This document shows positions 1 to 64,000 of a DNA stretch of 64,000 nt, one piece after another. The stretch lies in contig NZ_JAJNAY010000002.1 of assembly GCF_021010565.1 (NCBI RefSeq), positions 620,001-684,000 on the forward strand, written 5' to 3'. Under the pieces are notes generated by a model that worked only from the letters and a program-made list of their open reading frames with translations, did not search any database and had not been told where the DNA came from. Position 1 is the first letter of the stretch; each line of letters begins with the position of its first letter. The DNA is from Chryseobacterium turcicum (GTDB taxonomy: Bacteria > Bacteroidota > Bacteroidia > Flavobacteriales > Weeksellaceae). A program made the translations under genes and the position numbers.

Positions 1-2877
1 AAAAAAGATGTTACTAACTCCGTATCTTCTGTAAAGGCTGAAGCAATCAAAGATATGCCATCAACCAATGCTGCTGAAGCAATTCAGGGTAGAATGGCCG
101 GAGTACAGGTTTCATTAAGTGAAGGCTCACCCGGAGCCGATGTAGACATTGTAATTAGAGGAGGTAATTCTATTACAGGAAGTAATGCCCCGCTATACAT
201 TGTAGATGGAATACAAATGGATAATGCACTATCTATTTTATCTCCAAAAGAAATTGAATCTATTGAAGTTTTAAAAGATGCCTCTTCTACCAATATTTAT
301 GGAGCCAGAGGAGCAAATGGTGTTGTTTTGATCACCACAAAAGGAGGTCGTAAAAAATTAAAAACATCAATTAACTATAATGGATTTTTAGGGGTAAGAA
401 AAATTCAAAATACAATTGACGTATTAGATCCTTATGAATATGTTTTGTATCAATATGAGCTGTATAATAAAGCTGGTCTTGAGAGCGACAAGACAATATT
501 TGAAAACAGATATGGTACCTACGATCAATTAAGCAAATACAAAGACGTAGAAAAAAGAGACTGGCAAGATGAAGTTTTTGGAAGAGAAGCATTTAACTTC
601 ACCCATAACCTTTCTGTAACCGGAGGATCTGACAATTCGGCTTTCTCGTTATCTCTAAATAACGTTCAGGAAGATGGAATTATGATTGGGTCTGGGTTTA
701 AAAGAAACATGGCCAACTTCAAATATGATTACGATATTTCGAAGAAATTAAGCATGACTTTAAATGCCAGATACAGCAGACAAACTATTTATGGTGCAGG
801 AACATCTTCTACAGGATCACAAAGTACCAACAGATTAAGAAATGCGGTAAGATATCAGCCATTTGAAGGTCTTTCTACAGTAAACGTTGATGAATTTGAC
901 CCTCTATTTGCAGATCAAACCAACTTGGTAAATCCTATTTTATTAGCTAATAATGAGATTAAAGAAAGTGGAAGAAATGACCTCTTATTAAATGGAACTA
1001 TCGACTATAAAATTAACAAATATTTTACTTTCAGAAGTGTAATAGGCTATTTACAGAGAGATGAGTTTGTTAACCAATTTTCTGGTACTGTAACTTCATT
1101 GGCAAGACAAAACAATGATCAACCAGTTGTATTTTTAAGTAAAACTCAATCTAGGAGAATTACCAACTCTAATACTTTAAACTTTAGAAAAACATTTGGC
1201 AACCATAAACTAGACTTATTAGCTGGGCAAGAAACTGTACGTACAGATGGAGAATCTTTACAAATGAATATTAAATGGTTTCCTAAATCAACAGGTGCAC
1301 AAGAAGCATTTCACAATATTCAGTTAGCTTCTCCTCCTGCAGGTATGGTACAAGATGCTCCAAAAACACCGATGCTACCATCAAGTCCTGACAGGTTAGT
1401 ATCATTTTTTGGAAGAGCTAATTATATTTTCAATAATAAATATATTTTTACAGCTTCCATGAGAGCGGATGGATCAAGTATATTTGGAAATGGAAATAAA
1501 TGGGGGTATTTCCCGGCAGGATCTGTTGCATGGAAAATTACTGAAGAAAATTTCTTAAAAGAAAGCCAAACCATCAGCGAGTTAAAACTTCGTGCGGGTT
1601 ACGGTTTATCCGGAAATAACAGAATCGGAGGTTTCTTATATGACACTTTCTTTATTACATCTTCAGATTATGGATATGCATTTGGAAACAATGTAACACC
1701 GGGAGCTACCACAGGAAATATTATGGCTAATAAAAATGTTACTTGGGAAAAATCGGCTTCTAAAAACTTAGGTTTAGACTTTGGTTTATTTAAAGGAAAA
1801 GTTTACGGTACATTGGATGTTTATCAAACTGATACCAAAGACTTATTGCTTTTAGCAAGAATTCCTCAAAACTTAGGATACGACTTTCAATTTCAGAATT
1901 CAGGAAGTACCACTAATAAAGGTATTGAATTCTCCATAGGAAGCACCATCATCAACAAAGAAAATTTCACTTGGAAAATTGATGCTAATATATCTTCAAA
2001 TAAAAATATAATCAAAAGTTTAGGAAATAGTGCATCTGTAAGTGCTAATTCTTATTTAACCCCTTCTGGCTGGCAAAATAATTTAAATGACTTCTTAGTA
2101 CAGGTTGGTAAGCCTGTAGGTACTTTTTGGGGATATCAAACAGCAGGAAGATATGAAGTGAGTGATTTCGATTATAATGCAACGACACAAGTCTATACTT
2201 TAAAAGCAGGTATTCCTAGCTCTGCTGCTGCTGCCAATGGAGCAAAACCAATACAACCTGGAGACCTTAAACTTCAAGATTTAAACGGGGACGGTATTAT
2301 TGATAATAAAGATATGACCGACTTAGGAAATGCTCAACCAAAATTCTATGGTGGATTTAACCAGACTTTCCGTTACAAAAACTGGGATATGAGCTTAATG
2401 TTCAATTTCTCTGTGGGGAATAAAGTTTATAATGCTAACAAATTAGAATACACCACTCAATACTTATACAAAGACAACAATATGTCTGCTGATGTAGCCA
2501 ATAGATTTAGATGGTTTAACGATGCCGGAGAAAAAGTAAATGACCCAACAGCTTTAGCTGCATTAAATGCTAATACAACAGGATGGACTCCCCCTGCAGG
2601 AGCGTACTTTTTACATTCTTATGGTATTGAAGACGGATCTTTCTTAAGACTAAATAATGTAACTCTAGGATATTCTCTAGGGAAAGATTTTATTAAACAA
2701 TTGGGACTTTCTAATTTCAGATTGTATTTTACGATGAATAACGTCTTTACTATTACTGGTTATTCAGGATATGATCCAGAAGCTAATACCAGAAGAAATC
2801 CTTTAACACCTGGTGTAGATTATGCCGCTTACCCTAGAAGCAGATTTATCTTATCAGGAGTTGACATCACTTTTTAA
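1..2877 (+). CDS. SusC/RagA-type TonB-dependent outer-membrane transporter (5' truncated)
   Basis: The reading frame is open from the first base, so the gene begins outside the window; 958 residues are visible. The plug domain is seen in AIQGRMAGVQV, an IRGG motif and PLYIVDG, followed by ANGVVLITTKGG and a long beta-barrel ending SRFILSGVDITF with a terminal aromatic residue. The signal peptide, the N-terminal carboxypeptidase-like domain and the TonB box must lie upstream. SusC proteins import oligosaccharides through the outer membrane with a SusD lid, and susD follows after 11 bp. Given the downstream enzymes, the cargo is inferred to be pectin oligomers. An ATG at 55 is internal, not a start. 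Confidence 0.95.
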   Translation, partial: KKDVTNSVSSVKAEAIKDMPSTNAAEAIQGRMAGVQVSLSEGSPGADVDIVIRGGNSITGSNAPLYIVDGIQMDNALSILSPKEIESIEVLKDASSTNIYGARGANGVVLITTKGGRKKLKTSINYNGFLGVRKIQNTIDVLDPYEYVLYQYELYNKAGLESDKTIFENRYGTYDQLSKYKDVEKRDWQDEVFGREAFNFTHNLSVTGGSDNSAFSLSLNNVQEDGIMIGSGFKRNMANFKYDYDISKKLSMTLNARYSRQTIYGAGTSSTGSQSTNRLRNAVRYQPFEGLSTVNVDEFDPLFADQTNLVNPILLANNEIKESGRNDLLLNGTIDYKINKYFTFRSVIGYLQRDEFVNQFSGTVTSLARQNNDQPVVFLSKTQSRRITNSNTLNFRKTFGNHKLDLLAGQETVRTDGESLQMNIKWFPKSTGAQEAFHNIQLASPPAGMVQDAPKTPMLPSSPDRLVSFFGRANYIFNNKYIFTASMRADGSSIFGNGNKWGYFPAGSVAWKITEENFLKESQTISELKLRAGYGLSGNNRIGGFLYDTFFITSSDYGYAFGNNVTPGATTGNIMANKNVTWEKSASKNLGLDFGLFKGKVYGTLDVYQTDTKDLLLLARIPQNLGYDFQFQNSGSTTNKGIEFSIGSTIINKENFTWKIDANISSNKNIIKSLGNSASVSANSYLTPSGWQNNLNDFLVQVGKPVGTFWGYQTAGRYEVSDFDYNATTQVYTLKAGIPSSAAAANGAKPIQPGDLKLQDLNGDGIIDNKDMTDLGNAQPKFYGGFNQTFRYKNWDMSLMFNFSVGNKVYNANKLEYTTQYLYKDNNMSADVANRFRWFNDAGEKVNDPTALAALNANTTGWTPPAGAYFLHSYGIEDGSFLRLNNVTLGYSLGKDFIKQLGLSNFRLYFTMNNVFTITGYSGYDPEANTRRNPLTPGVDYAAYPRSRFILSGVDITF

Positions 2878-2888
2878 ACCTAAATATT

Positions 2889-4712
2889 ATGAAGAAGAAT
2901 AAATTTTTAACAATACTATTTGCAGTTGCAGGACTAATATCTTTAAACTCTTGTGATGATTACCTGGATGTAGAAAGCTTATCTAATACAGCTGAAGCAC
3001 AACAATTTGATTCTGCTCCCGATACCTTTTCTGCATTGGTAGGGGTTTACAACTCTACGATGGGTGATAATACCTATGGTCAGAGAATGAATCTAATTCT
3101 TACCCAATCGGGAGACGATCTAAGAACTTCTGGTGACTACAATGCCAATGACAGAAGAGGAGTTAGCTGTTTTGGTGCAATTCCTACAAACCCTGAGCTT
3201 TTAAAACCTTTCACAGATACCTACGCAGGAATTGAAAGAGCTAATCTTGTTATTAAAAACATTCCTATATCACCCGTTTACAAAACAGGTTCTGCGGCTG
3301 ATAAAAAATTAATGGATAGATATCTGGGTGAAGCTTTAACCCTTAGAGCTAGCTTTTATCACGATCTTATTAAAAACTGGGGCGATGTACCTTTTCAAGA
3401 TGTACCTTCTGCTGATCTTCCAGATTTGTATCTTGCAAAAACTGATAGAGATGTTATTTATGATAAGATTCTTGATGATTTGCTTAAAGCTGAAGCTCTT
3501 GTACCTTGGAGATCTGAAGGTGGCACTACAGCACAAAGAATTTCTAAAGGTGCCGTAAAAGGATTAAGAGCCAGAATCGCATTAACGAGAGCGGGATATT
3601 CTTTAAGAAGAAATCCTCAACAAATGATGCAGGGTTCTAATCCTCAGAAATATTATCAGATTGCGTATGATGAGTGTAAAGATATTATGAATTCTGGCCA
3701 ACATCAGCTTAATTCAAGTTACGAAGGATTATTCAGATCATTACATACCAACAGCCAAGATGCTACGAATGAAGTCATCTATGCAGTCGGAGCATTCGGT
3801 GGAAACTCAAGAACCGACAGTAAAATTGGTTACTATAATGGTTTAAGACATGATGATACCGATTGGAAATCTTCAGGAGGAATCAGTGCAATCCCTGTTT
3901 ATTTTTATGAATTTACAAAATATGATTTAAGAAGAGATGTCAACATCGCTATCTATAGAGTAAGTACTACAAAACAAGAAGAACTTCAGACATCTATCAA
4001 CTGGAATGATGGCAAATTCAGAAAATCTTGGACTTCAATTACTGGTACTTCCCAAAACTTAGGAATTGATTGGCCAATGCTTAGATATTCAGATATCCTA
4101 CTAATGTTTGCAGAAGCTGATAACGAATTGCACGGTGGTCCATCTGCGGATGCTGTGAATGCAGTTATGGCAGTTAGACAAAGAGCTTATGCTGGTAATT
4201 TAGGTCAGGTAGGAACTATTCCGACTGGGAAAGCAGCGTTCTTTGATTATATCGTAAAAGAAAGACAACTTGAGTTTGGGGGTGAAGGATTAAGAAAATA
4301 CGATTTGATTCGTTGGAATTTATTGGAAACTAAAATTAATGAAACAAGAGCTAAGCTTACCCAATTTATGAACGGTACAGGAGCTTATGCAAACGTTCCT
4401 GAATATATTTTCTACAAAAAGCCAACCTATGTACCAACAAAAACAGCTCAGCAAAATGTATTAGATATCGATTTCTATACAACTACCGGAATAGCAAAAG
4501 CTGATATTTTCTACAGTCCTAATCAATCTGTTGCAACCCCTTCTGGCTACACAAAAGTAAATTGGAGATTAGCAATGACTCAGCCATATATCAGTGGAGA
4601 CCCTATCAAGAGTTATGCGTATTATTTCCAGCCTAACAGGAAAGAATTATTACCATTAGCTTCAGATGTTATCAACTCTAATTACAATCTTACCCAAGAT
4701 TATGGGTATTAG
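2889..4712 (+). CDS. SusD/RagB family glycan-binding lipoprotein
   Basis: 607 residues. A lipoprotein signal ends at LISLNSC (Cys near residue 22), followed by acidic residues (DDYLD) as is usual for surface-exported Bacteroidota lipoproteins. SusD hallmarks are visible: a helical N-terminal part with a YAGIERANLVIKNI stretch, LGEALTLRASFYHDL, WPMLRYSDILLMFAEA and ERQLEFGGEGLRKYDLIRW near the C-terminus. It forms the substrate-capturing lid on the SusC barrel. It follows susC by 11 bp and is probably co-transcribed with it; a hairpin terminator lies just downstream. Pectin-oligomer specificity is inferred from context. Confidence 0.95.
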   Translation: MKKNKFLTILFAVAGLISLNSCDDYLDVESLSNTAEAQQFDSAPDTFSALVGVYNSTMGDNTYGQRMNLILTQSGDDLRTSGDYNANDRRGVSCFGAIPTNPELLKPFTDTYAGIERANLVIKNIPISPVYKTGSAADKKLMDRYLGEALTLRASFYHDLIKNWGDVPFQDVPSADLPDLYLAKTDRDVIYDKILDDLLKAEALVPWRSEGGTTAQRISKGAVKGLRARIALTRAGYSLRRNPQQMMQGSNPQKYYQIAYDECKDIMNSGQHQLNSSYEGLFRSLHTNSQDATNEVIYAVGAFGGNSRTDSKIGYYNGLRHDDTDWKSSGGISAIPVYFYEFTKYDLRRDVNIAIYRVSTTKQEELQTSINWNDGKFRKSWTSITGTSQNLGIDWPMLRYSDILLMFAEADNELHGGPSADAVNAVMAVRQRAYAGNLGQVGTIPTGKAAFFDYIVKERQLEFGGEGLRKYDLIRWNLLETKINETRAKLTQFMNGTGAYANVPEYIFYKKPTYVPTKTAQQNVLDIDFYTTTGIAKADIFYSPNQSVATPSGYTKVNWRLAMTQPYISGDPIKSYAYYFQPNRKELLPLASDVINSNYNLTQDYGY

Positions 4713-4742
4713 TAAAAATATACATTCATATTAATTAATTTT

Positions 4743-4784
4743 AAGTACAGACTTCCTCCTTTCGGGGAGAAGGTCTGTACTTTT
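4743..4784 (+). terminator. Intrinsic terminator after susD
   Basis: Inverted repeat AAGTACAGAC...GTCTGTACTT, extended by an imperfect TCCTCC/GGAGAA stem around a TTTCGG loop and followed by TTTT. It ends the susCD unit and may let the enzyme genes downstream be expressed at a different level. Confidence 0.8.
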
Positions 4785-4864
4785 CTTCAAAGAAAAATTG
4801 AGATAAGATTTTAAAAAGTTGAATTTCAGGCCATCAACTGACAACAAAAAACTATCAACTACTT

Positions 4865-5887
4865 ATGCAGGTTTCAGGTTTAAAAAAGAGTACGTTTTTG
4901 TTTATTTTTTCAATAGTCTTCATCAGTCTTCTTTCTTTCAAAGCTAATGATGAGAAAACCATCATCGTTTCGAAAGACGGAAAAGGAAATTTTACGACTA
5001 TTCAACAAGCCATTGACGCTGTTGATGAAGGAAAAACGTCAAAAACAAAAATCATTATTAAGCCAGGTACTTACAGAGAAAAAATTATTGTTCCAGCTAC
5101 AAAAAGTTCGATTAGTTTAATAGGTGAAAATGCAGAAAACACTATTTTGGTTTATGGTGACTTTGCATCAAAACCAAACGCTGAAGGCAAAAATATCGGA
5201 ACGACAGGTTCATCTACCCTATTTATTTTTTCTGATTATTTTTCTGCTAAAAATATAACCTTTCAAAATGATGCAGGACCTGTCGGGCAAGCAGTTGCTG
5301 TATTAACAACAGGTGATAAAATAGCATTTGAAAACTGTCGGTTTTTAGGCTTCCAAGATACCTTATATTTAAAGGGAGCTCAGGATTTGGAAGACCAATC
5401 TAAAGTTTCTAGAAATTATTTTAAAAACTGCTACATAGAAGGTACAACCGATTATATTTTCGGAGCGGGAACTGCCGTTTTTGAAAATTGCACCATCTAT
5501 TCCAAAAAAAATGCTTCGTATGTAACTGCGGCATCTACCCCACAAGGAAATCTGTTTGGTTTTGTGTTTATTAACTGTAATTTAACAGGGAATGCAAACG
5601 CAAATTCTGTATATTTGGGTCGTCCATGGAGACCATTTGCACAAACCGTTTACATCAATTGTGCAATCGATTCCACAATAAAAAAAGAAGGATGGCACAA
5701 CTGGTCTAAACCCGATGCTGAAAAAACCACTTTTTACGGAGAATATAATTCTAAAGGAGCTGGTTCTGATATTTCGAAAAGAGTTTCTTGGTCTCATCAG
5801 CTTACAAAAGATCAGGCTAAAAAATATACTGCTAAAAATGTTCTGAAAGGAAAAGACAATTGGAACTTTACAAAAATTTTTAAATAG
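4865..5887 (+). CDS. Pectinesterase (pectin methylesterase, CE8)
   Basis: 340 residues with an N-terminal hydrophobic signal (about residues 10-26). The right-handed beta-helix esterase signature motifs are present: GQAVAV, GFQDTLYLKG (catalytic Gln and Asp), TTDYIFGAGTAVFENC (second catalytic Asp) and YLGRPWRPF (substrate-binding Arg). It removes methyl esters from homogalacturonan in the periplasm or at the surface, making pectate for the lyases and polygalacturonase nearby. The pectate lyase gene follows after 24 bp. A second CE8 gene at 15495 shares the fold but is divergent, so the two may prefer different methylation patterns (inference). Confidence 0.95.
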   Translation: MQVSGLKKSTFLFIFSIVFISLLSFKANDEKTIIVSKDGKGNFTTIQQAIDAVDEGKTSKTKIIIKPGTYREKIIVPATKSSISLIGENAENTILVYGDFASKPNAEGKNIGTTGSSTLFIFSDYFSAKNITFQNDAGPVGQAVAVLTTGDKIAFENCRFLGFQDTLYLKGAQDLEDQSKVSRNYFKNCYIEGTTDYIFGAGTAVFENCTIYSKKNASYVTAASTPQGNLFGFVFINCNLTGNANANSVYLGRPWRPFAQTVYINCAIDSTIKKEGWHNWSKPDAEKTTFYGEYNSKGAGSDISKRVSWSHQLTKDQAKKYTAKNVLKGKDNWNFTKIFK

Positions 5888-5911
5888 AATCTAAAGTTTT
5901 AATTATTTTAA

Positions 5912-7330
5912 ATGAAACTCAATCTAAAACATAAAATCTTTACCACAAGCATTTTCGCAATGCTTTCTTTCTCGGTTTCAGCTCAGGAAAAAATAGTAAG
6001 CTTTTCCGGTGCTGAAGGTTTCGGAAGATATACAACAGGTGGTAGAGGCGGAAAAGTTTTATTCGTAACTAAATTAACCGATGACGGTTCAGAAGGAACG
6101 TTGAGACACGCTTTAGAACAAAAAGGAGCTAAATATATTGTCTTTAAAATTGCAGGAACCATTTATCTGGAATCTCCTTTAAGAATAAAAGAAGGCAACG
6201 TTACCATTGCCGGACAAACCGCTCCAGGCGACGGAATCACCATTGCCAACTACGAAACTTTTGTAGCGGCAGATAATGTAATCATTCGTTTCTTACGTTT
6301 CAGAATGGGAGACCAGAAAAAGCATGAAGGGGATGCTTTAGGCGCAAGATTTATGAAAGGGTTAATTGTTGACCATTGCTCGATGAGTTGGTCTACAGAC
6401 GAAACAGTTTCTATCTATGTGAATGAAAATACCACGCTACAATGGTGTGTGATTGCAGAAAGTTTAAGAAATTCTGCCCATCAAAAAGGTGCTCATGGAT
6501 ACGGAGGAATTGCTGGCGGAAAATTCGCTTCTTTTCATCATAATATATATGCTCATCATGATAGCAGAAATCCACGATTAGGAGAATATGCAGGAAGTAA
6601 ATTTGCATTGACGGATTTAACCGATTTTAGAAATAATGTAATTTACAACTGGGGGCACAACAACGTTTACGGTGGTGAAGGTATGAATGTAAATATCATC
6701 AATAATTACTACAAACCAGGACCGGCAACTTTAACCAAGAAAAGAATCGTTGCGATTGATAAAAATGAAAAACCAGAAACTGAAGTTTATAATATTTGGG
6801 GGAAATATTACATCAACGGAAATGTTTCTGAAGGTAATCCTGAAGTAACGGCAGATAACTGGAACAATGGAGTTTTTAATCAGATGAAAAACTCTTACAA
6901 TCTTACAGAAGCTGATAAAAATACCATCAAAATCAATCAGCCACACAATATTCAGAATAATGTAAAAACCGATTCCCCGAAAGAAGCTTATGAGAAGATT
7001 TTGAAAATCGGAGGCGCAAGTTTGGTAAGAGATGCGGTAGATTTACATGTCTTAAAAGATGTAAAAAACGGAACCTTTACTTACAATGGTTCGCGTGGAA
7101 GCAAAAACGGAATCATTGATTCGCAAAATGATGTTGGAGGATTTCCAGATTTAAAACAGGGGAAAATTTTTCTCGATTCGGACAACGACGGAATGCCCGA
7201 TGCATGGGAAATAAAGCAAAATCTCAATCCAAAAAAAGCCAACGCTAATGGAAGAGATTTAGATAAAAATTATGATAATATTGAGGTCTACATGAATGAC
7301 CTTGTTAAAAAAATAACCGAAAGGCAATAA
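5912..7330 (+). CDS. Pectate lyase (PL1-like, parallel beta-helix)
   Basis: 472 residues with a signal peptide ending near SVSAQ. The N-terminus of the mature protein (FSGAEGFGRYTTGGRGGKV) and VDHCSMSWSTDE, followed by HHNIYAHHDSRNPRLG, are typical of Bacteroidota PL1-type pectate lyases. Near the C-terminus LDSDNDGMPDAWE is a Ca-binding, thrombospondin type 3-like motif often found in secreted lyases. The enzyme cleaves demethylated homogalacturonan by beta-elimination, giving 4,5-unsaturated ends that GH105 and KdgF products would process. It sits in a tight run of pectin genes. Assignment to an exact PL1 subfamily would need a profile search. Confidence 0.88.
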   Translation: MKLNLKHKIFTTSIFAMLSFSVSAQEKIVSFSGAEGFGRYTTGGRGGKVLFVTKLTDDGSEGTLRHALEQKGAKYIVFKIAGTIYLESPLRIKEGNVTIAGQTAPGDGITIANYETFVAADNVIIRFLRFRMGDQKKHEGDALGARFMKGLIVDHCSMSWSTDETVSIYVNENTTLQWCVIAESLRNSAHQKGAHGYGGIAGGKFASFHHNIYAHHDSRNPRLGEYAGSKFALTDLTDFRNNVIYNWGHNNVYGGEGMNVNIINNYYKPGPATLTKKRIVAIDKNEKPETEVYNIWGKYYINGNVSEGNPEVTADNWNNGVFNQMKNSYNLTEADKNTIKINQPHNIQNNVKTDSPKEAYEKILKIGGASLVRDAVDLHVLKDVKNGTFTYNGSRGSKNGIIDSQNDVGGFPDLKQGKIFLDSDNDGMPDAWEIKQNLNPKKANANGRDLDKNYDNIEVYMNDLVKKITERQ

Positions 7331-7376
7331 AAAGTCCTGAACTTTCTCATCGATTGGTTATCTAAACAAAAATAAT

Positions 7377-8387
7377 ATGTCAGAAAAATTAAAATTAAAC
7401 GTATTCAAAATAATATTAACTGGAGCAGTTTTCGCAGCCGGTTTATCTTTCGCACAGCAAAATGTGATCGAAAAAATACGCAAAAATCCCCAAACACCGT
7501 TTTCCTATGCTGAACTATCTGTAAAAGAAGGCGGAAAATGGCAAGGCAACGAATACATTGGCGGAAGTTTTAAAAACGTAAATGAATTAACACTTCCTGC
7601 AGAACATACCGACCACTCTTACTACATCAGATACGAAGGAATCGGTTTAGAAAACAACCAAATCGGTTACAGATTGTATTTAGACTGGAGAAATGCAACA
7701 GACATATTCGGAAAAAAAGTCAATACTTTGGTTTTGCCGGAAGTTGGTCAGGACGGTTTTGAATCTTATCATCACGACTCTACTTGGGGACAGGATATTT
7801 TGAAATCAGGTCGTACCATCGGAATCGGTTCTTACGGAAGATATGATGAGCAGAATGATTTTGTGGAAACTTTTAAAACCGTAAAAAACACCACCGCAAA
7901 AGTTTTTAATGAAAACGATAAATCTTTCGCAACCATCGATTACAAAGGTTGGAAAACATGGGGAAAAGCGGTAAATCTTCAATCTAAATTAACTATTTTC
8001 AACAAAGACCGTTTTGTAAAAGTAGATTTAAACTTAGACCAGACTCTCTCAGGTTTATGCACCGGAATTGTCGCTTTCAAAGATATTCCAATGAAACAGG
8101 GAATCAGCAAAAATAAAAAATGGGGTTACATCTCAACTTACGGAACACAGACTTTAGCCAAAAAAGAAGATAATCTTGGAATGGTGGTCTTCTACCCTAT
8201 CGAAAGTTTTGATAAATACGTACAAACAAAATCTACCCATGTTATAGTTTTCAAAAAAACAAAAAATGTTTCGTATTACTTTATGGGAGCGTGGTCACAA
8301 GAACCCAATGGTTTGAAGACTGAAGAAGAATTCTATAAAGATTTAGATAAAAAATTAGAAATTTTAGATAATAACAATCAACTTTAA
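7377..8387 (+). CDS. DUF4861 family secreted protein (first of two)
   Basis: 336 residues with a signal peptide ending near GLSFAQ. Motifs shared with the second copy at 19577-20761 include an N-terminal IRYEGIGLENNQIGYRLYLDWRN-type strand pair and a WGQDILKSG / IGIGSYGRYD segment. DUF4861 proteins recur in pectin loci of Bacteroidota, but I know of no established reaction for them. The next gene, GH105, begins 6 bp downstream, which argues for a shared role in handling unsaturated rhamnogalacturonan products (inference). Confidence 0.75.
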   Translation: MSEKLKLNVFKIILTGAVFAAGLSFAQQNVIEKIRKNPQTPFSYAELSVKEGGKWQGNEYIGGSFKNVNELTLPAEHTDHSYYIRYEGIGLENNQIGYRLYLDWRNATDIFGKKVNTLVLPEVGQDGFESYHHDSTWGQDILKSGRTIGIGSYGRYDEQNDFVETFKTVKNTTAKVFNENDKSFATIDYKGWKTWGKAVNLQSKLTIFNKDRFVKVDLNLDQTLSGLCTGIVAFKDIPMKQGISKNKKWGYISTYGTQTLAKKEDNLGMVVFYPIESFDKYVQTKSTHVIVFKKTKNVSYYFMGAWSQEPNGLKTEEEFYKDLDKKLEILDNNNQL

Positions 8388-8393
8388 AATTGA

Positions 8394-9659
8394 ATGACAA
8401 TGAGTTTTATTAATCAAAAATTAAAAATATATGCAGTGGCAGTTTTAGGTTCAGGAATGTTCTTAGCTTGTGCACAAACAAAAAATACAGTGGCTTCAAA
8501 ACCAGCAAAAGAAGCTTCACAATCAGGAAAAGTAGTGCCTACCAATTTAAAATGGTCAGAAAGAATGATGCTTTCCGAAATGCAGAGATTTCCGGAAGCC
8601 TGGATGCTCGATTTCAGCAAAAGCCCAAAATGGACATATCCTTCAGCGATTGTTTTAGATGGAGCCGAGCAGCTTTATATTAAAACAGGCAAAAAACAAT
8701 ATTACGATTACATCAGTGATTTCGGAGAGAAACTGATTAAAGAAGACGGTACAATTCTTACTTACGACCTTGAAAGGTACAATATCGACATGCTCAACAG
8801 CGGAAATATTCTTCTTTATCTGTACGAAAAAGAGAAAAAAGAAAAATATCTGAAAGCGCTGCAAACCCTTCGTTTACAAATTGATGGTCAACCGAGAACA
8901 AAAGAAGGTTCTTTCTGGCATAAAAAAATCTATCCTTATCAGGTTTGGTTAGATGGTTTGTACATGGGAATGCCTTTCTATACTCATTATACGAAAGATT
9001 TTGTGAAGGGTGCCGAAGCAGATAAAGCATATGATGATATTATTTTGCAATTTGAGTCTGTACAAAACAATCTTTTAGACAAAAAAACAGGTTTACTATA
9101 TCATGCTTGGGACGAAAGTAAAGAGCAAGCTTGGGCAAATAAAGAAACCGGACTTTCACCTAATTTCTGGGGAAGAGCGATGGGTTGGTACGGAATGGCA
9201 ATGGTAGATGTTCTAGATTATTTACCGGAAAACCATCCGGGAAGAGCAAAATTGATTTCTTACATCAAGTCTTATTCTGATGCGGTTATTAAATATCAGG
9301 ATAAAAAATCGGGTCTTTGGTATCAGGTTCTAGATAAGCCATTGGCGAATGGTAATTATGAAGAAGCAACGGCTTCAGCGATGTTTGTTTACACCATGAT
9401 TAAATCTGTAAACAAAGGGTATTTACCTAAATCTTACAAAGCTGCTGCTAAAAAAGGCTACGACGGAATCATTAAAAATCTGATTACAGTAGACGAAAAC
9501 GGAATTGTTAATTTAAATAAATGTTGTGCTGTTGCCGGATTAGGAGGAAAACCTTATAGAGACGGTTCTTACGAATATTACATCAACGAAGAAATTCGTT
9601 CAAACGATGGAAAAGGAACTGGACCATTTATCTTGGCAAGTTTAGAATTTGAAAAATAA
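8394..9659 (+). CDS. Unsaturated rhamnogalacturonyl hydrolase (GH105, YesR/YteR-like)
   Basis: 421 residues; a lipoprotein signal places a Cys in GMFLACAQ, so it is probably membrane anchored. The (alpha/alpha)6-barrel family features are visible: YPYQVWLDGLYMGMPFY (with the family Asp), LLYHAWDESKEQAWANKETGLSP, FWGRAMGWYGMAMVDVLDYLP and a GGxxYRDGSYEYYI C-terminal motif. GH105 removes the 4-deoxy-unsaturated uronic acid left at the non-reducing end by pectic lyases. The start could be ATG 8394 or ATG 8400; both keep the signal. It is tightly coupled to the DUF4861 gene upstream. Confidence 0.92.
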   Translation: MTMSFINQKLKIYAVAVLGSGMFLACAQTKNTVASKPAKEASQSGKVVPTNLKWSERMMLSEMQRFPEAWMLDFSKSPKWTYPSAIVLDGAEQLYIKTGKKQYYDYISDFGEKLIKEDGTILTYDLERYNIDMLNSGNILLYLYEKEKKEKYLKALQTLRLQIDGQPRTKEGSFWHKKIYPYQVWLDGLYMGMPFYTHYTKDFVKGAEADKAYDDIILQFESVQNNLLDKKTGLLYHAWDESKEQAWANKETGLSPNFWGRAMGWYGMAMVDVLDYLPENHPGRAKLISYIKSYSDAVIKYQDKKSGLWYQVLDKPLANGNYEEATASAMFVYTMIKSVNKGYLPKSYKAAAKKGYDGIIKNLITVDENGIVNLNKCCAVAGLGGKPYRDGSYEYYINEEIRSNDGKGTGPFILASLEFEK

Positions 9660-9777
9660 ATAATTATTACATTGTCATTTCGAAAAAACGTAACAAAATA
9701 AAATTTTTCAAAAAAAGTTACTAACATTGAAATAACCAATTGTGGATAACTATATTTTATCAATGAATTTGGATTTT

Positions 9778-11421
9778 ATGAAGACAAAAAATATTTTAAA
9801 TATACTTTCAATAACCGCCTTTTCTATTGCATCAACTTATCTGAATGCACAGGGAAAACCTTACGTTTCAGAAGTATGGTCTGCAGATCAAGGGAAAAAT
9901 TTTAAAAACCCAATTCTGTATGCAGATTATTCAGATCCGGATGTTACCCGTGTGGGAGATGATTATTACATGACCGCTTCTAGCTTTAATGAGGCTCCGG
10001 GATTGCCTATTCTTCATTCAAAAGATATGGTCAACTGGAAACTGGTCAACTATGCTATTCAGGATGTTTTGCCTGCAAAAAATTTTAGCACCCCAAAAAG
10101 AGGCGACGGAGTTTGGGCTCCTGCAATTCGTTTTCATAAAGATGAATTTTATATTTATTGGGGAGATCCCGATTTTGGAATTTACATGGTAAAAACCAAA
10201 GATCCTCTCGGAAAATGGGAAGAGCCCGTTTTGGTAATGGAAGGAAAAGGATTGATTGATTCTTGCCCGTTCTGGGATGAAGACGGAAACGCTTACTTAG
10301 TTCACGGTTGGGCAGGAAGTCGTGCAGAAGTAAAGAGTTTACTTTCCATCAATAAAATGAATCCTGAAGGAACAAAAGTTTTAGATAAAGGTATTCATAT
10401 TTTTGACGGACATGATGCTCATCCGACAGTGGAAGGTCCAAAAATGTACAAAAGAAATGGATATTACTACATTTTTGCTCCGGCAGGCGGTGTTGTTACA
10501 GGATGGCAATTGGTTTTAAGATCTAAAAATATTTACGGTCCTTACGAGGAAAAAATAGTTCTCGAACAGGGAAAAACAAAAATAAACGGACCTCATCAAG
10601 GAGCTTGGGTTGATACTCCTTCAGGTGAAGATTGGTTTTACCATTTTCAGGATGTGGATGCAGGTGGAAGAATTGTACATCTTCAGCCGATGAAATGGGA
10701 AAAAGATTGGCCTGTAATGGGAATTGACAATGATAAAAACGGAATTGGCGAACCGGTTCTTACTTATAAAAAACCAAACGTTGGAAAAACTTATCCCGTT
10801 GTTACTCCACCTGAAACTGATGAATTTGATGGTGAAAAATTAGGTTTACAATGGCAATGGAGCGCTAACGAAAATATCGTTTGGTCATCTAAACTTCCGG
10901 GGCAAAAATTTCTGAGATTATTCTCCATGAAAATGGGTGAAAATGATAAAAACCTTTGGAATGTTCCGAATCTTTTGACTCAAAAATTTCCCGCTCCCAA
11001 CTTTGTTGCTTCAACAAAAGTTAAATTAACTCCAGAAGATGCCAAAGAAGGAAAAACCGCCGGACTTTTAGTAATGGGAATGGATCATGCTTCGATTGTC
11101 ATCACTAATAAAACTGACGGTTATTATGTTCAATTAAGAAAAGCTGAAAAGGTTGAAAAAGGTGGTGAAGAAAAGATTTTATTTGAAACCAAATTAAAAG
11201 GAAACGAAGCTTACTTAAAAGTTAATGTCAATGAGCCTAATGGAATTTGTACATTCAGTTACAGCGAAAATGGTAAAAACTTTATCAAAGCAGGAGAACC
11301 ATTTCAGGCAAAACCAGGAAAATGGATTGGTGCTAAAGTAGGATTATATTCCGTAAGCACACAGAAAGCAAACCGTGGTGGCTACGCTGATTTTGAATAT
11401 TTTAGAATTACAAAAAATTAA
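9778..11421 (+). CDS. Glycoside hydrolase family 43 (arabinofuranosidase or xylosidase type)
   Basis: About 547 residues. I choose ATG 9778 because it starts a clean signal peptide (MKTKNILNILSITAFS...NAQ); a GTG at 9742 would only add 12 unlikely residues. The five-bladed propeller motifs are YSDPDVTRVGDDYY (base Asp), IDSCPFWDEDG (pKa-tuning Asp) and HPTVEGPKMYK (acid Glu). After about residue 355 a concanavalin-like beta-xylosidase C-terminal domain follows (DEFDGEKLGLQWQW, GLLVMGMDHASIVI). In this locus it most likely trims arabinan or related side chains of rhamnogalacturonan I, but specificity cannot be read from the sequence. Confidence 0.88.
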   Translation: MKTKNILNILSITAFSIASTYLNAQGKPYVSEVWSADQGKNFKNPILYADYSDPDVTRVGDDYYMTASSFNEAPGLPILHSKDMVNWKLVNYAIQDVLPAKNFSTPKRGDGVWAPAIRFHKDEFYIYWGDPDFGIYMVKTKDPLGKWEEPVLVMEGKGLIDSCPFWDEDGNAYLVHGWAGSRAEVKSLLSINKMNPEGTKVLDKGIHIFDGHDAHPTVEGPKMYKRNGYYYIFAPAGGVVTGWQLVLRSKNIYGPYEEKIVLEQGKTKINGPHQGAWVDTPSGEDWFYHFQDVDAGGRIVHLQPMKWEKDWPVMGIDNDKNGIGEPVLTYKKPNVGKTYPVVTPPETDEFDGEKLGLQWQWSANENIVWSSKLPGQKFLRLFSMKMGENDKNLWNVPNLLTQKFPAPNFVASTKVKLTPEDAKEGKTAGLLVMGMDHASIVITNKTDGYYVQLRKAEKVEKGGEEKILFETKLKGNEAYLKVNVNEPNGICTFSYSENGKNFIKAGEPFQAKPGKWIGAKVGLYSVSTQKANRGGYADFEYFRITKN

Positions 11422-11504
11422 TTTTCACTCTCACTGATTTCGCAGATAATTTTAAAAAAAACATGCACAATCTGTTTCATCTGTGATGAGATAAAAACTT
11501 TAAA

Positions 11505-12332
11505 ATGAACAAAACATTTAATCATATCATTTCATTTTTAGCTGTGGCATTTCTTCTTACTTCATGTCAGTCGCAAAATGTTGTAGCCAAAAATAAAAGT
11601 AATAAAAAGGTTACTCATATTTACCTCATCGGCGATTCTACAATGGCAGATTACACAGGAGATTACGAGCCCGGAAAAGATTATATGAAAGTCCGTTATC
11701 CGATTACAGGATGGGGACAGGTTTTTCAGCCGTTTTTTGTAAAAGACAGTTTGAAAGGTTTTTCAGCATTAAAAGATTCGGTAAAAATCATTGACAGAGC
11801 ACATGGAGGAAGAAGTACGAGAACATTTTTTCAGGAAGGAAGATGGCGATATGTTTATGAGCATCTGAAACCCAACGATTATGTTATTATGCAATTTGGT
11901 CACAATGACGGCTCAGAAAAACATACAGAACGGTATGTAAATATCGAAGGCTACAAAGAATTTTTAAGATTATTTGTCACTCAAACTATCCAAAAAGGAG
12001 GTAAGCCAATTATTGTAACTCCGGTTGCGAGAAATTACCCTTGGAATGATGGAAAATTAGAAAACGTTCATGGTGAATATTGGCAGGCTCCCATTGATAT
12101 TGCGAAAGAAATGAAGATTCCGTATATCGATTTAAATAAACTTTCTATGGATTTTTTCACCAAAAAAGGTCAGGATTATGTGAGCAGTCATTACTTTATG
12201 AACCTTCCAGAAGAAGTTTATGAAGCCTATCCTAAAGGTCAGAAAGACAACACACACTTTCAGCCGGACGGAGCAAAAGTGGTAGCACAGATGGTGTTCA
12301 CAGAATTTAAAAATATAATTAAAACTAAATAA
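11505..12332 (+). CDS. Rhamnogalacturonan acetylesterase-like SGNH hydrolase (CE12 type), lipoprotein
   Basis: 275 residues with a lipoprotein signal (AFLLTSC). SGNH blocks are complete: IYLIGDSTMADY (nucleophile Ser), GGRSTRTF (Gly), MQFGHNDGS (Asn) and DNTHFQPDGA (Asp/His). The enzyme would remove acetyl groups from rhamnogalacturonan, exposing the backbone to lyases and hydrolases. The GH28 gene starts 10 bp downstream. A second, shorter paralogue is at 16602-17339; this one has an insert after the GDS block (DYEPGKDYMKVRYPITGWGQ). Confidence 0.92.
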   Translation: MNKTFNHIISFLAVAFLLTSCQSQNVVAKNKSNKKVTHIYLIGDSTMADYTGDYEPGKDYMKVRYPITGWGQVFQPFFVKDSLKGFSALKDSVKIIDRAHGGRSTRTFFQEGRWRYVYEHLKPNDYVIMQFGHNDGSEKHTERYVNIEGYKEFLRLFVTQTIQKGGKPIIVTPVARNYPWNDGKLENVHGEYWQAPIDIAKEMKIPYIDLNKLSMDFFTKKGQDYVSSHYFMNLPEEVYEAYPKGQKDNTHFQPDGAKVVAQMVFTEFKNIIKTK

Positions 12333-12342
12333 TAAAGAAATA

Positions 12343-14004
12343 ATGAAGAAGTCATTCAAAATAATCGGTCTTGTTGCAGCGATGATGTTTTCGGGACAGA
12401 TATACGCACAAAACCTTAGCATTTATAAAGATATTGAGTTTAAAATGCCACAGGTTACAGAAACGTCTTTCGCCGCAAACACGGTGTCAATAAAAGATTT
12501 TGGAGGTATTACAGGTGGAAAAGTAAAAAATACAGAAGCTTTCAAAAAAGCAATCGATGCATTGGTAAAAAAAGGCGGCGGTAAACTGGTTGTTCCCAGA
12601 GGAATGTGGTTAACAGGGCCCATTGTTTTACAGAGCAATATCAATCTTCATGTAGAAGAAGGAGCATACGTAATTTTCACTAAAGATAAAGCAGATTATC
12701 CTTTGGTAGACGTAAGTTTTGAAGGATTGGAAACCATTCGTTGCCAATCTCCAATTTCAGCAAAAAATGCCAAAAACATTGCGATTACAGGAAAAGGAGT
12801 AATCGATGGAAATGGTGATGCATGGAGAGCTGTAAAAAAAGGAAAACTATCTGAAACAGAATGGAAAAAACTGGTTGCTTCCGGCGGATTACTCTCTGCA
12901 GACGGTAAAAGCTGGTATCCTTCAGAAAGCTATAAAAAAGGATTTGAAAGCAGCTCAAGCTTCAACGTTCCAGATAAAATCGCTAAATCTGAATTGGAAT
13001 CTGTAAAAGATTTCCTTCGTCCGGTAATGGTGAGCATTGTTGGTTGTGATCAGGTTCTTTTAGATGGACCAACTTTCCAAAATTCTCCGGCTTGGAACCT
13101 TCATCCATTAATGACTTCTAATTTAATTTTAAGAAATCTTACGGTTAGAAACCCTTGGTATTCTCAAAACGGTGATGGTTTAGATTTAGAGTCTTGTAAA
13201 AATGTTTTGATTTATGACAATACTTTCGACGTGGGTGACGATGCAATCTGTATTAAATCCGGAAAAAATGAAGACGGAAGAAAAAGAGGAATGCCAACTG
13301 AAAATGTAATCATTAAAAACAATATAGTGTACCACGGTCACGGAGGTTTCGTTATCGGAAGCGAAATGTCTGGTGGAGCAAGAAATATTCATGTTTCAGA
13401 CTGTACGTTTATCGGAACCGATATTGGTCTTCGTTTCAAAACAACTCGTGGAAGAGGGGGCATTGTTGAAAATATTTATCTAAAAAACATTGATATGATT
13501 AATATTCCTACGCAAACCATTGGTTTTAATATGTTCTACGAAGGTTCGTCTCCTGTTTTAGAGGATGGGCAAAAAGAAGAAGGCAATAAAGCTCCTGAAA
13601 AAGTTTTTGCTGTAAATGAGGAAACGCCAATTTTCAGAAATATTTATTTTAAAAATATCAGCGCAGTTAATTCTTATGAAGCAATTACCATCAATGGTTT
13701 AGCTGAAATGAACATCAAAAACATCGTGATTGAAGACTCTCAATTTGACACTAAAAAAGCCTTAACCATAGTAGATGCAGACGGAATTCAACTTAAAAAT
13801 GTTAAATTAAAATACAGTGAAGGATCTGGAGCTGTGATTTACAACAGCAAAAATATAGACCTTTCAACTCTTCAATTAGAATCTTCTCAAAAACCAACAA
13901 TTAAGGTTCTAGGGAATAAAACTTCAGCGGTAAAACTTCCGAAAGATGTAAAAGGCGAGCAATTAAGCATTTCAAAAGAAGTTGCTAAAAACACAGTGAA
14001 GTAA
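12343..14004 (+). CDS. Polygalacturonase-like glycoside hydrolase family 28
   Basis: 553 residues with a signal peptide ending near GQIYAQ. The mature start (VSIKDFGGITGGKVKNTEAFKKAID) is the usual pectin-helix opening. Catalytic motifs are NGDGLDLESC (NxD), VGDDAICIKSG (Asp pair), GHGGFVIGSE (GHG) and GLRFKTTRGRGG (the RIK-equivalent). It hydrolyses alpha-1,4-galacturonide bonds, as exo- or endo-polygalacturonase or unsaturated-galacturonide hydrolase. The C-terminal 100 residues add further beta-helix coils. It ends the tightest part of the enzyme run; a long repeat-bearing gap follows. Confidence 0.93.
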   Translation: MKKSFKIIGLVAAMMFSGQIYAQNLSIYKDIEFKMPQVTETSFAANTVSIKDFGGITGGKVKNTEAFKKAIDALVKKGGGKLVVPRGMWLTGPIVLQSNINLHVEEGAYVIFTKDKADYPLVDVSFEGLETIRCQSPISAKNAKNIAITGKGVIDGNGDAWRAVKKGKLSETEWKKLVASGGLLSADGKSWYPSESYKKGFESSSSFNVPDKIAKSELESVKDFLRPVMVSIVGCDQVLLDGPTFQNSPAWNLHPLMTSNLILRNLTVRNPWYSQNGDGLDLESCKNVLIYDNTFDVGDDAICIKSGKNEDGRKRGMPTENVIIKNNIVYHGHGGFVIGSEMSGGARNIHVSDCTFIGTDIGLRFKTTRGRGGIVENIYLKNIDMINIPTQTIGFNMFYEGSSPVLEDGQKEEGNKAPEKVFAVNEETPIFRNIYFKNISAVNSYEAITINGLAEMNIKNIVIEDSQFDTKKALTIVDADGIQLKNVKLKYSEGSGAVIYNSKNIDLSTLQLESSQKPTIKVLGNKTSAVKLPKDVKGEQLSISKEVAKNTVK

Positions 14005-14063
14005 GTTTCGGGATACGGGATATGAGATTCGTGTTTCGTGTTTTTTGATTCGGGGTTTTAATT

Positions 14064-14335
14064 TCGAGATTTTAAACACAAAAAAAATCTTTGATTTTTA
14101 AACTAATGTGTTCTTAAATATTTTCAAAATGTTAAGCTTAAAAGTTACTAATGTGTCAAAAAACTTTTGTGACTTTTGTGGTTAATAAAATGCGGTGAAA
14201 TAGGTTTTATGATTCGAGATTTCAAACACAAAAAAAATCTTTGATTTTTAAACTTATGTGATCTTTATTATTTTCAAAGTATGAAACTTAAAAGTTACTA
14301 ATGTGTTAAAAAACTTTTGTGACTTTTGTGGTTAA
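14064..14335. repeat. 150-bp near-tandem duplication of an intergenic repeat
   Basis: The gap 14005-14359 has no gene. It contains two copies (about 14064-14185 and 14213-14335, 150 bp apart) of a block that runs AAACACAAAAAAAATCTTTG, then AAAAGTTACTAATGTGT, then GACTTTTGTGGTTAA. Related single copies with the same order of words (ATGTGTTCTT ... AAGCTTTAAT ... TTTTGTGCC ... GGTTAA) occur at 42667-42821 and 51614-51764. It looks like a dispersed non-coding repeat family of this genome. Confidence 0.8.
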
Positions 14336-14359
14336 ATTATCATCAAATTAATTTAAAAA

Positions 14360-15262
14360 ATGAGTTTTCACAAACTATATTTTCTTTTTGTTTTTTTTGT
14401 AGGAGCAAAAGCATTCGGTCAGACAAAGCCGAATGCTTCTCCTTACACGAATGAAGCGACCTACGAAAAGCTTAAAAAGAAACATCCGTTCATTACTCCA
14501 TTAAACAGGCCAGTTCCATCGAATATTAATATTGATAAAGATGTAGAATATGCAAACATCAATGGATTATCGTTGAAAGCAGATATTTATTATCCGAAAG
14601 ATGAAACCAAAAAATATCCAGGAATTGCTTTAGTTCACGGTGGAGGTTGGATTTCAGGCAGTAAGGAAAATGAAAAATATATGGCTCAGGAATTGGCTTC
14701 CAGAGGTTATGTGGCCATAGCCGTCGGTTACCGTTTGAGTGAAGTCGCAAAATATCCTGCCGCAATTGATGACGTCAATAATGCCATTACATTTTTAAAG
14801 AAAAACAGAAAAAAATATTCTTTACATCAAAATAAAATTGCAGTACTTGGTGAATCTGCCGGAGCTCAAATCTCTACTTTGGTAGGGGTTCAGGCAAAAG
14901 GAAAAATAAAAGCCATCGTAAATGTTGACGGAATTGTATCTTTTATTCATCCCGAAGCTGAAGAAAGTACGTATGCAGCTTTTTGGTTAGGTGGCGACAG
15001 AGATATTAATCTAAAAAACTGGACAGATGCATCACCATTAGAGTTTGTTGATAAAAATACACCTCCTACTCTATTCATCAATTCTTCCCAACCTCGATTT
15101 CATGCAGGAAGAGACGACATGATGAAGATTTTAAGAACTCATAATATCTTTACCGAGTATCACGAAATAAAAGACACACCGCACTCCTTTTGGTCTGCAG
15201 AACCCTGGTTCACTGAAACATTGAATCTGACGGTTGATTTTTTAGATAAAACTTTGAAATAA
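14360..15262 (+). CDS. Secreted alpha/beta-hydrolase esterase
   Basis: 300 residues with a signal peptide (KAFGQ). The lipase/esterase fold shows an oxyanion loop VHGGGWISG, nucleophile elbow VLGESAGAQ and a late PHSFW supplying the catalytic His; the Asp is likely in the strand near FINSSQPRFHAGRD. It belongs with the Bacteroidota acetyl- or feruloyl-esterase-like enzymes. In this context it probably removes acetyl or phenolic esters from pectin or attached hemicellulose (inference). It stands alone, with 355 bp upstream and 232 bp downstream free of genes. Confidence 0.8.
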   Translation: MSFHKLYFLFVFFVGAKAFGQTKPNASPYTNEATYEKLKKKHPFITPLNRPVPSNINIDKDVEYANINGLSLKADIYYPKDETKKYPGIALVHGGGWISGSKENEKYMAQELASRGYVAIAVGYRLSEVAKYPAAIDDVNNAITFLKKNRKKYSLHQNKIAVLGESAGAQISTLVGVQAKGKIKAIVNVDGIVSFIHPEAEESTYAAFWLGGDRDINLKNWTDASPLEFVDKNTPPTLFINSSQPRFHAGRDDMMKILRTHNIFTEYHEIKDTPHSFWSAEPWFTETLNLTVDFLDKTLK

Positions 15263-15494
15263 GGTTGAGACTTAGGGAAAGTGCATCTTTAAATTGGCTT
15301 AGGAGTTTGAAACGTTAAGAAAATTTCAAATAAAATCGTTAAGAAATTCCCATTGTTTGAGTGTGGGGTGAATAATCTTAATAAATAAAATTTTGAATCC
15401 ACACGAGTTTGGGAATTTTAGGATTTATTTTAAATTTTTAGTGGAAAAATCCAGCCTTGAACTTTTGTTTCTTTTGTTTTAAGACAAAAGAAAA

Positions 15495-16478
15495 ATGAAA
15501 AAAAGTATTTTTAAAATGAAAAAACTATTTTTAATTCTCTTCATTTCAATTACCAATTTTTTATTGGCAAAAAATGAACCCTATATAACAATCACCGTTG
15601 CACAAGACGGAAGTGGGCAATTCACCTCCATTCAAAAAGCCATCACATCCATTAGAGATTTAGGACCTGGAGAAGCTTTAGTTAAAATAAAAGCAGGAAC
15701 GTATCACGAAAAAATTGTTATTCCTTCTTCTAAACATAAAATAACTTTACAAGGCGAAAACAAGGAAAAAACCATCATTACCAACGATGATTATTCCGGT
15801 AAAATGGATGCTTTGAACGAGAAAATGACCACATTTAATTCATACACTCTTCTAGTAATGTCGGATGATATTAAAATTTCTGATGTAACAATTCAAAATG
15901 CTTGGTGCAACCAAGGACAAGCCGTTGCACTTCATGTAGAAGGTGATCGTTTTAGTATTAAAAATTCTAAAATTTTGGGTTGCCAAGATACAGTTTATAC
16001 TGGCGGAAATCATAGCAGACAATTGTATGAAAACTGTGATATCGAAGGAACAACAGATTTTCTATTTGGCTCTGCAACGGTTGTATTTAAAAATTGTACT
16101 ATAAAAAGTTTGGCCAATTCTTACATTACTGCAGCATCAACAGACCAAAGTAAAGAGTTCGGTTATGTATTTTTTGACTGTCAATTAATCGCCAAAGAAG
16201 GCATCAACAAAGTATTTTTGGGAAGACCTTGGAGACCGTATGCCAAAACTGTTTTCATCAATACCGAAATGGGAAATCACATTCTTCCCGAAGGGTGGAA
16301 TCCCTGGAAAGGCGATAAAATGTTTCCCGATAAAGACAAAACCGCTTACTATGCAGAATATAAAAGCAAAGGTGAAGGTGGAAAACCTGAAAACCGTGTA
16401 GCATGGTCTCATCAGCTAACAAAAAAAGAAGCAAAAAAATATACATTAAAAAATATCTTCGGAGACTGGAATCCGTAA
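15495..16478 (+). CDS. Pectinesterase (CE8), second copy
   Basis: 327 residues with a signal peptide (LFLILFISITNFLLAK). CE8 motifs: GQAVALHVEG, GCQDTVYTGG (catalytic Asp), TTDFLFGSATVVFKNC and FLGRPWRPYAKT. The start could be 15495 or the ATG at 15516, which would give a simpler signal. A short stem (TCTTTTGT/ACAAAAGA, 15470-15491) lies just before the first start. It removes methyl esters from pectin. Sequence differs clearly from the CE8 at 4865, so it is not a recent duplicate. Confidence 0.94.
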   Translation: MKKSIFKMKKLFLILFISITNFLLAKNEPYITITVAQDGSGQFTSIQKAITSIRDLGPGEALVKIKAGTYHEKIVIPSSKHKITLQGENKEKTIITNDDYSGKMDALNEKMTTFNSYTLLVMSDDIKISDVTIQNAWCNQGQAVALHVEGDRFSIKNSKILGCQDTVYTGGNHSRQLYENCDIEGTTDFLFGSATVVFKNCTIKSLANSYITAASTDQSKEFGYVFFDCQLIAKEGINKVFLGRPWRPYAKTVFINTEMGNHILPEGWNPWKGDKMFPDKDKTAYYAEYKSKGEGGKPENRVAWSHQLTKKEAKKYTLKNIFGDWNP

Positions 16479-16554
16479 TATGAGTAATAAGTAATTGGTA
16501 ATGAGTAATCCTCAATCTTAAATTATTTAAATATATAACATTTAGTATTAGCGA

Positions 16555-16583
16555 TGTCATGCTGAGCCTGTCGAAGCACCTCC
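16555..16583. repeat. Fragment of a dispersed GTCATGCTGAGCCTGTCGAAG-type intergenic repeat
   Basis: The 123-bp gap before the second acetylesterase gene holds GTCATGCTGAGCCTGTCGAA. This word and its variants are widely scattered between genes in flavobacterial genomes (recalled, not checked). Nearby TGAGTAATAAGTAATTGG is another low-complexity intergenic word. Confidence 0.5.
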
Positions 16584-16601
16584 AAACAAATCAATTTAAA
16601 A

Positions 16602-17339
16602 ATGAAAAAAATACTTTTAATATTCAGTTTAACCATTTCAACTTTAATATTGGCTCAAAAAAAACCAACCCTATTTCTGATTGGCGATTCTACAATGGCC
16701 AACAAAGAAAATCCTGATAAAAACCCAGAACATGGATGGGGACAGGTTTTAATGCAATTCATGACCAACGGAGTTGAAATTCAGAATCACGCGATGAATG
16801 GGAGAAGCTCAAAAAGCTTCAGAACCGAAGGACGTTGGGATAAAGTAGAAAAGCAAATAAAAAAAGGTGATTTTGTAGTTATTCAGTTCGGTCATAACGA
16901 TCAGAAACTCAAAGATTCTACAAAATTTACCAATCCACACACCCAATACAGAGCCAATCTGGAAAGATATGTGAATGAAACAAGAGCAAAAGGTGCAACT
17001 CCACTCTTAATGACTTCCATTACAAGAAGAAACTTCAATGAAAATGGAGTTTTAATTGACACGCATACCGATTATCCTTTGGTCGTAAGAATGGTTGCAG
17101 ACGATATGAAAGTGCCTTTTGTTGATATGCAATTATTGACCGAGCAAATGGAAATTTCTGCAGGTCCGGAAAAATCAAAATTATTGCATCTTTATTTTAA
17201 AGCAGGTGAAAATGCATATTATGATAAAGACAAAGCAGATGATACACATCTATCAAAACTAGGAGCAGAAACAGTTGCAAAACTCGCTACAAAGTCTTTG
17301 AAGAATTTAAAGACAGGTTTGGAAAAATATATTAAATAG
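16602..17339 (+). CDS. Rhamnogalacturonan acetylesterase-like SGNH hydrolase (CE12 type), second copy
   Basis: 245 residues with a cleavable signal (TLILAQ). SGNH blocks: LFLIGDSTMANK (Ser), MNGRSSKSF (Gly), VIQFGHNDQK (Asn) and DDTHLSKLGA (Asp/His). Unlike the lipoprotein copy at 11505 it has an ordinary type I signal, so one enzyme would be tethered and the other free in the periplasm or medium. It deacetylates rhamnogalacturonan I. Confidence 0.92.
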   Translation: MKKILLIFSLTISTLILAQKKPTLFLIGDSTMANKENPDKNPEHGWGQVLMQFMTNGVEIQNHAMNGRSSKSFRTEGRWDKVEKQIKKGDFVVIQFGHNDQKLKDSTKFTNPHTQYRANLERYVNETRAKGATPLLMTSITRRNFNENGVLIDTHTDYPLVVRMVADDMKVPFVDMQLLTEQMEISAGPEKSKLLHLYFKAGENAYYDKDKADDTHLSKLGAETVAKLATKSLKNLKTGLEKYIK

Positions 17340-17423
17340 TTTCCCACGGATTACACAGATTTCACAGATAAATTCTTTAAAATCTGCGTAATCAATAAAT
17401 CTGCGAGAAATTATCAACATCGA

Positions 17424-17491
17424 TTTGTCATCCTGAAAGGATCTAAGCTATACTTTAGAGATTCGCGTTTAGATGCTTACAGCATGACAAA
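17424..17491. repeat. Short inverted-repeat element (TTTGTCATCCTG ... CAGCATGACAAA)
   Basis: A 68-bp segment bounded by near-perfect inverted ends (11 of 12 match) in the gap before the cupin gene. The same TTTGTCAT end-word bounds the inner stem of the larger elements at 42505 and 51809, so it is a smaller relative. The flank 17341-17420 is made of CACAGATTTCACAGAT / AATCTGCGTAATC words, another intergenic repeat type. Confidence 0.6.
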
Positions 17492-17536
17492 GTGAGTTCA
17501 AATTAGTTTAAAGTTTAAAATTCAAAAACATAAAAA

Positions 17537-17875
17537 ATGAATTTCAAAAAAGAACCTTTTTTCGACGGCAATTCAGAATGGGAAGATTTGGGAAACGGCG
17601 TTTCACGACAGTTTGTCGGGTACAATTCTCAGGTTATGATGGTTATCGTGAAATTTGAAAATGATGCCATTGGAGCTTTGCATCAACATTTCCATTCTCA
17701 AATTACTTACGTTGCAGAAGGAAAATTTGAAGTAACAGTTAATGGAGAAACAAAAGTTTTACAAAAAGGTGATGGTTTTTTTGCTCAACCCAATATTTTT
17801 CATGGTGTAAAATGTTTAGAAGCTGGACAACTGATTGATGCTTTTACACCATTCAGAGAAGATTTTTTGAAATAA
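17537..17875 (+). CDS. kdgF: KdgF-like cupin, unsaturated uronate linearization
   Basis: 112 residues, no signal, so cytoplasmic. A single cupin barrel shows metal ligands in HQHFHSQITYVAEGKFEVTVNG (two His and a downstream Glu/Gln region) and a fourth in FHGVKC. The whole length, including LGNGVSRQFVGY near the start and DAFTPFREDFL at the end, resembles KdgF. KdgF speeds conversion of 4,5-unsaturated galacturonate monomers to the linear keto-uronate that enters the KDG pathway. This fits the lyases and GH105 encoded nearby. The later enzymes (kduI, kduD, kdgK type) are not in the window. Confidence 0.88.
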   Translation: MNFKKEPFFDGNSEWEDLGNGVSRQFVGYNSQVMMVIVKFENDAIGALHQHFHSQITYVAEGKFEVTVNGETKVLQKGDGFFAQPNIFHGVKCLEAGQLIDAFTPFREDFLK

Positions 17876-17885
17876 AAATTAATTT

Positions 17886-18049
17886 GGTTAATCGCAAAGA
17901 CGCAAATAAATTGATCAACTTCAAATTTTAAGGCGCAAAGATTTTGTCTTCGATAAATATAGTGATGTAAAAAACTCACTGAAAATCTTTGATTTTCTTG
18001 CACCTTAAAACAGCATTTTAAAATAAACTTTGTGCCTTTGCGAAAAACC
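17886..18049. repeat. Nested inverted-repeat (MITE-like) element after kdgF
   Basis: Outer ends GGTTAATCGCAAAGACGCAA and CTTTGTGCCTTTGCGAAAAA(CC) are imperfect inverted repeats. Inside them TTTTAAGGCGCAAAG and AAAATCTTTG...CACCTTAAAA form a second pair. The layout matches the 193-bp elements at 40604 and 43156, which also nest GCAAAAG / CTTTTGC words. No coding capacity. It lies between kdgF and the broken esterase gene. Confidence 0.65.
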
Positions 18050-18071
18050 AACAACATCAATCATAAACTTA

Positions 18072-18449
18072 ATGAAAAAAGCTGTTTTCATTTTATTAAT
18101 TTTCTTATCAAGTCAATTCTCCGGACAGGAAAAACTTATATTCTGGCCAAAAGGCGCAATGCCCAATTCAAAAATATTAGCTTCAAAAACTAAGAAAAAA
18201 AAGCTTTTGGCCGAACTGAAAGAACCTGAACTTTTTGCTTTTTCATCTCCCATAAAAGAAAGAAACCCAAAATCGGTCATCATCATTCCCGGTGGTGGAT
18301 ATTCTAAATTTACCTATGATGAAGGTGCTTTTCAGATTGCAAAATGGATGAACACTCAGGGAATTTCTGCCTTTGTTTTAAATTTGCCACGAATTACACA
18401 AATTCTCACGAATGATTGCACAAAAATTAAATCTGCAAAATCTGTTTAA
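18072..18449 (+). pseudogene. Truncated secreted alpha/beta-hydrolase (esterase) remnant
   Basis: A start at ATG 18072 gives a signal peptide (MKKAVFILLIFLSSQFSGQ) and then the N-terminal part of an esterase: KSVIIIPGGGYSKF (oxyanion loop), EGAFQIAKWMNTQGISAFVLN. After about residue 105 the homology stops, and the frame runs into intergenic-repeat DNA (CACGAATTACACAAATTC, AATCTGCAAAATCTG) before a stop. The catalytic Ser, Asp and His parts are all absent, so it cannot be active. It was probably a carbohydrate esterase of the pectin locus that lost its 3' two thirds. Confidence 0.8.
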
Positions 18450-18466
18450 TCTGCGCCAGATAAAAA

Positions 18467-18540
18467 AATTCTGATGCAACAACATCAGGATTTCTTTTTT
18501 CATGAAACCTCATAGTTTTTAAAAACCTATGAGGTTCATT
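18467..18540. terminator. Two hairpins between convergent genes
   Basis: CTGATG/CATCAG followed by TTTCTTTTTT, and a stronger AACCTCATAG (18506-18515) / CTATGAGGTT (18527-18536) stem with a T/A-rich loop. They sit between the plus-strand esterase remnant and the minus-strand pectate lyase, and could end transcription from both sides. Confidence 0.6.
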
Positions 18541-18543
18541 ATT

Positions 18544-19566
18544 TTACTGCGACAATTTATTTTTCTTCAACCACTTCTGAAAGTCACTTTCAATCAATTT
18601 AGTCCCCGCTTCATTGTACCAACTGTAGCCCATTCTACGCTCTAAAGAAACATCTTCGTAATTGAATTTTACACTTCCGTCACGGTCACCAAAAATTGGT
18701 TTATTGGTCGGAATATCATAAAACCTTGCCCAAACCGATGAGCCTTCTTTTTTAGATAAAACACGAACAGCATTACCATTTTCACGGGCAACATTATAGG
18801 TATAATCTTTAATTCGGCTTTCATCAAACCATTGTACAGCAGCTCTGATTGATTTTTCAATTTCGGGATTTAAATTTTGCTTCATTAAAAACAAAATAAT
18901 ATGTACCGACTCTCCGGTTGCTAATGAAACTGGCTCAAAAGCTCTTGCTTTCTCAGGTTTTAAAGTATTTTCGTCGTACTGATCTGCCCAAATTGACAAT
19001 TTCCCGTTTTGTACAACCTGAGTTTTCAAAATACATTGCAGTCCTTTTTGAACGGCAACTTTAGATTTGTCTTTCAACTTAGAATCTACAATATCAAAAC
19101 CTTCTTTTCCTTCTGCAATATTGTACAAAACAGTCAATGCATTAATCATCGCATTGTCATTATACGTCACCTGTTTTCTATAAATCGCCGAGTTTGGAAA
19201 ATACTGCGGAAAACCACCATTTTCATACTGCATCGAAAGCAAATATTCAATTCCTTTTTCTGCAGATTTTAAGTAAGCTGGATTTTTAGTAGTCTGATAA
19301 GCATTGATTAAGCCATTGATTTCTTTTGACGTTGCATTATTATCAATCGTCGCAAAATCGTTATCCGTAGCTTTAATTATTTTTAAAAGTTTAGCATCTA
19401 TTTTTTTCGTGTAATCCACATTTTTTTTATCACTCGTATGTTTTCCCCAACCTCCGTTTGGAAGTTGATAAACCATCATTTTTTCTACCAAAGTATCTTT
19501 TACCTGTGCTGAAATTCCTGAAAATGCCAGACAAAATATGGCAATTGAAAGTTTTGATTTAATCAT
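18544..19566 (-). CDS. Pectate lyase, PL10 family
   Basis: About 340 residues from ATG 19566, which gives a clean signal (MIKSKLSIAIFCLAFSGISAQ); a further upstream start would overlap the neighbouring gene. The (alpha/alpha)-barrel PL10 features are visible: LPNGGWGKH, FATIDNNATSKEINGL, MQYENGGFPQYFP, TYNDNAMINAL and a C-terminal WARFYDIPTNKPIFGDRDG...RRMGYSWYN. It cleaves polygalacturonate by beta-elimination. It is downstream of a DUF4861 gene with an 10-bp gap, so the two form an operon transcribed towards the main locus. Confidence 0.93.
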   Translation of the reverse strand: MIKSKLSIAIFCLAFSGISAQVKDTLVEKMMVYQLPNGGWGKHTSDKKNVDYTKKIDAKLLKIIKATDNDFATIDNNATSKEINGLINAYQTTKNPAYLKSAEKGIEYLLSMQYENGGFPQYFPNSAIYRKQVTYNDNAMINALTVLYNIAEGKEGFDIVDSKLKDKSKVAVQKGLQCILKTQVVQNGKLSIWADQYDENTLKPEKARAFEPVSLATGESVHIILFLMKQNLNPEIEKSIRAAVQWFDESRIKDYTYNVARENGNAVRVLSKKEGSSVWARFYDIPTNKPIFGDRDGSVKFNYEDVSLERRMGYSWYNEAGTKLIESDFQKWLKKNKLSQ

Positions 19567-19576
19567 TATTAAAAAC

Positions 19577-20761
19577 TTATTTAACGGTAATGAGTAACGG
19601 ATTGGCAACTATTTGAGTTTGCTTCTGCAACAAAGTTTCCCAATCTTTTTGAGTTTGTATTTGTCCGCTTTTCTGCCAAGCAAATCCTGCATAATAGGTG
19701 AGTTTTTTCTGAGGTTTTGTTACGACTAGTAAATTACTTTGATCAGGCGTTTCAGATTTGTGAGCCACAGATTTTTGTATAATTTTAGGATTAATAACAA
19801 TTCCTTCCCCCACAAAAGCATCATCAATTTTCTCCCAATGCAGATAATATCCGGCTTTATCATTCAATTTTGATTCGCCTTCATTTTTATGTAAAGAAAT
19901 TCCGACTGTATAATTGGGGGCAGGTTTTTCAACATCAAAACTTGATTCAAATTTAGAAAAATTGGAGCCTAAATCTAAAGAAATTCTTTTGGTTTCCTTT
20001 ACGCCAAATTCGCTCCATGGTGCATAAGTCAATTCAAAAATGGTTCTTAAAGGTCCTTCTGCAATTGTTTTAGAGCTTGTAAAATTTTGAGAAACTTGTA
20101 GTTTTTCATCTTTCCAAATACCAATTCCGCCTGTTCCACGACTGTCTCCTACATGATAAGGATCGTAACCTTCACCTCTCGTATCTTTGTGATAATACAT
20201 CGGATCGGTTAAATATCCTTTGTACCATTCATTAATAACCGATTTTTCGGTTCTTTTAAACCAAATATCAACTCCACTAGAAAGTGTACTTCCTTTTACT
20301 CCCGCCAATGCTTCAGCCTGACCTTTAGGACCATACACTCTGAATGCTATTTTATCATTTTCCCAGGTGTAATCGTCAACGCGTTCAGGAACTAATCTTG
20401 AATAAGTTGTTAATTTAGATTCAGGAACCGAAGTTTTTGAATCTGCAATGATGGTATAAGAATTTGTCTTTTTAGCATCAACTTTAGCCTGAAAAAGCAA
20501 CTCATCATTTTTTCCGTCACCATCATTATCAATCCACTGAATGACTTGATAATTATTTTGAGCATCTTTTATTCGTAAATCATCTGCTTTATTTTTCCCT
20601 AAATAGGTCTTCAACTGATTAATTGAAAGAGAAACAATTTCATTTCTTGCGAAATTCTGAGTATTTTTAACTTGAATCGAGGCCTGCGCATTCATGGAAT
20701 TCGCAGCAACGCAAACGATTGCACAACTCAATCCAATATCCCGTATTTTATTCATAAACAT
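19577..20761 (-). CDS. DUF4861 family secreted protein (second copy)
   Basis: 394 residues with a signal peptide ending near NSMNAQA (start ATG 20761 or 20755). The N-terminal half has a domain absent from the shorter copy at 7377: VKNTQNFARNEIVSL...WIDNDGDGKNDELLFQ, which carries an EF-like DNDGDGKND Ca site. The DUF4861 core follows: WENDKIAFRVYGP, DIWFKRTE, GYDPYHVGDSRGTGGIGIW. It is the first gene of a two-gene operon with the PL10 lyase. Function is unknown; the recurring pairing with lyases and GH105 suggests a role on unsaturated pectin fragments (inference). Confidence 0.78.
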   Translation of the reverse strand: MFMNKIRDIGLSCAIVCVAANSMNAQASIQVKNTQNFARNEIVSLSINQLKTYLGKNKADDLRIKDAQNNYQVIQWIDNDGDGKNDELLFQAKVDAKKTNSYTIIADSKTSVPESKLTTYSRLVPERVDDYTWENDKIAFRVYGPKGQAEALAGVKGSTLSSGVDIWFKRTEKSVINEWYKGYLTDPMYYHKDTRGEGYDPYHVGDSRGTGGIGIWKDEKLQVSQNFTSSKTIAEGPLRTIFELTYAPWSEFGVKETKRISLDLGSNFSKFESSFDVEKPAPNYTVGISLHKNEGESKLNDKAGYYLHWEKIDDAFVGEGIVINPKIIQKSVAHKSETPDQSNLLVVTKPQKKLTYYAGFAWQKSGQIQTQKDWETLLQKQTQIVANPLLITVK

Positions 20762-20776
20762 GAAATGTTATTTTAT

Positions 20777-20784
20777 CAAAAGTA
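20777..20784 (-). promoter_or_regulatory. -7 box for the DUF4861-PL10 operon
   Basis: On the minus strand TACTTTTG matches the Bacteroidota -7 consensus TAnnTTTG, 16 bp upstream of ATG 20761. I do not see a good -33 TTTG at the usual distance, so activation may be required. Confidence 0.55.
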
Positions 20785-20890
20785 AAAATATTCTCAATAG
20801 TATTTCATTTTTAAACCTTAAATCTTTCTTAAAAAGAAAATATCTTAAACAACTCATCATTTTTATTTAATTTTACTTAAAACTAATCCT

Positions 20891-21373
20891 ATGAAAGAGA
20901 ATTCTATATTCTACGAAAAACAAAGCTTCAGACAATGGTGGCTTTGGTTGTTACTCTCTGCTACAATGATTTTTACAATATATACTATCATTGAAGACAG
21001 AGAAGATTTTTCAACAATAGGATTTATTATATCAATTACAATTCCCTTTTCAATAATTCTTTTATTCTTTACAATTCGTTTGGAAACAAAAATAGACGAA
21101 TTGGGAATAAGAGTAAGGCTTTTTCCGTTTCACTTACGGTTTAAATATTACCCTTGGAAAACTATTAAAGAAGCCTATATCAGAGAATATTCTCCAATCG
21201 GCGAATATGGAGGTTGGGGTTTGAGAATTGGATTATTTGGAGAAGGAAAAGCATACAACGTTTCAGGAAATATCGGGCTTCAATTGATTTTTAATGATAA
21301 TAAAAAGCTGTTGATTGGTACGCAGAAATCGGAGGAGATAAAGCTTTTTTTAGCGGAAATTGATAAAATATAA
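20891..21373 (+). CDS. Small membrane protein with PH-like cytoplasmic domain
   Basis: 160 residues. It begins FYEKQSFRQWWLW, then two transmembrane segments (about residues 17-32 and 42-60), then a soluble beta-rich part (KIDELGIRVRLFPFHLRFKYYPWKTIKEAYIREY). This layout resembles DUF6141-type or bacterial PH-like membrane proteins. I do not recognise a specific function. It is transcribed alone. Confidence 0.7.
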   Translation: MKENSIFYEKQSFRQWWLWLLLSATMIFTIYTIIEDREDFSTIGFIISITIPFSIILLFFTIRLETKIDELGIRVRLFPFHLRFKYYPWKTIKEAYIREYSPIGEYGGWGLRIGLFGEGKAYNVSGNIGLQLIFNDNKKLLIGTQKSEEIKLFLAEIDKI

Positions 21374-21402
21374 ATCATTTATACTCAAAAGAACAAAAGT
21401 TT

Positions 21403-21410
21403 TATATTTG
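21403..21410 (+). promoter_or_regulatory. -7 promoter box
   Basis: TATATTTG matches TAnnTTTG, 26 bp upstream of the ATG at 21437. No clear -33 partner. Confidence 0.55.
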
Positions 21411-21436
21411 ATGCTAAACTATTACAGATTTATCAT

Positions 21437-22225
21437 ATGAAAAGGTTTCTAACATTATTTTTTATTTTTTCAGCTACTATAATTTTCAGTCAAGAATTTT
21501 TAAATAAAAATGAAAATTTCGATTTAAAAATATTTCGACACTTGGATAGCTTAACTACAGTAAAGGAAATTTCGATAGAGGAATATCTACGATTTTCTAA
21601 ACCATTTTCTAAATGGGATATTAGACCATTAAAGCACGAAAAAGTTTGGAGCCTAGATTCGGTAAGAACTTCAAGCGAAATATCTAATTTTTTTTGGGGC
21701 GGATTCTCCCAACACTATAAATTTAGCGACATAGAAGCTGGAGCAAAACCTAATGAGTTTCTAAAAAAAGGTTGGCTAGAAAAAACCTCTAATATAGAGT
21801 TTTTGAATAAAAATATTAATAAATTTAAAGAACTTGCTTCAGCTGTTCAAAAAAATAATAATCTCATATTTTTAAATCAAAATTCACTGCAACGTGTCGA
21901 TAATTTATATAAAGAAAACAGCAAATATTGGAATTACATAATTTCTAATAAATCACCATTCCCTATTTCAACTAAAATAAATATTGAGAAAAAGATTAAA
22001 TTTAACAGAGAGCAAGAAAAGATTCTCAATTTGATGAAAGAAATTAATATTTATTCATTAGTAAAAACTAATAAAGGTGTTTTTTTCTTAAAAGACGGTT
22101 TTACAGATAATTCTTATGGTTATTATTTTTCATCAAGTAAAAAAATGGAGCAAGACAATCATCTTTTTGAGATAATGGATTTTGTATATATTAATGATGA
22201 ATTTTATTATTATATAGCAAATTAA
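21437..22225 (+). CDS. Secreted protein of unknown function
   Basis: 262 residues with a signal peptide (MKRFLTLFFIFSATIIFSQ). The rest is Lys/Asn-rich and has no motif I recognise. AT content is higher than in its neighbours. A TATATTTG promoter box precedes it. Confidence 0.7.
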   Translation: MKRFLTLFFIFSATIIFSQEFLNKNENFDLKIFRHLDSLTTVKEISIEEYLRFSKPFSKWDIRPLKHEKVWSLDSVRTSSEISNFFWGGFSQHYKFSDIEAGAKPNEFLKKGWLEKTSNIEFLNKNINKFKELASAVQKNNNLIFLNQNSLQRVDNLYKENSKYWNYIISNKSPFPISTKINIEKKIKFNREQEKILNLMKEINIYSLVKTNKGVFFLKDGFTDNSYGYYFSSSKKMEQDNHLFEIMDFVYINDEFYYYIAN

Positions 22226-22256
22226 AAGTTTAGTATTAAAACACTTCTCATTTTAA

Positions 22257-22280
22257 TTCCCAACTCTTTCCAGAATCATT
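22257..22280 (+). promoter_or_regulatory. Candidate operator: TTCCC direct repeat upstream of the response regulator gene
   Basis: TTCCC at 22257 and TTTCCAGAATCATT with its TTCC at 22268: an 11-bp direct repeat, the phasing expected for OmpR-family dimers. The same TTCCC-N5-TTTCCAGA word lies upstream of the genes at 24565 and 25539. It occupies the place where a -33 box would be, as for a class II activator site. Inference from sequence only. Confidence 0.6.
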
Positions 22281-22283
22281 CTC

Positions 22284-22291
22284 TACCTTTG
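22284..22291 (+). promoter_or_regulatory. -7 box TACCTTTG, probably giving a leaderless mRNA
   Basis: A perfect TAnnTTTG box ends 4 bp before the ATG at 22296, so transcription would begin at or very near the start codon. There is no TTTG at the -33 position. Confidence 0.65.
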
Positions 22292-22295
22292 TTAC

Positions 22296-22973
22296 ATGAA
22301 AATCCTTGTTGTAGAAGACGAAAAAGAACTTTTAAAATCTATTCATGATTCTTTGATTCAGGAGCAGTTTCTTATTGAGACCGCAGAAAATTATCATATG
22401 GCGAGCGAAAAAATTGCTTTGTACACCTATGATTGTATTCTTCTCGACATTATGCTTCCCGGTGGAAATGGTCTTCAACTTCTTCAACAGCTTAAAGACA
22501 TGGGAAAATCTGAAAACGTCATCATTATTTCTGCAAAAGATTCTCTTGATGATAAATTAACAGGATTGGAACTCGGAGCCGATGATTATTTAACCAAACC
22601 TTTTCACAATGCCGAACTCAACGCCAGAATAAAAGCAGTTCTCCGTAGAAAAAATCAGGAAGGTAAAAATAGTATTGAGATGGCTAACATCGAGCTAGAT
22701 CTTACAGAAAGAACTTTTACAGTTGATGAAGAAAAGATTACCCTTAACCGAAAAGAGTTTGATATTCTTCATTTTTTTCTACTCAACAAAAAACGATTGG
22801 TGACCAAAACTGCTTTGGCAGAGCATGTTTGGGGCGATCATATCGATCAGGCAGATAATTTTGATTTTATTTATTATCAGATTAAAAATTTAAGAAAAAA
22901 ACTACAGCAATCAAACGCCGAAATTGAAATTGAAGCAGTCTACGGGATCGGCTACAAATTGATAGAAAAATGA
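22296..22973 (+). CDS. OmpR/PhoB-family response regulator
   Basis: 225 residues. The receiver has the acidic pocket VVEDEKE, phosphoacceptor Asp51 in CILLDIMLPGGNG, VIIISAKDS (Ser switch) and DYLTKPF (Lys). The C-terminal winged helix (about 125-222) has LNRKEFDILHFFLLNKKRLVTKTALAEHVWG and VYGIGYKL. Its stop overlaps the sensor kinase start by 4 bp (ATGA), so the two are translationally coupled. A direct repeat upstream suggests autoregulation. No input signal can be deduced. Confidence 0.95.
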   Translation: MKILVVEDEKELLKSIHDSLIQEQFLIETAENYHMASEKIALYTYDCILLDIMLPGGNGLQLLQQLKDMGKSENVIIISAKDSLDDKLTGLELGADDYLTKPFHNAELNARIKAVLRRKNQEGKNSIEMANIELDLTERTFTVDEEKITLNRKEFDILHFFLLNKKRLVTKTALAEHVWGDHIDQADNFDFIYYQIKNLRKKLQQSNAEIEIEAVYGIGYKLIEK

Positions 22974-24247
22974 AACTCCTCAACCGCTCACTTTTGCACC
23001 TCATCGGCTGGCTTCTTTTGATTGTTAGTCTTTGGTCTGTGGTTTTCTATTTCAATATGCTCGATGAAATTAAAGGAAGTGTAGATGAAGAGCTCGAAAA
23101 TTACAAAAGACAAATTGTTTTCAAAGCAGAAAAAGATTCTACTATTTTACAGCAAAAAACGTTTGATGAAGGTTTTTTTTCGGTTAATAAAATAAGCGAA
23201 GAAAAAGCTCTGAGTTTTAAAGATACCTATCAAGATACCGAAATCTACGCGCAGGATGCCGATGATGAAGCTCCCGAACTAGAACCTGTAAGAGTTTTGA
23301 CCACGGTTTTCGAACAGAATGGAAATTTTTATGAATTAAAAATCTTCAATAATATGGTTGAAGAAGACGATCTCGTAAAAGAATTGCTTTGGGATGCTGC
23401 CGGATTATATGTTCTTTTAATTTTCAGTATTTTGGTCATTAACAATCTTGTATTAAAAAGACTTTGGAAACCTTTTTATGAACTGCTTAATGAGCTTAAA
23501 AATTATCGCTTAGGAGTCAGTAAGAGCTTTCCGAATATTGAAACAAAAACCAAAGAATTCAGTGACTTACAGGATGCCGTCACTACTTTATTGCAATACA
23601 GTGAAAAAAGCTATGAGCAACAAAAAGAATTTATTGGAAATGCGTCTCACGAACTTCAGACTCCTTTAGCGATTGCCATCAGCAAATTGGAACTGTTAAT
23701 TGAAAAGGAAAATTTCACAGAAAATCAGGCTGAAAAGATTGCGGAGATTATGGAAATTATCGAAAGATTGGTTCGTCTCAACAAATCACTTCTTCTGCTT
23801 ACAAAAATTGAAAACAAACAGTTTTTTGACAATCAGGAAATTAAAGTCAATGATATTGTTAAAAAAAATATAGAATATCTTCAGGATATTGCCGAGTTTA
23901 AAGAAGTCGAAATCAGTTTTTCTGAAAACAATGAACTTTTAGCAAAAGCCGATGCCGCATTAATCAACATTATTGTTTCTAATTTATTACGGAACGCCAT
24001 TTTTCATAATATAAAATCAGGAAAAGTTGAAGTGAAGATTGAGGCTAAAAAACTGAGCGTTCTCAATACCGGAATCGATAATTCCTTGGAGCATGGAAAG
24101 ATATTTACAAGATTCCAAAAGTCTGAGCAACATCAATCTGGTAGCGGATTGGGATTGGCGATTGTAAAAGCAATTGCAGAGTTGTATGATTTTTCAGTTT
24201 CTTATGATTTTAAAAATGGAATGCATGAGTTTTCGGTGAATTTTTAA
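22970..24247 (+). CDS. Membrane sensor histidine kinase
   Basis: 425 residues. Two transmembrane segments (about 10-30 and 145-165) flank an acidic periplasmic domain of some 115 residues. HisKA has EFIGNASHELQTPLA with His227; the ATPase domain has NLLRNAIFHN (N box) and GSGLGLAIVKA (G2). The G1 box is weak (LNTGIDN). It phosphorylates the response regulator encoded just upstream. The acidic sensor region (DTEIYAQDADDEAPELEPVR) could bind cations or cationic peptides (inference). Confidence 0.93.
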   Translation: MKLLNRSLLHLIGWLLLIVSLWSVVFYFNMLDEIKGSVDEELENYKRQIVFKAEKDSTILQQKTFDEGFFSVNKISEEKALSFKDTYQDTEIYAQDADDEAPELEPVRVLTTVFEQNGNFYELKIFNNMVEEDDLVKELLWDAAGLYVLLIFSILVINNLVLKRLWKPFYELLNELKNYRLGVSKSFPNIETKTKEFSDLQDAVTTLLQYSEKSYEQQKEFIGNASHELQTPLAIAISKLELLIEKENFTENQAEKIAEIMEIIERLVRLNKSLLLLTKIENKQFFDNQEIKVNDIVKKNIEYLQDIAEFKEVEISFSENNELLAKADAALINIIVSNLLRNAIFHNIKSGKVEVKIEAKKLSVLNTGIDNSLEHGKIFTRFQKSEQHQSGSGLGLAIVKAIAELYDFSVSYDFKNGMHEFSVNF

Positions 24248-24503
24248 TTTTTCGCTACACGTTTTCATTATAGTATTTTATAAAATTGTTTAAGCTTCCG
24301 TTAAAGATAGCGCTCCTACGAAGCGCAATTTTATTGATAATAACCATCTTCTACACAGATATTGCTCCTCCAGAGCAAAAATAATTTTAAGCTCTCCCAT
24401 ATTTTGCAAATCACACAAATAAAAAATCAGCTTAATCTGCAAAATCTGCGTGAAACAATTTAAAATTTATCAAAAAACTTTTTACTTTTTACTTAAAAAC
24501 AAA
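24248..24503. other. Intergenic stretch without a gene
   Basis: About 250 bp of AT-rich DNA after the kinase gene. It contains a weak GCGCTCCTACGAAGCGC palindrome (24310-24326) and words typical of the dispersed intergenic repeats (CTTAATCTGCAAAATCTGCG). No ORF with coding character. Confidence 0.6.
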
Positions 24504-24541
24504 TTCCCGTTTCTTTCCAGATTTCTTCCCAAAATTTTCCC
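24504..24541 (+). promoter_or_regulatory. Four phased TTCC(C) repeats upstream of the outer-membrane-type protein gene
   Basis: TTCCC at 24504, TTCC at 24515, TTCCC at 24526 and TTCCC at 24537, each 11 bp apart, on one face of the helix. The first two form the same TTCCC-N5-TTTCCAGA word found before the response regulator gene. A TACCGTTG near-match to the -7 box follows at 24548. Candidate binding array for the neighbouring response regulator. Confidence 0.6.
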
Positions 24542-24564
24542 GATTCGTACCGTTGATTTGCAAT

Positions 24565-25374
24565 ATGAAAACAACGAAACTGATTTTAACCGCAGGAATT
24601 TTAAACATTTTAGGATGCTTTTCAGCATTTGCACAAACTCCATCTAAACCCATAAAAGTATCTCATGCTGAGCCTATTTTTCAGGATTTAGTGAGAGACC
24701 TTGGTGCAAGAAAGGGAGAAAAAGAATTTAATTTGGGAGCCGATTTTTCAAGTGGAAAAAATTACAAAGAAAATGCTTATTTAGCAGAATACGAATTTGC
24801 TCCCATCAACAGATTAGGTTTAGAAGTAGAAACCGATTTTTCTTTTTTCAGTCCGAAAAATAGCACGACCAAAGAACAAATTCCGGGAAATAAATTAGAC
24901 GGAATCAGACTTTCTGCGCAGTACACCTTTTTTGTTTCCGAAAAATCTCAGGCTTCTATGGCTTTAGGTTATACTCAGGTTATTGAATTTACAGATTTCA
25001 AAAATTACGAAAAAGGAAAATTTATTACAGGGTTGGTGTACAGTCCGTTTTTTGTGGCGGCTAAAAAATGGGGTTCTCATATTCACACTTTAGTTTACAC
25101 CTACCCTATGATTCAGCATGAATTGGGAGAAAACGGAACCCCTGTTGATTGGCAAATCAATAGTTCGGTGATGTATTCTTTACCAAATTCCGGTCATTTT
25201 ATTGGTGTAGAAGTCAACCAAGAAATTAGTCATGGGAAAATGTTTGTTACGCTTCGTCCGCAGGTAAAAATTAAACTCAATTCTTATTTTGCTGTTGGAA
25301 TCGTAACAGGAATTCCGGTTTCCCATCAGGATGAAAATATTTCTTCGTTTTTTAGACTCGTTTATGAACTTTAA
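24565..25374 (+). CDS. Outer-membrane-type protein, HAEPxFxDLVRDLGARKGE family
   Basis: About 269 residues from ATG 24565, which starts a signal peptide (MKTTKLILTAGILNILGCFSAFAQ). The mature protein begins VSHAEPIFQDLVRDLGARKGEKEFNLG and then alternates strands with aromatic girdles (YLAEYEFAPINRLGLEVETDF, ISSFFRLVYEL at the end), so it is probably a small beta-barrel. I know such proteins only as conserved flavobacterial proteins without an assigned function. Its upstream repeats suggest control by the two-component system at 22296-24247. Confidence 0.7.
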   Translation: MKTTKLILTAGILNILGCFSAFAQTPSKPIKVSHAEPIFQDLVRDLGARKGEKEFNLGADFSSGKNYKENAYLAEYEFAPINRLGLEVETDFSFFSPKNSTTKEQIPGNKLDGIRLSAQYTFFVSEKSQASMALGYTQVIEFTDFKNYEKGKFITGLVYSPFFVAAKKWGSHIHTLVYTYPMIQHELGENGTPVDWQINSSVMYSLPNSGHFIGVEVNQEISHGKMFVTLRPQVKIKLNSYFAVGIVTGIPVSHQDENISSFFRLVYEL

Positions 25375-25484
25375 TTTTTGTTGATTTTCGCAAATGCGTA
25401 ATTTTATTTTGTAACTTCAAACGATAAGAAACAAGTATTTTACCTGCATAATTCAATAATAAAATTAATCAACAGAAACTGTTG

Positions 25485-25507
25485 TTCCCAATTGTTTCCA
25501 GAATCAT
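25485..25507 (+). promoter_or_regulatory. TTCCC direct repeat upstream of the PepSY-like gene
   Basis: TTCCC at 25485 and TTCC at 25496 (11-bp spacing) within TTCCC-N5-TTTCCAGAATCAT, matching the site before the response regulator gene over 18 of the 23 bases. No good TAnnTTTG box follows. Confidence 0.55.
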
Positions 25508-25538
25508 GTCGGAAATTAGCACTATAAAAATTTACATT

Positions 25539-25985
25539 ATGAAAAAATTAATTGTAACAATCAGCATTTTGGGGTTAAGTTTAACCAATGTTTCAGCACA
25601 AGACATTCATCAGAATGAAGTTCCTTCCGTTATCCTTAACAGTTTCCAGAAAAGTTTTCCAAAAGCAGCAGATATCGACTGGGAAATGAAAGGAAACTAT
25701 TATGAAGTAGAATTTGAAACCGGATTTTTACGTGATGACCATAAAGCTTTCTATTCCAAAGACGGAAAACTGGTAAGACACGAAGAAGAATTTTCTAAAA
25801 GTAAGCTTCCAAAAACCGTTTTAGCTTCCATAAAAAAATCTTTTCCTGGTTACAGAACTGATGATGTAAAGAGAATTACAGAAGACAGAAAGATAATTTA
25901 TCATGTCGAACTGAAAAATATTTCTGAAAAATGGAAAGTTGTTTTTGATGCACAAGGAAAAATTTTACAGAAAATAGCGGATTAA
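25539..25985 (+). CDS. Periplasmic PepSY-like protein (DUF2874 type)
   Basis: 148 residues from ATG 25539, the start of a signal peptide (MKKLIVTISILGLSLTNVSAQ). Two repeats follow, each opening with VPxVILNSFQKSFPKAADIDWEMKG- and VLASIKKSFPGYRTDDVKRI-type helices and then a YYEVEF / IYHVEL strand, the PepSY-like pattern. Such proteins are thought to be periplasmic inhibitors or binding proteins. The position after a two-component system is common in flavobacteria, and the shared operator suggests it is a regulon member and may feed back on the sensor (inference). Confidence 0.78.
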   Translation: MKKLIVTISILGLSLTNVSAQDIHQNEVPSVILNSFQKSFPKAADIDWEMKGNYYEVEFETGFLRDDHKAFYSKDGKLVRHEEEFSKSKLPKTVLASIKKSFPGYRTDDVKRITEDRKIIYHVELKNISEKWKVVFDAQGKILQKIAD

Positions 25986-26063
25986 AACAACGTAAACCCG
26001 AAAATAGCCAACAGATTATCATAACGTTATAACGGTTCATCTCGTTAAGTATTCAAAAAACTT

Positions 26064-26114
26064 ATGAGCCACGAATGCACGAATATAAAAAACATTCGTG
26101 CATTCGTGGCTCAT
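26064..26114. repeat. Perfect 21-bp hairpin
   Basis: Arms 26064-26084 and 26094-26114 are perfect reverse complements (beginning ATGAGCCACGAATGCACG), with a 9-nt A-rich loop. No T-run follows, so it is not a classical terminator. The words CACGAAT...ACGAAT belong to the intergenic repeat family also seen inside the broken esterase at 18072. Confidence 0.85.
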
Positions 26115-26233
26115 GTGTCCTTAATTTCACCTTAAAATCGATTTCCCTAAGGCAAACCATTTTGTATCTACCCGTTTTATGTCTAAATTGCATTATCTCC
26201 CGAAAAAGAGAATGACACTCAGAAAAAACATTT

Positions 26234-29200
26234 ATGGATCAGATTATTCCGTTTGACTTACAGATACAGCACAGTCCTTATTTTAACTATACTTTTTGTT
26301 TAAATCAATATCCATTTTTACAAAGCATTTCTTTTAAAGAAGTGAGTGACGATTTTGAAAATTTAAATCTTCAGATTACTTCTTCATTGGGTTTGTTTGA
26401 AAAATATGAGGTGCATATTGATAAAATCAGGCAAAATTCATTGTATAAAATTTCGCTTTTCAATTTTGTCTTTAATCATGCTTTGCTTAAAAATTTAACG
26501 GAGAAAGATTTAGACCAAATTAAAATTCAGGTTTTTAAAGACGGAAAAGCTATTTTTGAGAAAAGCTTCAACATAGAAGTTCTACCGATGGATTATTTCG
26601 GTGGATTGCAATCTTACCCGCAACTTTTGGCTTCATATATTCTTTCAAATAACACTTCGCTTTATAAGTTGAAAGCCAACGCAATCGATATTTTAGCGAG
26701 AAATAAATTAACACCGTCGTTTGAAGGGTATCAGCAAAAAAGTAAGGAAAGAGTTTTGCAAATGGTTTCGGCTATCTACAAATCTATCCAGAATCTGGAA
26801 TTGATTTACAGTGCAATGCCGCCAAGTTTTGAAAAAAACGGACAAAGAATTAGGCTTGTAGACACTGTTTTAGAAACAAAATTTGGGAACTGCATTGATA
26901 TTTCTCTGCTTTTCGCAGCGTGTTTGGAAGCGATAAGTTTGAATCCAATTATTGTGGTAACAGAGGGGCATGCTTTTGTTGGAGTTTGGCTGGAGGATCA
27001 ACGATTTGAAGGAATGATTAGTTTTGATCAGGCTGCGATTTCCAAAAGAATAGCGACCGGAATTAAAGAAATTGCTTTAATTGAATCGACAAGCTTGTGT
27101 AAAGGAACAGAAATTTCATTTAAAGAAGCAATAAATTCTGCAGAAACGCAGTTGATGGATTCTTCAAGATTTATTCTTTCATTAGACGTTAAAAATGCAA
27201 GGTCTGCGGGAATTTCTCCTCTCCCACTTCTAAAAACAGAAAACATTCATACTGAAGATTTAAAACCGATAAAAACGTCCACAGAACTCGATCAGGATTT
27301 TGAATTGGGAACACAATATGATGATCTCGAACTGACCGATTTTACCAATCTTACCAAACAGAAAATCTGGGAAAGAAAACTCCTCGATTTATCGCTTAGA
27401 AATAATCTTCTTAATCTGCGGTTTACCAAAAGTATGCTTCAATTGATTGACCCTAAAATAAATGTGCTCGAAGACAGTTTAGCAGACGGAAAATCATTCA
27501 CCATTCATCCAGATAACAATCAGACGGTTCTCAGAAAATATAATTTGTACAGTGAACCTTTACATCAGTCGCAACCGCTTTTCAAATTGGCGGAAGATGA
27601 GTTTAAATACAATCGATTGCTGACTTATTATCATCAAGATGATTTGGATAATATCCTGACCAACCTTTACCGAAGCGCAAAATTAGCGGAAGAAGAAAAT
27701 GGAAAAAGCACATTGTATTTAGGAATCGGACTTTTAAAATGGTTTGAACCGAAGAATAAAGAAGTTCCAAGATTGGCTCCAATTTTATTGGTTCCTGTAG
27801 AATTGTCGAGAAAATCTGTGAATTCTAAATTTACCCTTCGAAGCCGAGAAGAGGAAACGATGATGAATATTACATTGCTTGAATATTTAAAACAGGAATT
27901 TAAACTTAATATCAACAGTCTCGAAAATCTTCCGATGGACGAATCCGGAGTTGATGTTCCGAAAGTTTTGGCGATTATTAGAAACGCTGTTTTGAACCTT
28001 GAAGGTTGGGATGTTTTGGAGCAGTTGGTTTTAGGAATTTTTTCCTTTAATAAGCTAATTCTTTGGCAGGATATTTCAAAATATTCGGAAGAAATTCAGA
28101 AATCTTCAATTGTAAAAAGCCTGATTGATGGCAAACTCACTGCAACTTTAGAAAGTGTAGAAAATGACGCACAAAGTTTAGAAAATATCTCGGCTTCAGA
28201 ATTGGTTTTACCGATTTCTACCGATAATTCTCAGTTGAATGCAGTAAAAAATGCTAATCTCAACAAAAGTTTCATTCTTCATGGTCCTCCAGGAACTGGA
28301 AAATCGCAGACGATTACCAACATTATCGCCGATGCTTTGTCGAATGATAAAAAAGTATTGTTTGTTGCTGCTAAAAAAGCGGCTTTAGATGTCGTTCATC
28401 ATCGTTTGGAAAACATAGGTTTAGGCGCATTTTGTCTCGAACTTCATTCCAATAAATCGAAAAAGTCGGATGTTTTAAAACAGTTTGAAAGAACTTTGGA
28501 AGTTCCGAAATATAAAATTAGTGCCGATTATCACGAAGAAGCAAAACGTCTGGATGAACGCAGAAAGGAACTCGGAAAATATGTGAATGAACTGCATCAA
28601 AAATTTCCAATCGGCTGGAGTTTATTTGATACGATTGCCTTTTTGGAAACCAATCATGTAAAAGCCGATGAACGTTTTTACATTAATTTCCCTTTTGAAA
28701 GCGCCGATGTTTTCAACTGGAATCAGTGGAAAGACTGGTTGATTCCGTTTGCTTCGATTGTGCAAAAAATCGGGCAACCATCGCTTCATGCTTTAAGACC
28801 GATTAAAACATCTAGTCATCAGTTTGAAAATAAAAACCTTATTCTATCAGCAATTTCTCAATTTAATGAAAAGAAAAATGCAGCAGAAAATGTAAAAATT
28901 CAGTTTCAATTAAATGAAGTTTCCAATTCTGACAGCATTGAAATTCTTGAATATTTAAAAGAAAATCTGGTGAAACCCGCTTTCATTGATTTGGTGTTTA
29001 ACGAAGGTCTGTTGAATTTGTTTAAAAATTGGATGGCTCAGCAAACCCAGCTTCAGCAGACAGAAAATCAAATCACTTCAAGTTTTAATTCTTCCATATT
29101 AAACATCGATTATGCTTCCTTGAAGCTTTTGTGGAATCAGGCGAAACATACCTGGTTTATCCCGAAATGGTTTAAACAGAGGAAGGTGAAGCAACAACTG

Positions 29201-31927
29201 AACGGTTATGCAAAATCGGGAATTGAATCTGATATACAAATTGACGGGCTTTTTGAAAAGCTTGAAAATTATCAGCAACTTAAAAATCAATTAAACAACC
29301 TTCATTACAATGCACTTTCATCGGTAACAAATCTTTATTTTAATGGAAATTCGTTTGATATTTCTGCAATTGAAAAAGATTTAAGAACCATTGAAAACAC
29401 AAAAGATTTAGCACAAAAAATTTCAATTCAAAATTTTGATGAATGGCTGAAATATTTTTCGTCTAAGCAAAATAATAATCAGCATATTTCTGAAACTATT
29501 GAAGCGCTGAAAGACTTTGAAAATGCAGAAGCGAATCTTTTAGAATATGTTGACGAAATCCCCAATGATGCAGATTTGCAAACGGTTGTACAAAATATTC
29601 ATCAACTGGAAGATTGGATTAATTTTAACAATTTAAAGGAAAAAGCACAAGATTTAAACTTAAATTGGTTTATTGGTTTTCTCGAAAAAGGCTGGCTTGA
29701 TACAGAATCTATCGAATTGGAATTTGAAAAAATCATTCATCTGAATTTATTTATTAAAACCATTTACAGTTCAGGAACGTTGAATGGTTTTGATGCCAAT
29801 ATTTACGAATCGCAAATTCAACAATATAAAAATCTACACAAAGAATTTACCGAACTGACGAAAAATCAGTTGACAATGAAACTGAGCGATAAAATCCCTA
29901 ATTTCTCTCAGGAAGCCGTTCAAAGTTCAGAAATCGGGATTTTGCAAAAGGCAATTCGAAATAAAGGTCGAGGTTTATCTATCAGAAAATTATTTGACCA
30001 AATTCCTACTTTAATTCCAAGGTTGAAACCTTGTATGCTGATGAGTCCGATTTCGGTGGCGCAATATTTTGATGTCAATGAAGAGCATTTTGACTTGGTT
30101 ATTTTTGATGAAGCTTCTCAGTTGCCGACTTCTGAAGCAGTAAGTGCTTTGGCGAGGGCAAAACAGGCAATTATTGTAGGCGACCCGAAACAAATGCCGC
30201 CAACAAGTTTTTTTGCTTCCCAAAAAGTAGATGAAGAAAATTTTGAACTGGAAGATTTGGAAAGTATTTTGGATGATTGCTTGGCACTGTCAATTCCATC
30301 GAATTATTTATTGAGACACTACCGAAGCAAGCATGAAAGTTTGATTTCTTTCTCAAACGCTCATTTTTACGACAATAAATTACTCACTTTCCCATCTCCG
30401 GATGATTTAAACAGGAAAGTTACTTTCGAATTTGTTGACGGATTTTACGATAAAGGAAAAACGAGAACCAATAAAAATGAAGCAGAAGCAATTATTGAAT
30501 ATATCAGAATTCATTTAGAGAAAAATAATAAAAAATCGATTGGTGTGGTCACTTTCAGCCAGACTCAGCAAAGTTTGATTGAAGATTTGTTACAGAAATT
30601 ATTTCAGGAAAATCCGCATTTGGAAGAATTTGTAATCAATAGTGAAGAACCTATTTTCATTAAAAATCTTGAGAATGTACAAGGTGACGAAAGAGATATT
30701 ATTTTGTTCTCGATTGGTTACGGACCTGATGAAGAAGGAAAAGTTTCGATGAATTTTGGCCCGCTGAATCGTGACGGAGGTTGGAGACGACTCAATGTTG
30801 CCGTAACGAGAGCTCGATACGAAATGAAAGTATTTTCTTCGTTGAAAGGTGACCAGATTGATATGAACAGAACGAGTTCGGAAGGTGTTTTGGGATTAAA
30901 AAACTTTCTGAATTTCTCTGAAAAAGGTTTGGTGTATCAAAGCTCAAATCAAACAGTAAACCAACAAAAACTGATGATTAATTCGATTGCAAAAACGTTG
31001 GAAGAAAGCGGTCTGAAAATTAAAACCAATATCGGAAGTTCGGAATATAAAATTGACATCGGAATTATCAATCCTGACAATGAAAGTGAATATTTACTGG
31101 CAATTTTGGTGGACAGTGAGAATTATTTTAACATCAATACGACCAACGACCGTGAGCTTTTGGTTCCAAATGTATTGAAAGGTTTGGGGTGGAATGTTTT
31201 CAGAATATGGACTTTAGACTGGTTGAAAAACAAAGATAAAATTGTTGAAAAGATTCAGGCTGAAATTGAAATCATTAAAACGCAGGTAAAAGAGAAAGAA
31301 GAAGAAGTTATTGATTTAAAAACCTCTGAAAAAGTATTTCTCAGTGAGGTTTCAGAAACTGAAAAATTGACAAAGCTGATTCCGTATGTTGCGGCAGAAT
31401 TACGTTCTGAAGTGAATGCCAATTCGGAAACAATTTATTCTTTTGAAAATAAGCAGGCTCTTTTAAGTCAAATTAAAACAATAATAGATGCAGAATCGCC
31501 AATCAGCCAAAATGCTTTATTCAGAAAGATTCTTAAGCTTTGGAATATTTCAAGAGCCGGTGGAAAATTGAATACTTATCTTTTGGAAACGTTGAATTCT
31601 ATTCCCAATTTACAGACGACTGAAAGTTATCAGAAATTTTACTGGAGTGAAAATCTGCAATCTCAAAATTTAGATTTCTACCGAGATAATTCTGTGGAAA
31701 AAAGGCTAATTGATGAGATAGCTCCTGAAGAAATTTCAGTGGCGATTATGGAAATCATGCATTCAAGTTTGAGTCTAAATAAAGAAGAATTGATTCGTGC
31801 CGTTTGCAAGACTTTCGGGTTTTCAAAAGTGGGGTCTCAGATTGATGCAGTGGTGAAGTTTTGTGTGGAGGAATTGGTTGGAAAAGGTTTATTGAAGGAG
31901 GTTGAGGAAAGAATTGTTTTGGGGTAA
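26234..31927 (+). CDS. DUF4011 / superfamily-1 helicase / nuclease-like / DUF3320 protein (Hhe-like)
   Basis: 1897 residues. In order: an N-terminal region with a transglutaminase-like patch (GNCIDISLLFAACLEA near 220, TEGHAFVGVWLED), DUF4011 (KIWERKLLDLSLRNNLLNLRF near 377), Walker A GPPGTGKS near 684, Walker B VIFDEASQ near 1290, GDPKQMPP near 1316, NVAVTRAR near 1520, a Vsr/MTES_1575-type restriction-endonuclease-like domain (KIDIGI near 1605, LGWNVFRIWTLDW near 1650) and a DUF3320-like end. Helicase-nuclease proteins of this type (Hhe) are reported as candidate antiphage proteins. In the nuclease domain the usual IExDG reads ILVDS, so the acidic Glu is missing. No other defence gene is adjacent. 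Confidence 0.88.
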   Translation: MDQIIPFDLQIQHSPYFNYTFCLNQYPFLQSISFKEVSDDFENLNLQITSSLGLFEKYEVHIDKIRQNSLYKISLFNFVFNHALLKNLTEKDLDQIKIQVFKDGKAIFEKSFNIEVLPMDYFGGLQSYPQLLASYILSNNTSLYKLKANAIDILARNKLTPSFEGYQQKSKERVLQMVSAIYKSIQNLELIYSAMPPSFEKNGQRIRLVDTVLETKFGNCIDISLLFAACLEAISLNPIIVVTEGHAFVGVWLEDQRFEGMISFDQAAISKRIATGIKEIALIESTSLCKGTEISFKEAINSAETQLMDSSRFILSLDVKNARSAGISPLPLLKTENIHTEDLKPIKTSTELDQDFELGTQYDDLELTDFTNLTKQKIWERKLLDLSLRNNLLNLRFTKSMLQLIDPKINVLEDSLADGKSFTIHPDNNQTVLRKYNLYSEPLHQSQPLFKLAEDEFKYNRLLTYYHQDDLDNILTNLYRSAKLAEEENGKSTLYLGIGLLKWFEPKNKEVPRLAPILLVPVELSRKSVNSKFTLRSREEETMMNITLLEYLKQEFKLNINSLENLPMDESGVDVPKVLAIIRNAVLNLEGWDVLEQLVLGIFSFNKLILWQDISKYSEEIQKSSIVKSLIDGKLTATLESVENDAQSLENISASELVLPISTDNSQLNAVKNANLNKSFILHGPPGTGKSQTITNIIADALSNDKKVLFVAAKKAALDVVHHRLENIGLGAFCLELHSNKSKKSDVLKQFERTLEVPKYKISADYHEEAKRLDERRKELGKYVNELHQKFPIGWSLFDTIAFLETNHVKADERFYINFPFESADVFNWNQWKDWLIPFASIVQKIGQPSLHALRPIKTSSHQFENKNLILSAISQFNEKKNAAENVKIQFQLNEVSNSDSIEILEYLKENLVKPAFIDLVFNEGLLNLFKNWMAQQTQLQQTENQITSSFNSSILNIDYASLKLLWNQAKHTWFIPKWFKQRKVKQQLNGYAKSGIESDIQIDGLFEKLENYQQLKNQLNNLHYNALSSVTNLYFNGNSFDISAIEKDLRTIENTKDLAQKISIQNFDEWLKYFSSKQNNNQHISETIEALKDFENAEANLLEYVDEIPNDADLQTVVQNIHQLEDWINFNNLKEKAQDLNLNWFIGFLEKGWLDTESIELEFEKIIHLNLFIKTIYSSGTLNGFDANIYESQIQQYKNLHKEFTELTKNQLTMKLSDKIPNFSQEAVQSSEIGILQKAIRNKGRGLSIRKLFDQIPTLIPRLKPCMLMSPISVAQYFDVNEEHFDLVIFDEASQLPTSEAVSALARAKQAIIVGDPKQMPPTSFFASQKVDEENFELEDLESILDDCLALSIPSNYLLRHYRSKHESLISFSNAHFYDNKLLTFPSPDDLNRKVTFEFVDGFYDKGKTRTNKNEAEAIIEYIRIHLEKNNKKSIGVVTFSQTQQSLIEDLLQKLFQENPHLEEFVINSEEPIFIKNLENVQGDERDIILFSIGYGPDEEGKVSMNFGPLNRDGGWRRLNVAVTRARYEMKVFSSLKGDQIDMNRTSSEGVLGLKNFLNFSEKGLVYQSSNQTVNQQKLMINSIAKTLEESGLKIKTNIGSSEYKIDIGIINPDNESEYLLAILVDSENYFNINTTNDRELLVPNVLKGLGWNVFRIWTLDWLKNKDKIVEKIQAEIEIIKTQVKEKEEEVIDLKTSEKVFLSEVSETEKLTKLIPYVAAELRSEVNANSETIYSFENKQALLSQIKTIIDAESPISQNALFRKILKLWNISRAGGKLNTYLLETLNSIPNLQTTESYQKFYWSENLQSQNLDFYRDNSVEKRLIDEIAPEEISVAIMEIMHSSLSLNKEELIRAVCKTFGFSKVGSQIDAVVKFCVEELVGKGLLKEVEERIVLG

Positions 31928-31948
31928 AAATGAAAATCTATATATTTG
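31917..31948 (+). promoter_or_regulatory. Promoter (-33 TTTG, -7 TATATTTG)
   Basis: TTTG at 31917-31920 and TATATTTG at 31941-31948, separated by 20 bp, close to the TTTG-N19-TAnnTTTG consensus. It overlaps the end of the helicase gene and would serve the gene starting at 31976. Confidence 0.65.
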
Positions 31949-31975
31949 ATAAAACTAAAAATAACTATAACCATA

Positions 31976-32839
31976 ATGAAAAGAAAAAGTTTATTTATTC
32001 TCCTTTTAATTAGCTTTAATTTATATTATTCTCAACGATTATTAACTTCATGGAGTCAGCAAAATATTGAAAATTACACAAAAGAAATGTATGATGAAGC
32101 ACAAAAACTTTCTACATCACAGCTTTTAGAAAAAAACTTAAACGATCAATATTGGAGTGAAGTATTTTTAACATTAAATGCATCCGTTAATAATTATACT
32201 AAAGATACAGATTACCAAAAGGCTTTAGCATTGCAAATATCAAATGCTTCAGAAACAAAACTCAAAGGAACAAGCAGATTGATTATTTGGGATAGAATTG
32301 CCAGTGGTGATATTTTATTCGAAGGAAAAGGATTGGTATTGGAAAATGATCTTTTTCTGGTGGCTGGAAGAGCAAACCAAATTTTACAAAACCTTACAAA
32401 AAAAAATTTTGGTTATGTAAGCATTCATTCAACTAAAGAAGATGTAGAAACGCTTAAAAACAAGTGGCAAAATTATTTAAACAACAAGCCCGTTGACGAA
32501 TATAAACCAATTGAACTAAGCAAATCGAAGATTCCGGAAATCAGTAGTCTATCTGCTGTAAAAGCACTAATTATATCTCTGCAACCCAATTCTCAAAAAG
32601 ATCAACTTACAAAAAACTGTCTGAAAAGAATATATAAATTAGATGAGATGCCAAAAGAAAAAGGTGCTCATTCCTATTGTAATCCGGATACTTCCACATT
32701 TTCTTATTTAGCAATGTTGTTAGGTGATGAAAAATTTGATGAAACAAAAAATGCTGCCTGGTATTTGAAATTTTGGAATGACAACCAAAAACAACTCATC
32801 TGGAACTCTGAAAAAGGGTACTACGAGGTTAAAAAATAA
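31976..32839 (+). CDS. Secreted protein of unknown function
   Basis: About 287 residues from ATG 31976, chosen because it starts the signal peptide (MKRKSLFILLLISFNLYYSQ) and follows a good promoter. The mature part is mostly helical and Lys/Asn-rich, with RLIIWDRIASGDILFEGKGLVLENDLF in the middle and two Cys (NCLKR, SYCNPD) late. No family recognised. Confidence 0.7.
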   Translation: MKRKSLFILLLISFNLYYSQRLLTSWSQQNIENYTKEMYDEAQKLSTSQLLEKNLNDQYWSEVFLTLNASVNNYTKDTDYQKALALQISNASETKLKGTSRLIIWDRIASGDILFEGKGLVLENDLFLVAGRANQILQNLTKKNFGYVSIHSTKEDVETLKNKWQNYLNNKPVDEYKPIELSKSKIPEISSLSAVKALIISLQPNSQKDQLTKNCLKRIYKLDEMPKEKGAHSYCNPDTSTFSYLAMLLGDEKFDETKNAAWYLKFWNDNQKQLIWNSEKGYYEVKK

Positions 32840-33021
32840 CTCTGACATTTATAAATTTCTCTTTCGTAATAGTTAATCCGAATGTATTTCTATATCCGTT
32901 TATCTAAAAACACTTTCAAAAGTTAAGTTTATTCTTAAAAAAGAAAATTAAAAAGAGATTTTTGTGAACAACACTATTACAATGACCTCTGAATAACTTA
33001 ATAAATCAAAATAAATAAATT

Positions 33022-33471
33022 ATGAAGCAAATAATTCTAATTCTTGCACTATTTACTTTCAATTTTATTTTATCGCAAAAAAAAGATTCAAAAAATGAAA
33101 CCAAAATCGCGGACCGCTATCAAACAACCCAACCACAGGATCAGTCTGTTCCGCCGCCACCGAGAGTAACTTTTCCAGCGCAATTTCCGGATGGGAATAA
33201 AGCATTTTTGAAAAAGATTGACCAGAATATCAATAAAGAAAATGTGAAAACACTTGGTAAAAATTTAAGTACCGAAATTATTTTAAAGATTGACCAACAG
33301 GGAAATGTACTTAATATTTCCACCTATGGCAAAAATGAAAATTTCAATAAAGAAGTAAAAATCGCCGCCACAAAATCTACTCAAAATATCATATGGACTG
33401 CCGGAAAAAATAATCAAGGTGAGAAAGTAATTGATATTGTGAAAATCCCTTATCGTTTTAAGAATTTGTAG
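33022..33471 (+). CDS. Secreted protein with a TonB C-terminal-like domain
   Basis: 149 residues with a signal peptide (LALFTFNFILSQ), a proline stretch (SVPPPPRVTFPAQFPDG) and a domain like the TonB C-terminus (NLSTEIILKIDQQGNVLNISTYGKNENFNKEVKIAATKS ... IPYRF). Unlike real TonB it has no N-terminal membrane anchor and only a short Pro segment. Its function is unknown; such TonB_C-like small proteins are frequent in flavobacteria. Confidence 0.65.
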   Translation: MKQIILILALFTFNFILSQKKDSKNETKIADRYQTTQPQDQSVPPPPRVTFPAQFPDGNKAFLKKIDQNINKENVKTLGKNLSTEIILKIDQQGNVLNISTYGKNENFNKEVKIAATKSTQNIIWTAGKNNQGEKVIDIVKIPYRFKNL

Positions 33472-33482
33472 TACAAACTTTT

Positions 33483-33671
33483 GAAACGTTAAAAGAATCT
33501 CAAAAACAATGGATACTTTACAGAGATAAAGAATTTGCATTCATTTCTAAATTTTATTTTGAACTGAAAAAAGGAACGATGTGGTACACTATCGCTGAAA
33601 ATAAGAAAAAGGAAATGGTGAAAAGTAGAGCTTTAGATTTGCAAGAATATTATGAGAATTTAGATTATTAG
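33483..33671 (+). pseudogene. C-terminal fragment of an LprI-type (DUF1311) lysozyme-inhibitor family gene
   Basis: An open frame without a usable start reads ETLKESQKQWILYRDKEFAF, then KGTMWYTIAENKKKEMVKSRALDLQEYY and a stop at 33671. The KxxQxxWxxYRDxEF signature belongs to the LprI/DUF1311 family. A stop lies just upstream in this frame, so the N-terminal half and signal peptide are lost. Confidence 0.7.
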
Positions 33672-33691
33672 CAAAAAAACAAAATCTATTT

Positions 33692-34327
33692 ATGAAAAAA
33701 AAAATTACATTATTTTGTTTGATTTTCATGCTGTCTTTTTCTTTATTTAAAACTCAAATAAAAGCAGAAGTTCTGAAAAATTATGAACAGATAGCAACTC
33801 AATATGAAAAGAAAGGAGATCTTCTCAGCGCAATAAATGTTTATTATTATATTTCTAAAAATGACACCTTAGAAAGCAATAAAAAGTCTCTTCAAAAAAT
33901 TGAAATTCTGCTTCCAAAATGTCGTGAAATACTACTCAAAGAACTTCAGGGAAAATGGGAACTCAAGAAAAAGTTTGATCTTGATTATTATTCGAATATT
34001 AAATACACAAAATTCATTGAGATTAAAGACAATAAAATCATTTTCTATAATCGTCCCGAAGAAATTGTTTCAGAAATAAATCTGGAAAATAATCCTTTCA
34101 GCTACAATGATTTTGGAGGTTTTCCTTCATTAAAATTAGATAAAGAAATCTGGACTTTTTCTACAAGAAAGGTTAATCGCGAAAAGAGATTACGTCTTAG
34201 AAAACATATCGATAAAAATGGAAATCTTATAGTATTATCAGATCACAGAGGTGTGATCATAGACGACACTGAAAGAGAAATCGCTTTAAAGCAGGAAATT
34301 GATACTTACTATGTGAAAAGTAAATAA
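33692..34327 (+). CDS. Secreted protein of unknown function
   Basis: 211 residues with a signal (MKKKITLFCLIFMLSFSLFKTQ), a helical, TPR-like first third (LKNYEQIATQYEKKGDLLSAINVYYYISKND) and a beta-rich lipocalin-like remainder that begins LQGKWELKKKFDLDYYSNIKYTKF. The GKWELK opening is common in lipocalin-like lipoprotein domains. The next gene starts 3 bp after its stop, suggesting an operon. Confidence 0.68.
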   Translation: MKKKITLFCLIFMLSFSLFKTQIKAEVLKNYEQIATQYEKKGDLLSAINVYYYISKNDTLESNKKSLQKIEILLPKCREILLKELQGKWELKKKFDLDYYSNIKYTKFIEIKDNKIIFYNRPEEIVSEINLENNPFSYNDFGGFPSLKLDKEIWTFSTRKVNREKRLRLRKHIDKNGNLIVLSDHRGVIIDDTEREIALKQEIDTYYVKSK

Positions 34328-34330
34328 TTT

Positions 34331-34621
34331 ATGAGTACAAAAAACCTTACAGCCACTTCAATTATATTAAATCTTTTTATTTATCTTTTCCTTTATCCAT
34401 ATGCTCAAGCTTTGGCAAACCAGCATATAAATATAGGATTTACCTTGAGAATTATTTTCTTTAGCTTTTCAATAATAACTTTAATCTACTCAACAATAAT
34501 ATATTTTAAGAAAAAAGAAATATTAAAATTTTCGTTGCTTTTAATATTTGCTTTATCTTTAATTATTTGGGGATTGAAGTTTGGAGGGCTTTTTTGTGAA
34601 GGCTGTGCAAATACCAAATGA
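34331..34621 (+). CDS. Small integral membrane protein
   Basis: 96 residues with three predicted transmembrane segments (about 9-29, 40-60 and 68-87) and a C-terminal CEGC pair. Unknown function. It follows the preceding gene by 3 bp. Confidence 0.6.
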   Translation: MSTKNLTATSIILNLFIYLFLYPYAQALANQHINIGFTLRIIFFSFSIITLIYSTIIYFKKKEILKFSLLLIFALSLIIWGLKFGGLFCEGCANTK

Positions 34622-34756
34622 AAATAATTTTTAAAGAAGAATTATATGAGAAGTAAATTCAATCTTACTTTATCCTCGTTTTTTCGTAGTTTAGTTCAAT
34701 TGAAACTGAATTAATACTTTCATTTTAAAAAAGATTAATTCCCCAAAAACCAATGC

Positions 34757-35713
34757 ATGAAAAAATTACAACGTGAAGATATTCAAATTCTGAGCAGTCA
34801 CAGCGATATGACAGAGCAAGAATTGAATCAACTGCTGAAAGAAAATGTGTATAACGATAAAGAAATGTGGAAGAAATTTCTGCAGCTCTTTTTTATTACC
34901 CTCGGAATAGGGTTTACTACCGCCGGAATAATTTTCTTCTTCGCCTACAACTGGGCAGATTTAAATAAATTTATCAAACTCGGAATTGTCGAAATTCTTG
35001 TCATTGCAACCACGATTATTGCGCTACTTCCGAAAATCAGTGAAAATAATCGGAATATCATTCTTACCGGAGTTTCATTTTTAGTTGGCGTTTTATTTGC
35101 CGTTTTCGGGCAGATTTATCAAACCGGAGCCGATGCTTACGACTTCTTTTTAGCTTGGACACTCTTTATTGCACTATGGGTCATCGTTTCCAATTTCCCG
35201 CCATTATGGTTATTTTTTATTGTCTTAATCAATACTACATTTATTCTTTACACCCAACAAGTTGCAAAAGATTGGGACGAAATTTTGATTGCCACTTCAC
35301 TTTTGATTTTTAATTCCGCGATGCTGATTGCCACTTTGATTATTCATAAAAAGAAACAGGATTTGAATATTCCTATCTGGTTTACTCATATTTTAGCTTT
35401 AGGATGTGTAGTTTTTGCAACCGTAGGGATGATGGGCGTTATTTTTGATAATTTCAAGCCCCTTTCAACTCCTTTCGTTTGCACTGTTTTGGTGATTTAT
35501 GCTTTGGGAATTTGGCATGGAATAGAATCTAAAAGCGGTTTTTATCTTTCGGTAATTCCTTTCAGTCTCATCATCATGATATCTGCATTTTTAATAAACC
35601 TTTCAACGGACGGCGGAATGTTTCTACTCGTAAGTTTTTTTATCATTGGAAGCGTAACCTTGGTCATCATGAATCTTATTAACCTTCAAAAAAAATGGAA
35701 AAATGAGAACTAA
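34757..35713 (+). CDS. DUF2157 domain membrane protein
   Basis: 318 residues. A cytoplasmic start (LQREDIQILSSHSDMTEQELNQLLKENV) is followed by about nine hydrophobic segments; the first, FFITLGIGFTTAGIIFFFAYNW, is the DUF2157 signature. It overlaps the DUF4401 gene by 11 bp, and that gene overlaps the GDYXXLXY gene by 14 bp. This trio is a recurrent bacterial membrane operon of unknown function. Confidence 0.88.
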   Translation: MKKLQREDIQILSSHSDMTEQELNQLLKENVYNDKEMWKKFLQLFFITLGIGFTTAGIIFFFAYNWADLNKFIKLGIVEILVIATTIIALLPKISENNRNIILTGVSFLVGVLFAVFGQIYQTGADAYDFFLAWTLFIALWVIVSNFPPLWLFFIVLINTTFILYTQQVAKDWDEILIATSLLIFNSAMLIATLIIHKKKQDLNIPIWFTHILALGCVVFATVGMMGVIFDNFKPLSTPFVCTVLVIYALGIWHGIESKSGFYLSVIPFSLIIMISAFLINLSTDGGMFLLVSFFIIGSVTLVIMNLINLQKKWKNEN

Positions 35714-36770
35714 AGAAGAAATAAAAGAGCTCATCAATCTCATTCAGAGCCGACAAAACAGAGAAATTCATTTTAACGAAGAAGAAATTGCTCAGAAATA
35801 CGAAAATGCAAACAGCGACCAATCTTTAGCCATAAAAATCCTATCCATATTTGGTGGTCTTTTTGCGAGCTCACTATTTATCGGCTTCCTGTTTATTGCC
35901 GGATTATATGATTCTGCAATGGGCTTGGTTGTACTCGGAATTCCTTTAATTATTGCAGGCGCTTTCATCAACAGAGCAAATGACAACACCATCGTAGATA
36001 CCATAAGTATTTCGTCATACATTATTGGTTTTATACTCTTGGGTGTAGGTTTATTTCAGTTTGAATTAGATGAAAATGCAGTCAGCTTAATTTTTATTGC
36101 CGTTGCGATTATTACACTGTATATTGTTCAGGCTTATATCATTTCATTTGTCTCTGTTTTAATTATTAGTGGCGGTCTATTCACACTTTTAATATCCAAC
36201 GATACAACAAATCTTATTCATGTATATATTTGTCTGTTAGCATTTGTTCTAACTTTTGTTTTTTTGAAAGAAGCCCAACTTTTAAAAAGTGGAAAAAAGA
36301 TTGCAAAATTGTACAATCCGGTTCGCATTGCTTTGATTTTTTCTTTTTTAGCAGGATTAATTTTCATGACAAAAATGAACACCTTTAAATTCTCAAATGA
36401 ATATATCTGGATTTCTTCTGTAGCAATTATCGCTTCAATTATTTATGTAATCTCCCATCTTTTAGAAATGTTTGAAGTTCATCAAAAGAAACTTTTAGTG
36501 TATGCTATTGCTGTTATTATTTTATTACCTACCCTATTTTCGCCATCCATTTCGGGAGCTATTTTGATTATACTGTTAAGCTTTTTGGTCAATTACAAAA
36601 CTAGTTTGGTGATAGGAATTGCAGCTTTCATCTACTTTGTATCTCAATATTATTACGACCTTCATTACACTCTTCTTACTAAATCGATTGTATTGTTTTG
36701 TTCAGGAGTTTTATTTCTCGCACTCTATTTTCTAACTCACAAAAAACTTAAATCTGATGAAAAAATATAA
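35703..36770 (+). CDS. DUF4401 domain membrane protein
   Basis: 355 residues, with an N-terminal soluble helix (TKEEIKELINLIQSRQNR) and some ten transmembrane segments beginning ILSIFGGLFASSLFIGFLFIAG. Second gene of the DUF2157-DUF4401-GDYXXLXY operon, with overlaps on both sides that imply coupled translation and probably a complex. Confidence 0.85.
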   Translation: MRTKEEIKELINLIQSRQNREIHFNEEEIAQKYENANSDQSLAIKILSIFGGLFASSLFIGFLFIAGLYDSAMGLVVLGIPLIIAGAFINRANDNTIVDTISISSYIIGFILLGVGLFQFELDENAVSLIFIAVAIITLYIVQAYIISFVSVLIISGGLFTLLISNDTTNLIHVYICLLAFVLTFVFLKEAQLLKSGKKIAKLYNPVRIALIFSFLAGLIFMTKMNTFKFSNEYIWISSVAIIASIIYVISHLLEMFEVHQKKLLVYAIAVIILLPTLFSPSISGAILIILLSFLVNYKTSLVIGIAAFIYFVSQYYYDLHYTLLTKSIVLFCSGVLFLALYFLTHKKLKSDEKI

Positions 36771-37245
36771 ATGGCTGATTATTCTTCTCAATCTAATAAT
36801 CCTTTTGGTATATTTTAATTATTCGGTTTCAAAAAAAGAAGAACTTTTAAAAGACGGAAAGTTAATTTTACTTTCATTAGCTCCCGTTGACCCACGTTCT
36901 TTAATGCAGGGCGATTATATGAATTTACGCTACAGTATTTCAGAAGATACTCATTCCCAAAATCTTCAAAAAAGAGGATATTGCGTTGTAAAATTAGATA
37001 AAAATGGTGTTGCAGAAAGACAGCGATTTCAAACAGACAAAACACCTTTGAAAAAAGATGAATATTTGATTAATTATACTGCTCCCGATAAATGGAACAT
37101 AAATATTGGCGCAGAATCTTTCTTTTTTCAGGAAGGACAGGCGCCAAAATATGAGAAGGCAAAATACGGAGCTGTAAAAGTTGATAAAGAAGGAAACAGT
37201 TTATTGATTGGGCTTTACGATGAAAATTTAAAGTATATTAAATAG
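36757..37245 (+). CDS. GDYXXLXY family protein
   Basis: 162 residues with one N-terminal membrane anchor (WLIILLNLIILLVYFNYSV) and the family motif VDPRSLMQGDYMNLRY near residues 45-60. The rest is a periplasmic beta domain. It always accompanies DUF2157/DUF4401 proteins as far as I know. Function unknown. Confidence 0.9.
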   Translation: MKKYKWLIILLNLIILLVYFNYSVSKKEELLKDGKLILLSLAPVDPRSLMQGDYMNLRYSISEDTHSQNLQKRGYCVVKLDKNGVAERQRFQTDKTPLKKDEYLINYTAPDKWNINIGAESFFFQEGQAPKYEKAKYGAVKVDKEGNSLLIGLYDENLKYIK

Positions 37246-37330
37246 TATTTTTAAATTTGTAAGTACTTATCGTAACTTTTCATTAGATAAAATCTAAAAA
37301 AAAACAATTACAATTATTACTATTATTTTT

Positions 37331-38167
37331 ATGAAGATTACATTTCAAAAAACCACATTGCTATTCGCCTTATTCATTTCATTTTTAGCTTTTTCGCAAA
37401 CCAATCGATTTATTTACGAATTCAAGTATAAAAAAGATTCTCTTGCTACTACATATGACGAGGGAAATATGGTTTTGGATATCACCGGCAAAAAAGTTCA
37501 GTTTTATGATTTCAATGCCATCAAGACCGATTCGACGAATAGAAATTCGGCAGGTTATACGACCTACAGTTTTCCTTTTGCAAAACTGCAGCGAAATATT
37601 TCTTCCGGAGATAATATCAACTACAACTTGGTGGCAGAATCTTATTTTGCCTATAACTCTTCCGACAAATTCAACTGGATTATTTCCAAAGACACCAAAA
37701 CAAAAAATAAATGGAAACTTCAAAAAGCCACCACTCAATTTGGAGGAAGAACTTGGGAAGCTTGGTTTACAACAGATTTGCCATTTTCAGAAGGCCCTTA
37801 TAAATTCAACGGCTTACCGGGTTTAATTGTAGAATTAAAAGACTCTAAAAACAATTTTATTTTTGATTTAGTTAAAGTTGAAAATCCTCAAGATGCAAAC
37901 CCAAAATTAGTGGAAACCGTATTTAAATCTAAACCGATTATCATCACATTTGAAAAATACAATATTCTGCTCATCAATTATTATAACGACCCGTTTTCAA
38001 GATTCCGATCGATGAAACCCGGAACGTGGTCTATCGGAAGAGCAGACGAAACTTTTATAGAAGATTTGGAAGGTTTAAATAAAATCACCAAAGAAGAGCA
38101 GGAAGAAATTAGAAAAAATAACAATCCTATTGAATTGGATAAAGCGATAAAATATTCTAAAAAATAA
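37331..38167 (+). CDS. GLPGLI family secreted protein
   Basis: 278 residues with a signal peptide (FISFLAFSQ). Core motif GPYKFNGLPGLIVEL near residue 155, preceded by ATTQFGGRTWEAWF. GLPGLI proteins are a flavobacterial expansion of periplasmic or surface proteins with no settled function. A cluster of three such genes, one decayed, lies at 37331-40536 around a thioredoxin-like gene. Confidence 0.9.
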   Translation: MKITFQKTTLLFALFISFLAFSQTNRFIYEFKYKKDSLATTYDEGNMVLDITGKKVQFYDFNAIKTDSTNRNSAGYTTYSFPFAKLQRNISSGDNINYNLVAESYFAYNSSDKFNWIISKDTKTKNKWKLQKATTQFGGRTWEAWFTTDLPFSEGPYKFNGLPGLIVELKDSKNNFIFDLVKVENPQDANPKLVETVFKSKPIIITFEKYNILLINYYNDPFSRFRSMKPGTWSIGRADETFIEDLEGLNKITKEEQEEIRKNNNPIELDKAIKYSKK

Positions 38168-38192
38168 AAATTAAAGCTAGACTTTTCATTAA

Positions 38193-39278
38193 ATGAGACA
38201 AATTATAAGTTTTTTATTTCTGCTAAATATTATATTCTGTTTTTCTCAAGTTCCTAATCTTGAAAAAGCAAAACGTAAATATTTCCAGGCGAATCTAGTC
38301 AGCTATAAAACAACAGCTTATTATCCCAATCCTGAAACGGATGCAATTTCTACATTCAGTATATTTTATACGATTTACAAACCTCAGAATAAAGATTTTG
38401 AATTTTACAGTAAGAATGAAAATTCTGAAGAATTTTATAAAAACAACGCTTATTATCAAGTAAATCACACTGAAAAAACCATTTACGAGTACGAAAATAA
38501 AGACAATCAAAACGCTGCAGTTTCATCGTCACGCTTAAGGCAATTTGGTCCGACAACGTTACTCAAAATGAAGTGGAGCTTTATTGATGAAACCTTAATC
38601 GACGGAAAAATTCATTCTCATTATTCCAACATCGAAAGCATCAGTCATTTTGAAGAAAAAGAAATAAAAGTAGAGTTTCACATTTATATTTCAGGAAATT
38701 TTACCATCAGAAAATTTGAAAGAAAAAGTTTTGTTGACGGCAAACTTGGGCAAACCGTCACCTATTTATTTGATAATTATATCTTCTTTGATAAAACAAC
38801 CAATTTCAAGGTTACTTTACCGAAAAATTATGCTTTAAAATATTATGAAAGGCAAGATTCTTTGCAACCTTTAGCCAAAAACACTAAAATTATTCCATTT
38901 GAAGCGGTTGATATTTATGGAAAAGAATTTTCATTTAAAACAAATCAAGAAAAGAAAAAACTGTTGCTTTTTTCTTCGACCAATTGTGGCTATTCAAAAA
39001 TAATTTCTGATTATATTTTAAGCTCAGGTTTTAAGCTAAATCCTCAGATTGAACTCATCAATATTTTTGGTTCTGATTCTAAACCCAATGCTACAAAATA
39101 TTATGTAAACAAAGATGTAAAATTCACAGTGCTTGCCGACCGAAAAGATCTTGAAAAACAATTTGGCATCAATGGCTATCCTATTCTTTATTTCGTTGAT
39201 GAAAACGGAATGATTACAGAAACTCTCGATGGTTCTTCGCAAATCTTACCATTTCTGAAAAGCTTAACGAGTAAATAA
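38193..39278 (+). CDS. Secreted protein with C-terminal TlpA/thioredoxin-like domain
   Basis: 361 residues with a signal peptide (LNIIFCFSQ). The first 230 residues are beta-rich without a known motif; the last 115 are thioredoxin-like: PFEAVDIYGKEFSF, KKLLLFSSTNCGYSKII and YPILYFVDENGMI with the cis-Pro. The active site reads TNCGYS, so the second Cys of CxxC is missing and a classical dithiol exchange is unlikely. TAGACTTTT lies shortly before the start and also before the next gene, perhaps as a variant -7 box. Confidence 0.78.
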   Translation: MRQIISFLFLLNIIFCFSQVPNLEKAKRKYFQANLVSYKTTAYYPNPETDAISTFSIFYTIYKPQNKDFEFYSKNENSEEFYKNNAYYQVNHTEKTIYEYENKDNQNAAVSSSRLRQFGPTTLLKMKWSFIDETLIDGKIHSHYSNIESISHFEEKEIKVEFHIYISGNFTIRKFERKSFVDGKLGQTVTYLFDNYIFFDKTTNFKVTLPKNYALKYYERQDSLQPLAKNTKIIPFEAVDIYGKEFSFKTNQEKKKLLLFSSTNCGYSKIISDYILSSGFKLNPQIELINIFGSDSKPNATKYYVNKDVKFTVLADRKDLEKQFGINGYPILYFVDENGMITETLDGSSQILPFLKSLTSK

Positions 39279-39330
39279 AAAATTAAAATGATGTTAAAAT
39301 TTTCACTAAATTGGGATAGACTTTTAACAC

Positions 39331-39673
39331 ATGAAATCATTTCTCACTTTTCTGTTTATTTTCAGCGTTTTCGCACTGTTTTCGGGGCAAAATAAAGAGC
39401 TTACCGATAAACATCAATACGTTTCAGATTCTACTTTGATGAAAAATAATTACAATTCAGAAATAGAAACTAAAAAATTGAAAGAAAACGAAACCCATCC
39501 CGAATCTGAAAAAGTGATTGCAAAAAAAATCATTATCGTGAATGCGATTGATAGAATACTAAATTATAAAGTCAACCGTGTTTGGAGAGAAGATTTATAC
39601 TGTTTGGTTTGCAAAAAAAACTATGCTTCTCGAGAAATTGCGTAAAAAATTCTTAAAAAAATTTTCTATTTAA
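39331..39673 (+). pseudogene. Decayed GLPGLI paralogue with a frameshift
   Basis: The frame from ATG 39331 gives a signal (MKSFLTFLFIFSVFALFSGQ) and HQYVSDSTLMKNNYNSEI, like the YQFISDST start of the intact gene at 39709. A long internal part is missing and RILNYKV matches EILNYKV of that gene. From about 39575 the homology moves to another frame (TVFGEKIYTVWFAKK, compare TEFGGRKWIAWFAKD), which ends at 39673 before any GPYKFHGLPGLI motif. So there is an internal deletion, a frameshift and a lost 3' half. Confidence 0.8.
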
Positions 39674-39708
39674 AAAGTCATTAAACTCCAATTATATTCA
39701 TTTTAATT

Positions 39709-40536
39709 ATGAAATTATTTTTAAACCTTCTTTTCCTATTTTGCTTTGTTTTATTTTCAGCTCAAAGTAAACAATTTACTTATGAGTATCAATTCATCTC
39801 AGATTCTACTGATCAAAAAAATATGAGTAAAGAAATCATGATTTTGAATGTTGGTAAGGAAAAGTCATATTATTACAGTTTAGACAAATATATATCAGAC
39901 TCTACCATCAATGCAGAGAGTAAAAAAGGGATGATGGTAATGCCTCTTCTATACACTATTTCTGAAATAGATATTAAAGATTTGACCAATAAAAAAGTTT
40001 CTTTTGAAACTAAAGTGGGTGATTCTAAATATCTTGTCGATCAAAATGTAAATTTAAAATGGATTTTATCTAATGAATTTGGCGAAATTTTAAACTACAA
40101 AGTGCAAAAAGCAACTACAGAATTTGGAGGCAGAAAATGGATTGCGTGGTTTGCCAAAGACATCCCAATTCACGATGGACCCTATAAGTTTCACGGTTTA
40201 CCCGGATTGATTCTTACAATGGAGGACACAACTTCAAGCCATAAATTTATTTTAAAAGGCATTAAAAATATTCAAAATACTTTCGAATACCCTCATCGTA
40301 AAGATGAATCTCGTAATGCGAAAATCAGCTATGAAGCTTATATAAAAACCTATCTTCAATACAGAGCCGACCCTACTGCATATCTCGTGGGGAGAATTCC
40401 TGACCAAAGAGATTCTGAAGGAAATTTTAGAACCGGAGAACAAATTATTCGTGAACAGAAAAAATTTATGCTTGAACAAATCAGCAAAGACAATAATATT
40501 ATTGAGATTGATATTTTGAAGAACAATAGAAAATAA
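39709..40536 (+). CDS. GLPGLI family secreted protein
   Basis: 275 residues with a signal peptide (LFCFVLFSAQ). Motifs LNYKVQKATTEFGGRKWIAWF and GPYKFHGLPGLILTMED. Paralogue of the gene at 37331 and of the remnant just upstream. A good terminator follows. Confidence 0.9.
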   Translation: MKLFLNLLFLFCFVLFSAQSKQFTYEYQFISDSTDQKNMSKEIMILNVGKEKSYYYSLDKYISDSTINAESKKGMMVMPLLYTISEIDIKDLTNKKVSFETKVGDSKYLVDQNVNLKWILSNEFGEILNYKVQKATTEFGGRKWIAWFAKDIPIHDGPYKFHGLPGLILTMEDTTSSHKFILKGIKNIQNTFEYPHRKDESRNAKISYEAYIKTYLQYRADPTAYLVGRIPDQRDSEGNFRTGEQIIREQKKFMLEQISKDNNIIEIDILKNNRK

Positions 40537-40554
40537 AACAACAGAATTAAAATA

Positions 40555-40589
40555 AAAAGCACTTCCAAGATAAAAGTGCTTTTCGTTTT
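40555..40589 (+). terminator. Intrinsic terminator of the GLPGLI cluster
   Basis: AAAAGCACTT (40555-40564) pairs with AAGTGCTTTT (40574-40583), followed by CGTTTTA. Confidence 0.8.
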
Positions 40590-40603
40590 AATCAAAATTT
40601 TTT

Positions 40604-40795
40604 AGTACATGACAAAAAAACTTAAAATGCTTTTTAACCGCAAAAGTTTCAAAAGAACTGATTGAAAAAAGAAAAGTTCAAAAGTTTACAAAATGTAAAA
40701 CCTTTACTTTATCCTTTGTTTTGTTAGCTTTTGGATAACTAAACCATTGTAAAATCTTTTGTTGCTTTTGCGGTTGAAAAAAAATGTCATGTACT
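40604..40795. mobile_element. MITE-like element, copy 1 (AGTACATGACA ends)
   Basis: 192 bp bounded by AGTACATGACA and its reverse complement TGTCATGTACT. Inside, TTTTTAACCGCAAAAG and CTTTTGCGGTTGAAAA form a second inverted pair. No coding capacity. The flanks repeat TTAATCAAAATTT (40588-40600 and 40795-40807), consistent with a target duplication; the right copy covers the stop codon of the nitrilase gene. Copy 2 at 43156 is nearly identical. Confidence 0.8.
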
Positions 40796-40805
40796 TAATC
40801 AAAAT

Positions 40806-42308
40806 TTATTTCAAATACGTTTCATACAAATCTGTTCGTCTGTCTTTAAGAATCTGAACTGAACCGTTGTAATGCAAATCTTTCAACAAGTTGATATCCA
40901 CATCTACGATCAGCGTCATCTCAGTATTGGGAGTAGCTTCGCCTTTCACAGCATTTGATGGAAAAGCAAAATCTGAAGGTGTGAAAACCGCTGCCTGCCC
41001 AAACTGAATATCCATATTATTTACCCCAGGTAAATTTCCTACACAGCCTGCAATGGCTACATAGCATTCGTTTTCAATCGCTCTTGCAGCCGCACAATGG
41101 CGAACTCTCATGTATGCATTTTGAGTATCGGTCAAATAAGGAACAAATAAAATTTTCATACCCTGGTCGGCTAAAATTCTTGGCAACTCCGGAAATTCTA
41201 CATCATAGCAAATCACCAAACCTATTTTTCCACAATCGGTATCAAAGACTTTAATTTCGTTTCCACCTTTCATTCCGTAGTACTTTCTTTCGTTTGGTGT
41301 AATGTGAATCTTTCTGTATTCATCAATTCTACCGTCACGATGAAGAAGATAGCTTACGTTGTACAAATCGTTATTTTCAAAAATCGGCATGCTCCCTGAA
41401 ATAATATTGACATTATAACTGATGGCTAATTCTGAAATTTTCACTTTAATTTGCTCTGTGATTTTAGCCAACTCAATCATACTGTCGCGCTCCGAAAGAT
41501 TATTAAATGGCGCCAGCAAAGGTGTATTAAACAACTCCGGGAATAAAACAAAATCTGATTTGTAGTCTCCCATTACATTCACAAAAAACTCTACCTGCTC
41601 ATAAAAAGCGTCAATATCTTTGAAATGCCTCATCTGCCACTGCACCAACCCCAGACGAATAATACTATCCTGCATTGTGTTTGGTTTTTTGCTGTAATAG
41701 ATGTTATTCCATTGAAGTAAAACGGCATTTTCACGGGAATCTTCATCCTCGGGAAGATATTTTTTAAGCACTTTTATCGGCAGAAAATTATTAGAAAGCT
41801 GGAAAGAAAGCACCGGATCATAAATTTCTTTATCTCTTACCCTTCTGATATATTCTCTGGGTGAAAGCTCGTGACTGTACTTATAATAATGTGGAATTCT
41901 ACCACCCAAAATAATAGATTTAAGGTTTAATAATTCACAAAGTTCTTTTCGGGAATCGTATAATCTTCTTCCCAATCTCAACTCACGATATTCTGGATCT
42001 ACAAAAATTTCTATTCCGTATAATACATTTCCGGTTGAAGTATGGGTATTGAAAGAATAATTCCCCGTGATATCGCTATAAGTATGGTCATCGCCAAACT
42101 CATCATAGTTTACAATAATAGACAATGCAACGGCTGCAATTTTCCCATCTACGGTGATACAGATTTGCCCGGCTTCAAAAATTTTATTCAGCTTGGCAAT
42201 GCTTTTTTTTGACCAAACGTATTCTGACATTTGAGGATACGCTCGGCGCATGGTTTCTACCAACTCATCATAGTCGTCTACTTTCAGGGTGCGTGTTTCT
42301 ATCTGCAT
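40806..42308 (-). CDS. GNAT acetyltransferase-carbon-nitrogen hydrolase (nitrilase) fusion
   Basis: About 500 residues from ATG 42308 (MQIETRTLKVDDYDEL), a better start than the longer frame. Residues 1-200 are a GNAT-like N-acyltransferase (GIEIFVDPEYRELRLGRRLYDSR, the acetyl-CoA loop). From about 215 a nitrilase-superfamily domain follows with the Glu-Lys-Cys triad: VLFPELFN, YRKIHITPNER and LVICYDVEFPELPR. Such fusions are widespread amidohydrolases of unknown substrate. It is cytoplasmic and transcribed alone. Confidence 0.92.
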   Translation of the reverse strand: MQIETRTLKVDDYDELVETMRRAYPQMSEYVWSKKSIAKLNKIFEAGQICITVDGKIAAVALSIIVNYDEFGDDHTYSDITGNYSFNTHTSTGNVLYGIEIFVDPEYRELRLGRRLYDSRKELCELLNLKSIILGGRIPHYYKYSHELSPREYIRRVRDKEIYDPVLSFQLSNNFLPIKVLKKYLPEDEDSRENAVLLQWNNIYYSKKPNTMQDSIIRLGLVQWQMRHFKDIDAFYEQVEFFVNVMGDYKSDFVLFPELFNTPLLAPFNNLSERDSMIELAKITEQIKVKISELAISYNVNIISGSMPIFENNDLYNVSYLLHRDGRIDEYRKIHITPNERKYYGMKGGNEIKVFDTDCGKIGLVICYDVEFPELPRILADQGMKILFVPYLTDTQNAYMRVRHCAAARAIENECYVAIAGCVGNLPGVNNMDIQFGQAAVFTPSDFAFPSNAVKGEATPNTEMTLIVDVDINLLKDLHYNGSVQILKDRRTDLYETYLK

Positions 42309-42504
42309 AATATGTATTTTTATTAAAGTTACGCAAAAACTCTGCAAACCTTTTACCATCTTCCTTTAAAAATTGGTTTAGAGAATATTTACTATGATGT
42401 TTAAACATTTATAGTAACTGAAAAATATTCTTGTTGAAAATGCAAAGACACAAGGATTTTATTAATAAAAGCTGTTTAAACTAATTTTCGTTTAATCGCA
42501 ATAT
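42309..42504. other. Intergenic, no gene seen
   Basis: Upstream region of the nitrilase fusion gene. AT-rich; no convincing TAnnTTTG box and no ORF. Confidence 0.5.
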
Positions 42505-42653
42505 GAATATCCGTAATTAATAATAACTTAATTTTCAACAGTTTGTTTGTCATTCCGCAGGAATCTAAACTAATTTATTTTCAATATGTTGAGATTCCTC
42601 CGGAATGACAAAACGACTGCTGATTTTAGCGTTATGCTTAAAAACGGACATTC
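42505..42653 (+). mobile_element. MITE-like element, copy A (GAATGTCCGT-type ends)
   Basis: 149 bp with ends GAATATCCGT and ACGGACATTC. Inside is a hairpin bounded by TTTGTCATTCCG and CGGAATGACAAA. The copy at 51809-51985 has the same sequence in the opposite orientation with a 30-bp difference in its centre. Non-coding. Confidence 0.8.
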
Positions 42654-42666
42654 ACAAATCGCAAAA

Positions 42667-42821
42667 AAGCAAAAGATATTTGAAATGTATATGATTAGAT
42701 ATTCAAAGCTCTCATAAGAATAAAAAAACAAAAATTTTTGAAAGCTTATGTGTTCTTTTTTCATTTTAAAAATAAGCTTTAATAGAAATATCTAACTCTT
42801 TTGTGCCTTATTGTGGTTAAT
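42667..42821 (+). repeat. Dispersed repeat copy (ATGTGTTCTT...GTGGTTAA family)
   Basis: The block reads AAATGTAT, TTAGATATTCAAAG, TATGTGTTCTTTTTT, AAAATAAGCTTTAATAG, TTTTGTGCC and GTGGTTAA. A direct copy is at 51614-51764 and more distant ones at 14064-14335. Confidence 0.75.
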
Positions 42822-42929
42822 TAAAAAAAGAGAAATTAATCTGCTTAATCAGCAACATCTGCGAGATAAATTATTTTCATTTAAATTGAAACACACTCTA
42901 AGTTTCATTTAAAACATTCTTAGCATATC

Positions 42930-43142
42930 GCTCCAAATTTTGAGCATTGAGCTCGGATGATGAAGCTAAAAGGTCAAACTTTCATGCTTCGGACTCAAAC
43001 ATTTGAGCTAAACACTCAAATGTTGGTGTGTTTAGCTCAAAATTCCGAGCAAAAAGGTCGGCGGTTGGAGCATTTTGGTTCAATACAGAAGCTTTGAACT
43101 CGAAAAATTGAGCTTAAAGCACAACAACGCAGAAAATTGACC
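42930..43142. other. Nested GAGCT-rich palindromic segment
   Basis: About 210 bp of unusual composition for this genome (many GAGC/GCTC words). TTTGAGCTAAACAC (43002-43015) and GTGTTTAGCTCAAA (43028-43041) form a perfect 14-bp stem, and ACTCAAACATTTGAG / CTCAAATGTTGG offer an alternative pairing. No ORF. Could be a structured RNA or an old repeat; nothing recognised. Confidence 0.5.
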
Positions 43143-43155
43143 ATCTAATTTTTTT

Positions 43156-43348
43156 AGTACATGACAAAAAAAACTTAAAATGCTTTTTAACCGCAAAAGT
43201 TTCAAAAGAACTGATTGAAAAAAGAAAAGTTCAAAAGTTTACAAAATGTAAAACCTTTCCTTTATCCTTTGTTTTGTTAGCTTTTGGATAACTGAACCAT
43301 TATAAAATCTTTTGTTGCTTTTGCGGTTGAAAAAAAATGTCATGTACT
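43156..43348. mobile_element. MITE-like element, copy 2 (AGTACATGACA ends)
   Basis: 193 bp, nearly identical to 40604-40795. The flanks repeat ATCTAATTTT (43143-43152 and 43351-43360), a different word from that around copy 1, which supports independent insertion with target duplication. It sits upstream of the terminator of the adhesin unit. Confidence 0.8.
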
Positions 43349-43367
43349 TTATCTAATTTTATAAAAA

Positions 43368-43397
43368 AACCACCTCAGCATATTTACTAAGGTGGTT
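43368..43397 (-). terminator. Terminator of the minus-strand adhesin unit
   Basis: AACCACCT (43368-43375) pairs with AGGTGGTT (43390-43397). On the minus strand the stem is followed by a run of T. It lies 25 bp past the stop of the gene at 43422. Confidence 0.8.
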
Positions 43398-43421
43398 ATT
43401 CTATTGTTTGGTTTTATCAGT

Positions 43422-43955
43422 TTACGGTTTCCAGAAGCTCCAAACCTTACCATTAAAAACAGCAAGTTGTTTGGTTGCTGTGTCATAAACCATCATTCCA
43501 GGAGCCGGATTTACTATATTCAGATGTGGGCTGCTTGTTTTGGGCAATACCATTGCTTTATTTACATCTTCTAATACTAAAATTCCTGGTGTAGCAGATA
43601 GCGTTCCTACAGAAGTCTTAGCTTCTATATTTTCTGTTGCTAAATCTTGTATTAATGTACCATCTACATTAGATACTGGATCAACAGTAGTACCTGTTGC
43701 ATCTATCGAAAGATCTCTCCAAGCCAAAGGATATTTTACTTTTACCTTATGATCTGACAAATCATAGATTATCGTTCCGTTTACTGCGCCAACTACTGCG
43801 CCCGTATTATCAACCCAAGGAAGAACCATACCTCTGTTAGCACTTTCAAATTCTAAAGAGACTGAAGGGTTGCTCGTTGAGCTTTTTCCAATGGCTATTT
43901 GCCCTGATATAAGTATTCCGCCAAATAAAAAAGCGATTAATTTTATAATATTCAT
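43422..43955 (-). CDS. Secreted protein with two GMVLP...VYD repeats, partner of the large adhesin
   Basis: 177 residues with a signal peptide (FGGILISGQ). Two similar halves: RGMVLPWVDNTG...GTIIYDLSDHKVKVKY...WRDLS and KAMVLPKTSS...GMMVYDTATKQLAVFNGKVWSFW. The second form ends many flavobacterial surface proteins. The upstream gene at 43985 ends with a related tail (EGMMVYNSDLNCLQINTDGTAAGWKCY). The two genes are 29 bp apart and share a terminator, so they are probably one operon and perhaps assemble together. Confidence 0.75.
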   Translation of the reverse strand: MNIIKLIAFLFGGILISGQIAIGKSSTSNPSVSLEFESANRGMVLPWVDNTGAVVGAVNGTIIYDLSDHKVKVKYPLAWRDLSIDATGTTVDPVSNVDGTLIQDLATENIEAKTSVGTLSATPGILVLEDVNKAMVLPKTSSPHLNIVNPAPGMMVYDTATKQLAVFNGKVWSFWKP

Positions 43956-43984
43956 ATCTTATTTTTTTATTTAAAATGAGGTAA

Positions 43985-46900
43985 TTATGGTGTAGGGCAG
44001 GTTTGTGTATTATAACATTTCCACCCTGCAGCGGTACCATCGGTATTTATTTGTAAACAATTCAAATCGCTATTATAAACCATCATCCCTTCTATAAGAT
44101 CTGTAGCTGGTATTGAAGCTATCTGTGCTGTTGTCAATCTATTTGGAACAAAACCTTTTGTTTTAGCTTCTAGAATTGTCCAAGCCCCTTTTCTTACCAT
44201 TGGCCAGTTTCCGTTATCAGCTCCTGCTCGTCCTAAACTGGTAAAACCATGATTGGTAGCCAAAGCTGTCCCAGTTATTACTGCTGGTTTGTAACAGAAG
44301 GTTGGACAAGTCGCTATTGATGCATTGATTGCGTTTGAGTACGTATAAGTTCCGTTATAAGTAGCATTCGGCAAATCACTAGACTCTATTTTATTATAGA
44401 ATCCGTTAGCACTATAGTCAGAAGGTGTATTATTTCCTACAATTGCATTGATTACTCCCGTGGTGGTAGCTCCTGAATTAACCACTGTTCCAGGCGATGT
44501 TTGACCACCCGTTTGAGCTAATGCGTAGGCTACCGTTCCTGATTCTGAAGCATCGGTACAACCATCACCATCACTATCTAAATCTTGATGATTAAGAACT
44601 CCATCACCATCTGTATCATTAGTACATGTAGGTTTTGGATGTGCTGACTGCGAATAATCACTCGCCAGTGTAGAGGTAATTTCTCCAATCGTATTAGCCA
44701 ATGCTAATGCTCCCGGCACAGACCCAGTTTGTATTTTATAATAGTTATAAGGAACTGTGGTGGTTATTGCAAAGCTAACCGTAGCTCCTGTTATTAAAGT
44801 AGGAGACGTAAGCGGTGCAGACCATGTAAGACCATCTTGAGAACCTACTACTACAGCATTTGCATTGGTAGTCGTACTGATTTTTTGAGAAACTACCAAC
44901 GTTGCTAATCGAATAGGCGTAGGATAAATTATGGTAAACAAATTACTTCCTGTAACATTTAATGCCGCTGCAACAGCATTGAAGCCAAATGTAGGCGTGG
45001 CAGATCCATCATGAAGCAACTGAATATCATTGTCCGTCTGATCATCATTTGGACTTGTAAACTGAGAATTAATTCTAAAGATTACATTAGCTTCGGCTGC
45101 TGTATAGAAGCAAGATGGAGATTCTACAGCATCTAACACTCCGTCATTATCATCATCAATATCTGCAGGATCTGGTACGCCATCATTATCTGTATCTGTA
45201 CACCAGTTAAGACTTGCGCTTCTAGCATATAGATTATAGGTAGAAACATAATTGATAATACCACTATCTGGTGTAGTTTCTACCGCATCTCCCATACCAT
45301 TATTACCATAAGCACCACCCACGATGACATAATTTCCTGAAACTTGTCCACCAGTATTAAAGAAGTTTGCCGGAACTAATAATGATTTACTAATACCTGC
45401 CTCTACAGCATCCGGACAACCATCGCCATCACTATCTCTATCTAAATAGTTTGGTACGCCATCCCCATCAACATCAGAATTACAACCTGTTTTTGTACGG
45501 TGTAGAGATGGATTATAGTTTAAATAATTGATACTAAAATCTGTCAATATACCTCCATTCGTAATATTAGTACTGCTCGTTCCTCTAATTCTGTAGGTAT
45601 GATATCTCACATTAGGCTGCAAGCTATTTGTAAAGGTATAGGTAAAATTAGCAGTATTCATTGCCTGTACAGGACTTGATAACGCTACCCATAAAGTGGT
45701 ATTGGTATCCAAGCCTTCTAATACCCAGGTTCCCCCTCCAAAAGCAGTTGCGCCAACACTCAGTTTTACATTAGCCATAAGCGCTGCATCAATAACAGGG
45801 ATATCAAACGTTATTAATGCTTTATTTAGAATACTTGTTGCTGTAGGCGCAGATACCGCGCCGTATGTTGCAGAATTATTATCATATGTATTCGTTAGCT
45901 TATTAGTCGCATCCCAAGCAAAATCAGAGGTCACAACATCGGTAATAATCATCGCCTGAGATTCTGTATAGAAGCAAGATGGTGATTCTACAGCATCTGG
46001 AATACCATCATCATCTGAATCGATATCCATTAAGAATTTATTATCACAGGTACTTATATTACGATCTGTTGCTACAAAAAGGTAGCTGTATACATGCTTG
46101 TATGCATTCGGATTGGTTGACAATTCTAGAGCATCTGCAAAACCATTGCTTCCATAAGGACCAGGAACTGTTGCGTTAGGGGTAGATACTGTAGAAGTTA
46201 CAGCACCACTACTTCCATTTTGTACATTACCTGATGCCGAAGCTTCGGTAGGATTATTGTATAAAATAGCTTCTTTTGTGTCAGGACAGCCATCACCATC
46301 ACTATCGAGATCGAGGTGATTTAAAATACCATCATTATCAATATCTTCGGTACAAGTTGATTTTGGATATTGAGAAGCAGTATACATCGTTGTATTAAAA
46401 TCAAAATAAACTTCTGAGGCATTCTGTGCAGCAATATTACTTGCAGCATCCCCCGTAATCCTGATATATTTATATGACGTTCCTGTATTAAGCGTTACCG
46501 GATATTTAATAGAAGTTGTAATGCTTGTACCGCCATTTACAGTGGTATTAGTCGTAACTGCCGGACCTGTAGAGACTGACAAATCTGCCCAATCTGAACC
46601 ATTATTGGTATTAGAACCTTGGATCTTAGTGTTTCCTAAAAACTGTGTTGTGGTGTTGAATTGTAAATACAAAGCATCTAATCTTACAGGCTGTGCAAAA
46701 TTAAACAAGTAAACATTGGCATTTTGAATAGCCTGAGTAGGTGTTCCTGAAAAAGCAACTGCTGTTGTGCTACCAATACCATCTATCAACTGACTGAAGT
46801 TAGACGTTGTCGTCGTTAAAGCCGAAGATATCGTTACCCCATAAGCAGGTTTAGCCCCTGTATTCCATTCATTGACTGTGTAGAAACATGTTGGAGATTC

Positions 46901-49900
46901 TACAGCATCTAATACACCATCATTATCATCATCGATGTCTACAATATCTATAATACCATCATTATCGGTATCTGTACAAAAATTTAACCCTTTAATTAGA
47001 GCATATTGGTTATAGGTATAAGTTCCATTATAAACTCCGCTTTCTGTTGCTGGAGGTGTCGCTTCAATACCATTAAAGAACCCATTAGCCCCATATTGAC
47101 TTGGTGTACCGTTGCCAACATAAGCATTGGCTGTACCAGAAGCAATACCACCTGTATAGATAGCCCCTCCACTGGTAGACATAGAGCTTGATGCGCCAGA
47201 ATTTACAGAAACACCTGATTCTTTAGCATCCGGACAGCCATCGCCATCACTATCTAAATCTAGGTAATTAGGAATACCATCACCATCTGTATCACAAGAA
47301 GGAACTCCTGCTCCCGCTACAGCCACACGATCGATTACAAAGTCATCATTAACACCTCCCGAAATTGATGGATAAAACATTAATAAATAATTACCACTTG
47401 TTGCAGGTATAAAACTTCCTGTAATATTTTTATAACTAGGATTATCTGAATACGCAGGAAGCGAATTTAAAAGTCCTGATTCTATTATCTTTTCAGGAGT
47501 TTGAGTATCTGCATTATATAATAAAACAATATATTTATCTGTACTTCCTGTTCCTCTATTACCTAAATCAAAAGTATAGTTATAGGCTGCTCCTGCAACT
47601 AAAGGATTTGGTAATTTATTAACCACAGGTCGTTGTGGATCACCTTCTTGTAAGGCATATTGAAGACCAGTCGCTGTATTAACACCATCATACAAATCGA
47701 ATAAACCTCCTGTAAGTGGTGAATTCACTTGATTACCACCACCTATTCCATAGTTATAAACCACCCCATTATTAGAAACAGGTATTACAGTCGGCGTAAA
47801 TGGTATCGTAACGGGAAGCGCTGAAGATGCAAATCCCATATACCAGTTAGGTATACTAGCAGCTGCAGTAGAAAAACCACCACCAGCAGTGATACTAGAA
47901 AAAAGAGAGGGACATTCAACAACATCTAGCACCCCATCATTATCATCATCAATATCTATCACATCTCTGATGCCATCTCCATCGGTATCAACACAAGCCT
48001 TGATAATATTATATATTGCATATAAATTATAGGTAGAAGTATAATTAACAATACCATCGCCATCTGGATCTACTGCATCTACCAGACCGTCGTTATTAGC
48101 GTCTACATCTGGGAATTGATAATTAGTTGACAGGTTGGTTGTAGCACTAGCTTCAAAAGCATCACTACAGCCATCGCCATCTGTATCTAAATCAAACTGA
48201 GGTAATATGCCGTCTCCGTCTATATTAGCATCGGTACAAGTTGCTTTAGGATATCTTGAAGAGACATAGGCAGCATTATTGAAATCAAAATAGACTTCAG
48301 AAGCATTTGCAGCTGCAATATTACTCGCTACAGCACCTGTAATTCTAAAATATTTATAAGCGGTTGTTGCACTAAGCGTAACAGGATATTTTATAGAATT
48401 AGCAACACTTACCCCACCATTTACCGTTGTATTTGTGGTTACAGTTGATATCGCAGTAGAAAGATCCACCCAAGTTGCCGCATCATTAGAACCTTGAATT
48501 TTTGTGGTACCTCCAAATTGCGTTGAGGTATTAAATTGAAGATATAAAGCATTCAATTTCACAGGTTGTAAAAAGGTAAACAAATACACATTCGCATTTT
48601 GAATAGCCTGAGTAGGTGTTGCAGAAAATGTAACTGCCGTTGTATTACCTATACCATCTAATAACTGACTGAAGTTACCGGTCGTTGTCGTTAATGCAGA
48701 AGAAATACTTACCCCATAAGAAGGCTTCGCTCCTGTATTCCATTCGCTGGCGAGATAGAAACAAGAAGGTGATTCTACAGCATCCGGAACACCATCGTTA
48801 TCATCATCAATGTCTATAGCATCTGGCGTACCGTCACCATCAAAATCTGGACACGCATTGAGTGCAGCAGCTGTAGCAAGCCCATAGCTATAAGTTCCTG
48901 AATAAGTTGCTGCAGATGTATCATCTGATTCAATACCAGTGTAAAAACCATTAGCACCATAACTCGCCGGTAGTTTATTTCCAACAATAGCTTTAACAAT
49001 ATTGACTTGGGTACCTCCATCAGCCGCTTTATTGACTAAAGTTCCTGTTGAAGTATTTGCCACACCAGCTTGAGCAGCCGTACCAGCCTCTACAGCATCA
49101 GGACAACCATCACCATCACTATCAAGATCAAAGATATTTGGAACCCCATCATTATCGGTATCACAAGTAGGATATTTAAAAGCACCGATATTAAAATAGG
49201 CTTGTTCATGTACTAAAAATGTAATCTCTAATCGGCTAATGGTTTTACTTGTCTTTCCACGTAGCATGATTGCTCTACTGTCATTGCCAGAAGTGCCTAC
49301 ATTAAATGTAAATTTCAAACCATTGGTCACAGCTGTACTTGCTAAAGTACTTGCAGCAACTGTACCCCCTGGCCATGGCGCAGTGCCGACCTTATAAAAA
49401 TCAAAATCCGATGCCGTAGCAGTACCTCCACCAGATGTATTGACTACAAACTGCATATAAGGCTGTGGCGTATTGCCTCCATTATTATCAACATCCCCCA
49501 TCGAAACGAAGAGCTGATCTGCAGGAATAGGTGTACTAAAAGTATAGGTTAAAGTTACCGCAGCACCAGAAGTATTAATATCATAATCTGCGCCGTTATA
49601 GCTTCCTGAAAAGTTGGCGCCCCCTCCTGGTTTAGAATAACCTCTCGCTAAAGAAGCTGTTCTTTGCGTAATCGTTGCAGGTAATGAAGCAGGAAAACGA
49701 GTTATAGTACTCGTGGTACCACCTGGCCATGCAGTTCCTGAAGAAGAAGGAAGAAAAGTGGTTCCCAAATTTGGGCATTCAAAGATATCTAAGATTCCAT
49801 CATTATCATCATCGATATCATCATAATTAGCAATCCCATCGCCATCAAAGTCATCTGTAGAACCTGTCTGGGCGGATAGGTAATTAAAGGTAGCAAATAT

Positions 49901-49948
49901 TAATAATAAGAATAACTTATTAAAAAATAGTTTATAAAATTTTTCCAT
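43985..49948 (-). CDS. Giant secreted multi-module adhesin-like protein with Ca-binding repeats
   Basis: 1987 residues with a signal peptide ending near NYLSAQ. Six modules of roughly 280-330 residues each open with a DIDDDNDGxxDxxE block (coding near 49800, 48800, 47950, 46920, 46000 and 45150) and close with a DLDSDGDGCPDAxE block (near 49125, 48185, 47260, 46310, 45440 and 44590). Both are thrombospondin type 3-like Ca sites. Between them lie beta-sandwich, discoidin-like domains (AIQNANVYLF, LYLQFNTSTQF, ATTAYKYFRITG). Modules 2 and 4 are near copies. No T9SS-type C-terminal domain is visible. It lies between MITE-rich DNA and the curli regulator; a role in adhesion or matrix is inferred. 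Confidence 0.85.
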   Translation of the reverse strand: MEKFYKLFFNKLFLLLIFATFNYLSAQTGSTDDFDGDGIANYDDIDDDNDGILDIFECPNLGTTFLPSSSGTAWPGGTTSTITRFPASLPATITQRTASLARGYSKPGGGANFSGSYNGADYDINTSGAAVTLTYTFSTPIPADQLFVSMGDVDNNGGNTPQPYMQFVVNTSGGGTATASDFDFYKVGTAPWPGGTVAASTLASTAVTNGLKFTFNVGTSGNDSRAIMLRGKTSKTISRLEITFLVHEQAYFNIGAFKYPTCDTDNDGVPNIFDLDSDGDGCPDAVEAGTAAQAGVANTSTGTLVNKAADGGTQVNIVKAIVGNKLPASYGANGFYTGIESDDTSAATYSGTYSYGLATAAALNACPDFDGDGTPDAIDIDDDNDGVPDAVESPSCFYLASEWNTGAKPSYGVSISSALTTTTGNFSQLLDGIGNTTAVTFSATPTQAIQNANVYLFTFLQPVKLNALYLQFNTSTQFGGTTKIQGSNDAATWVDLSTAISTVTTNTTVNGGVSVANSIKYPVTLSATTAYKYFRITGAVASNIAAANASEVYFDFNNAAYVSSRYPKATCTDANIDGDGILPQFDLDTDGDGCSDAFEASATTNLSTNYQFPDVDANNDGLVDAVDPDGDGIVNYTSTYNLYAIYNIIKACVDTDGDGIRDVIDIDDDNDGVLDVVECPSLFSSITAGGGFSTAAASIPNWYMGFASSALPVTIPFTPTVIPVSNNGVVYNYGIGGGNQVNSPLTGGLFDLYDGVNTATGLQYALQEGDPQRPVVNKLPNPLVAGAAYNYTFDLGNRGTGSTDKYIVLLYNADTQTPEKIIESGLLNSLPAYSDNPSYKNITGSFIPATSGNYLLMFYPSISGGVNDDFVIDRVAVAGAGVPSCDTDGDGIPNYLDLDSDGDGCPDAKESGVSVNSGASSSMSTSGGAIYTGGIASGTANAYVGNGTPSQYGANGFFNGIEATPPATESGVYNGTYTYNQYALIKGLNFCTDTDNDGIIDIVDIDDDNDGVLDAVESPTCFYTVNEWNTGAKPAYGVTISSALTTTTSNFSQLIDGIGSTTAVAFSGTPTQAIQNANVYLFNFAQPVRLDALYLQFNTTTQFLGNTKIQGSNTNNGSDWADLSVSTGPAVTTNTTVNGGTSITTSIKYPVTLNTGTSYKYIRITGDAASNIAAQNASEVYFDFNTTMYTASQYPKSTCTEDIDNDGILNHLDLDSDGDGCPDTKEAILYNNPTEASASGNVQNGSSGAVTSTVSTPNATVPGPYGSNGFADALELSTNPNAYKHVYSYLFVATDRNISTCDNKFLMDIDSDDDGIPDAVESPSCFYTESQAMIITDVVTSDFAWDATNKLTNTYDNNSATYGAVSAPTATSILNKALITFDIPVIDAALMANVKLSVGATAFGGGTWVLEGLDTNTTLWVALSSPVQAMNTANFTYTFTNSLQPNVRYHTYRIRGTSSTNITNGGILTDFSINYLNYNPSLHRTKTGCNSDVDGDGVPNYLDRDSDGDGCPDAVEAGISKSLLVPANFFNTGGQVSGNYVIVGGAYGNNGMGDAVETTPDSGIINYVSTYNLYARSASLNWCTDTDNDGVPDPADIDDDNDGVLDAVESPSCFYTAAEANVIFRINSQFTSPNDDQTDNDIQLLHDGSATPTFGFNAVAAALNVTGSNLFTIIYPTPIRLATLVVSQKISTTTNANAVVVGSQDGLTWSAPLTSPTLITGATVSFAITTTVPYNYYKIQTGSVPGALALANTIGEITSTLASDYSQSAHPKPTCTNDTDGDGVLNHQDLDSDGDGCTDASESGTVAYALAQTGGQTSPGTVVNSGATTTGVINAIVGNNTPSDYSANGFYNKIESSDLPNATYNGTYTYSNAINASIATCPTFCYKPAVITGTALATNHGFTSLGRAGADNGNWPMVRKGAWTILEAKTKGFVPNRLTTAQIASIPATDLIEGMMVYNSDLNCLQINTDGTAAGWKCYNTQTCPTP

Positions 49949-50905
49949 TTTTTGTGTGTTATTGTTTTGTGTTATTGTTTCTACAAAGAATAATTAATCA
50001 ACAATTTTAATAGGAAAATATAAGTTTCCAAAACGGTGATCATTATGTAAAATTGTAAGATTATTGTAACCTAAAGTGCGCTATACAATTATTCGTTTAA
50101 AAATAATTATATATGAATTGTCATGGCCTGACCAAGAAAAAAAACAAAAAACCGAGACGGAATCTATGTTTTTTTGAAAAAGTGATTGCATTTTTCATCT
50201 GTAAGAATTTATGTGTTTTATAGTGGTAAATATATAAAATATTACAATACAATCTATAAAAAATATATTTTTCGTTATTTAAATATTAAAATGACAAATA
50301 CAAATCTATTTTAACATTTAAAAACTTCGCTAGTAAATACTCACGATCTCCTATTTATCATAATAATTAGTTTAAAAATCAATACGTAGTAAACCTGATA
50401 CTCTCGGCATTCATTGTTTTTAAAATTTCTGAAAAGTTTAAAATTTTGTCAAATAATTTCTTTCAACGATACTTTATTGGGTAAACTTCACTTATTTTCT
50501 AATCAATTTTAAAATATGTAAGCCTTCAAGAACTAATTCGGGAATTTTTGTTTTAAAAATCTAACATATTTTTTTAGTTATTCTAATATTTTAAGCTTAA
50601 TTCTAAAAATATCGGCAATAATATTGTTAAATGTTTCATTTTCGACGCATCTAATCCCAACTTGCGCATATCACTAAAACGTTAATTAAATATTAAAAAA
50701 AAATAAAAATAGCCTATGAATATTGGATTTTATAAATGATACCACATATTTATTAAAATACAAATCAAAAAAAAGAGAATTATTTATAGAAAACATAAAA
50801 ATATCAACAAAAACAACAGAATAAAACAAAATAAACCTCATTAAATTATATTTTTTACGAAAAATATAATTATTTTTTGTATATTTATATACTAAAACTG
50901 ACCTG
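49949..50905. other. 957-bp intergenic region between adhesin and LuxR-type regulator
   Basis: Very AT-rich and free of convincing ORFs. Next to the adhesin start there is a perfect 13-bp tandem duplication (TGTGTTATTGTTT at 49955 and 49968). Near 50160-50230 there are degraded intergenic-repeat words. The right end holds the palindrome described for the regulator gene. Its length and divergent arrangement suggest a control region for both genes. Confidence 0.6.
50844..50871. promoter_or_regulatory. Palindrome upstream of the LuxR-type regulator
   Basis: AATTATATTTTT (50844-50855) and AAAAATATAATT (50860-50871) are perfect 12-bp inverted arms with a 4-bp spacer, 34 bp before the start codon. 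A candidate operator, possibly autoregulatory; the composition is extreme AT, so chance is not excluded. Confidence 0.45.
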
Positions 50906-51553
50906 ATGAAGCCTAAATTAACCATTTTTGGTGAACCCATGCTCTATACTGAGGGTTTATCAAAACTCCTGACTCAAAGCAGTCTTTTTAACTCTGTTGA
51001 TTTGTGTAATTCTTACGAGACCTTACAGGAAAACCTTACAGGAAAACCGCCAGAATTTTTGATGATTAGTTCTAATATGCTTATGCTGACAGATCTTTTA
51101 AAAAATGTAGAAAAGATTACTGCACAAAACAAAACAATAAAAATTATTGTGATTGGCAACAGCTATGATATAATGGATATTAGAAAACTGTTTAATAAAG
51201 GTATAAAAAGCTACCTTGATAAAGACAGTCGGTACGATGAATTTTTGAAATCTGTACAAGCCTTACTTTCAAATGAAATTTACATCTGTGACTATGCAAA
51301 AGAGAAAATGATTAATTTTTTGAATACGGATGAAAAAAAACAAAAACTTCACATTCAAGATCCTCTTACCAAACGTGAAATGGAAATCTTAAAGCTCATC
51401 TGCGATGGATTAAGCAGTAAGGATATTTGCGAAAAGCTTTTTATAAGTATTAATACCGTAGAAACTCACCGTAAAAGAATTTTATTAAAACTGAATGTAA
51501 AAAATTCTGTCGGCGTGGTAAAATATGCCATTGCAAATCATATTATAGATTAA
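50906..51553 (+). CDS. LuxR/NarL-type regulator with degenerate receiver (CsgD-like)
   Basis: 215 residues. Residues 1-120 keep the receiver fold (EGLSKLL, IKIIVIGNSYD, GIKSYLDKDS with the Lys) but lack the phosphorylation site: the usual DD pair is GE (LTIFGEP), the phosphoacceptor Asp is Ser in FLMISSNML and the switch Thr is Gly. The C-terminal HTH is complete: LTKREMEILKLICDGLSSKDICEKLFISINTVETHRKRILLKL. Enterobacterial CsgD has the same length and also a non-canonical receiver. The gene faces the minus-strand csg operon. It is therefore the likely regulator of curli or the adhesin, independent of phosphorylation (inference). Confidence 0.82.
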   Translation: MKPKLTIFGEPMLYTEGLSKLLTQSSLFNSVDLCNSYETLQENLTGKPPEFLMISSNMLMLTDLLKNVEKITAQNKTIKIIVIGNSYDIMDIRKLFNKGIKSYLDKDSRYDEFLKSVQALLSNEIYICDYAKEKMINFLNTDEKKQKLHIQDPLTKREMEILKLICDGLSSKDICEKLFISINTVETHRKRILLKLNVKNSVGVVKYAIANHIID

Positions 51554-51575
51554 TAACCAATAGTATTACCTTAAG

Positions 51576-51612
51576 TAAACTCCAGATCAGTTGATTTGGA
51601 GTTTATTTTTTT
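51576..51612 (+). terminator. Terminator after the LuxR-type regulator gene
   Basis: TAAACTCCA (51576-51584) pairs with TGGAGTTTA (51597-51605), followed by TTTTTTT. Confidence 0.85.
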
Positions 51613-51613
51613 A

Positions 51614-51764
51614 CAGCAAAAGAAACTTGAAATGTATAGTATTAGATATTCAAAGTTCTTAAAAGAATAAAAATCAAAGATTTTGAAAATTGATGTGTTC
51701 TTTTTTAGTTTAAAAATAAGCTTTAATAGGAATACCCAAATTTTTTGTGCCTTTTGCGGTTAAA
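51614..51764 (+). repeat. Dispersed repeat copy (ATGTGTTCTT...GCGGTTAA family)
   Basis: Direct copy of the block at 42667-42821: GAAATGTATAGTATTAGATA, GATGTGTTCTTTTTT, AAAATAAGCTTTAATAG, TTTTGTGCC, GCGGTTAA. The region 51554-52070 holds only repeats and two terminators, no gene. Confidence 0.75.
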
Positions 51765-51808
51765 TAGAAAATTTGAGATAGATTCTTATATTTTTATCAA
51801 AGAAAAAT

Positions 51809-51985
51809 GAATGTCCGTCTTTAAGCATAACGCTAAAATCAGTAGTCGTTTTGTCATTCCATAGGAATCTCAATACACTGAAAATAAATTAGTTTAGATA
51901 GACTTCGTCGAATCACTACATTAGGTTTCCTGCGGAATGACAAACAAACTGTTAAAAATTAAGCTATTATTAATTACGGACATTC
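51809..51985 (-). mobile_element. MITE-like element, copy B (GAATGTCCGT ends)
   Basis: 177 bp with perfect ends GAATGTCCGT and ACGGACATTC, inverted relative to copy A at 42505. Words shared with copy A (reading the minus strand) include TTAATTTTTAACAGTTTGTT, CTAAACTAATTTATTTTCA and TGATTTTAGCGTTATGCTTA. It has an extra central segment containing GACTTCGTCGAATCACTAC that copy A lacks. Confidence 0.82.
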
Positions 51986-51990
51986 AAAAT

Positions 51991-52016
51991 AAAAAACTCG
52001 GATTATAAAATCCGAG
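51991..52016 (-). terminator. Terminator of the csg operon
   Basis: CTCGGATT (51997-52004) and AATCCGAG (52009-52016) form a stem; on the minus strand it is followed by TTTTTT. It lies 55 bp past the last gene of the operon. Confidence 0.85.
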
Positions 52017-52070
52017 CTTAAAATTACACTAAAGCTTTTGGGCTTATTTATTTTACGAGGTTACAACTTC

Positions 52071-53582
52071 TTATTCATAATCTGGCATTTCTGCGTTGGT
52101 AAAGAGTGTTGTTCTCTGCATATCTGTCAAATCATTATTTAAATCTACGGTGATTACATTTCTCTGAGAAATATTATCATTAGAAGTATTGGTAAAAATA
52201 ATCTGAGCATTATTGGGTGAAAATCGAGGATCTAAGTCATTTGTACCTTGCGGTCTTTCACTTTCAGAAGATATATCATAGGTTATATTAGAGATCAAAT
52301 CATAGACAAAAATCTTGGTATCAAGCTGTCTGTAATTACCACTAACATCTTCAAAACCTGACATATCGCGAGTAAATAAAAGGCGATTACCATCAATAGA
52401 AAGATTTAAACCTCCACTCGCTCCTAAAGTTCCTGATAAAATTGTCTTTATGGTATTTCCCAACATATCGATGATGTAAATCTGGGTACCATACCCATTG
52501 ACACTATTTGTTTTTAATGCAATCTTGCTTCCATCGTAGCTCCAGTCGCATTCGGAAATCATCGTTCCGGAAGGTGCTGTGTAGACTAAATTTAAACCAC
52601 TTCCGTCTTTATTTATTCTATAGAGTTTATTAAAGTTTGCATAGAGAAACTCTTGGCCATTGGTACTCCACGAGAAATCCATTTCATTATTATTAAATCC
52701 TGCGACGGGTACTGTTGTTACTTTAAACACATTAGACCCATCAGGATTAGCAGTATAAATATGTGAATTACCGCCTTCAGTTCTTAAAAACGCAATTAAT
52801 CCTGCATTATTATTTTTCCTAGGTCGCCAACTATTGTAAGACGAATTTGTAAATTGGAAATTTGCTCCCAACTCATTGCTCGACACGATGAGTAAGTTTC
52901 CATTTTGTTTTTGTACATAATGATAGCGATTAAGAGGAACCATATTGGTGGTAAACTTACTAATCGCACTGAGTACAGGCGCATGTATACCATCAGAAAC
53001 TGAAACCTGCCAGAAATAGCTTACCCCAAATTTAAGATTCGAAAGTGTATAATGATTGGTAAGAAGATCATTGACCTGGATAATATTGGTATCAAGATTA
53101 TTTTTAATGGTTAAATTATATTTTAGCACATCGGCTGTATCGGGATCAGTAGAATTCCAAGTAAGCTCAACGATGAGAGGTTGATTCACCGCATTGTCTA
53201 TAGGACTGAGCAATAACGGAGTTGTAGGCGGTGTATTGAGTGAATTATCATCATCCATTTCGAAAACCGCGGTTACTACCTGATCTTGTTTCTGAATATT
53301 GACTGCCTGAAACGTTGTAATATAACCACTCAGCTCAGCCTTTACAGAATAATTTCCAATGGGCATGTTTTTAATCTCAAAAGTACCATCTGTACCCGTA
53401 AATACCGTTTCGGTGGTGGGTGCGGTAAAAATTTTCACATTTCCCAGAGGAACATTCGTACCTCTTTTCACTACTTTTCCTTTTAATATTCCCGATTGAG
53501 CCTGCTCTACAAGCTCTTCATTACAAGAGAGAAGGGAAAATGAAAGGATAATTATACCGAGAATTTGTAATATAGTTTTCAT
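52071..53582 (-). CDS. Lipoprotein with carboxypeptidase-regulatory-like, Fn3 and TolB-type propeller domains
   Basis: 503 residues. Lipoprotein signal LLSCNEELVEQ. Then a carboxypeptidase-regulatory-like domain (ILKGKVVKRGTNVPLGNVKI...GNYSVKAELSGY, about 33-100), an Fn3-like domain (TPLLLSPIDNAVNQPLIVELTW...YFWQVSVSDG, about 120-210) and a WD40/TolB-like propeller (NSHIYTANPDGSNVFKVTT, CDWSYDGSKIALK, DLDPRFSPNNAQIIFT, about 255-490). It is the last gene of the csg operon, 11 bp after csgG, and has no counterpart in enterobacterial curli operons. A surface anchor or fibre-docking role is inferred. Confidence 0.85.
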   Translation of the reverse strand: MKTILQILGIIILSFSLLSCNEELVEQAQSGILKGKVVKRGTNVPLGNVKIFTAPTTETVFTGTDGTFEIKNMPIGNYSVKAELSGYITTFQAVNIQKQDQVVTAVFEMDDDNSLNTPPTTPLLLSPIDNAVNQPLIVELTWNSTDPDTADVLKYNLTIKNNLDTNIIQVNDLLTNHYTLSNLKFGVSYFWQVSVSDGIHAPVLSAISKFTTNMVPLNRYHYVQKQNGNLLIVSSNELGANFQFTNSSYNSWRPRKNNNAGLIAFLRTEGGNSHIYTANPDGSNVFKVTTVPVAGFNNNEMDFSWSTNGQEFLYANFNKLYRINKDGSGLNLVYTAPSGTMISECDWSYDGSKIALKTNSVNGYGTQIYIIDMLGNTIKTILSGTLGASGGLNLSIDGNRLLFTRDMSGFEDVSGNYRQLDTKIFVYDLISNITYDISSESERPQGTNDLDPRFSPNNAQIIFTNTSNDNISQRNVITVDLNNDLTDMQRTTLFTNAEMPDYE

Positions 53583-53593
53583 AGTTTAAGTTT

Positions 53594-54961
53594 TTATTTT
53601 TTTCCTATATAAAAGTTTATTCCAATCGAAAATCTCATAGCCTGATCTTTTCTTTTTCCGTTTATCAAACCATCCCAATCATCTTTAAAGCCAAGATCAT
53701 ATTGTGAAGAAACTCTTATTCCTAAGTTTTTTCCGACCATATATTCTAATCCGACACCAAACTGCCCTTTGTACTGTGGTTTCATACCAGAATACATCGC
53801 TCCAACTCCTCCATAAACAAATGGGCTCAGCTTATACTGAGGGAAGATGACCGTTTCTAGATTCACCTCTGGAGTAAAATAGGTACGGGAAAAAATATTT
53901 TTATTTTCTATCGTGAAAACACTCGCGCTAACGTCTACATTTAAATAAGGATTAAAAAAATATTTGAATCCGAATTTACCTCCCAAATTAAACTTAGGGT
54001 TTACATAGTCGTCTTTTACTTTTTGTGTTTCAAGGTTGGTATACAAAGCAAATTGCTGTCTGTAATTGCTTGGGTATTTATTCCCTACTACTCTATTCAG
54101 ATTATCATTCTGCTCGTTTTCGTAGCTTTTTATAAGGGGTTTGTAAACTCCTATATTTTCATCTACAGCCTTACCCCATATATTGTCTCTTATTCCCTCA
54201 ACGATTAATCCTTTAACCGCTTTTTCTATGGCTTCTGTCACCGCAAGCTGCACGGGTTCGTTTTGGGTTAACCCAACCTCAGCTTCTAGAAGCCTTTCAG
54301 TATCAATATATCTGAAAAAACTTCCGTTAACACTAGTGGAAAGAATTGTTTTTGAAGTATAAACGGTTTTAAGAATCTCTCCATTTAAGGTAGAAACCGC
54401 ACGAAGATAAATAGTTATTCTATCTTGTCTATATTGTGTAGAGGCACCGATACCGAAATATCTGGCACCCAAACCTCCTGTTAAGACATTGCTATCATAA
54501 GAAATAACCCCGCCCTCTAGCAAGATTCCTGCATAGAGAAGCGGAGGTAATGTCTGGCTATTTTTATCTGCGTCTTTAAGATATTCTTGACGGGTAGAGC
54601 GAATAATCTGTCTCTCATTAAGTAAATTAGCAATATTTTCTCTTTCTATAGGGATAAACCATTTGCTATCTTCTAATGCTTTAATAAGAATTGTTGTAGT
54701 ACCTTGAGGTACGGCAGTACTCCAATTATTACCATTTTCGGATGGTTTATATTGACCGGTTTGATCTCTAAACTTATAGACCCCTATTACAATACGTTCC
54801 TTTGGCGGGATAAGATCTTTCAGCTCTCTTGTGTAAGCTGTATTTTCGCCAAGTGTTGATTTTTCTGGTGTAGAAGGAAGCCCAAGTAAAGAACTACATC
54901 CTATAGAAACACATACAAGTGTAAGACAGAAAAAAATCCTGATGTAAATGTAAAATTTCAT
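53594..54961 (-). CDS. csgG: CsgG curli secretion channel with extra C-terminal barrel-like domain
   Basis: 455 residues, against about 277 for enterobacterial CsgG. Lipoprotein Cys in SIGCSS. The CsgG core (about 40-270) is very clear: IVIGVYKFRDQTGQYK, STAVPQGTTTILIKALEDSKWFIPIER, NLLNERQIIR, GLGARYFGIGASTQYRQD, SKTILS, RYIDTERLLEAEVGLTQNEPV. At the eyelet the E. coli Tyr51/Asn55/Phe56 region reads YKPSENGNNWS, so Phe is Trp and the Tyr is absent. About 180 extra residues follow and look like an OmpA-type barrel (LGGKFGFKYFFNPYLNVDVSASVF, AMRFSIGINFYIG). CsgG exports curlin subunits across the outer membrane. Confidence 0.93.
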   Translation of the reverse strand: MKFYIYIRIFFCLTLVCVSIGCSSLLGLPSTPEKSTLGENTAYTRELKDLIPPKERIVIGVYKFRDQTGQYKPSENGNNWSTAVPQGTTTILIKALEDSKWFIPIERENIANLLNERQIIRSTRQEYLKDADKNSQTLPPLLYAGILLEGGVISYDSNVLTGGLGARYFGIGASTQYRQDRITIYLRAVSTLNGEILKTVYTSKTILSTSVNGSFFRYIDTERLLEAEVGLTQNEPVQLAVTEAIEKAVKGLIVEGIRDNIWGKAVDENIGVYKPLIKSYENEQNDNLNRVVGNKYPSNYRQQFALYTNLETQKVKDDYVNPKFNLGGKFGFKYFFNPYLNVDVSASVFTIENKNIFSRTYFTPEVNLETVIFPQYKLSPFVYGGVGAMYSGMKPQYKGQFGVGLEYMVGKNLGIRVSSQYDLGFKDDWDGLINGKRKDQAMRFSIGINFYIGKK

Positions 54962-54980
54962 GGTAATTTAGTTTTTAGTA

Positions 54981-55391
54981 TTATTTGGGAATTACAATTT
55001 CAGATTGATCACCTGTACCAGTATCCAAAATACTAATTAGCAATCCTTGCGCAGTAGTTGTAATCTGTATGTACAACGAACCCAAAAGATAGTTTCCGGG
55101 TTTAAGAGCCCCATCACCAAATTGATTTTCGAAAAGCTTTTGTGATAATTGACTGAGAATCTGCCTATTTAAGCTTTCGCTAAAACTATCCATCGAATTC
55201 ATGCCGTTTAGCAAATCACTCAAGCTATCTTTCTCATCAAATTGATTTTGAGCATTTGCAGAACTTAATAGCCATTGGTAATTGAACGTATCACCCCCAA
55301 ATGCGGGATTGACAGGTTTATAAACAAGTTGCTGGGATTTTCCAAGGAAAAAACCGCAAAACAGTATAAGAAAAACATAAAGTGGTTTCAT
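54981..55391 (-). CDS. csgF: CsgF curli assembly factor
   Basis: 136 residues with a signal peptide (FCGFFLGKSQ). The mature N-terminus, QLVYKPVNPAFGGDTFNYQW then LLSSANAQNQF, carries the NPxFGG and LLxxAxAQN words with which CsgF inserts into the CsgG channel. CsgF couples secretion to surface nucleation. It lies between csgE and csgG with gaps of 11 and 19 bp. Confidence 0.93.
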   Translation of the reverse strand: MKPLYVFLILFCGFFLGKSQQLVYKPVNPAFGGDTFNYQWLLSSANAQNQFDEKDSLSDLLNGMNSMDSFSESLNRQILSQLSQKLFENQFGDGALKPGNYLLGSLYIQITTTAQGLLISILDTGTGDQSEIVIPK

Positions 55392-55402
55392 GGTAATTGT
55401 TT

Positions 55403-56134
55403 TTAGTATATGAATTCATTCTTAATAAGATTTTTCTTAGCAATAAATTCTTTAATCAAACGAAAACTCATAAGCATCTGTTCTTTTAAATAATCTTCAC
55501 TAGGGTTGGTCATAAAACTATAGATTACCTTATCTTCAATTGCGATATTAATTTGCCCGTTTACTCCACGTGTGGGAACTTCTGATATAGTAATCGTAGC
55601 GTTGTCTTTTTTCGGAATTTGATTGTATTGCATATAAAACAAATCGTAGAAGTCTTTCCCTACTTTGGTTTTTGTTTCATCGATAGTCAACCCTGTTAGT
55701 TCCGAGAAAACTTCTTCCTCAATTTTACTTGCTTTTTTACTAAAAGCTTCTTGATTTATTTCTAAACTATCTTTAGCAATCAATTTTTGAGATTCTTCGT
55801 CTCTTATATATAAGAATACTTTCAAAGCATCTTTCGTTTCTAGATTAACACTAAGTTCTGATAGTTTTTTTACTTCATTAGGATTTATTGTAAACTTTCC
55901 GCTTTGCCGGTTGTTTGAAAGATTGCCTCCATTTCCTTTTTTAATTGATACTAAGAGATAATTGAGTTCTTTATATACAGGAGTAGTATTGGTAGCAAAC
56001 GCTTTGATAATAAACTGCTGTTCTATAGTCTCACGCTCTAATCTGGCAGATACTTTTCTTTCTTCCTGTGCATAACAACCAAGGGACAGAAAGACGGTAA
56101 GAAAAGTAAATAATAAAACATTTTTAGTGATCAT
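55403..56134 (-). CDS. csgE: CsgE with an N-terminal CsgC/CsgH-like domain (fusion)
   Basis: 243 residues, about twice the size of enterobacterial CsgE. After a signal (LGCYAQ), residues about 25-130 form an Ig-like domain resembling CsgC/CsgH: LLVSIKKGNGGNLSNNRQSG, KFTINPNEVKKLSELSVNL and ALKVFLYIRDEES align with the REGSSGQSQTKQ...LTKLSLNI region of CsgC. Residues about 145-243 are CsgE: LTGLTIDETKTKVGKDFYDLFY, ATITISEVPTRGVNGQINIAI and DKVIYSFMTNP. CsgE caps the CsgG channel and recruits subunits; CsgC/CsgH blocks early amyloid formation. The fusion would place the chaperone at the channel mouth (inference). The CxC of CsgC is absent. Confidence 0.88.
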   Translation of the reverse strand: MITKNVLLFTFLTVFLSLGCYAQEERKVSARLERETIEQQFIIKAFATNTTPVYKELNYLLVSIKKGNGGNLSNNRQSGKFTINPNEVKKLSELSVNLETKDALKVFLYIRDEESQKLIAKDSLEINQEAFSKKASKIEEEVFSELTGLTIDETKTKVGKDFYDLFYMQYNQIPKKDNATITISEVPTRGVNGQINIAIEDKVIYSFMTNPSEDYLKEQMLMSFRLIKEFIAKKNLIKNEFIY

Positions 56135-56145
56135 TACTTTTCTAT

Positions 56146-56556
56146 TTAATAATTCCGCATAAAAATGGTCATGTTATCACCTTTTACATTTACTTTCATA
56201 TTTTCAGATACGCTGTTGCTCCCCGTTATATCGATAATATTATTATTACCTTGGGTGTTGATGACATTTTTTGTTTTGGTATCAGAAAAAGAATTGTTAA
56301 AATATAAACTGTTGTAATCTCCAAGCTGCTGTATCATAATATTGGTTTTCGCATTAATCATCGCTTCAATATTATTAGAATCTCCTATTTGTAAAATATT
56401 AGAATAAGAAGTCTGATTATCTACAGCTTGTAATATTGCTAAATCTAAAACACTATTACTATTAATTTGATTCCATTCTACTTGTTGTGATTTCAGAGAA
56501 GAAAAAGAGAGAAATAAAAATCCTAAGCAAAAAAAGAATCTGGTGAGCGCATTCAT
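56146..56556 (-). CDS. csgB: CsgB-like minor curlin (nucleator candidate)
   Basis: 136 residues with a signal peptide (SFSSLKSQ). Curlin-type repeats are fewer and more degenerate than in csgA: VLDLAILQAVDNQTSYSNIL, QIGDSNNIEAMI, QLGDYNSLYF and NTQGNNNIIDI. The end is MTIFMRNY. Position between csgA and csgE and the weak repeats suit a nucleator like CsgB. The assignment of nucleator role is inference. Confidence 0.75.
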   Translation of the reverse strand: MNALTRFFFCLGFLFLSFSSLKSQQVEWNQINSNSVLDLAILQAVDNQTSYSNILQIGDSNNIEAMINAKTNIMIQQLGDYNSLYFNNSFSDTKTKNVINTQGNNNIIDITGSNSVSENMKVNVKGDNMTIFMRNY

Positions 56557-56676
56557 TTTTTTTTATTTAAAGGTAACTTAATACTTATTGCTACAAAACA
56601 CATGAATAGGTTACTCTATCAAAATCACTGTTTACCGTTATATTTACTACTAAAAAAATAGCTGATAGAAACTGAA

Positions 56677-56702
56677 AAGGAGAAGCAAAGATGCTTCTCC
56701 TT
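56677..56702 (-). terminator. Hairpin between csgA and csgB, possible attenuator
   Basis: AAGGAGAAGCA (56677-56687) pairs perfectly with TGCTTCTCCTT (56692-56702). On the minus strand only TTTT follows the stem, a weak terminator, so partial read-through from csgA into the rest of the operon is plausible. It could also stabilise the csgA transcript. Confidence 0.75.
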
Positions 56703-56719
56703 ATTTTTTTATTAAATTT

Positions 56720-57538
56720 TTAGTTAGATTGTACAACAGTTAATGAATTTGAATTTCCAATCTGAGTTCCTAAATGGAAGTTATAAGTTCCAAATTGGCT
56801 CACTGATATCATATTGTCGTTTCCTAATTGGAAGTCAATGGCAGTGTTAGAATTACCTACTTGTAATTGATACAGCTCATTGTCTGAACCAAGCTGTAAT
56901 CCTGTTGCTGAGTTATCATTACCTACTTGAGCTGAAATCGCTACGTTATCTGCACCAATCTGAGTATGAGAAGCCATATTATCATTACCATCTTGATATT
57001 GTAAAATATAGTTTCCGCTTCCTAATTGCACAGCAGAAGCATCATTTCTTCTACCTAATTGTACCTGTACAGCAGTATTATCAATACCTAACTGGAAAGC
57101 AGATGCTACATTTCTTCTACCATCCTGATATTGTACTACATCATTACCCACTCCCCATTGTATAGAAGTAGCATCGTTTCTTCTACCAATTTGTGTTTGT
57201 TCAGTAGTATTAAAAGCTCCTATTTGCCATGTTTGGGCAGAGTTTCTGTTTCCATACTGATTTGTTTCGTTTGAGTTTAATAACCCTACTTGATCTACAT
57301 CAATAGAGTTTCTGTTACCATTACTCGAAGCAACATTAATGTTTAAAGCTCCAGTTTGGTCAATGTCTGCTGTGTTACGATTACCGTCTTGTAAAAGATA
57401 GTTTTGATTAAAAAATCCTGTTTGATTCACAGTGGCTACATTTAAGTTTCCCATTTGAGTACTCACATCTACGTTTGCTTGAGCGAATGCGAATCCTGTT
57501 GCTAGTAGTGTAAAAACACCAGTGATAAAATTTTTCAT
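56720..57538 (-). CDS. csgA: CsgA-like major curlin with eleven 22-residue repeats
   Basis: 272 residues with a signal peptide (LATGFAFAQ). Nearly the whole mature chain consists of curlin repeats of the form QxGxxNxxxxxQxGxxNxxxxx: for example QIGRRNDATSIQWGVGN and QDGNDNMASHTQIGADN. I count eleven 22-residue units, against five in E. coli CsgA. The Gln and Asn ladder positions are almost all kept; three units carry GRRN. This would form a long beta-solenoid amyloid subunit on the cell surface. It has its own promoter and a hairpin behind it, fitting higher expression than the secretion genes. Confidence 0.93.
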   Translation of the reverse strand: MKNFITGVFTLLATGFAFAQANVDVSTQMGNLNVATVNQTGFFNQNYLLQDGNRNTADIDQTGALNINVASSNGNRNSIDVDQVGLLNSNETNQYGNRNSAQTWQIGAFNTTEQTQIGRRNDATSIQWGVGNDVVQYQDGRRNVASAFQLGIDNTAVQVQLGRRNDASAVQLGSGNYILQYQDGNDNMASHTQIGADNVAISAQVGNDNSATGLQLGSDNELYQLQVGNSNTAIDFQLGNDNMISVSQFGTYNFHLGTQIGNSNSLTVVQSN

Positions 57539-57568
57539 TTCAATAAAATTAATTGGTTATTTGTGAGA

Positions 57569-57576
57569 CAAAGGTA
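57569..57576 (-). promoter_or_regulatory. -7 box of the csgA operon
   Basis: On the minus strand TACCTTTG matches TAnnTTTG exactly and lies 30 bp before the csgA start. The -33 region (GGTTTCTTAC) is only a partial match, consistent with activator control. The rest of 57577-57834 shows no gene. Confidence 0.7.
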
Positions 57577-57834
57577 GAAGCAAAACCAAAGTAAGAAACC
57601 ACCAATCTCTTGTAAATTTCCAAAATCATTATATCTGGTTTTAAAACTAACCGTTTGTAGTTTTTACGCTCTAACCAATTATTGTTACACAAAATCACGG
57701 AGAACCATCATAAACCATAATTAACCACAATTAGAGTTTATCACTTGTATTACAGCATGCTTTCTACATTCTCTACCTTTAATTTTCATCAAAAAAGTAT
57801 TAAAAAGCGAAACAAAGAATTAGACAAAAAAAAC

Positions 57835-57842
57835 TATTTTTG
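57835..57842 (+). promoter_or_regulatory. -7 box TATTTTTG upstream of the insertion sequence
   Basis: Exact TAnnTTTG match ending 2 bp before ATG 57845. It could drive the small interrupted frame and, by read-through, the transposase. Confidence 0.45.
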
Positions 57843-57844
57843 AA

Positions 57845-57961
57845 ATGCATAAAAATATTTCACCATACTCAGAGGAGAAATTTTTAGAATTTTATTTAGA
57901 AATCTTGGATCAATGCCAAAACCTGGGGAGAAAAATAAAAATACTTAATTTTGGGGTATGA
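57845..57961 (+). pseudogene. Short frame cut by the insertion sequence
   Basis: A 38-residue frame (MHKNISPYSEEKFLEFYLEI then read-in from the IS) begins outside the element, 2 bp after a promoter box, and runs into it, stopping in an ATGA overlap with the transposase start. Only the first 20 or so residues are host sequence. It may be the beginning of a gene disrupted by the IS; too short to identify. Confidence 0.35.
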
Positions 57962-58311
57962 TTAACGATGCCGGGCTACTCAAATTATTATTACCAGAAT
58001 ATTTAATCGAGCACTTCGATATTATAAATTTTGAAGAAGAAAACAAAATTTTACATCTTTATTTCGAAGAGAAAAGTAGGATTCCAAAAGAGTTTTCTTC
58101 TTTAACCTTGTATTCCAAAGGTTTTTTAGAAGAAATTACGGTGGATGATTTTCCGCTTCGTGGAAAAACCGTAAAACTCCACATCAAACGAAGAAGGTGG
58201 ACAGACACGAAAACGGGGAATATTCTCCAAAGAGATTGGACTCTTATTGCCCAAGGAACACGCATGACACAAGATTTTGCCGAGTTCTTAAAAAAAATCT
58301 GCCGATGCTAA
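57958..58311 (+). CDS. Transposase N-terminal part (ISAon1 type)
   Basis: 117 residues. It carries the short N-terminal region with TVKLHIKRRRWTDTKTG and ILQRDWTLIAQGTRMTQDFAEFLKK. The frame ends just after a run of eight A (58290-58297). A one-base change of frame within that run joins it to the downstream frame as FLKKSADAKALSCKTIGELYGV, restoring a continuous protein with an HTH. So the product is probably made as a fusion by slippage. Confidence 0.85.
   Translation: MINDAGLLKLLLPEYLIEHFDIINFEEENKILHLYFEEKSRIPKEFSSLTLYSKGFLEEITVDDFPLRGKTVKLHIKRRRWTDTKTGNILQRDWTLIAQGTRMTQDFAEFLKKICRC
58290..58297 (+). promoter_or_regulatory. A8 slippage site joining the transposase frames
   Basis: TTAAAAAAAATCTG at the end of the first frame. 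Loss of one A, or gain of two, in the transcript links codon AAA to TCT GCC GAT in the second frame, which has no stop between here and 59284. Long A-runs of this kind are known sites of transcriptional slippage in IS elements. Confidence 0.65.
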
Positions 58312-58315
58312 AGCC

Positions 58316-59284
58316 TTGTCCTGCAAAACCATTGGAGAGCTTTACGGTGTGGAGGGCAGAAAATTTCAAAGACAGTACAAACATTCCCTCAGCGATTTTA
58401 AAAATTGGGAGCAAAAACCGCACGCCGAAGACTGGATTTTGCATCCTCAAAATATTTCAGAGCAGCTCTCTCTGGATGAAGTTGCCCTTTCTGATGGCGA
58501 ACTCTATACCGTTCTCACCTCAAAAAAGGGAAAGGGTAGAAAAGGCTCAATTGTAGCCATTATCAGAGGAATACAGAGTGAAACAGTAATTGAACATCTT
58601 TTTAAAATCAACAGAAAATTAAGAATAAAAGTAACGGAAATTACTTTAGATATGGCTGGGTCTATGAAACTTATTGCCAAAAAATGTTTTCCTAATGCAA
58701 CACCGGTTATCGATCGCTTCCATGTTCAGAAACTCGCCACAGAAGCCCTTCAGGAAATAAGGATTAAGCATCGCTGGCAGGCCATTGAGCAAGAAAATAA
58801 CTTGCTCACGGAAGCGAAACAAAAGAAGCGAAAACCTATAATTAAAGTTTTTGAAAACGATGACACCCGAAAGCAACTTTTAGCAAGAAGCAGATACCTG
58901 CTTTATAAAACTAGAGAAAAGTGGACTTTATCACAAAAACAAAGAGCAAAAATCCTATTTAAGGAGTATCCCGATTTAGAAAAGGCGTACAATTTATCAG
59001 ATGGGCTCAGGAAAATTTATAATCAGAACATTCAAAAATCTGTCGCTATGTTAAAGTTAGTCCATTGGTTTAGAGAAGTGGAAGAATCTGGATTTAAATC
59101 CTTTAATACCTTAACAAAAACTATTATGCATAACTACAACGGCATTCTCAATTATTTTAACCAGCGAAGCACAAATGCTTCAGCAGAATCTTTCAATGCC
59201 AAAATAAAAAACTTCAGGTTACAACTTCGAGGTGTACGAGATAAAGCATTTTTCCTATTCAGATTATCAAAACTTTTTGCCTAG
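58316..59284 (+). CDS. Transposase catalytic part (ISAon1 type, DDE)
   Basis: 322 residues if read from TTG 58316, though it is more likely translated by slippage from the upstream frame. DDE residues: LSLDEVALSDGELY (first Asp), ITLDMAGSMK and VIDRFHVQKLA (second Asp region) and NASAESFNAKIKNFR (Glu). The C-terminal arrangement is ISL3-like. The stop codon lies 1 bp before the right inverted repeat. The gene is intact, so the element may still be mobile. Confidence 0.88.
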   Translation: MSCKTIGELYGVEGRKFQRQYKHSLSDFKNWEQKPHAEDWILHPQNISEQLSLDEVALSDGELYTVLTSKKGKGRKGSIVAIIRGIQSETVIEHLFKINRKLRIKVTEITLDMAGSMKLIAKKCFPNATPVIDRFHVQKLATEALQEIRIKHRWQAIEQENNLLTEAKQKKRKPIIKVFENDDTRKQLLARSRYLLYKTREKWTLSQKQRAKILFKEYPDLEKAYNLSDGLRKIYNQNIQKSVAMLKLVHWFREVEESGFKSFNTLTKTIMHNYNGILNYFNQRSTNASAESFNAKIKNFRLQLRGVRDKAFFLFRLSKLFA

Positions 59285-59360
59285 TCCCCAGGTTTTGGCA
59301 TTGATCCGGAAATAGGTTTTCATATTTTTTCAAATATGGAATCGAATTAATTAAAATAAG

Positions 59361-59385
59361 AAAAGCACTCAAATTGAGTGCTTTT
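59361..59385. terminator. Hairpin terminator downstream of the tRNA
   Basis: AAAAGCACTC (59361-59370) pairs with GAGTGCTTTT (59376-59385) around AAATT. A-run and T-run on either side allow use from both strands; it lies 3 bp past the tRNA 3' end on the minus strand. Confidence 0.8.
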
Positions 59386-59388
59386 CTG

Positions 59389-59462
59389 TGGTCCCACCTG
59401 GGCTCGAACCAGGGACCACCTGATTATGAGTCAGGTGCTCTAACCAACTGAGCTATAGGACC
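59389..59462 (-). tRNA. tRNA with CAT anticodon (elongator Met or Ile2)
   Basis: 74 nt. On the minus strand GGTCCTA / TGGGACC form the 7-bp acceptor stem, AGCTCAGTTGGTTAGAGC the D arm, CCTGACTCATAATCAGG the anticodon arm with CAT, and CCTGGTTCGAGCCCAGG the T arm. CCA is not encoded. CAT is shared by Met and by Ile2 tRNA (lysidine-modified); the GACTCATAATC loop suits either. Confidence 0.93.
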
Positions 59463-59489
59463 TCAAAATTTGGTTAAATTTTGTGTTTG

Positions 59490-59519
59490 CAAAAATAGTA
59501 AAATTTCTTTCACTACAAA
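59490..59519 (-). promoter_or_regulatory. tRNA promoter (-33 TTTG, -7 TATTTTTG)
   Basis: On the minus strand TTTG (59516-59519) and TATTTTTG (59490-59497) are 18 bp apart, close to the consensus spacing, and 27 bp before the tRNA 5' end. Confidence 0.7.
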
Positions 59520-59524
59520 ATTTT

Positions 59525-59923
59525 TTATGCCTTTTCTTGACAAAGTTCTACCAGTACACCATTGGTTGACTTAGGGTGTAAGAAGACAACTAATTTATTA
59601 TCAGCACCTTCTTTAGGTTCTTCAGAGATAAATTGAAACCCTTCTTTTTTTAATCTTTTTACTTCCTCAACGATATTTTCTACGCCAAAAGCCAAATGAT
59701 GGATGCCTTCTCCCTTTTTATCGATAAATTTTGAGATAGGACTCGCTTCTTTACTCGCTTCTAAAAGCTCAATTTTACTTTCTCCTGTTTCATAAAAAGA
59801 AGTCACAACGCCTTCTCTTTCTACAGATTCTTTTTTATAAGATTCTTTACCCAAAAGTTTCGCAAAAAGCGCATCAGAAACTCCCAAAGATTTTACCGCA
59901 ATGCCGATATGTTCTAATTTCAT
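59525..59923 (-). CDS. mce: Methylmalonyl-CoA epimerase (VOC superfamily)
   Basis: 132 residues, of the usual length. Two VOC halves: KLEHIGIAVKSLGVSDALFAKLLG with the first metal His, ESKIELLEA with a metal Glu, EGIHHLAFGVENI with His and NGVLVELCQE with the last Glu. It interconverts the two epimers of methylmalonyl-CoA in propionate metabolism. It is divergent from rbfA. Confidence 0.93.
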   Translation of the reverse strand: MKLEHIGIAVKSLGVSDALFAKLLGKESYKKESVEREGVVTSFYETGESKIELLEASKEASPISKFIDKKGEGIHHLAFGVENIVEEVKRLKKEGFQFISEEPKEGADNKLVVFLHPKSTNGVLVELCQEKA

Positions 59924-59988
59924 AAGTCTAAAATATATTTTTTTTGATTGCTAATCAATTTTCAAATAAGCAATTCAAACAAAAGTAG

Positions 59989-59996
59989 TAAATTTG
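59989..59996 (+). promoter_or_regulatory. -7 box of the rbfA operon
   Basis: TAAATTTG, an exact TAnnTTTG match, 8 bp before the ATG at 60005, implying a very short 5' leader. Confidence 0.6.
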
Positions 59997-60004
59997 CATA
60001 AATT

Positions 60005-60364
60005 ATGGAAAGCAACAGACAAAGAAAAGTAGCACAGATTATACAGGAAGATTTCGCAGAACTTTTCCGCAAACAGGCATCAGAAAGTAAACAAAACTTT
60101 TTGGTTTCAGTTTCCGACGTGAAAGTAACTCCCGATTTGGGAATCGCCAAAATCTATTTAAGTATTTTCCCTCAAGAATTTCGTTCTTCAATTATGGCCG
60201 AAATAGAAGCAAATAAGGCACAATACAGAAACTTCATTGGTCAGAAAATGGCAAAACAAGTACGTATTATTCCACAATTGAGCTTTTATCTAGACACTAC
60301 TCTTGATGATGTAGAGAAAATCGAAAGAGAACTGAGAGGCGAAGGCGACAATCCTGTTTTATAA
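60005..60364 (+). CDS. rbfA: Ribosome-binding factor A
   Basis: 119 residues. ESNRQRKVAQIIQEDFAELFRKQ at the start, VSVSDVKVTPDLGIAKIYLSIFP in the middle and RIIPQLSFYLDTTLDDVEKIERE at the end are typical of RbfA, a KH-like 30S maturation factor that acts on the 5' end of 16S rRNA. The permease gene begins 4 bp after its stop. Confidence 0.95.
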   Translation: MESNRQRKVAQIIQEDFAELFRKQASESKQNFLVSVSDVKVTPDLGIAKIYLSIFPQEFRSSIMAEIEANKAQYRNFIGQKMAKQVRIIPQLSFYLDTTLDDVEKIERELRGEGDNPVL

Positions 60365-60368
60365 AAAT

Positions 60369-61577
60369 TTGAAAAACATTGCATTTTACATCGCATCGCG
60401 TTACCTTTTATCTAAAAAAGGAAGTACTGCGGTTACATTTATCACCTGGCTTGCTGCTGTGGCGATGAGTGTTGCTGTAGCTGCAATGTTTGTCATTATT
60501 TCAGTTTTTTCGGGGCTTGAGGATTTCAACAAATCATTGATTTCTAATCTCCATGCTGATTTAACCATAAAAAGCACTTCTGGAAAAACACTGAAAAATT
60601 TAGATAAAATAAATTCTGTCTTAAAAAAGAATACAGAAATTTCCAGCTTCTCAAGAGTAATAGAAGAGAAAACCTACATCAATTACAACGGGAAAGGTGA
60701 CGTTGCCTATCTGCGAGGTGTAGACTCGGCTTACACCAAAGTAAACCCTGTTGATAAAACTATTTTTTACGGTAGCTACCCTTCATTCGAGTACAGCAAT
60801 GAAGTTATTATGGAACGTTCGCTCCAGAATAGATTGGGAATTCCTGTAGATGACTCCAACGCTGATTTCTCAACTCTTTTCATGCCTAAACCCGGAACGG
60901 GAATTATCAATAAGGAAGAAGACATTTATAATAAAAAAGAGATTGTCGTTTGTGGTGTTTTTCCCGGAAACGAGCAACTTAACAATTACATTATCGCCCC
61001 GATAGAATTAGCTGAAGAATTATTAAATCTTCCAAAAAATTCGGCTTATCAAATCGTCATAAAGCTTAAAAATCAAGACAATATAAACTCTGTACAACAG
61101 GACTTACTTAAAACTCTAGGAAAAGATATCGAAATCAAAACGAAGGAAGAAGAAAATGCTGCTTTCTGGAAAATGATTAACACCGAAAAGCTATTTATTT
61201 ATTTAATTTTTGCTTTGGTTATTTTTATCACGACTTTTAATTTGGCGGGGGCTATCATTATTTTACAGCTCGATAAAAAAGAGCAGGCAAAATCGCTTAT
61301 TTCTTTAGGCTTCCCTCTAGCTCATCTTAGGATGACGTATTTCTACACTGGAATTTTAATTGTCGTTTTAGGCGTAATTTCGGGCCTTGTGTTAGGAACA
61401 GCATTATGCTATTTCCAGCTTTACACAGAATTATTCAAAGCGGTAGAAGATTTGCCTTTTCCTGTAAAAATTGTGGGTAAAAATTATTTAATTGTAGCTA
61501 CCATTGCATCAGTTTTCGGTATCGCTATTTCTTGGTTTTTTTCTAAAATCAGCAAAGACTATATTACTAAAACTTAA
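60369..61577 (+). CDS. ABC transporter permease, LolC/LolE-FtsX type
   Basis: 402 residues, starting at TTG 60369 (MKNIAFYIASRYLLSKKG). One N-terminal transmembrane segment (FITWLAAVAMSVAVAAMFVIISVFSGL), a MacB-like periplasmic domain (about 45-270) and three C-terminal segments (LIFALVIFITTFNLAGAIII, YTGILIVVLGVISGLVLGT, IVATIASVFGIAISWFF). This layout is that of the lipoprotein-releasing LolC/E permeases. The ATPase gene is not next to it. Overlaps or near-overlaps with rbfA imply co-transcription. Confidence 0.9.
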   Translation: MKNIAFYIASRYLLSKKGSTAVTFITWLAAVAMSVAVAAMFVIISVFSGLEDFNKSLISNLHADLTIKSTSGKTLKNLDKINSVLKKNTEISSFSRVIEEKTYINYNGKGDVAYLRGVDSAYTKVNPVDKTIFYGSYPSFEYSNEVIMERSLQNRLGIPVDDSNADFSTLFMPKPGTGIINKEEDIYNKKEIVVCGVFPGNEQLNNYIIAPIELAEELLNLPKNSAYQIVIKLKNQDNINSVQQDLLKTLGKDIEIKTKEEENAAFWKMINTEKLFIYLIFALVIFITTFNLAGAIIILQLDKKEQAKSLISLGFPLAHLRMTYFYTGILIVVLGVISGLVLGTALCYFQLYTELFKAVEDLPFPVKIVGKNYLIVATIASVFGIAISWFFSKISKDYITKT

Positions 61578-61600
61578 TATTTATTTTTTTTATTAATTTG

Positions 61601-61608
61601 TAAGTTTG
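61601..61608 (+). promoter_or_regulatory. -7 box of the endonuclease gene
   Basis: TAAGTTTG matches TAnnTTTG, 18 bp before ATG 61627. This supports ATG 61627 over the upstream TTG at 61606, which lies inside the box. Confidence 0.65.
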
Positions 61609-61626
61609 CCGTCCAATTTAGAAAAA

Positions 61627-63399
61627 ATGAGACGAATTTTAAATTCTTTATTGCTAAGTCTGATTACCATCAGCGCTCTAGCTCAAATTCCAGCCAACTA
61701 TTACAGTACTGCAACCGGTACAGGCGCCGCACTTAAAACGCAGCTTAACACAATTATCACAAACGGTCACCAAGACCACGGTTATGGAGGATTATGGACA
61801 GCATACCAAACAACAGATCGTGATTATTATTATGAAAACGATGGTACTATTTTAGATATTTATTCTGAAAGACCAACTGTTGCAGACCCTTATAATTTCA
61901 CATACAACACCAATCAATGTGGAACTTACAGCAACGAGGGAGACTGCTACAACAGAGAACATATTGTACCTCAGAGTTTATTTAACCAAGCTTCCCCCAT
62001 GAGGAACGATATCCACTTTATCCGTGCAACAGATGGAAAAGTGAATGGTTTGAGATCAAATTATCCTTTTGGAAAAGTAGGAACAGCTACATCTACATCT
62101 TTAAATGGTTCAAAATTAGGAAATTCAGCTTCAGCAGGATATGGAGGTACGGTTTTCGAACCTATCGATGAGTTTAAAGGTGATGTTGCAAGAATGATTT
62201 TTTACTTTGTAACAAGATATGAAACCCAGCTTTCTGGCTTTAGTTCAGGAAATATGCTAGGTAATTCTGCATATCCGGGACTACAGGCTTGGGAGCTTAA
62301 TCAACTTTTGGCTTGGCATAATTTAGACCCTGTTTCCCCTGCAGAAATAGGAAGAAACAATGCATCTTACACATATCAAGGAAACAGAAACCCTTATATC
62401 GACAATCCTAACTATGTAGATTTAGTTTGGGGAACAATAACTTTAGATACTGAAGCTCCTACAACTCCTACAAACTTAGTGGCAAACAACCCTACTTCAA
62501 GCACTGTCGCATTAAACTGGACAGCTTCTACAGACAACATAGGAGTTATAGGATACGATGTTTACGCTAATGGAGTTTTAAAATCGACAGTTTCTGGAAC
62601 AACCACAACCGTTCAAGCACTAAACCCTTCTACAACTTACAATTTCTACGTTATTGCTAAAGATGCTGCAGGAAATCCTTCACCTCAAAGCAATATAGCA
62701 ACGGAAACTACCCTTGCCGGATCTGGCGGCGGAACAGGAACTTGCGGAACCGAAGATTTTGAAAACATAACAGGAACAGGAAACGGATACGCTACAAGAA
62801 TCTGGACGAATAATGGAATTACTTGGACGGCAACTGATGCAAGAATCGACCAAACGATTAATGAAAAAGCAATTACCATTCAAAATGGTAGTTTAACGAG
62901 TAGCTCTATTTCAGGAGGTGTTGCAACACTTACTGTTACTACACAACGTAAATTCGGAGGTTCATCATCAACTTTAAACTTACAGATAAACGGTACAACT
63001 GTAGCAACAATTCCATATAGTGATGTGGCTACAACGACAACAGTTAACGTTAATATTTCTGGAAATGTAATCATTAAACTTGTTAACCCTGTTGCTTCAA
63101 ACCGAGTAGCAATTGATGATCTTACTTGGACGTGTTCAACGACTTTATCAACTGTTGAAAACTCAAAAGAAAAAGCATTCAGTATTTACCCGAACCCGGT
63201 AAAAAATCACGAATTATTTGTAAAAGGCGAAAACCTAAGCAAAATTTCAAAAGCTGAAATCTATGACCTTTCAGGAAAATTGATTAAGAATATTGCCAAT
63301 CCTTTCAAAAACTCAAATAAAATTAATCTTCACAGAGTAACTAAAGGAGTTTATATCTTGAAAACAGACAATACTTCTACAAAATTCATCGTAGACTAA
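61627..63399 (+). CDS. Secreted endonuclease I with Fn3 domain and T9SS sorting domain
   Basis: 590 residues from ATG 61627, giving a signal peptide (MRRILNSLLLSLITISALAQ). The endonuclease I domain (about 20-275) has CYNREHIVPQSLFNQ with the His-metal motif, MRNDIHFIRATDGKVNGLRSN and FYFVTRY. Then an Fn3 domain (PTTPTNLVANNPTSSTVALNW...TTYNFYVIAKDAAGNPS), a beta-sandwich (EDFENITGTG...VAIDDLTW) and a T9SS type A C-terminal domain (FSIYPNPVKNHELFVKG...LHRVTKGVYILK). It should be exported by the type IX system and degrade extracellular DNA for nutrients or biofilm turnover. Confidence 0.93.
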   Translation: MRRILNSLLLSLITISALAQIPANYYSTATGTGAALKTQLNTIITNGHQDHGYGGLWTAYQTTDRDYYYENDGTILDIYSERPTVADPYNFTYNTNQCGTYSNEGDCYNREHIVPQSLFNQASPMRNDIHFIRATDGKVNGLRSNYPFGKVGTATSTSLNGSKLGNSASAGYGGTVFEPIDEFKGDVARMIFYFVTRYETQLSGFSSGNMLGNSAYPGLQAWELNQLLAWHNLDPVSPAEIGRNNASYTYQGNRNPYIDNPNYVDLVWGTITLDTEAPTTPTNLVANNPTSSTVALNWTASTDNIGVIGYDVYANGVLKSTVSGTTTTVQALNPSTTYNFYVIAKDAAGNPSPQSNIATETTLAGSGGGTGTCGTEDFENITGTGNGYATRIWTNNGITWTATDARIDQTINEKAITIQNGSLTSSSISGGVATLTVTTQRKFGGSSSTLNLQINGTTVATIPYSDVATTTTVNVNISGNVIIKLVNPVASNRVAIDDLTWTCSTTLSTVENSKEKAFSIYPNPVKNHELFVKGENLSKISKAEIYDLSGKLIKNIANPFKNSNKINLHRVTKGVYILKTDNTSTKFIVD

Positions 63400-63423
63400 G
63401 ACAACAAATATTTTCAACACTAA

Positions 63424-63450
63424 AGGCCGATTTTTATCGGTCTTTTTTTT
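63424..63450 (+). terminator. Terminator after the endonuclease gene
   Basis: AGGCCGA (63424-63430) pairs with TCGGTCT (63437-63443, one G-T pair), followed by a run of T. Confidence 0.8.
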
Positions 63451-63457
63451 ACTTTTG
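63450..63457 (+). promoter_or_regulatory. -7 box of aroE, close to leaderless
   Basis: TACTTTTG, an exact TAnnTTTG match, ends 4 bp before the ATG at 63462, the same spacing as at the response regulator gene. It abuts the T-run of the previous terminator. Confidence 0.6.
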
Positions 63458-63461
63458 ATGT

Positions 63462-64000
63462 ATGGATTCTAGCAACAAATTAGGACTGATTGGGAAAAAT
63501 ATCTCCTACTCTTTTTCGAAAAAATATTTTGAAGATAAATTTAAAAAGAAAAAACTTAGCGATTTTTCATACGAAATTTTCGATTTACAGGAAATTAATG
63601 AAATTGAAGAAGTATTTTTAAAACCTAGTCTTTTAGGATTTAATGTAACAATTCCTTATAAAGAAAAAATTATAGACTATCTCGATGCATTAAGTGATGA
63701 GGCTCAAAAAATAGGTGCTGTAAACTGTGTTTTAATTGAAAATGGGAAGAAAACAGGTTACAATACAGATGCTTTTGGTTTTGAAAAAACTTTAATTGCC
63801 CACAAAAAACCACATCACGATTCGGCATTGGTTTTAGGAAATGGTGGCGCTGCAAAAGCAATACAGTATGTTTTAGACAAACATCACATTCCATATAAAA
63901 CCATCTCAAGAAAATCAGAGATTAATTTTGATAATTTAGATACAGAAACCGTTTCAGAAAACAAGTTAATTATACAGTGTACTCCGGTAGGAACCTTCCC
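63462..64000 (+). CDS. aroE: Shikimate dehydrogenase (3' end outside the window)
   Basis: The first 179 codons are visible. [19 protein letters not shown] (substrate-binding SxS), [19 protein letters not shown] (catalytic Lys), [27 protein letters not shown] (Asn/Asp) and [16 protein letters not shown] (NADP Rossmann loop) are the AroE signatures. It reduces 3-dehydroshikimate in aromatic amino acid synthesis. The gene has its own promoter box. Confidence 0.94.

What the first reader, a model, noticed from the sequence alone, without database searches (positions are those of the whole stretch)
55403..56134. CsgC/CsgH-like amyloid inhibitor domain fused to CsgE
The N-terminal 110 residues after the signal align by eye with CsgC/CsgH (KKGNGGNLSNNRQSGKF and KLSELSVNL against the matching CsgC segment), and the C-terminal 100 residues are CsgE. 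In enterobacteria these are separate proteins with opposite topology of action: one holds curlin soluble in the periplasm, the other caps the CsgG channel. A single chain would deliver inhibited subunits straight to the pore. The similarity is seen in the sequence; the mechanism is inference. I do not know whether this fusion has been described.
Basis: partly seen in the sequence, partly recalled or inferred. Interest (0 to 1): 0.75.

Follow-up and report, generated by a model that had tools for sequence, protein, structure and literature searches.

The report
Fused curli chaperone, frameshift-split in relatives
In this Chryseobacterium-like bacterium the protein that caps the curli (amyloid fibre) export pore carries, in the same chain, a domain related to chaperones that stop the fibre protein from aggregating; in many relatives the two halves lie in different reading frames joined by a run of ten adenines, which suggests that they make the domain both alone and fused.

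Summary
ORF 55403-56134(-) is a signal peptide, a CsgC/CsgH-like domain (about 27-128), a low-confidence linker and CsgE (146-243): NCBIfam CsgH 5e-8 and CsgC 1e-6, both under the cut-offs, Pfam CsgE 1.7e-15; AlphaFold gives seven strands with CsgC and CsgH as top Foldseek hits. It lies in a curli operon. In its family 73 of 197 genomes have the domain, each beside CsgE; in six other Bacteroidota genomes CsgH is a separate gene 4-7 kb from CsgE. I found no paper that describes the fusion.

The survey turned up something stranger. In 28 of 64 Flavobacterium-type genes the domains lie in different frames: CsgH stops just after exactly A10-G, CsgE continues in the -1 frame. The codons AAA-AAA-AAG are fixed in 49 distinct genes whose fourfold sites agree in only 44% of comparisons; CsgE is under purifying selection; the tree needs several gains or losses. 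Best reading: slippage yields free CsgH plus the fusion; the window has the fixed fusion. Products and function are inferred, not shown.

The parts
55403..56134 (-). csgH-csgE fusion gene, 243 aa
   Evidence: ORF; Pfam CsgE and NCBIfam CsgH/CsgC
56069..56134 (-). Signal peptide, about residues 1-22 (cleavage before Q23 by eye; Q23 is nearly invariant in the 25 aligned proteins, window included)
   Evidence: Sequence; helix 2-21 in the model; alignment A2
55751..56056 (-). CsgC/CsgH-like seven-stranded Ig-type domain, about residues 27-128
55700..55750 (-). Linker, about residues 129-145, pLDDT under 50 at 134-144; the longest A-run here is A6, so no slip site of the kind found in relatives
55406..55699 (-). 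CsgE domain, residues 146-243
56146..56556 (-). Curlin-like second subunit (CsgB position), 136 aa; degenerate QxG..N repeats by eye, no Pfam hit
56720..57538 (-). Curlin major-type subunit, 272 aa, 9 Pfam curlin-repeat stretches
   Evidence: Pfam PF07012 E 3.9e-25
54981..55391 (-). csgF, 136 aa
   Evidence: Pfam PF10614 E 3e-37
53594..54961 (-). csgG pore lipoprotein, 455 aa, with an extra C-terminal part predicted as an eight-stranded barrel (residues about 304-452)
   Evidence: Pfam PF03783 E 1.8e-66; model and Foldseek

Best explanation
The gene makes one periplasmic protein with two curli chaperones in series: an N-terminal CsgC/CsgH-type Ig domain and a C-terminal CsgE. Supported by sequence and structure prediction: the two domains, the signal peptide and the place in a curli operon with curlin, csgF and csgG. 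Inferred: CsgE forms the usual nine-fold cap under CsgG, so nine Ig domains hang on flexible linkers below the pore and hold the acidic curlin chains disordered while CsgE feeds them in. The fusion stands in for the separate CsgH gene that some other Bacteroidota keep in the same cluster. In many Flavobacterium species and a few of the window's own family the same gene is divided at a conserved A9-A10 slip site placed so that normal reading gives CsgH alone and slippage of the ribosome or of RNA polymerase would give the CsgH-CsgE fusion. This suggests that the two domains act both apart and together, and that the window's gene is the fixed fused state.
For: Domain identity. Context: curlin, curlin-like ORF, csgF, csgG in a row. 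Exchange with a separate gene: of 22 CsgH-positive genomes in the 395-genome phylum draw, 15 have the domain directly in front of CsgE (2 of them frame-split), 6 have it as a separate gene on the same strand 3.7-6.6 kb from CsgE, none has both by this profile, and 1 (G019) is a weak hit in a long ORF without CsgE. Own family: CsgH match in 73 of 197 genomes, each CsgE-positive with the match beside CsgE; 69 in the same open frame, 4 split. Charge: domain pI 8.2 against curlin pI 4.2, in line with what Taylor et al. reported for CsgC/CsgH (passages). Slip site: 28 of 28 split genes have exactly A10-G in the same phase (A_AAA_AAG) with CsgE in the -1 frame; 38 of 38 split named loci likewise, an overlapping set; AAA-AAA-AAG in 49 of 49 distinct genes while 37 of the 38 other conserved twofold columns use both codons; CsgE part dN/dS median 0.08 over 133 pairs; G-A10-G occurs 2 to 5 times per genome in the 4 of 5 genomes that have it.
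Against: No inhibition, secretion or product-ratio assay exists here. The window domain scores below the curated cut-offs in hmmscan, lacks cysteines, and Ig folds of unrelated enzymes reach the same Z as CsgH. Model pTM is 0.43, so the placement of the two domains is not known. The high pI is not shared: 28 split-gene domains have pI 5.0-8.9, median 5.55, and 6 of 12 fused relatives are below 7, so the electrostatic argument does not carry over. The window gene has no slip site (longest A-run 7, junction A6). No conserved stimulatory stem-loop or Shine-Dalgarno-like element was found at the slip site. 20 of the 41 CsgE genomes of the phylum draw have no CsgH match at all, so the domain is not needed everywhere.
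Confidence: 0.65

Rival explanations
1. The N-terminal domain is an unrelated Ig-like spacer or anchor that merely positions CsgE, as the LysM domain may do in other Bacteroidota.
Against: CsgH and CsgC sequence models are hit by 12 and 10 of 15 aligned proteins; the domain aligns with a separate CsgH of a curli cluster; by profile no genome of the draw has both the fused and the separate form.
Confidence: 0.15
2. The split Flavobacterium genes are sequencing errors in a homopolymer or decaying pseudogenes, so nothing is recoded.
For: A10 runs are prone to indel errors, and 7 of 36 in-frame genes carry A9-A11 at the same place. Raw reads were not examined.
Against: Exactly A10 in 28 of 28 split genomes and in 38 of 38 split named loci; CsgE frame intact, dN/dS median 0.08, highest 0.40, over 133 pairs; by simple pattern, a curlin-repeat ORF upstream in 38 of 38 and a CsgF-like ORF downstream in 37 of 38.
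Confidence: 0.06
3. In split genomes CsgE is made as its own protein by re-initiation, and the A-run is incidental.
For: 14 of 28 do have an ATG, GTG or TTG somewhere before the CsgE domain.
Against: 14 of 28 have none; no signal peptide is apparent at the start of the CsgE frames printed, so the product would stay in the cytoplasm; the AAA-AAA-AAG codons would not be fixed.
Confidence: 0.08
4. The frameshift, if made, is transcriptional (RNA polymerase adds one A) rather than ribosomal. This is a rival on the mechanism, not on the two products.
For: A10 is long enough for polymerase slippage, reported for bacterial runs of 9 A in Atkins et al. 2016 (passages); no stem-loop or SD-like stimulator; the frame flips between relatives with the run kept; two genomes of one genus code have A10-C.
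Against: The phase A_AAA_AAG, which Atkins et al. call much more shift-prone than other such sites in E. coli, is kept in 28 of 28, among them the phylogenetically separate G616, and in G970 and G973 of another family.
Confidence: 0.5

Closest known systems
CsgC (E. coli) and CsgH (Rhodopseudomonas palustris), curli amyloid inhibitors
   Same: Seven-stranded Ig-type fold, related profile, place beside curlin genes, in the window a basic domain against acidic curlin
   Different: Here the N-terminal half of a CsgE protein, no cysteines; inhibition untested
CsgE (E. coli), cap and specificity factor of the CsgG pore
   Same: CsgE profile and fold, gene next to csgF and csgG
   Different: E. coli CsgE stands alone; here about 120 extra residues in front
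Separate CsgH genes of other Bacteroidota (G166, G387, G195, G309, G344, G231)
   Same: Same domain by profile, same stretch of genome
   Different: Encoded apart from CsgE; no CsgH match in front of CsgE there
dnaX-type recoding (E. coli A_AAA_AAG; Thermus A-run), from passages of Atkins et al. 2016
   Same: Slippery A-run, short and long product from one gene, frame order reversed in some species
   Different: In a secretion chaperone; no stimulators seen; products not demonstrated; only in relatives, not in the window

Membership tests
CsgC/CsgH family | Sequence profile | tested here: inconclusive
   CsgH 5e-8 but 32.9 bits against 35; CsgC 1.1e-6; 35 bits, marked over the cut-off, in the six-frame search; 49 of 197 genomes of the family are over the cut-off, best 52.4 bits
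CsgC/CsgH family | Seven-stranded Ig-type sandwich | tested here: met
CsgC/CsgH family | Disulphide (CxC in CsgC, distant pair in CsgH; Taylor et al. 2016, passages) | tested here: not met
   No Cys after residue 23; hence called a CsgC/CsgH-like domain, not a CsgC or a CsgH
CsgC/CsgH family | Gene next to the curlin subunit genes | tested here: met
   Follows two curlin-type ORFs
CsgC/CsgH family | pI about two units above the curlin | tested here: met
   8.2 against 4.2 in the window; not general among relatives
CsgC/CsgH family | Inhibits curlin amyloid at substoichiometric dose | not testable with these tools
   Needs a ThT assay
CsgE | CsgE profile over cut-off | tested here: met
   57.6 bits against 25
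CsgE | CsgE fold and place beside csgF, csgG | tested here: met
CsgE | Nonameric cap on CsgG | not testable with these tools
   Needs cryo-EM
Slip-site recoding (relatives only) | Slippery run in the right phase, conserved beyond coding need | tested here: met
   28 of 28 and 38 of 38, overlapping sets; 49 of 49 distinct genes
Slip-site recoding (relatives only) | Stimulators (SD-like element, stem-loop) as in E. coli dnaX | tested here: not met
   SD-like in 5 of 28, no consensus stem; so not filed as E. coli-dnaX type
Slip-site recoding (relatives only) | Both products made in cells | not testable with these tools
   Needs immunoblot or mass spectrometry

The most novel reading that the evidence does not exclude
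Many Flavobacteriia control curli export with one gene whose read-out is divided by a conserved A10 slip site into a free periplasmic amyloid inhibitor (CsgH) and the same inhibitor fused to the pore cap (CsgH-CsgE). The ratio of roaming to pore-bound chaperone is set by slippage; some lineages, the window's among them, have fixed the fusion, others keep the slip site in either frame order. I know of no other recoding event in an amyloid secretion system, and my paper searches found none.
Probability: 0.7. Interest if true: 0.78.

Novelty: new variant of a known kind. Interest (0 to 1): 0.62.

Why it matters
In E. coli the inhibitor (CsgC) and the cap (CsgE) are separate proteins that act on curlin at very different doses (PMC5135000, passages), and how curlin is kept soluble up to the pore is, to my knowledge, not settled. 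A natural fusion suggests that the inhibitor can work at the pore, and gives a single soluble protein for structural work. The slip-site genes offer a built-in dose experiment: locking the A-run in either frame should give fusion only, or CsgH only, and show which job needs which form. The fusion also accounts for databases naming these proteins CsgE, CsgH or hypothetical.

Tried and rejected
A first reading of the short CsgE ORFs in L026 and L027 as plain gene fission was dropped when the A10-G and the shared -1 phase appeared. A regular-expression search for the CsgE frame picked the wrong strand in four loci (L048, L051, L053, L061); the counts come from the corrected run with the HMM coordinates. 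L013 was read on the wrong strand and left out of alignment A1, so the CsgE N-terminus of G344 was not read. G1037 and G851 look short only because the contig ends and are not counted as split. G1029, near-identical to G1016 there, was left out of the tree. A stimulatory RNA structure was sought and not found (downstream 60 nt mean z -1.07, 8 of 28 below -2; a control stretch mean z -0.44, 3 of 28; no consensus fold). A-runs in the linker of in-frame fusions in general: 2 A9+ runs in 1,980 linker bases against 5 in 14,103 elsewhere, in 22 usable of 42 in-frame named genes, too few to claim more. The pI argument held for the window but not for Flavobacterium. CsgE's NMR paper is not held, so the direction in which the N-terminus points in the cap was not checked.

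Literature: searches cover open-licence PMC papers only; for I saw only the top of longer lists. In what I saw there is no CsgH-CsgE fusion and no frameshift in a curli gene. Taylor et al. 2016 (PMC4838910, passages) report CsgH-like sub-families in Bacteroidetes; the word 'fused' does not occur there. Dueholm et al. 2012 (PMC3521004, passages) say all Bacteroidetes genera lack csgC. The 2025 review PMC12822426 (passages) finds curli operons widespread in Bacteroidota and names no fusion in those passages. Figures and supplements were not seen. Antonov et al. 2013 (PMC3711429) and Atkins et al. 2016 (PMC5009743, first 300,000 characters held) have no occurrence of the word curli.

Full report
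WHAT IS THERE. The window (G000, contig C2, 620001-684000; the named proteins among the nearest relatives are from Chryseobacterium) holds a curli operon on the minus strand: curlin (57538-56720, nine curlin-repeat stretches), a shorter curlin-like ORF (56556-56146, no Pfam hit, repeats by eye), the gene in question (56134-55403), csgF (55391-54981), csgG (54961-53594) and an ORF with a CarboxypepD_reg-like domain (53582-52071, lipoprotein by eye). The gene in question codes for 243 residues: signal peptide, a first domain, a linker of low predicted confidence (134-144) and CsgE.

HOW COMMON. In a draw of 395 genomes of the phylum, 41 have CsgE and 22 the CsgH profile. Of the 22, 15 have it directly in front of CsgE; 6 have it as its own gene on the same strand, 3.7-6.6 kb from CsgE; one (G019) is a weak match in a long ORF without CsgE; none has both by this profile. 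20 of the 41 CsgE genomes have no CsgH match. In the window's family 75 of 197 genomes have CsgE and 73 of 197 CsgH; each CsgH lies beside CsgE, 69 in one open frame and 4 split. In the family of G316, 78 of 349 genomes have CsgE; apart from G316 itself and a contig edge (G851) the open frames are at least 238 residues long (the N-terminal domain is inferred from length there). Two genomes, G794 and G962, have open frames of about 404 residues with what look like two tandem copies of the domain before CsgE (by eye). Elsewhere in the phylum the extra N-terminal piece is a LysM domain (4 of 10 chosen proteins), so CsgE's N-terminus has taken on different partners.

THE SPLIT GENES. In the genus-level group of G316, 60 of 249 genomes have CsgE; with four more of that group, 64 were analysed: 28 split, 36 in frame. 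The 28 split genes share one plan: a CsgH ORF of 132-142 residues, exactly ten A then G, zero-frame phase A_AAA_AAG, a zero-frame stop 0-10 codons later, and CsgE open in the -1 frame. Fourteen of 28 have no ATG, GTG or TTG before the CsgE domain, and no signal peptide is apparent at the start of the CsgE frames printed, so a frame change looks necessary to send CsgE to the periplasm. Among the best 80 of 192 relatives in named genomes, 38 are split, all 38 with A10-G, among them Flavobacterium johnsoniae CI04, F. hibernum, F. pectinovorum, F. frigidimaris, F. aquidurense and F. piscis; these sets overlap.

IS IT SELECTED. The 66 split sequences reduce to 49 distinct ones. Fourfold sites agree in 44% of comparisons, 37 of the 38 other conserved (95% of rows or more) twofold columns use both codons, yet the three lysines are AAA-AAA-AAG in 49 of 49; AAG is 101 of 602 lysine codons elsewhere in the 28 split genes. 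These rows are related, so the counts are not independent. Outside the junction, on the same strand, A10 or longer occurs 2 times in 273,676 flanking bases and 0 times in 47,184 bases of the rest of the genes; A9 or longer 15 and 5 times. G-A10-G occurs 5 times in 5.6 Mb of G316, 2 in 6.1 Mb of G526 and 2 in 3.0 Mb of G970, each time with one at this junction; 3 times in G375, none there, and 0 in the window's genome. The CsgE part evolves at median dN/dS 0.08 (133 pairs with dS 0.1-1.5). On a tree of 75 proteins, with the junction columns left out, the split state needs 7 gains or losses and starred branches force at least 3 (quick tree, many long branches; the direction of change is not fixed). 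Split genes fall in a main Flavobacterium clade, in G616 inside an otherwise in-frame clade, and, in the window's own family, in G970 (A10-G) and in one further genus: G973 (A9-G), G1016 and G1029 (A10-C). Repeated origin of the same device is the plain reading; repeated loss from an old split state is not excluded. Seven of 36 in-frame genes also have runs of A9-A11 at the junction, with a -1-frame stop within 11 codons (such stops are not rare by chance), which resembles the reversed frame orders described for dnaX (Atkins et al. 2016, passages).

MECHANISM. Published (passages read): CsgC and CsgH inhibit CsgA nucleation at very low ratios (PMC4838910), CsgE at 1:1 and as a nine-fold cap on CsgG (PMC5135000, PMC6957492). 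Inferred here: the fusion sets nine inhibitor domains below each pore; a slip site lets a cell make free inhibitor as well. Whether the ribosome or RNA polymerase slips is open: the kept A_AAA_AAG phase favours the ribosome; the lack of stimulators, the length of the run and the A10-C genes favour the polymerase.

KNOWN OR NEW. Database names already show both halves: fused proteins are called CsgE or CsgH, and the short Flavobacterium ORFs CsgH, CsgC or hypothetical. No paper found describes the fusion or the slip site (searches and their limits under Tried and rejected). The fusion is a new variant of known curli chaperones; the slip site would be a new case of a known kind of recoding.

Noticed in passing
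window 53594-54961 (-): CsgG has about 190 extra C-terminal residues; the model (mean pLDDT 62.3) shows eight strands at 304-452 and Foldseek matches OmpA/NspA-type barrels (NspA 1p4t E 5.2e-7, target TM 0.75), so each pore subunit may carry its own small barrel. In 13 of 13 chosen relatives the longest ORF downstream of csgE is 451-491 aa; the 12 aligned are 46-77% identical to it.
   Followed up: partly
L005:1048-1794, L002:1486-2241, L008:1462-2337, L016:934-1788: In other lineages of the phylum CsgE is fused to an N-terminal LysM domain (Pfam 1.7e-12 to 2.6e-7), which could tether the cap to peptidoglycan; no paper of the held library has both words CsgE and LysM.
   Followed up: partly
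L157 (G794) and L158 (G962): CsgE open frames of about 404 aa with what look like two tandem CsgH-type domains (by eye).
   Followed up: no
window 50906-51553 (+): LuxR-type regulator beyond the end of the operon; NCBIfam hits include CsgD (2.7e-14, eighth in rank, best is MctR); the receiver seems to lack the usual acidic residues by eye. Dueholm et al. (passage) found csgD in Bacteroidetes only in Spirosoma.
   Followed up: partly
window 57958-59284 (+): ISL3-type transposase (Pfam 7.9e-52 for 58316-59284) just upstream of the curli operon, preceded by an ORF without Pfam hit, with an A8 run at 58290-58297, possibly the element's own frameshift.
   Followed up: partly
L232 (Chryseobacterium shigense) and L236 (Chryseobacterium sp. 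RU37D): In-frame fusions in Chryseobacterium with A10 and A9 runs in the same linker, so slippage may occur there too.
   Followed up: no
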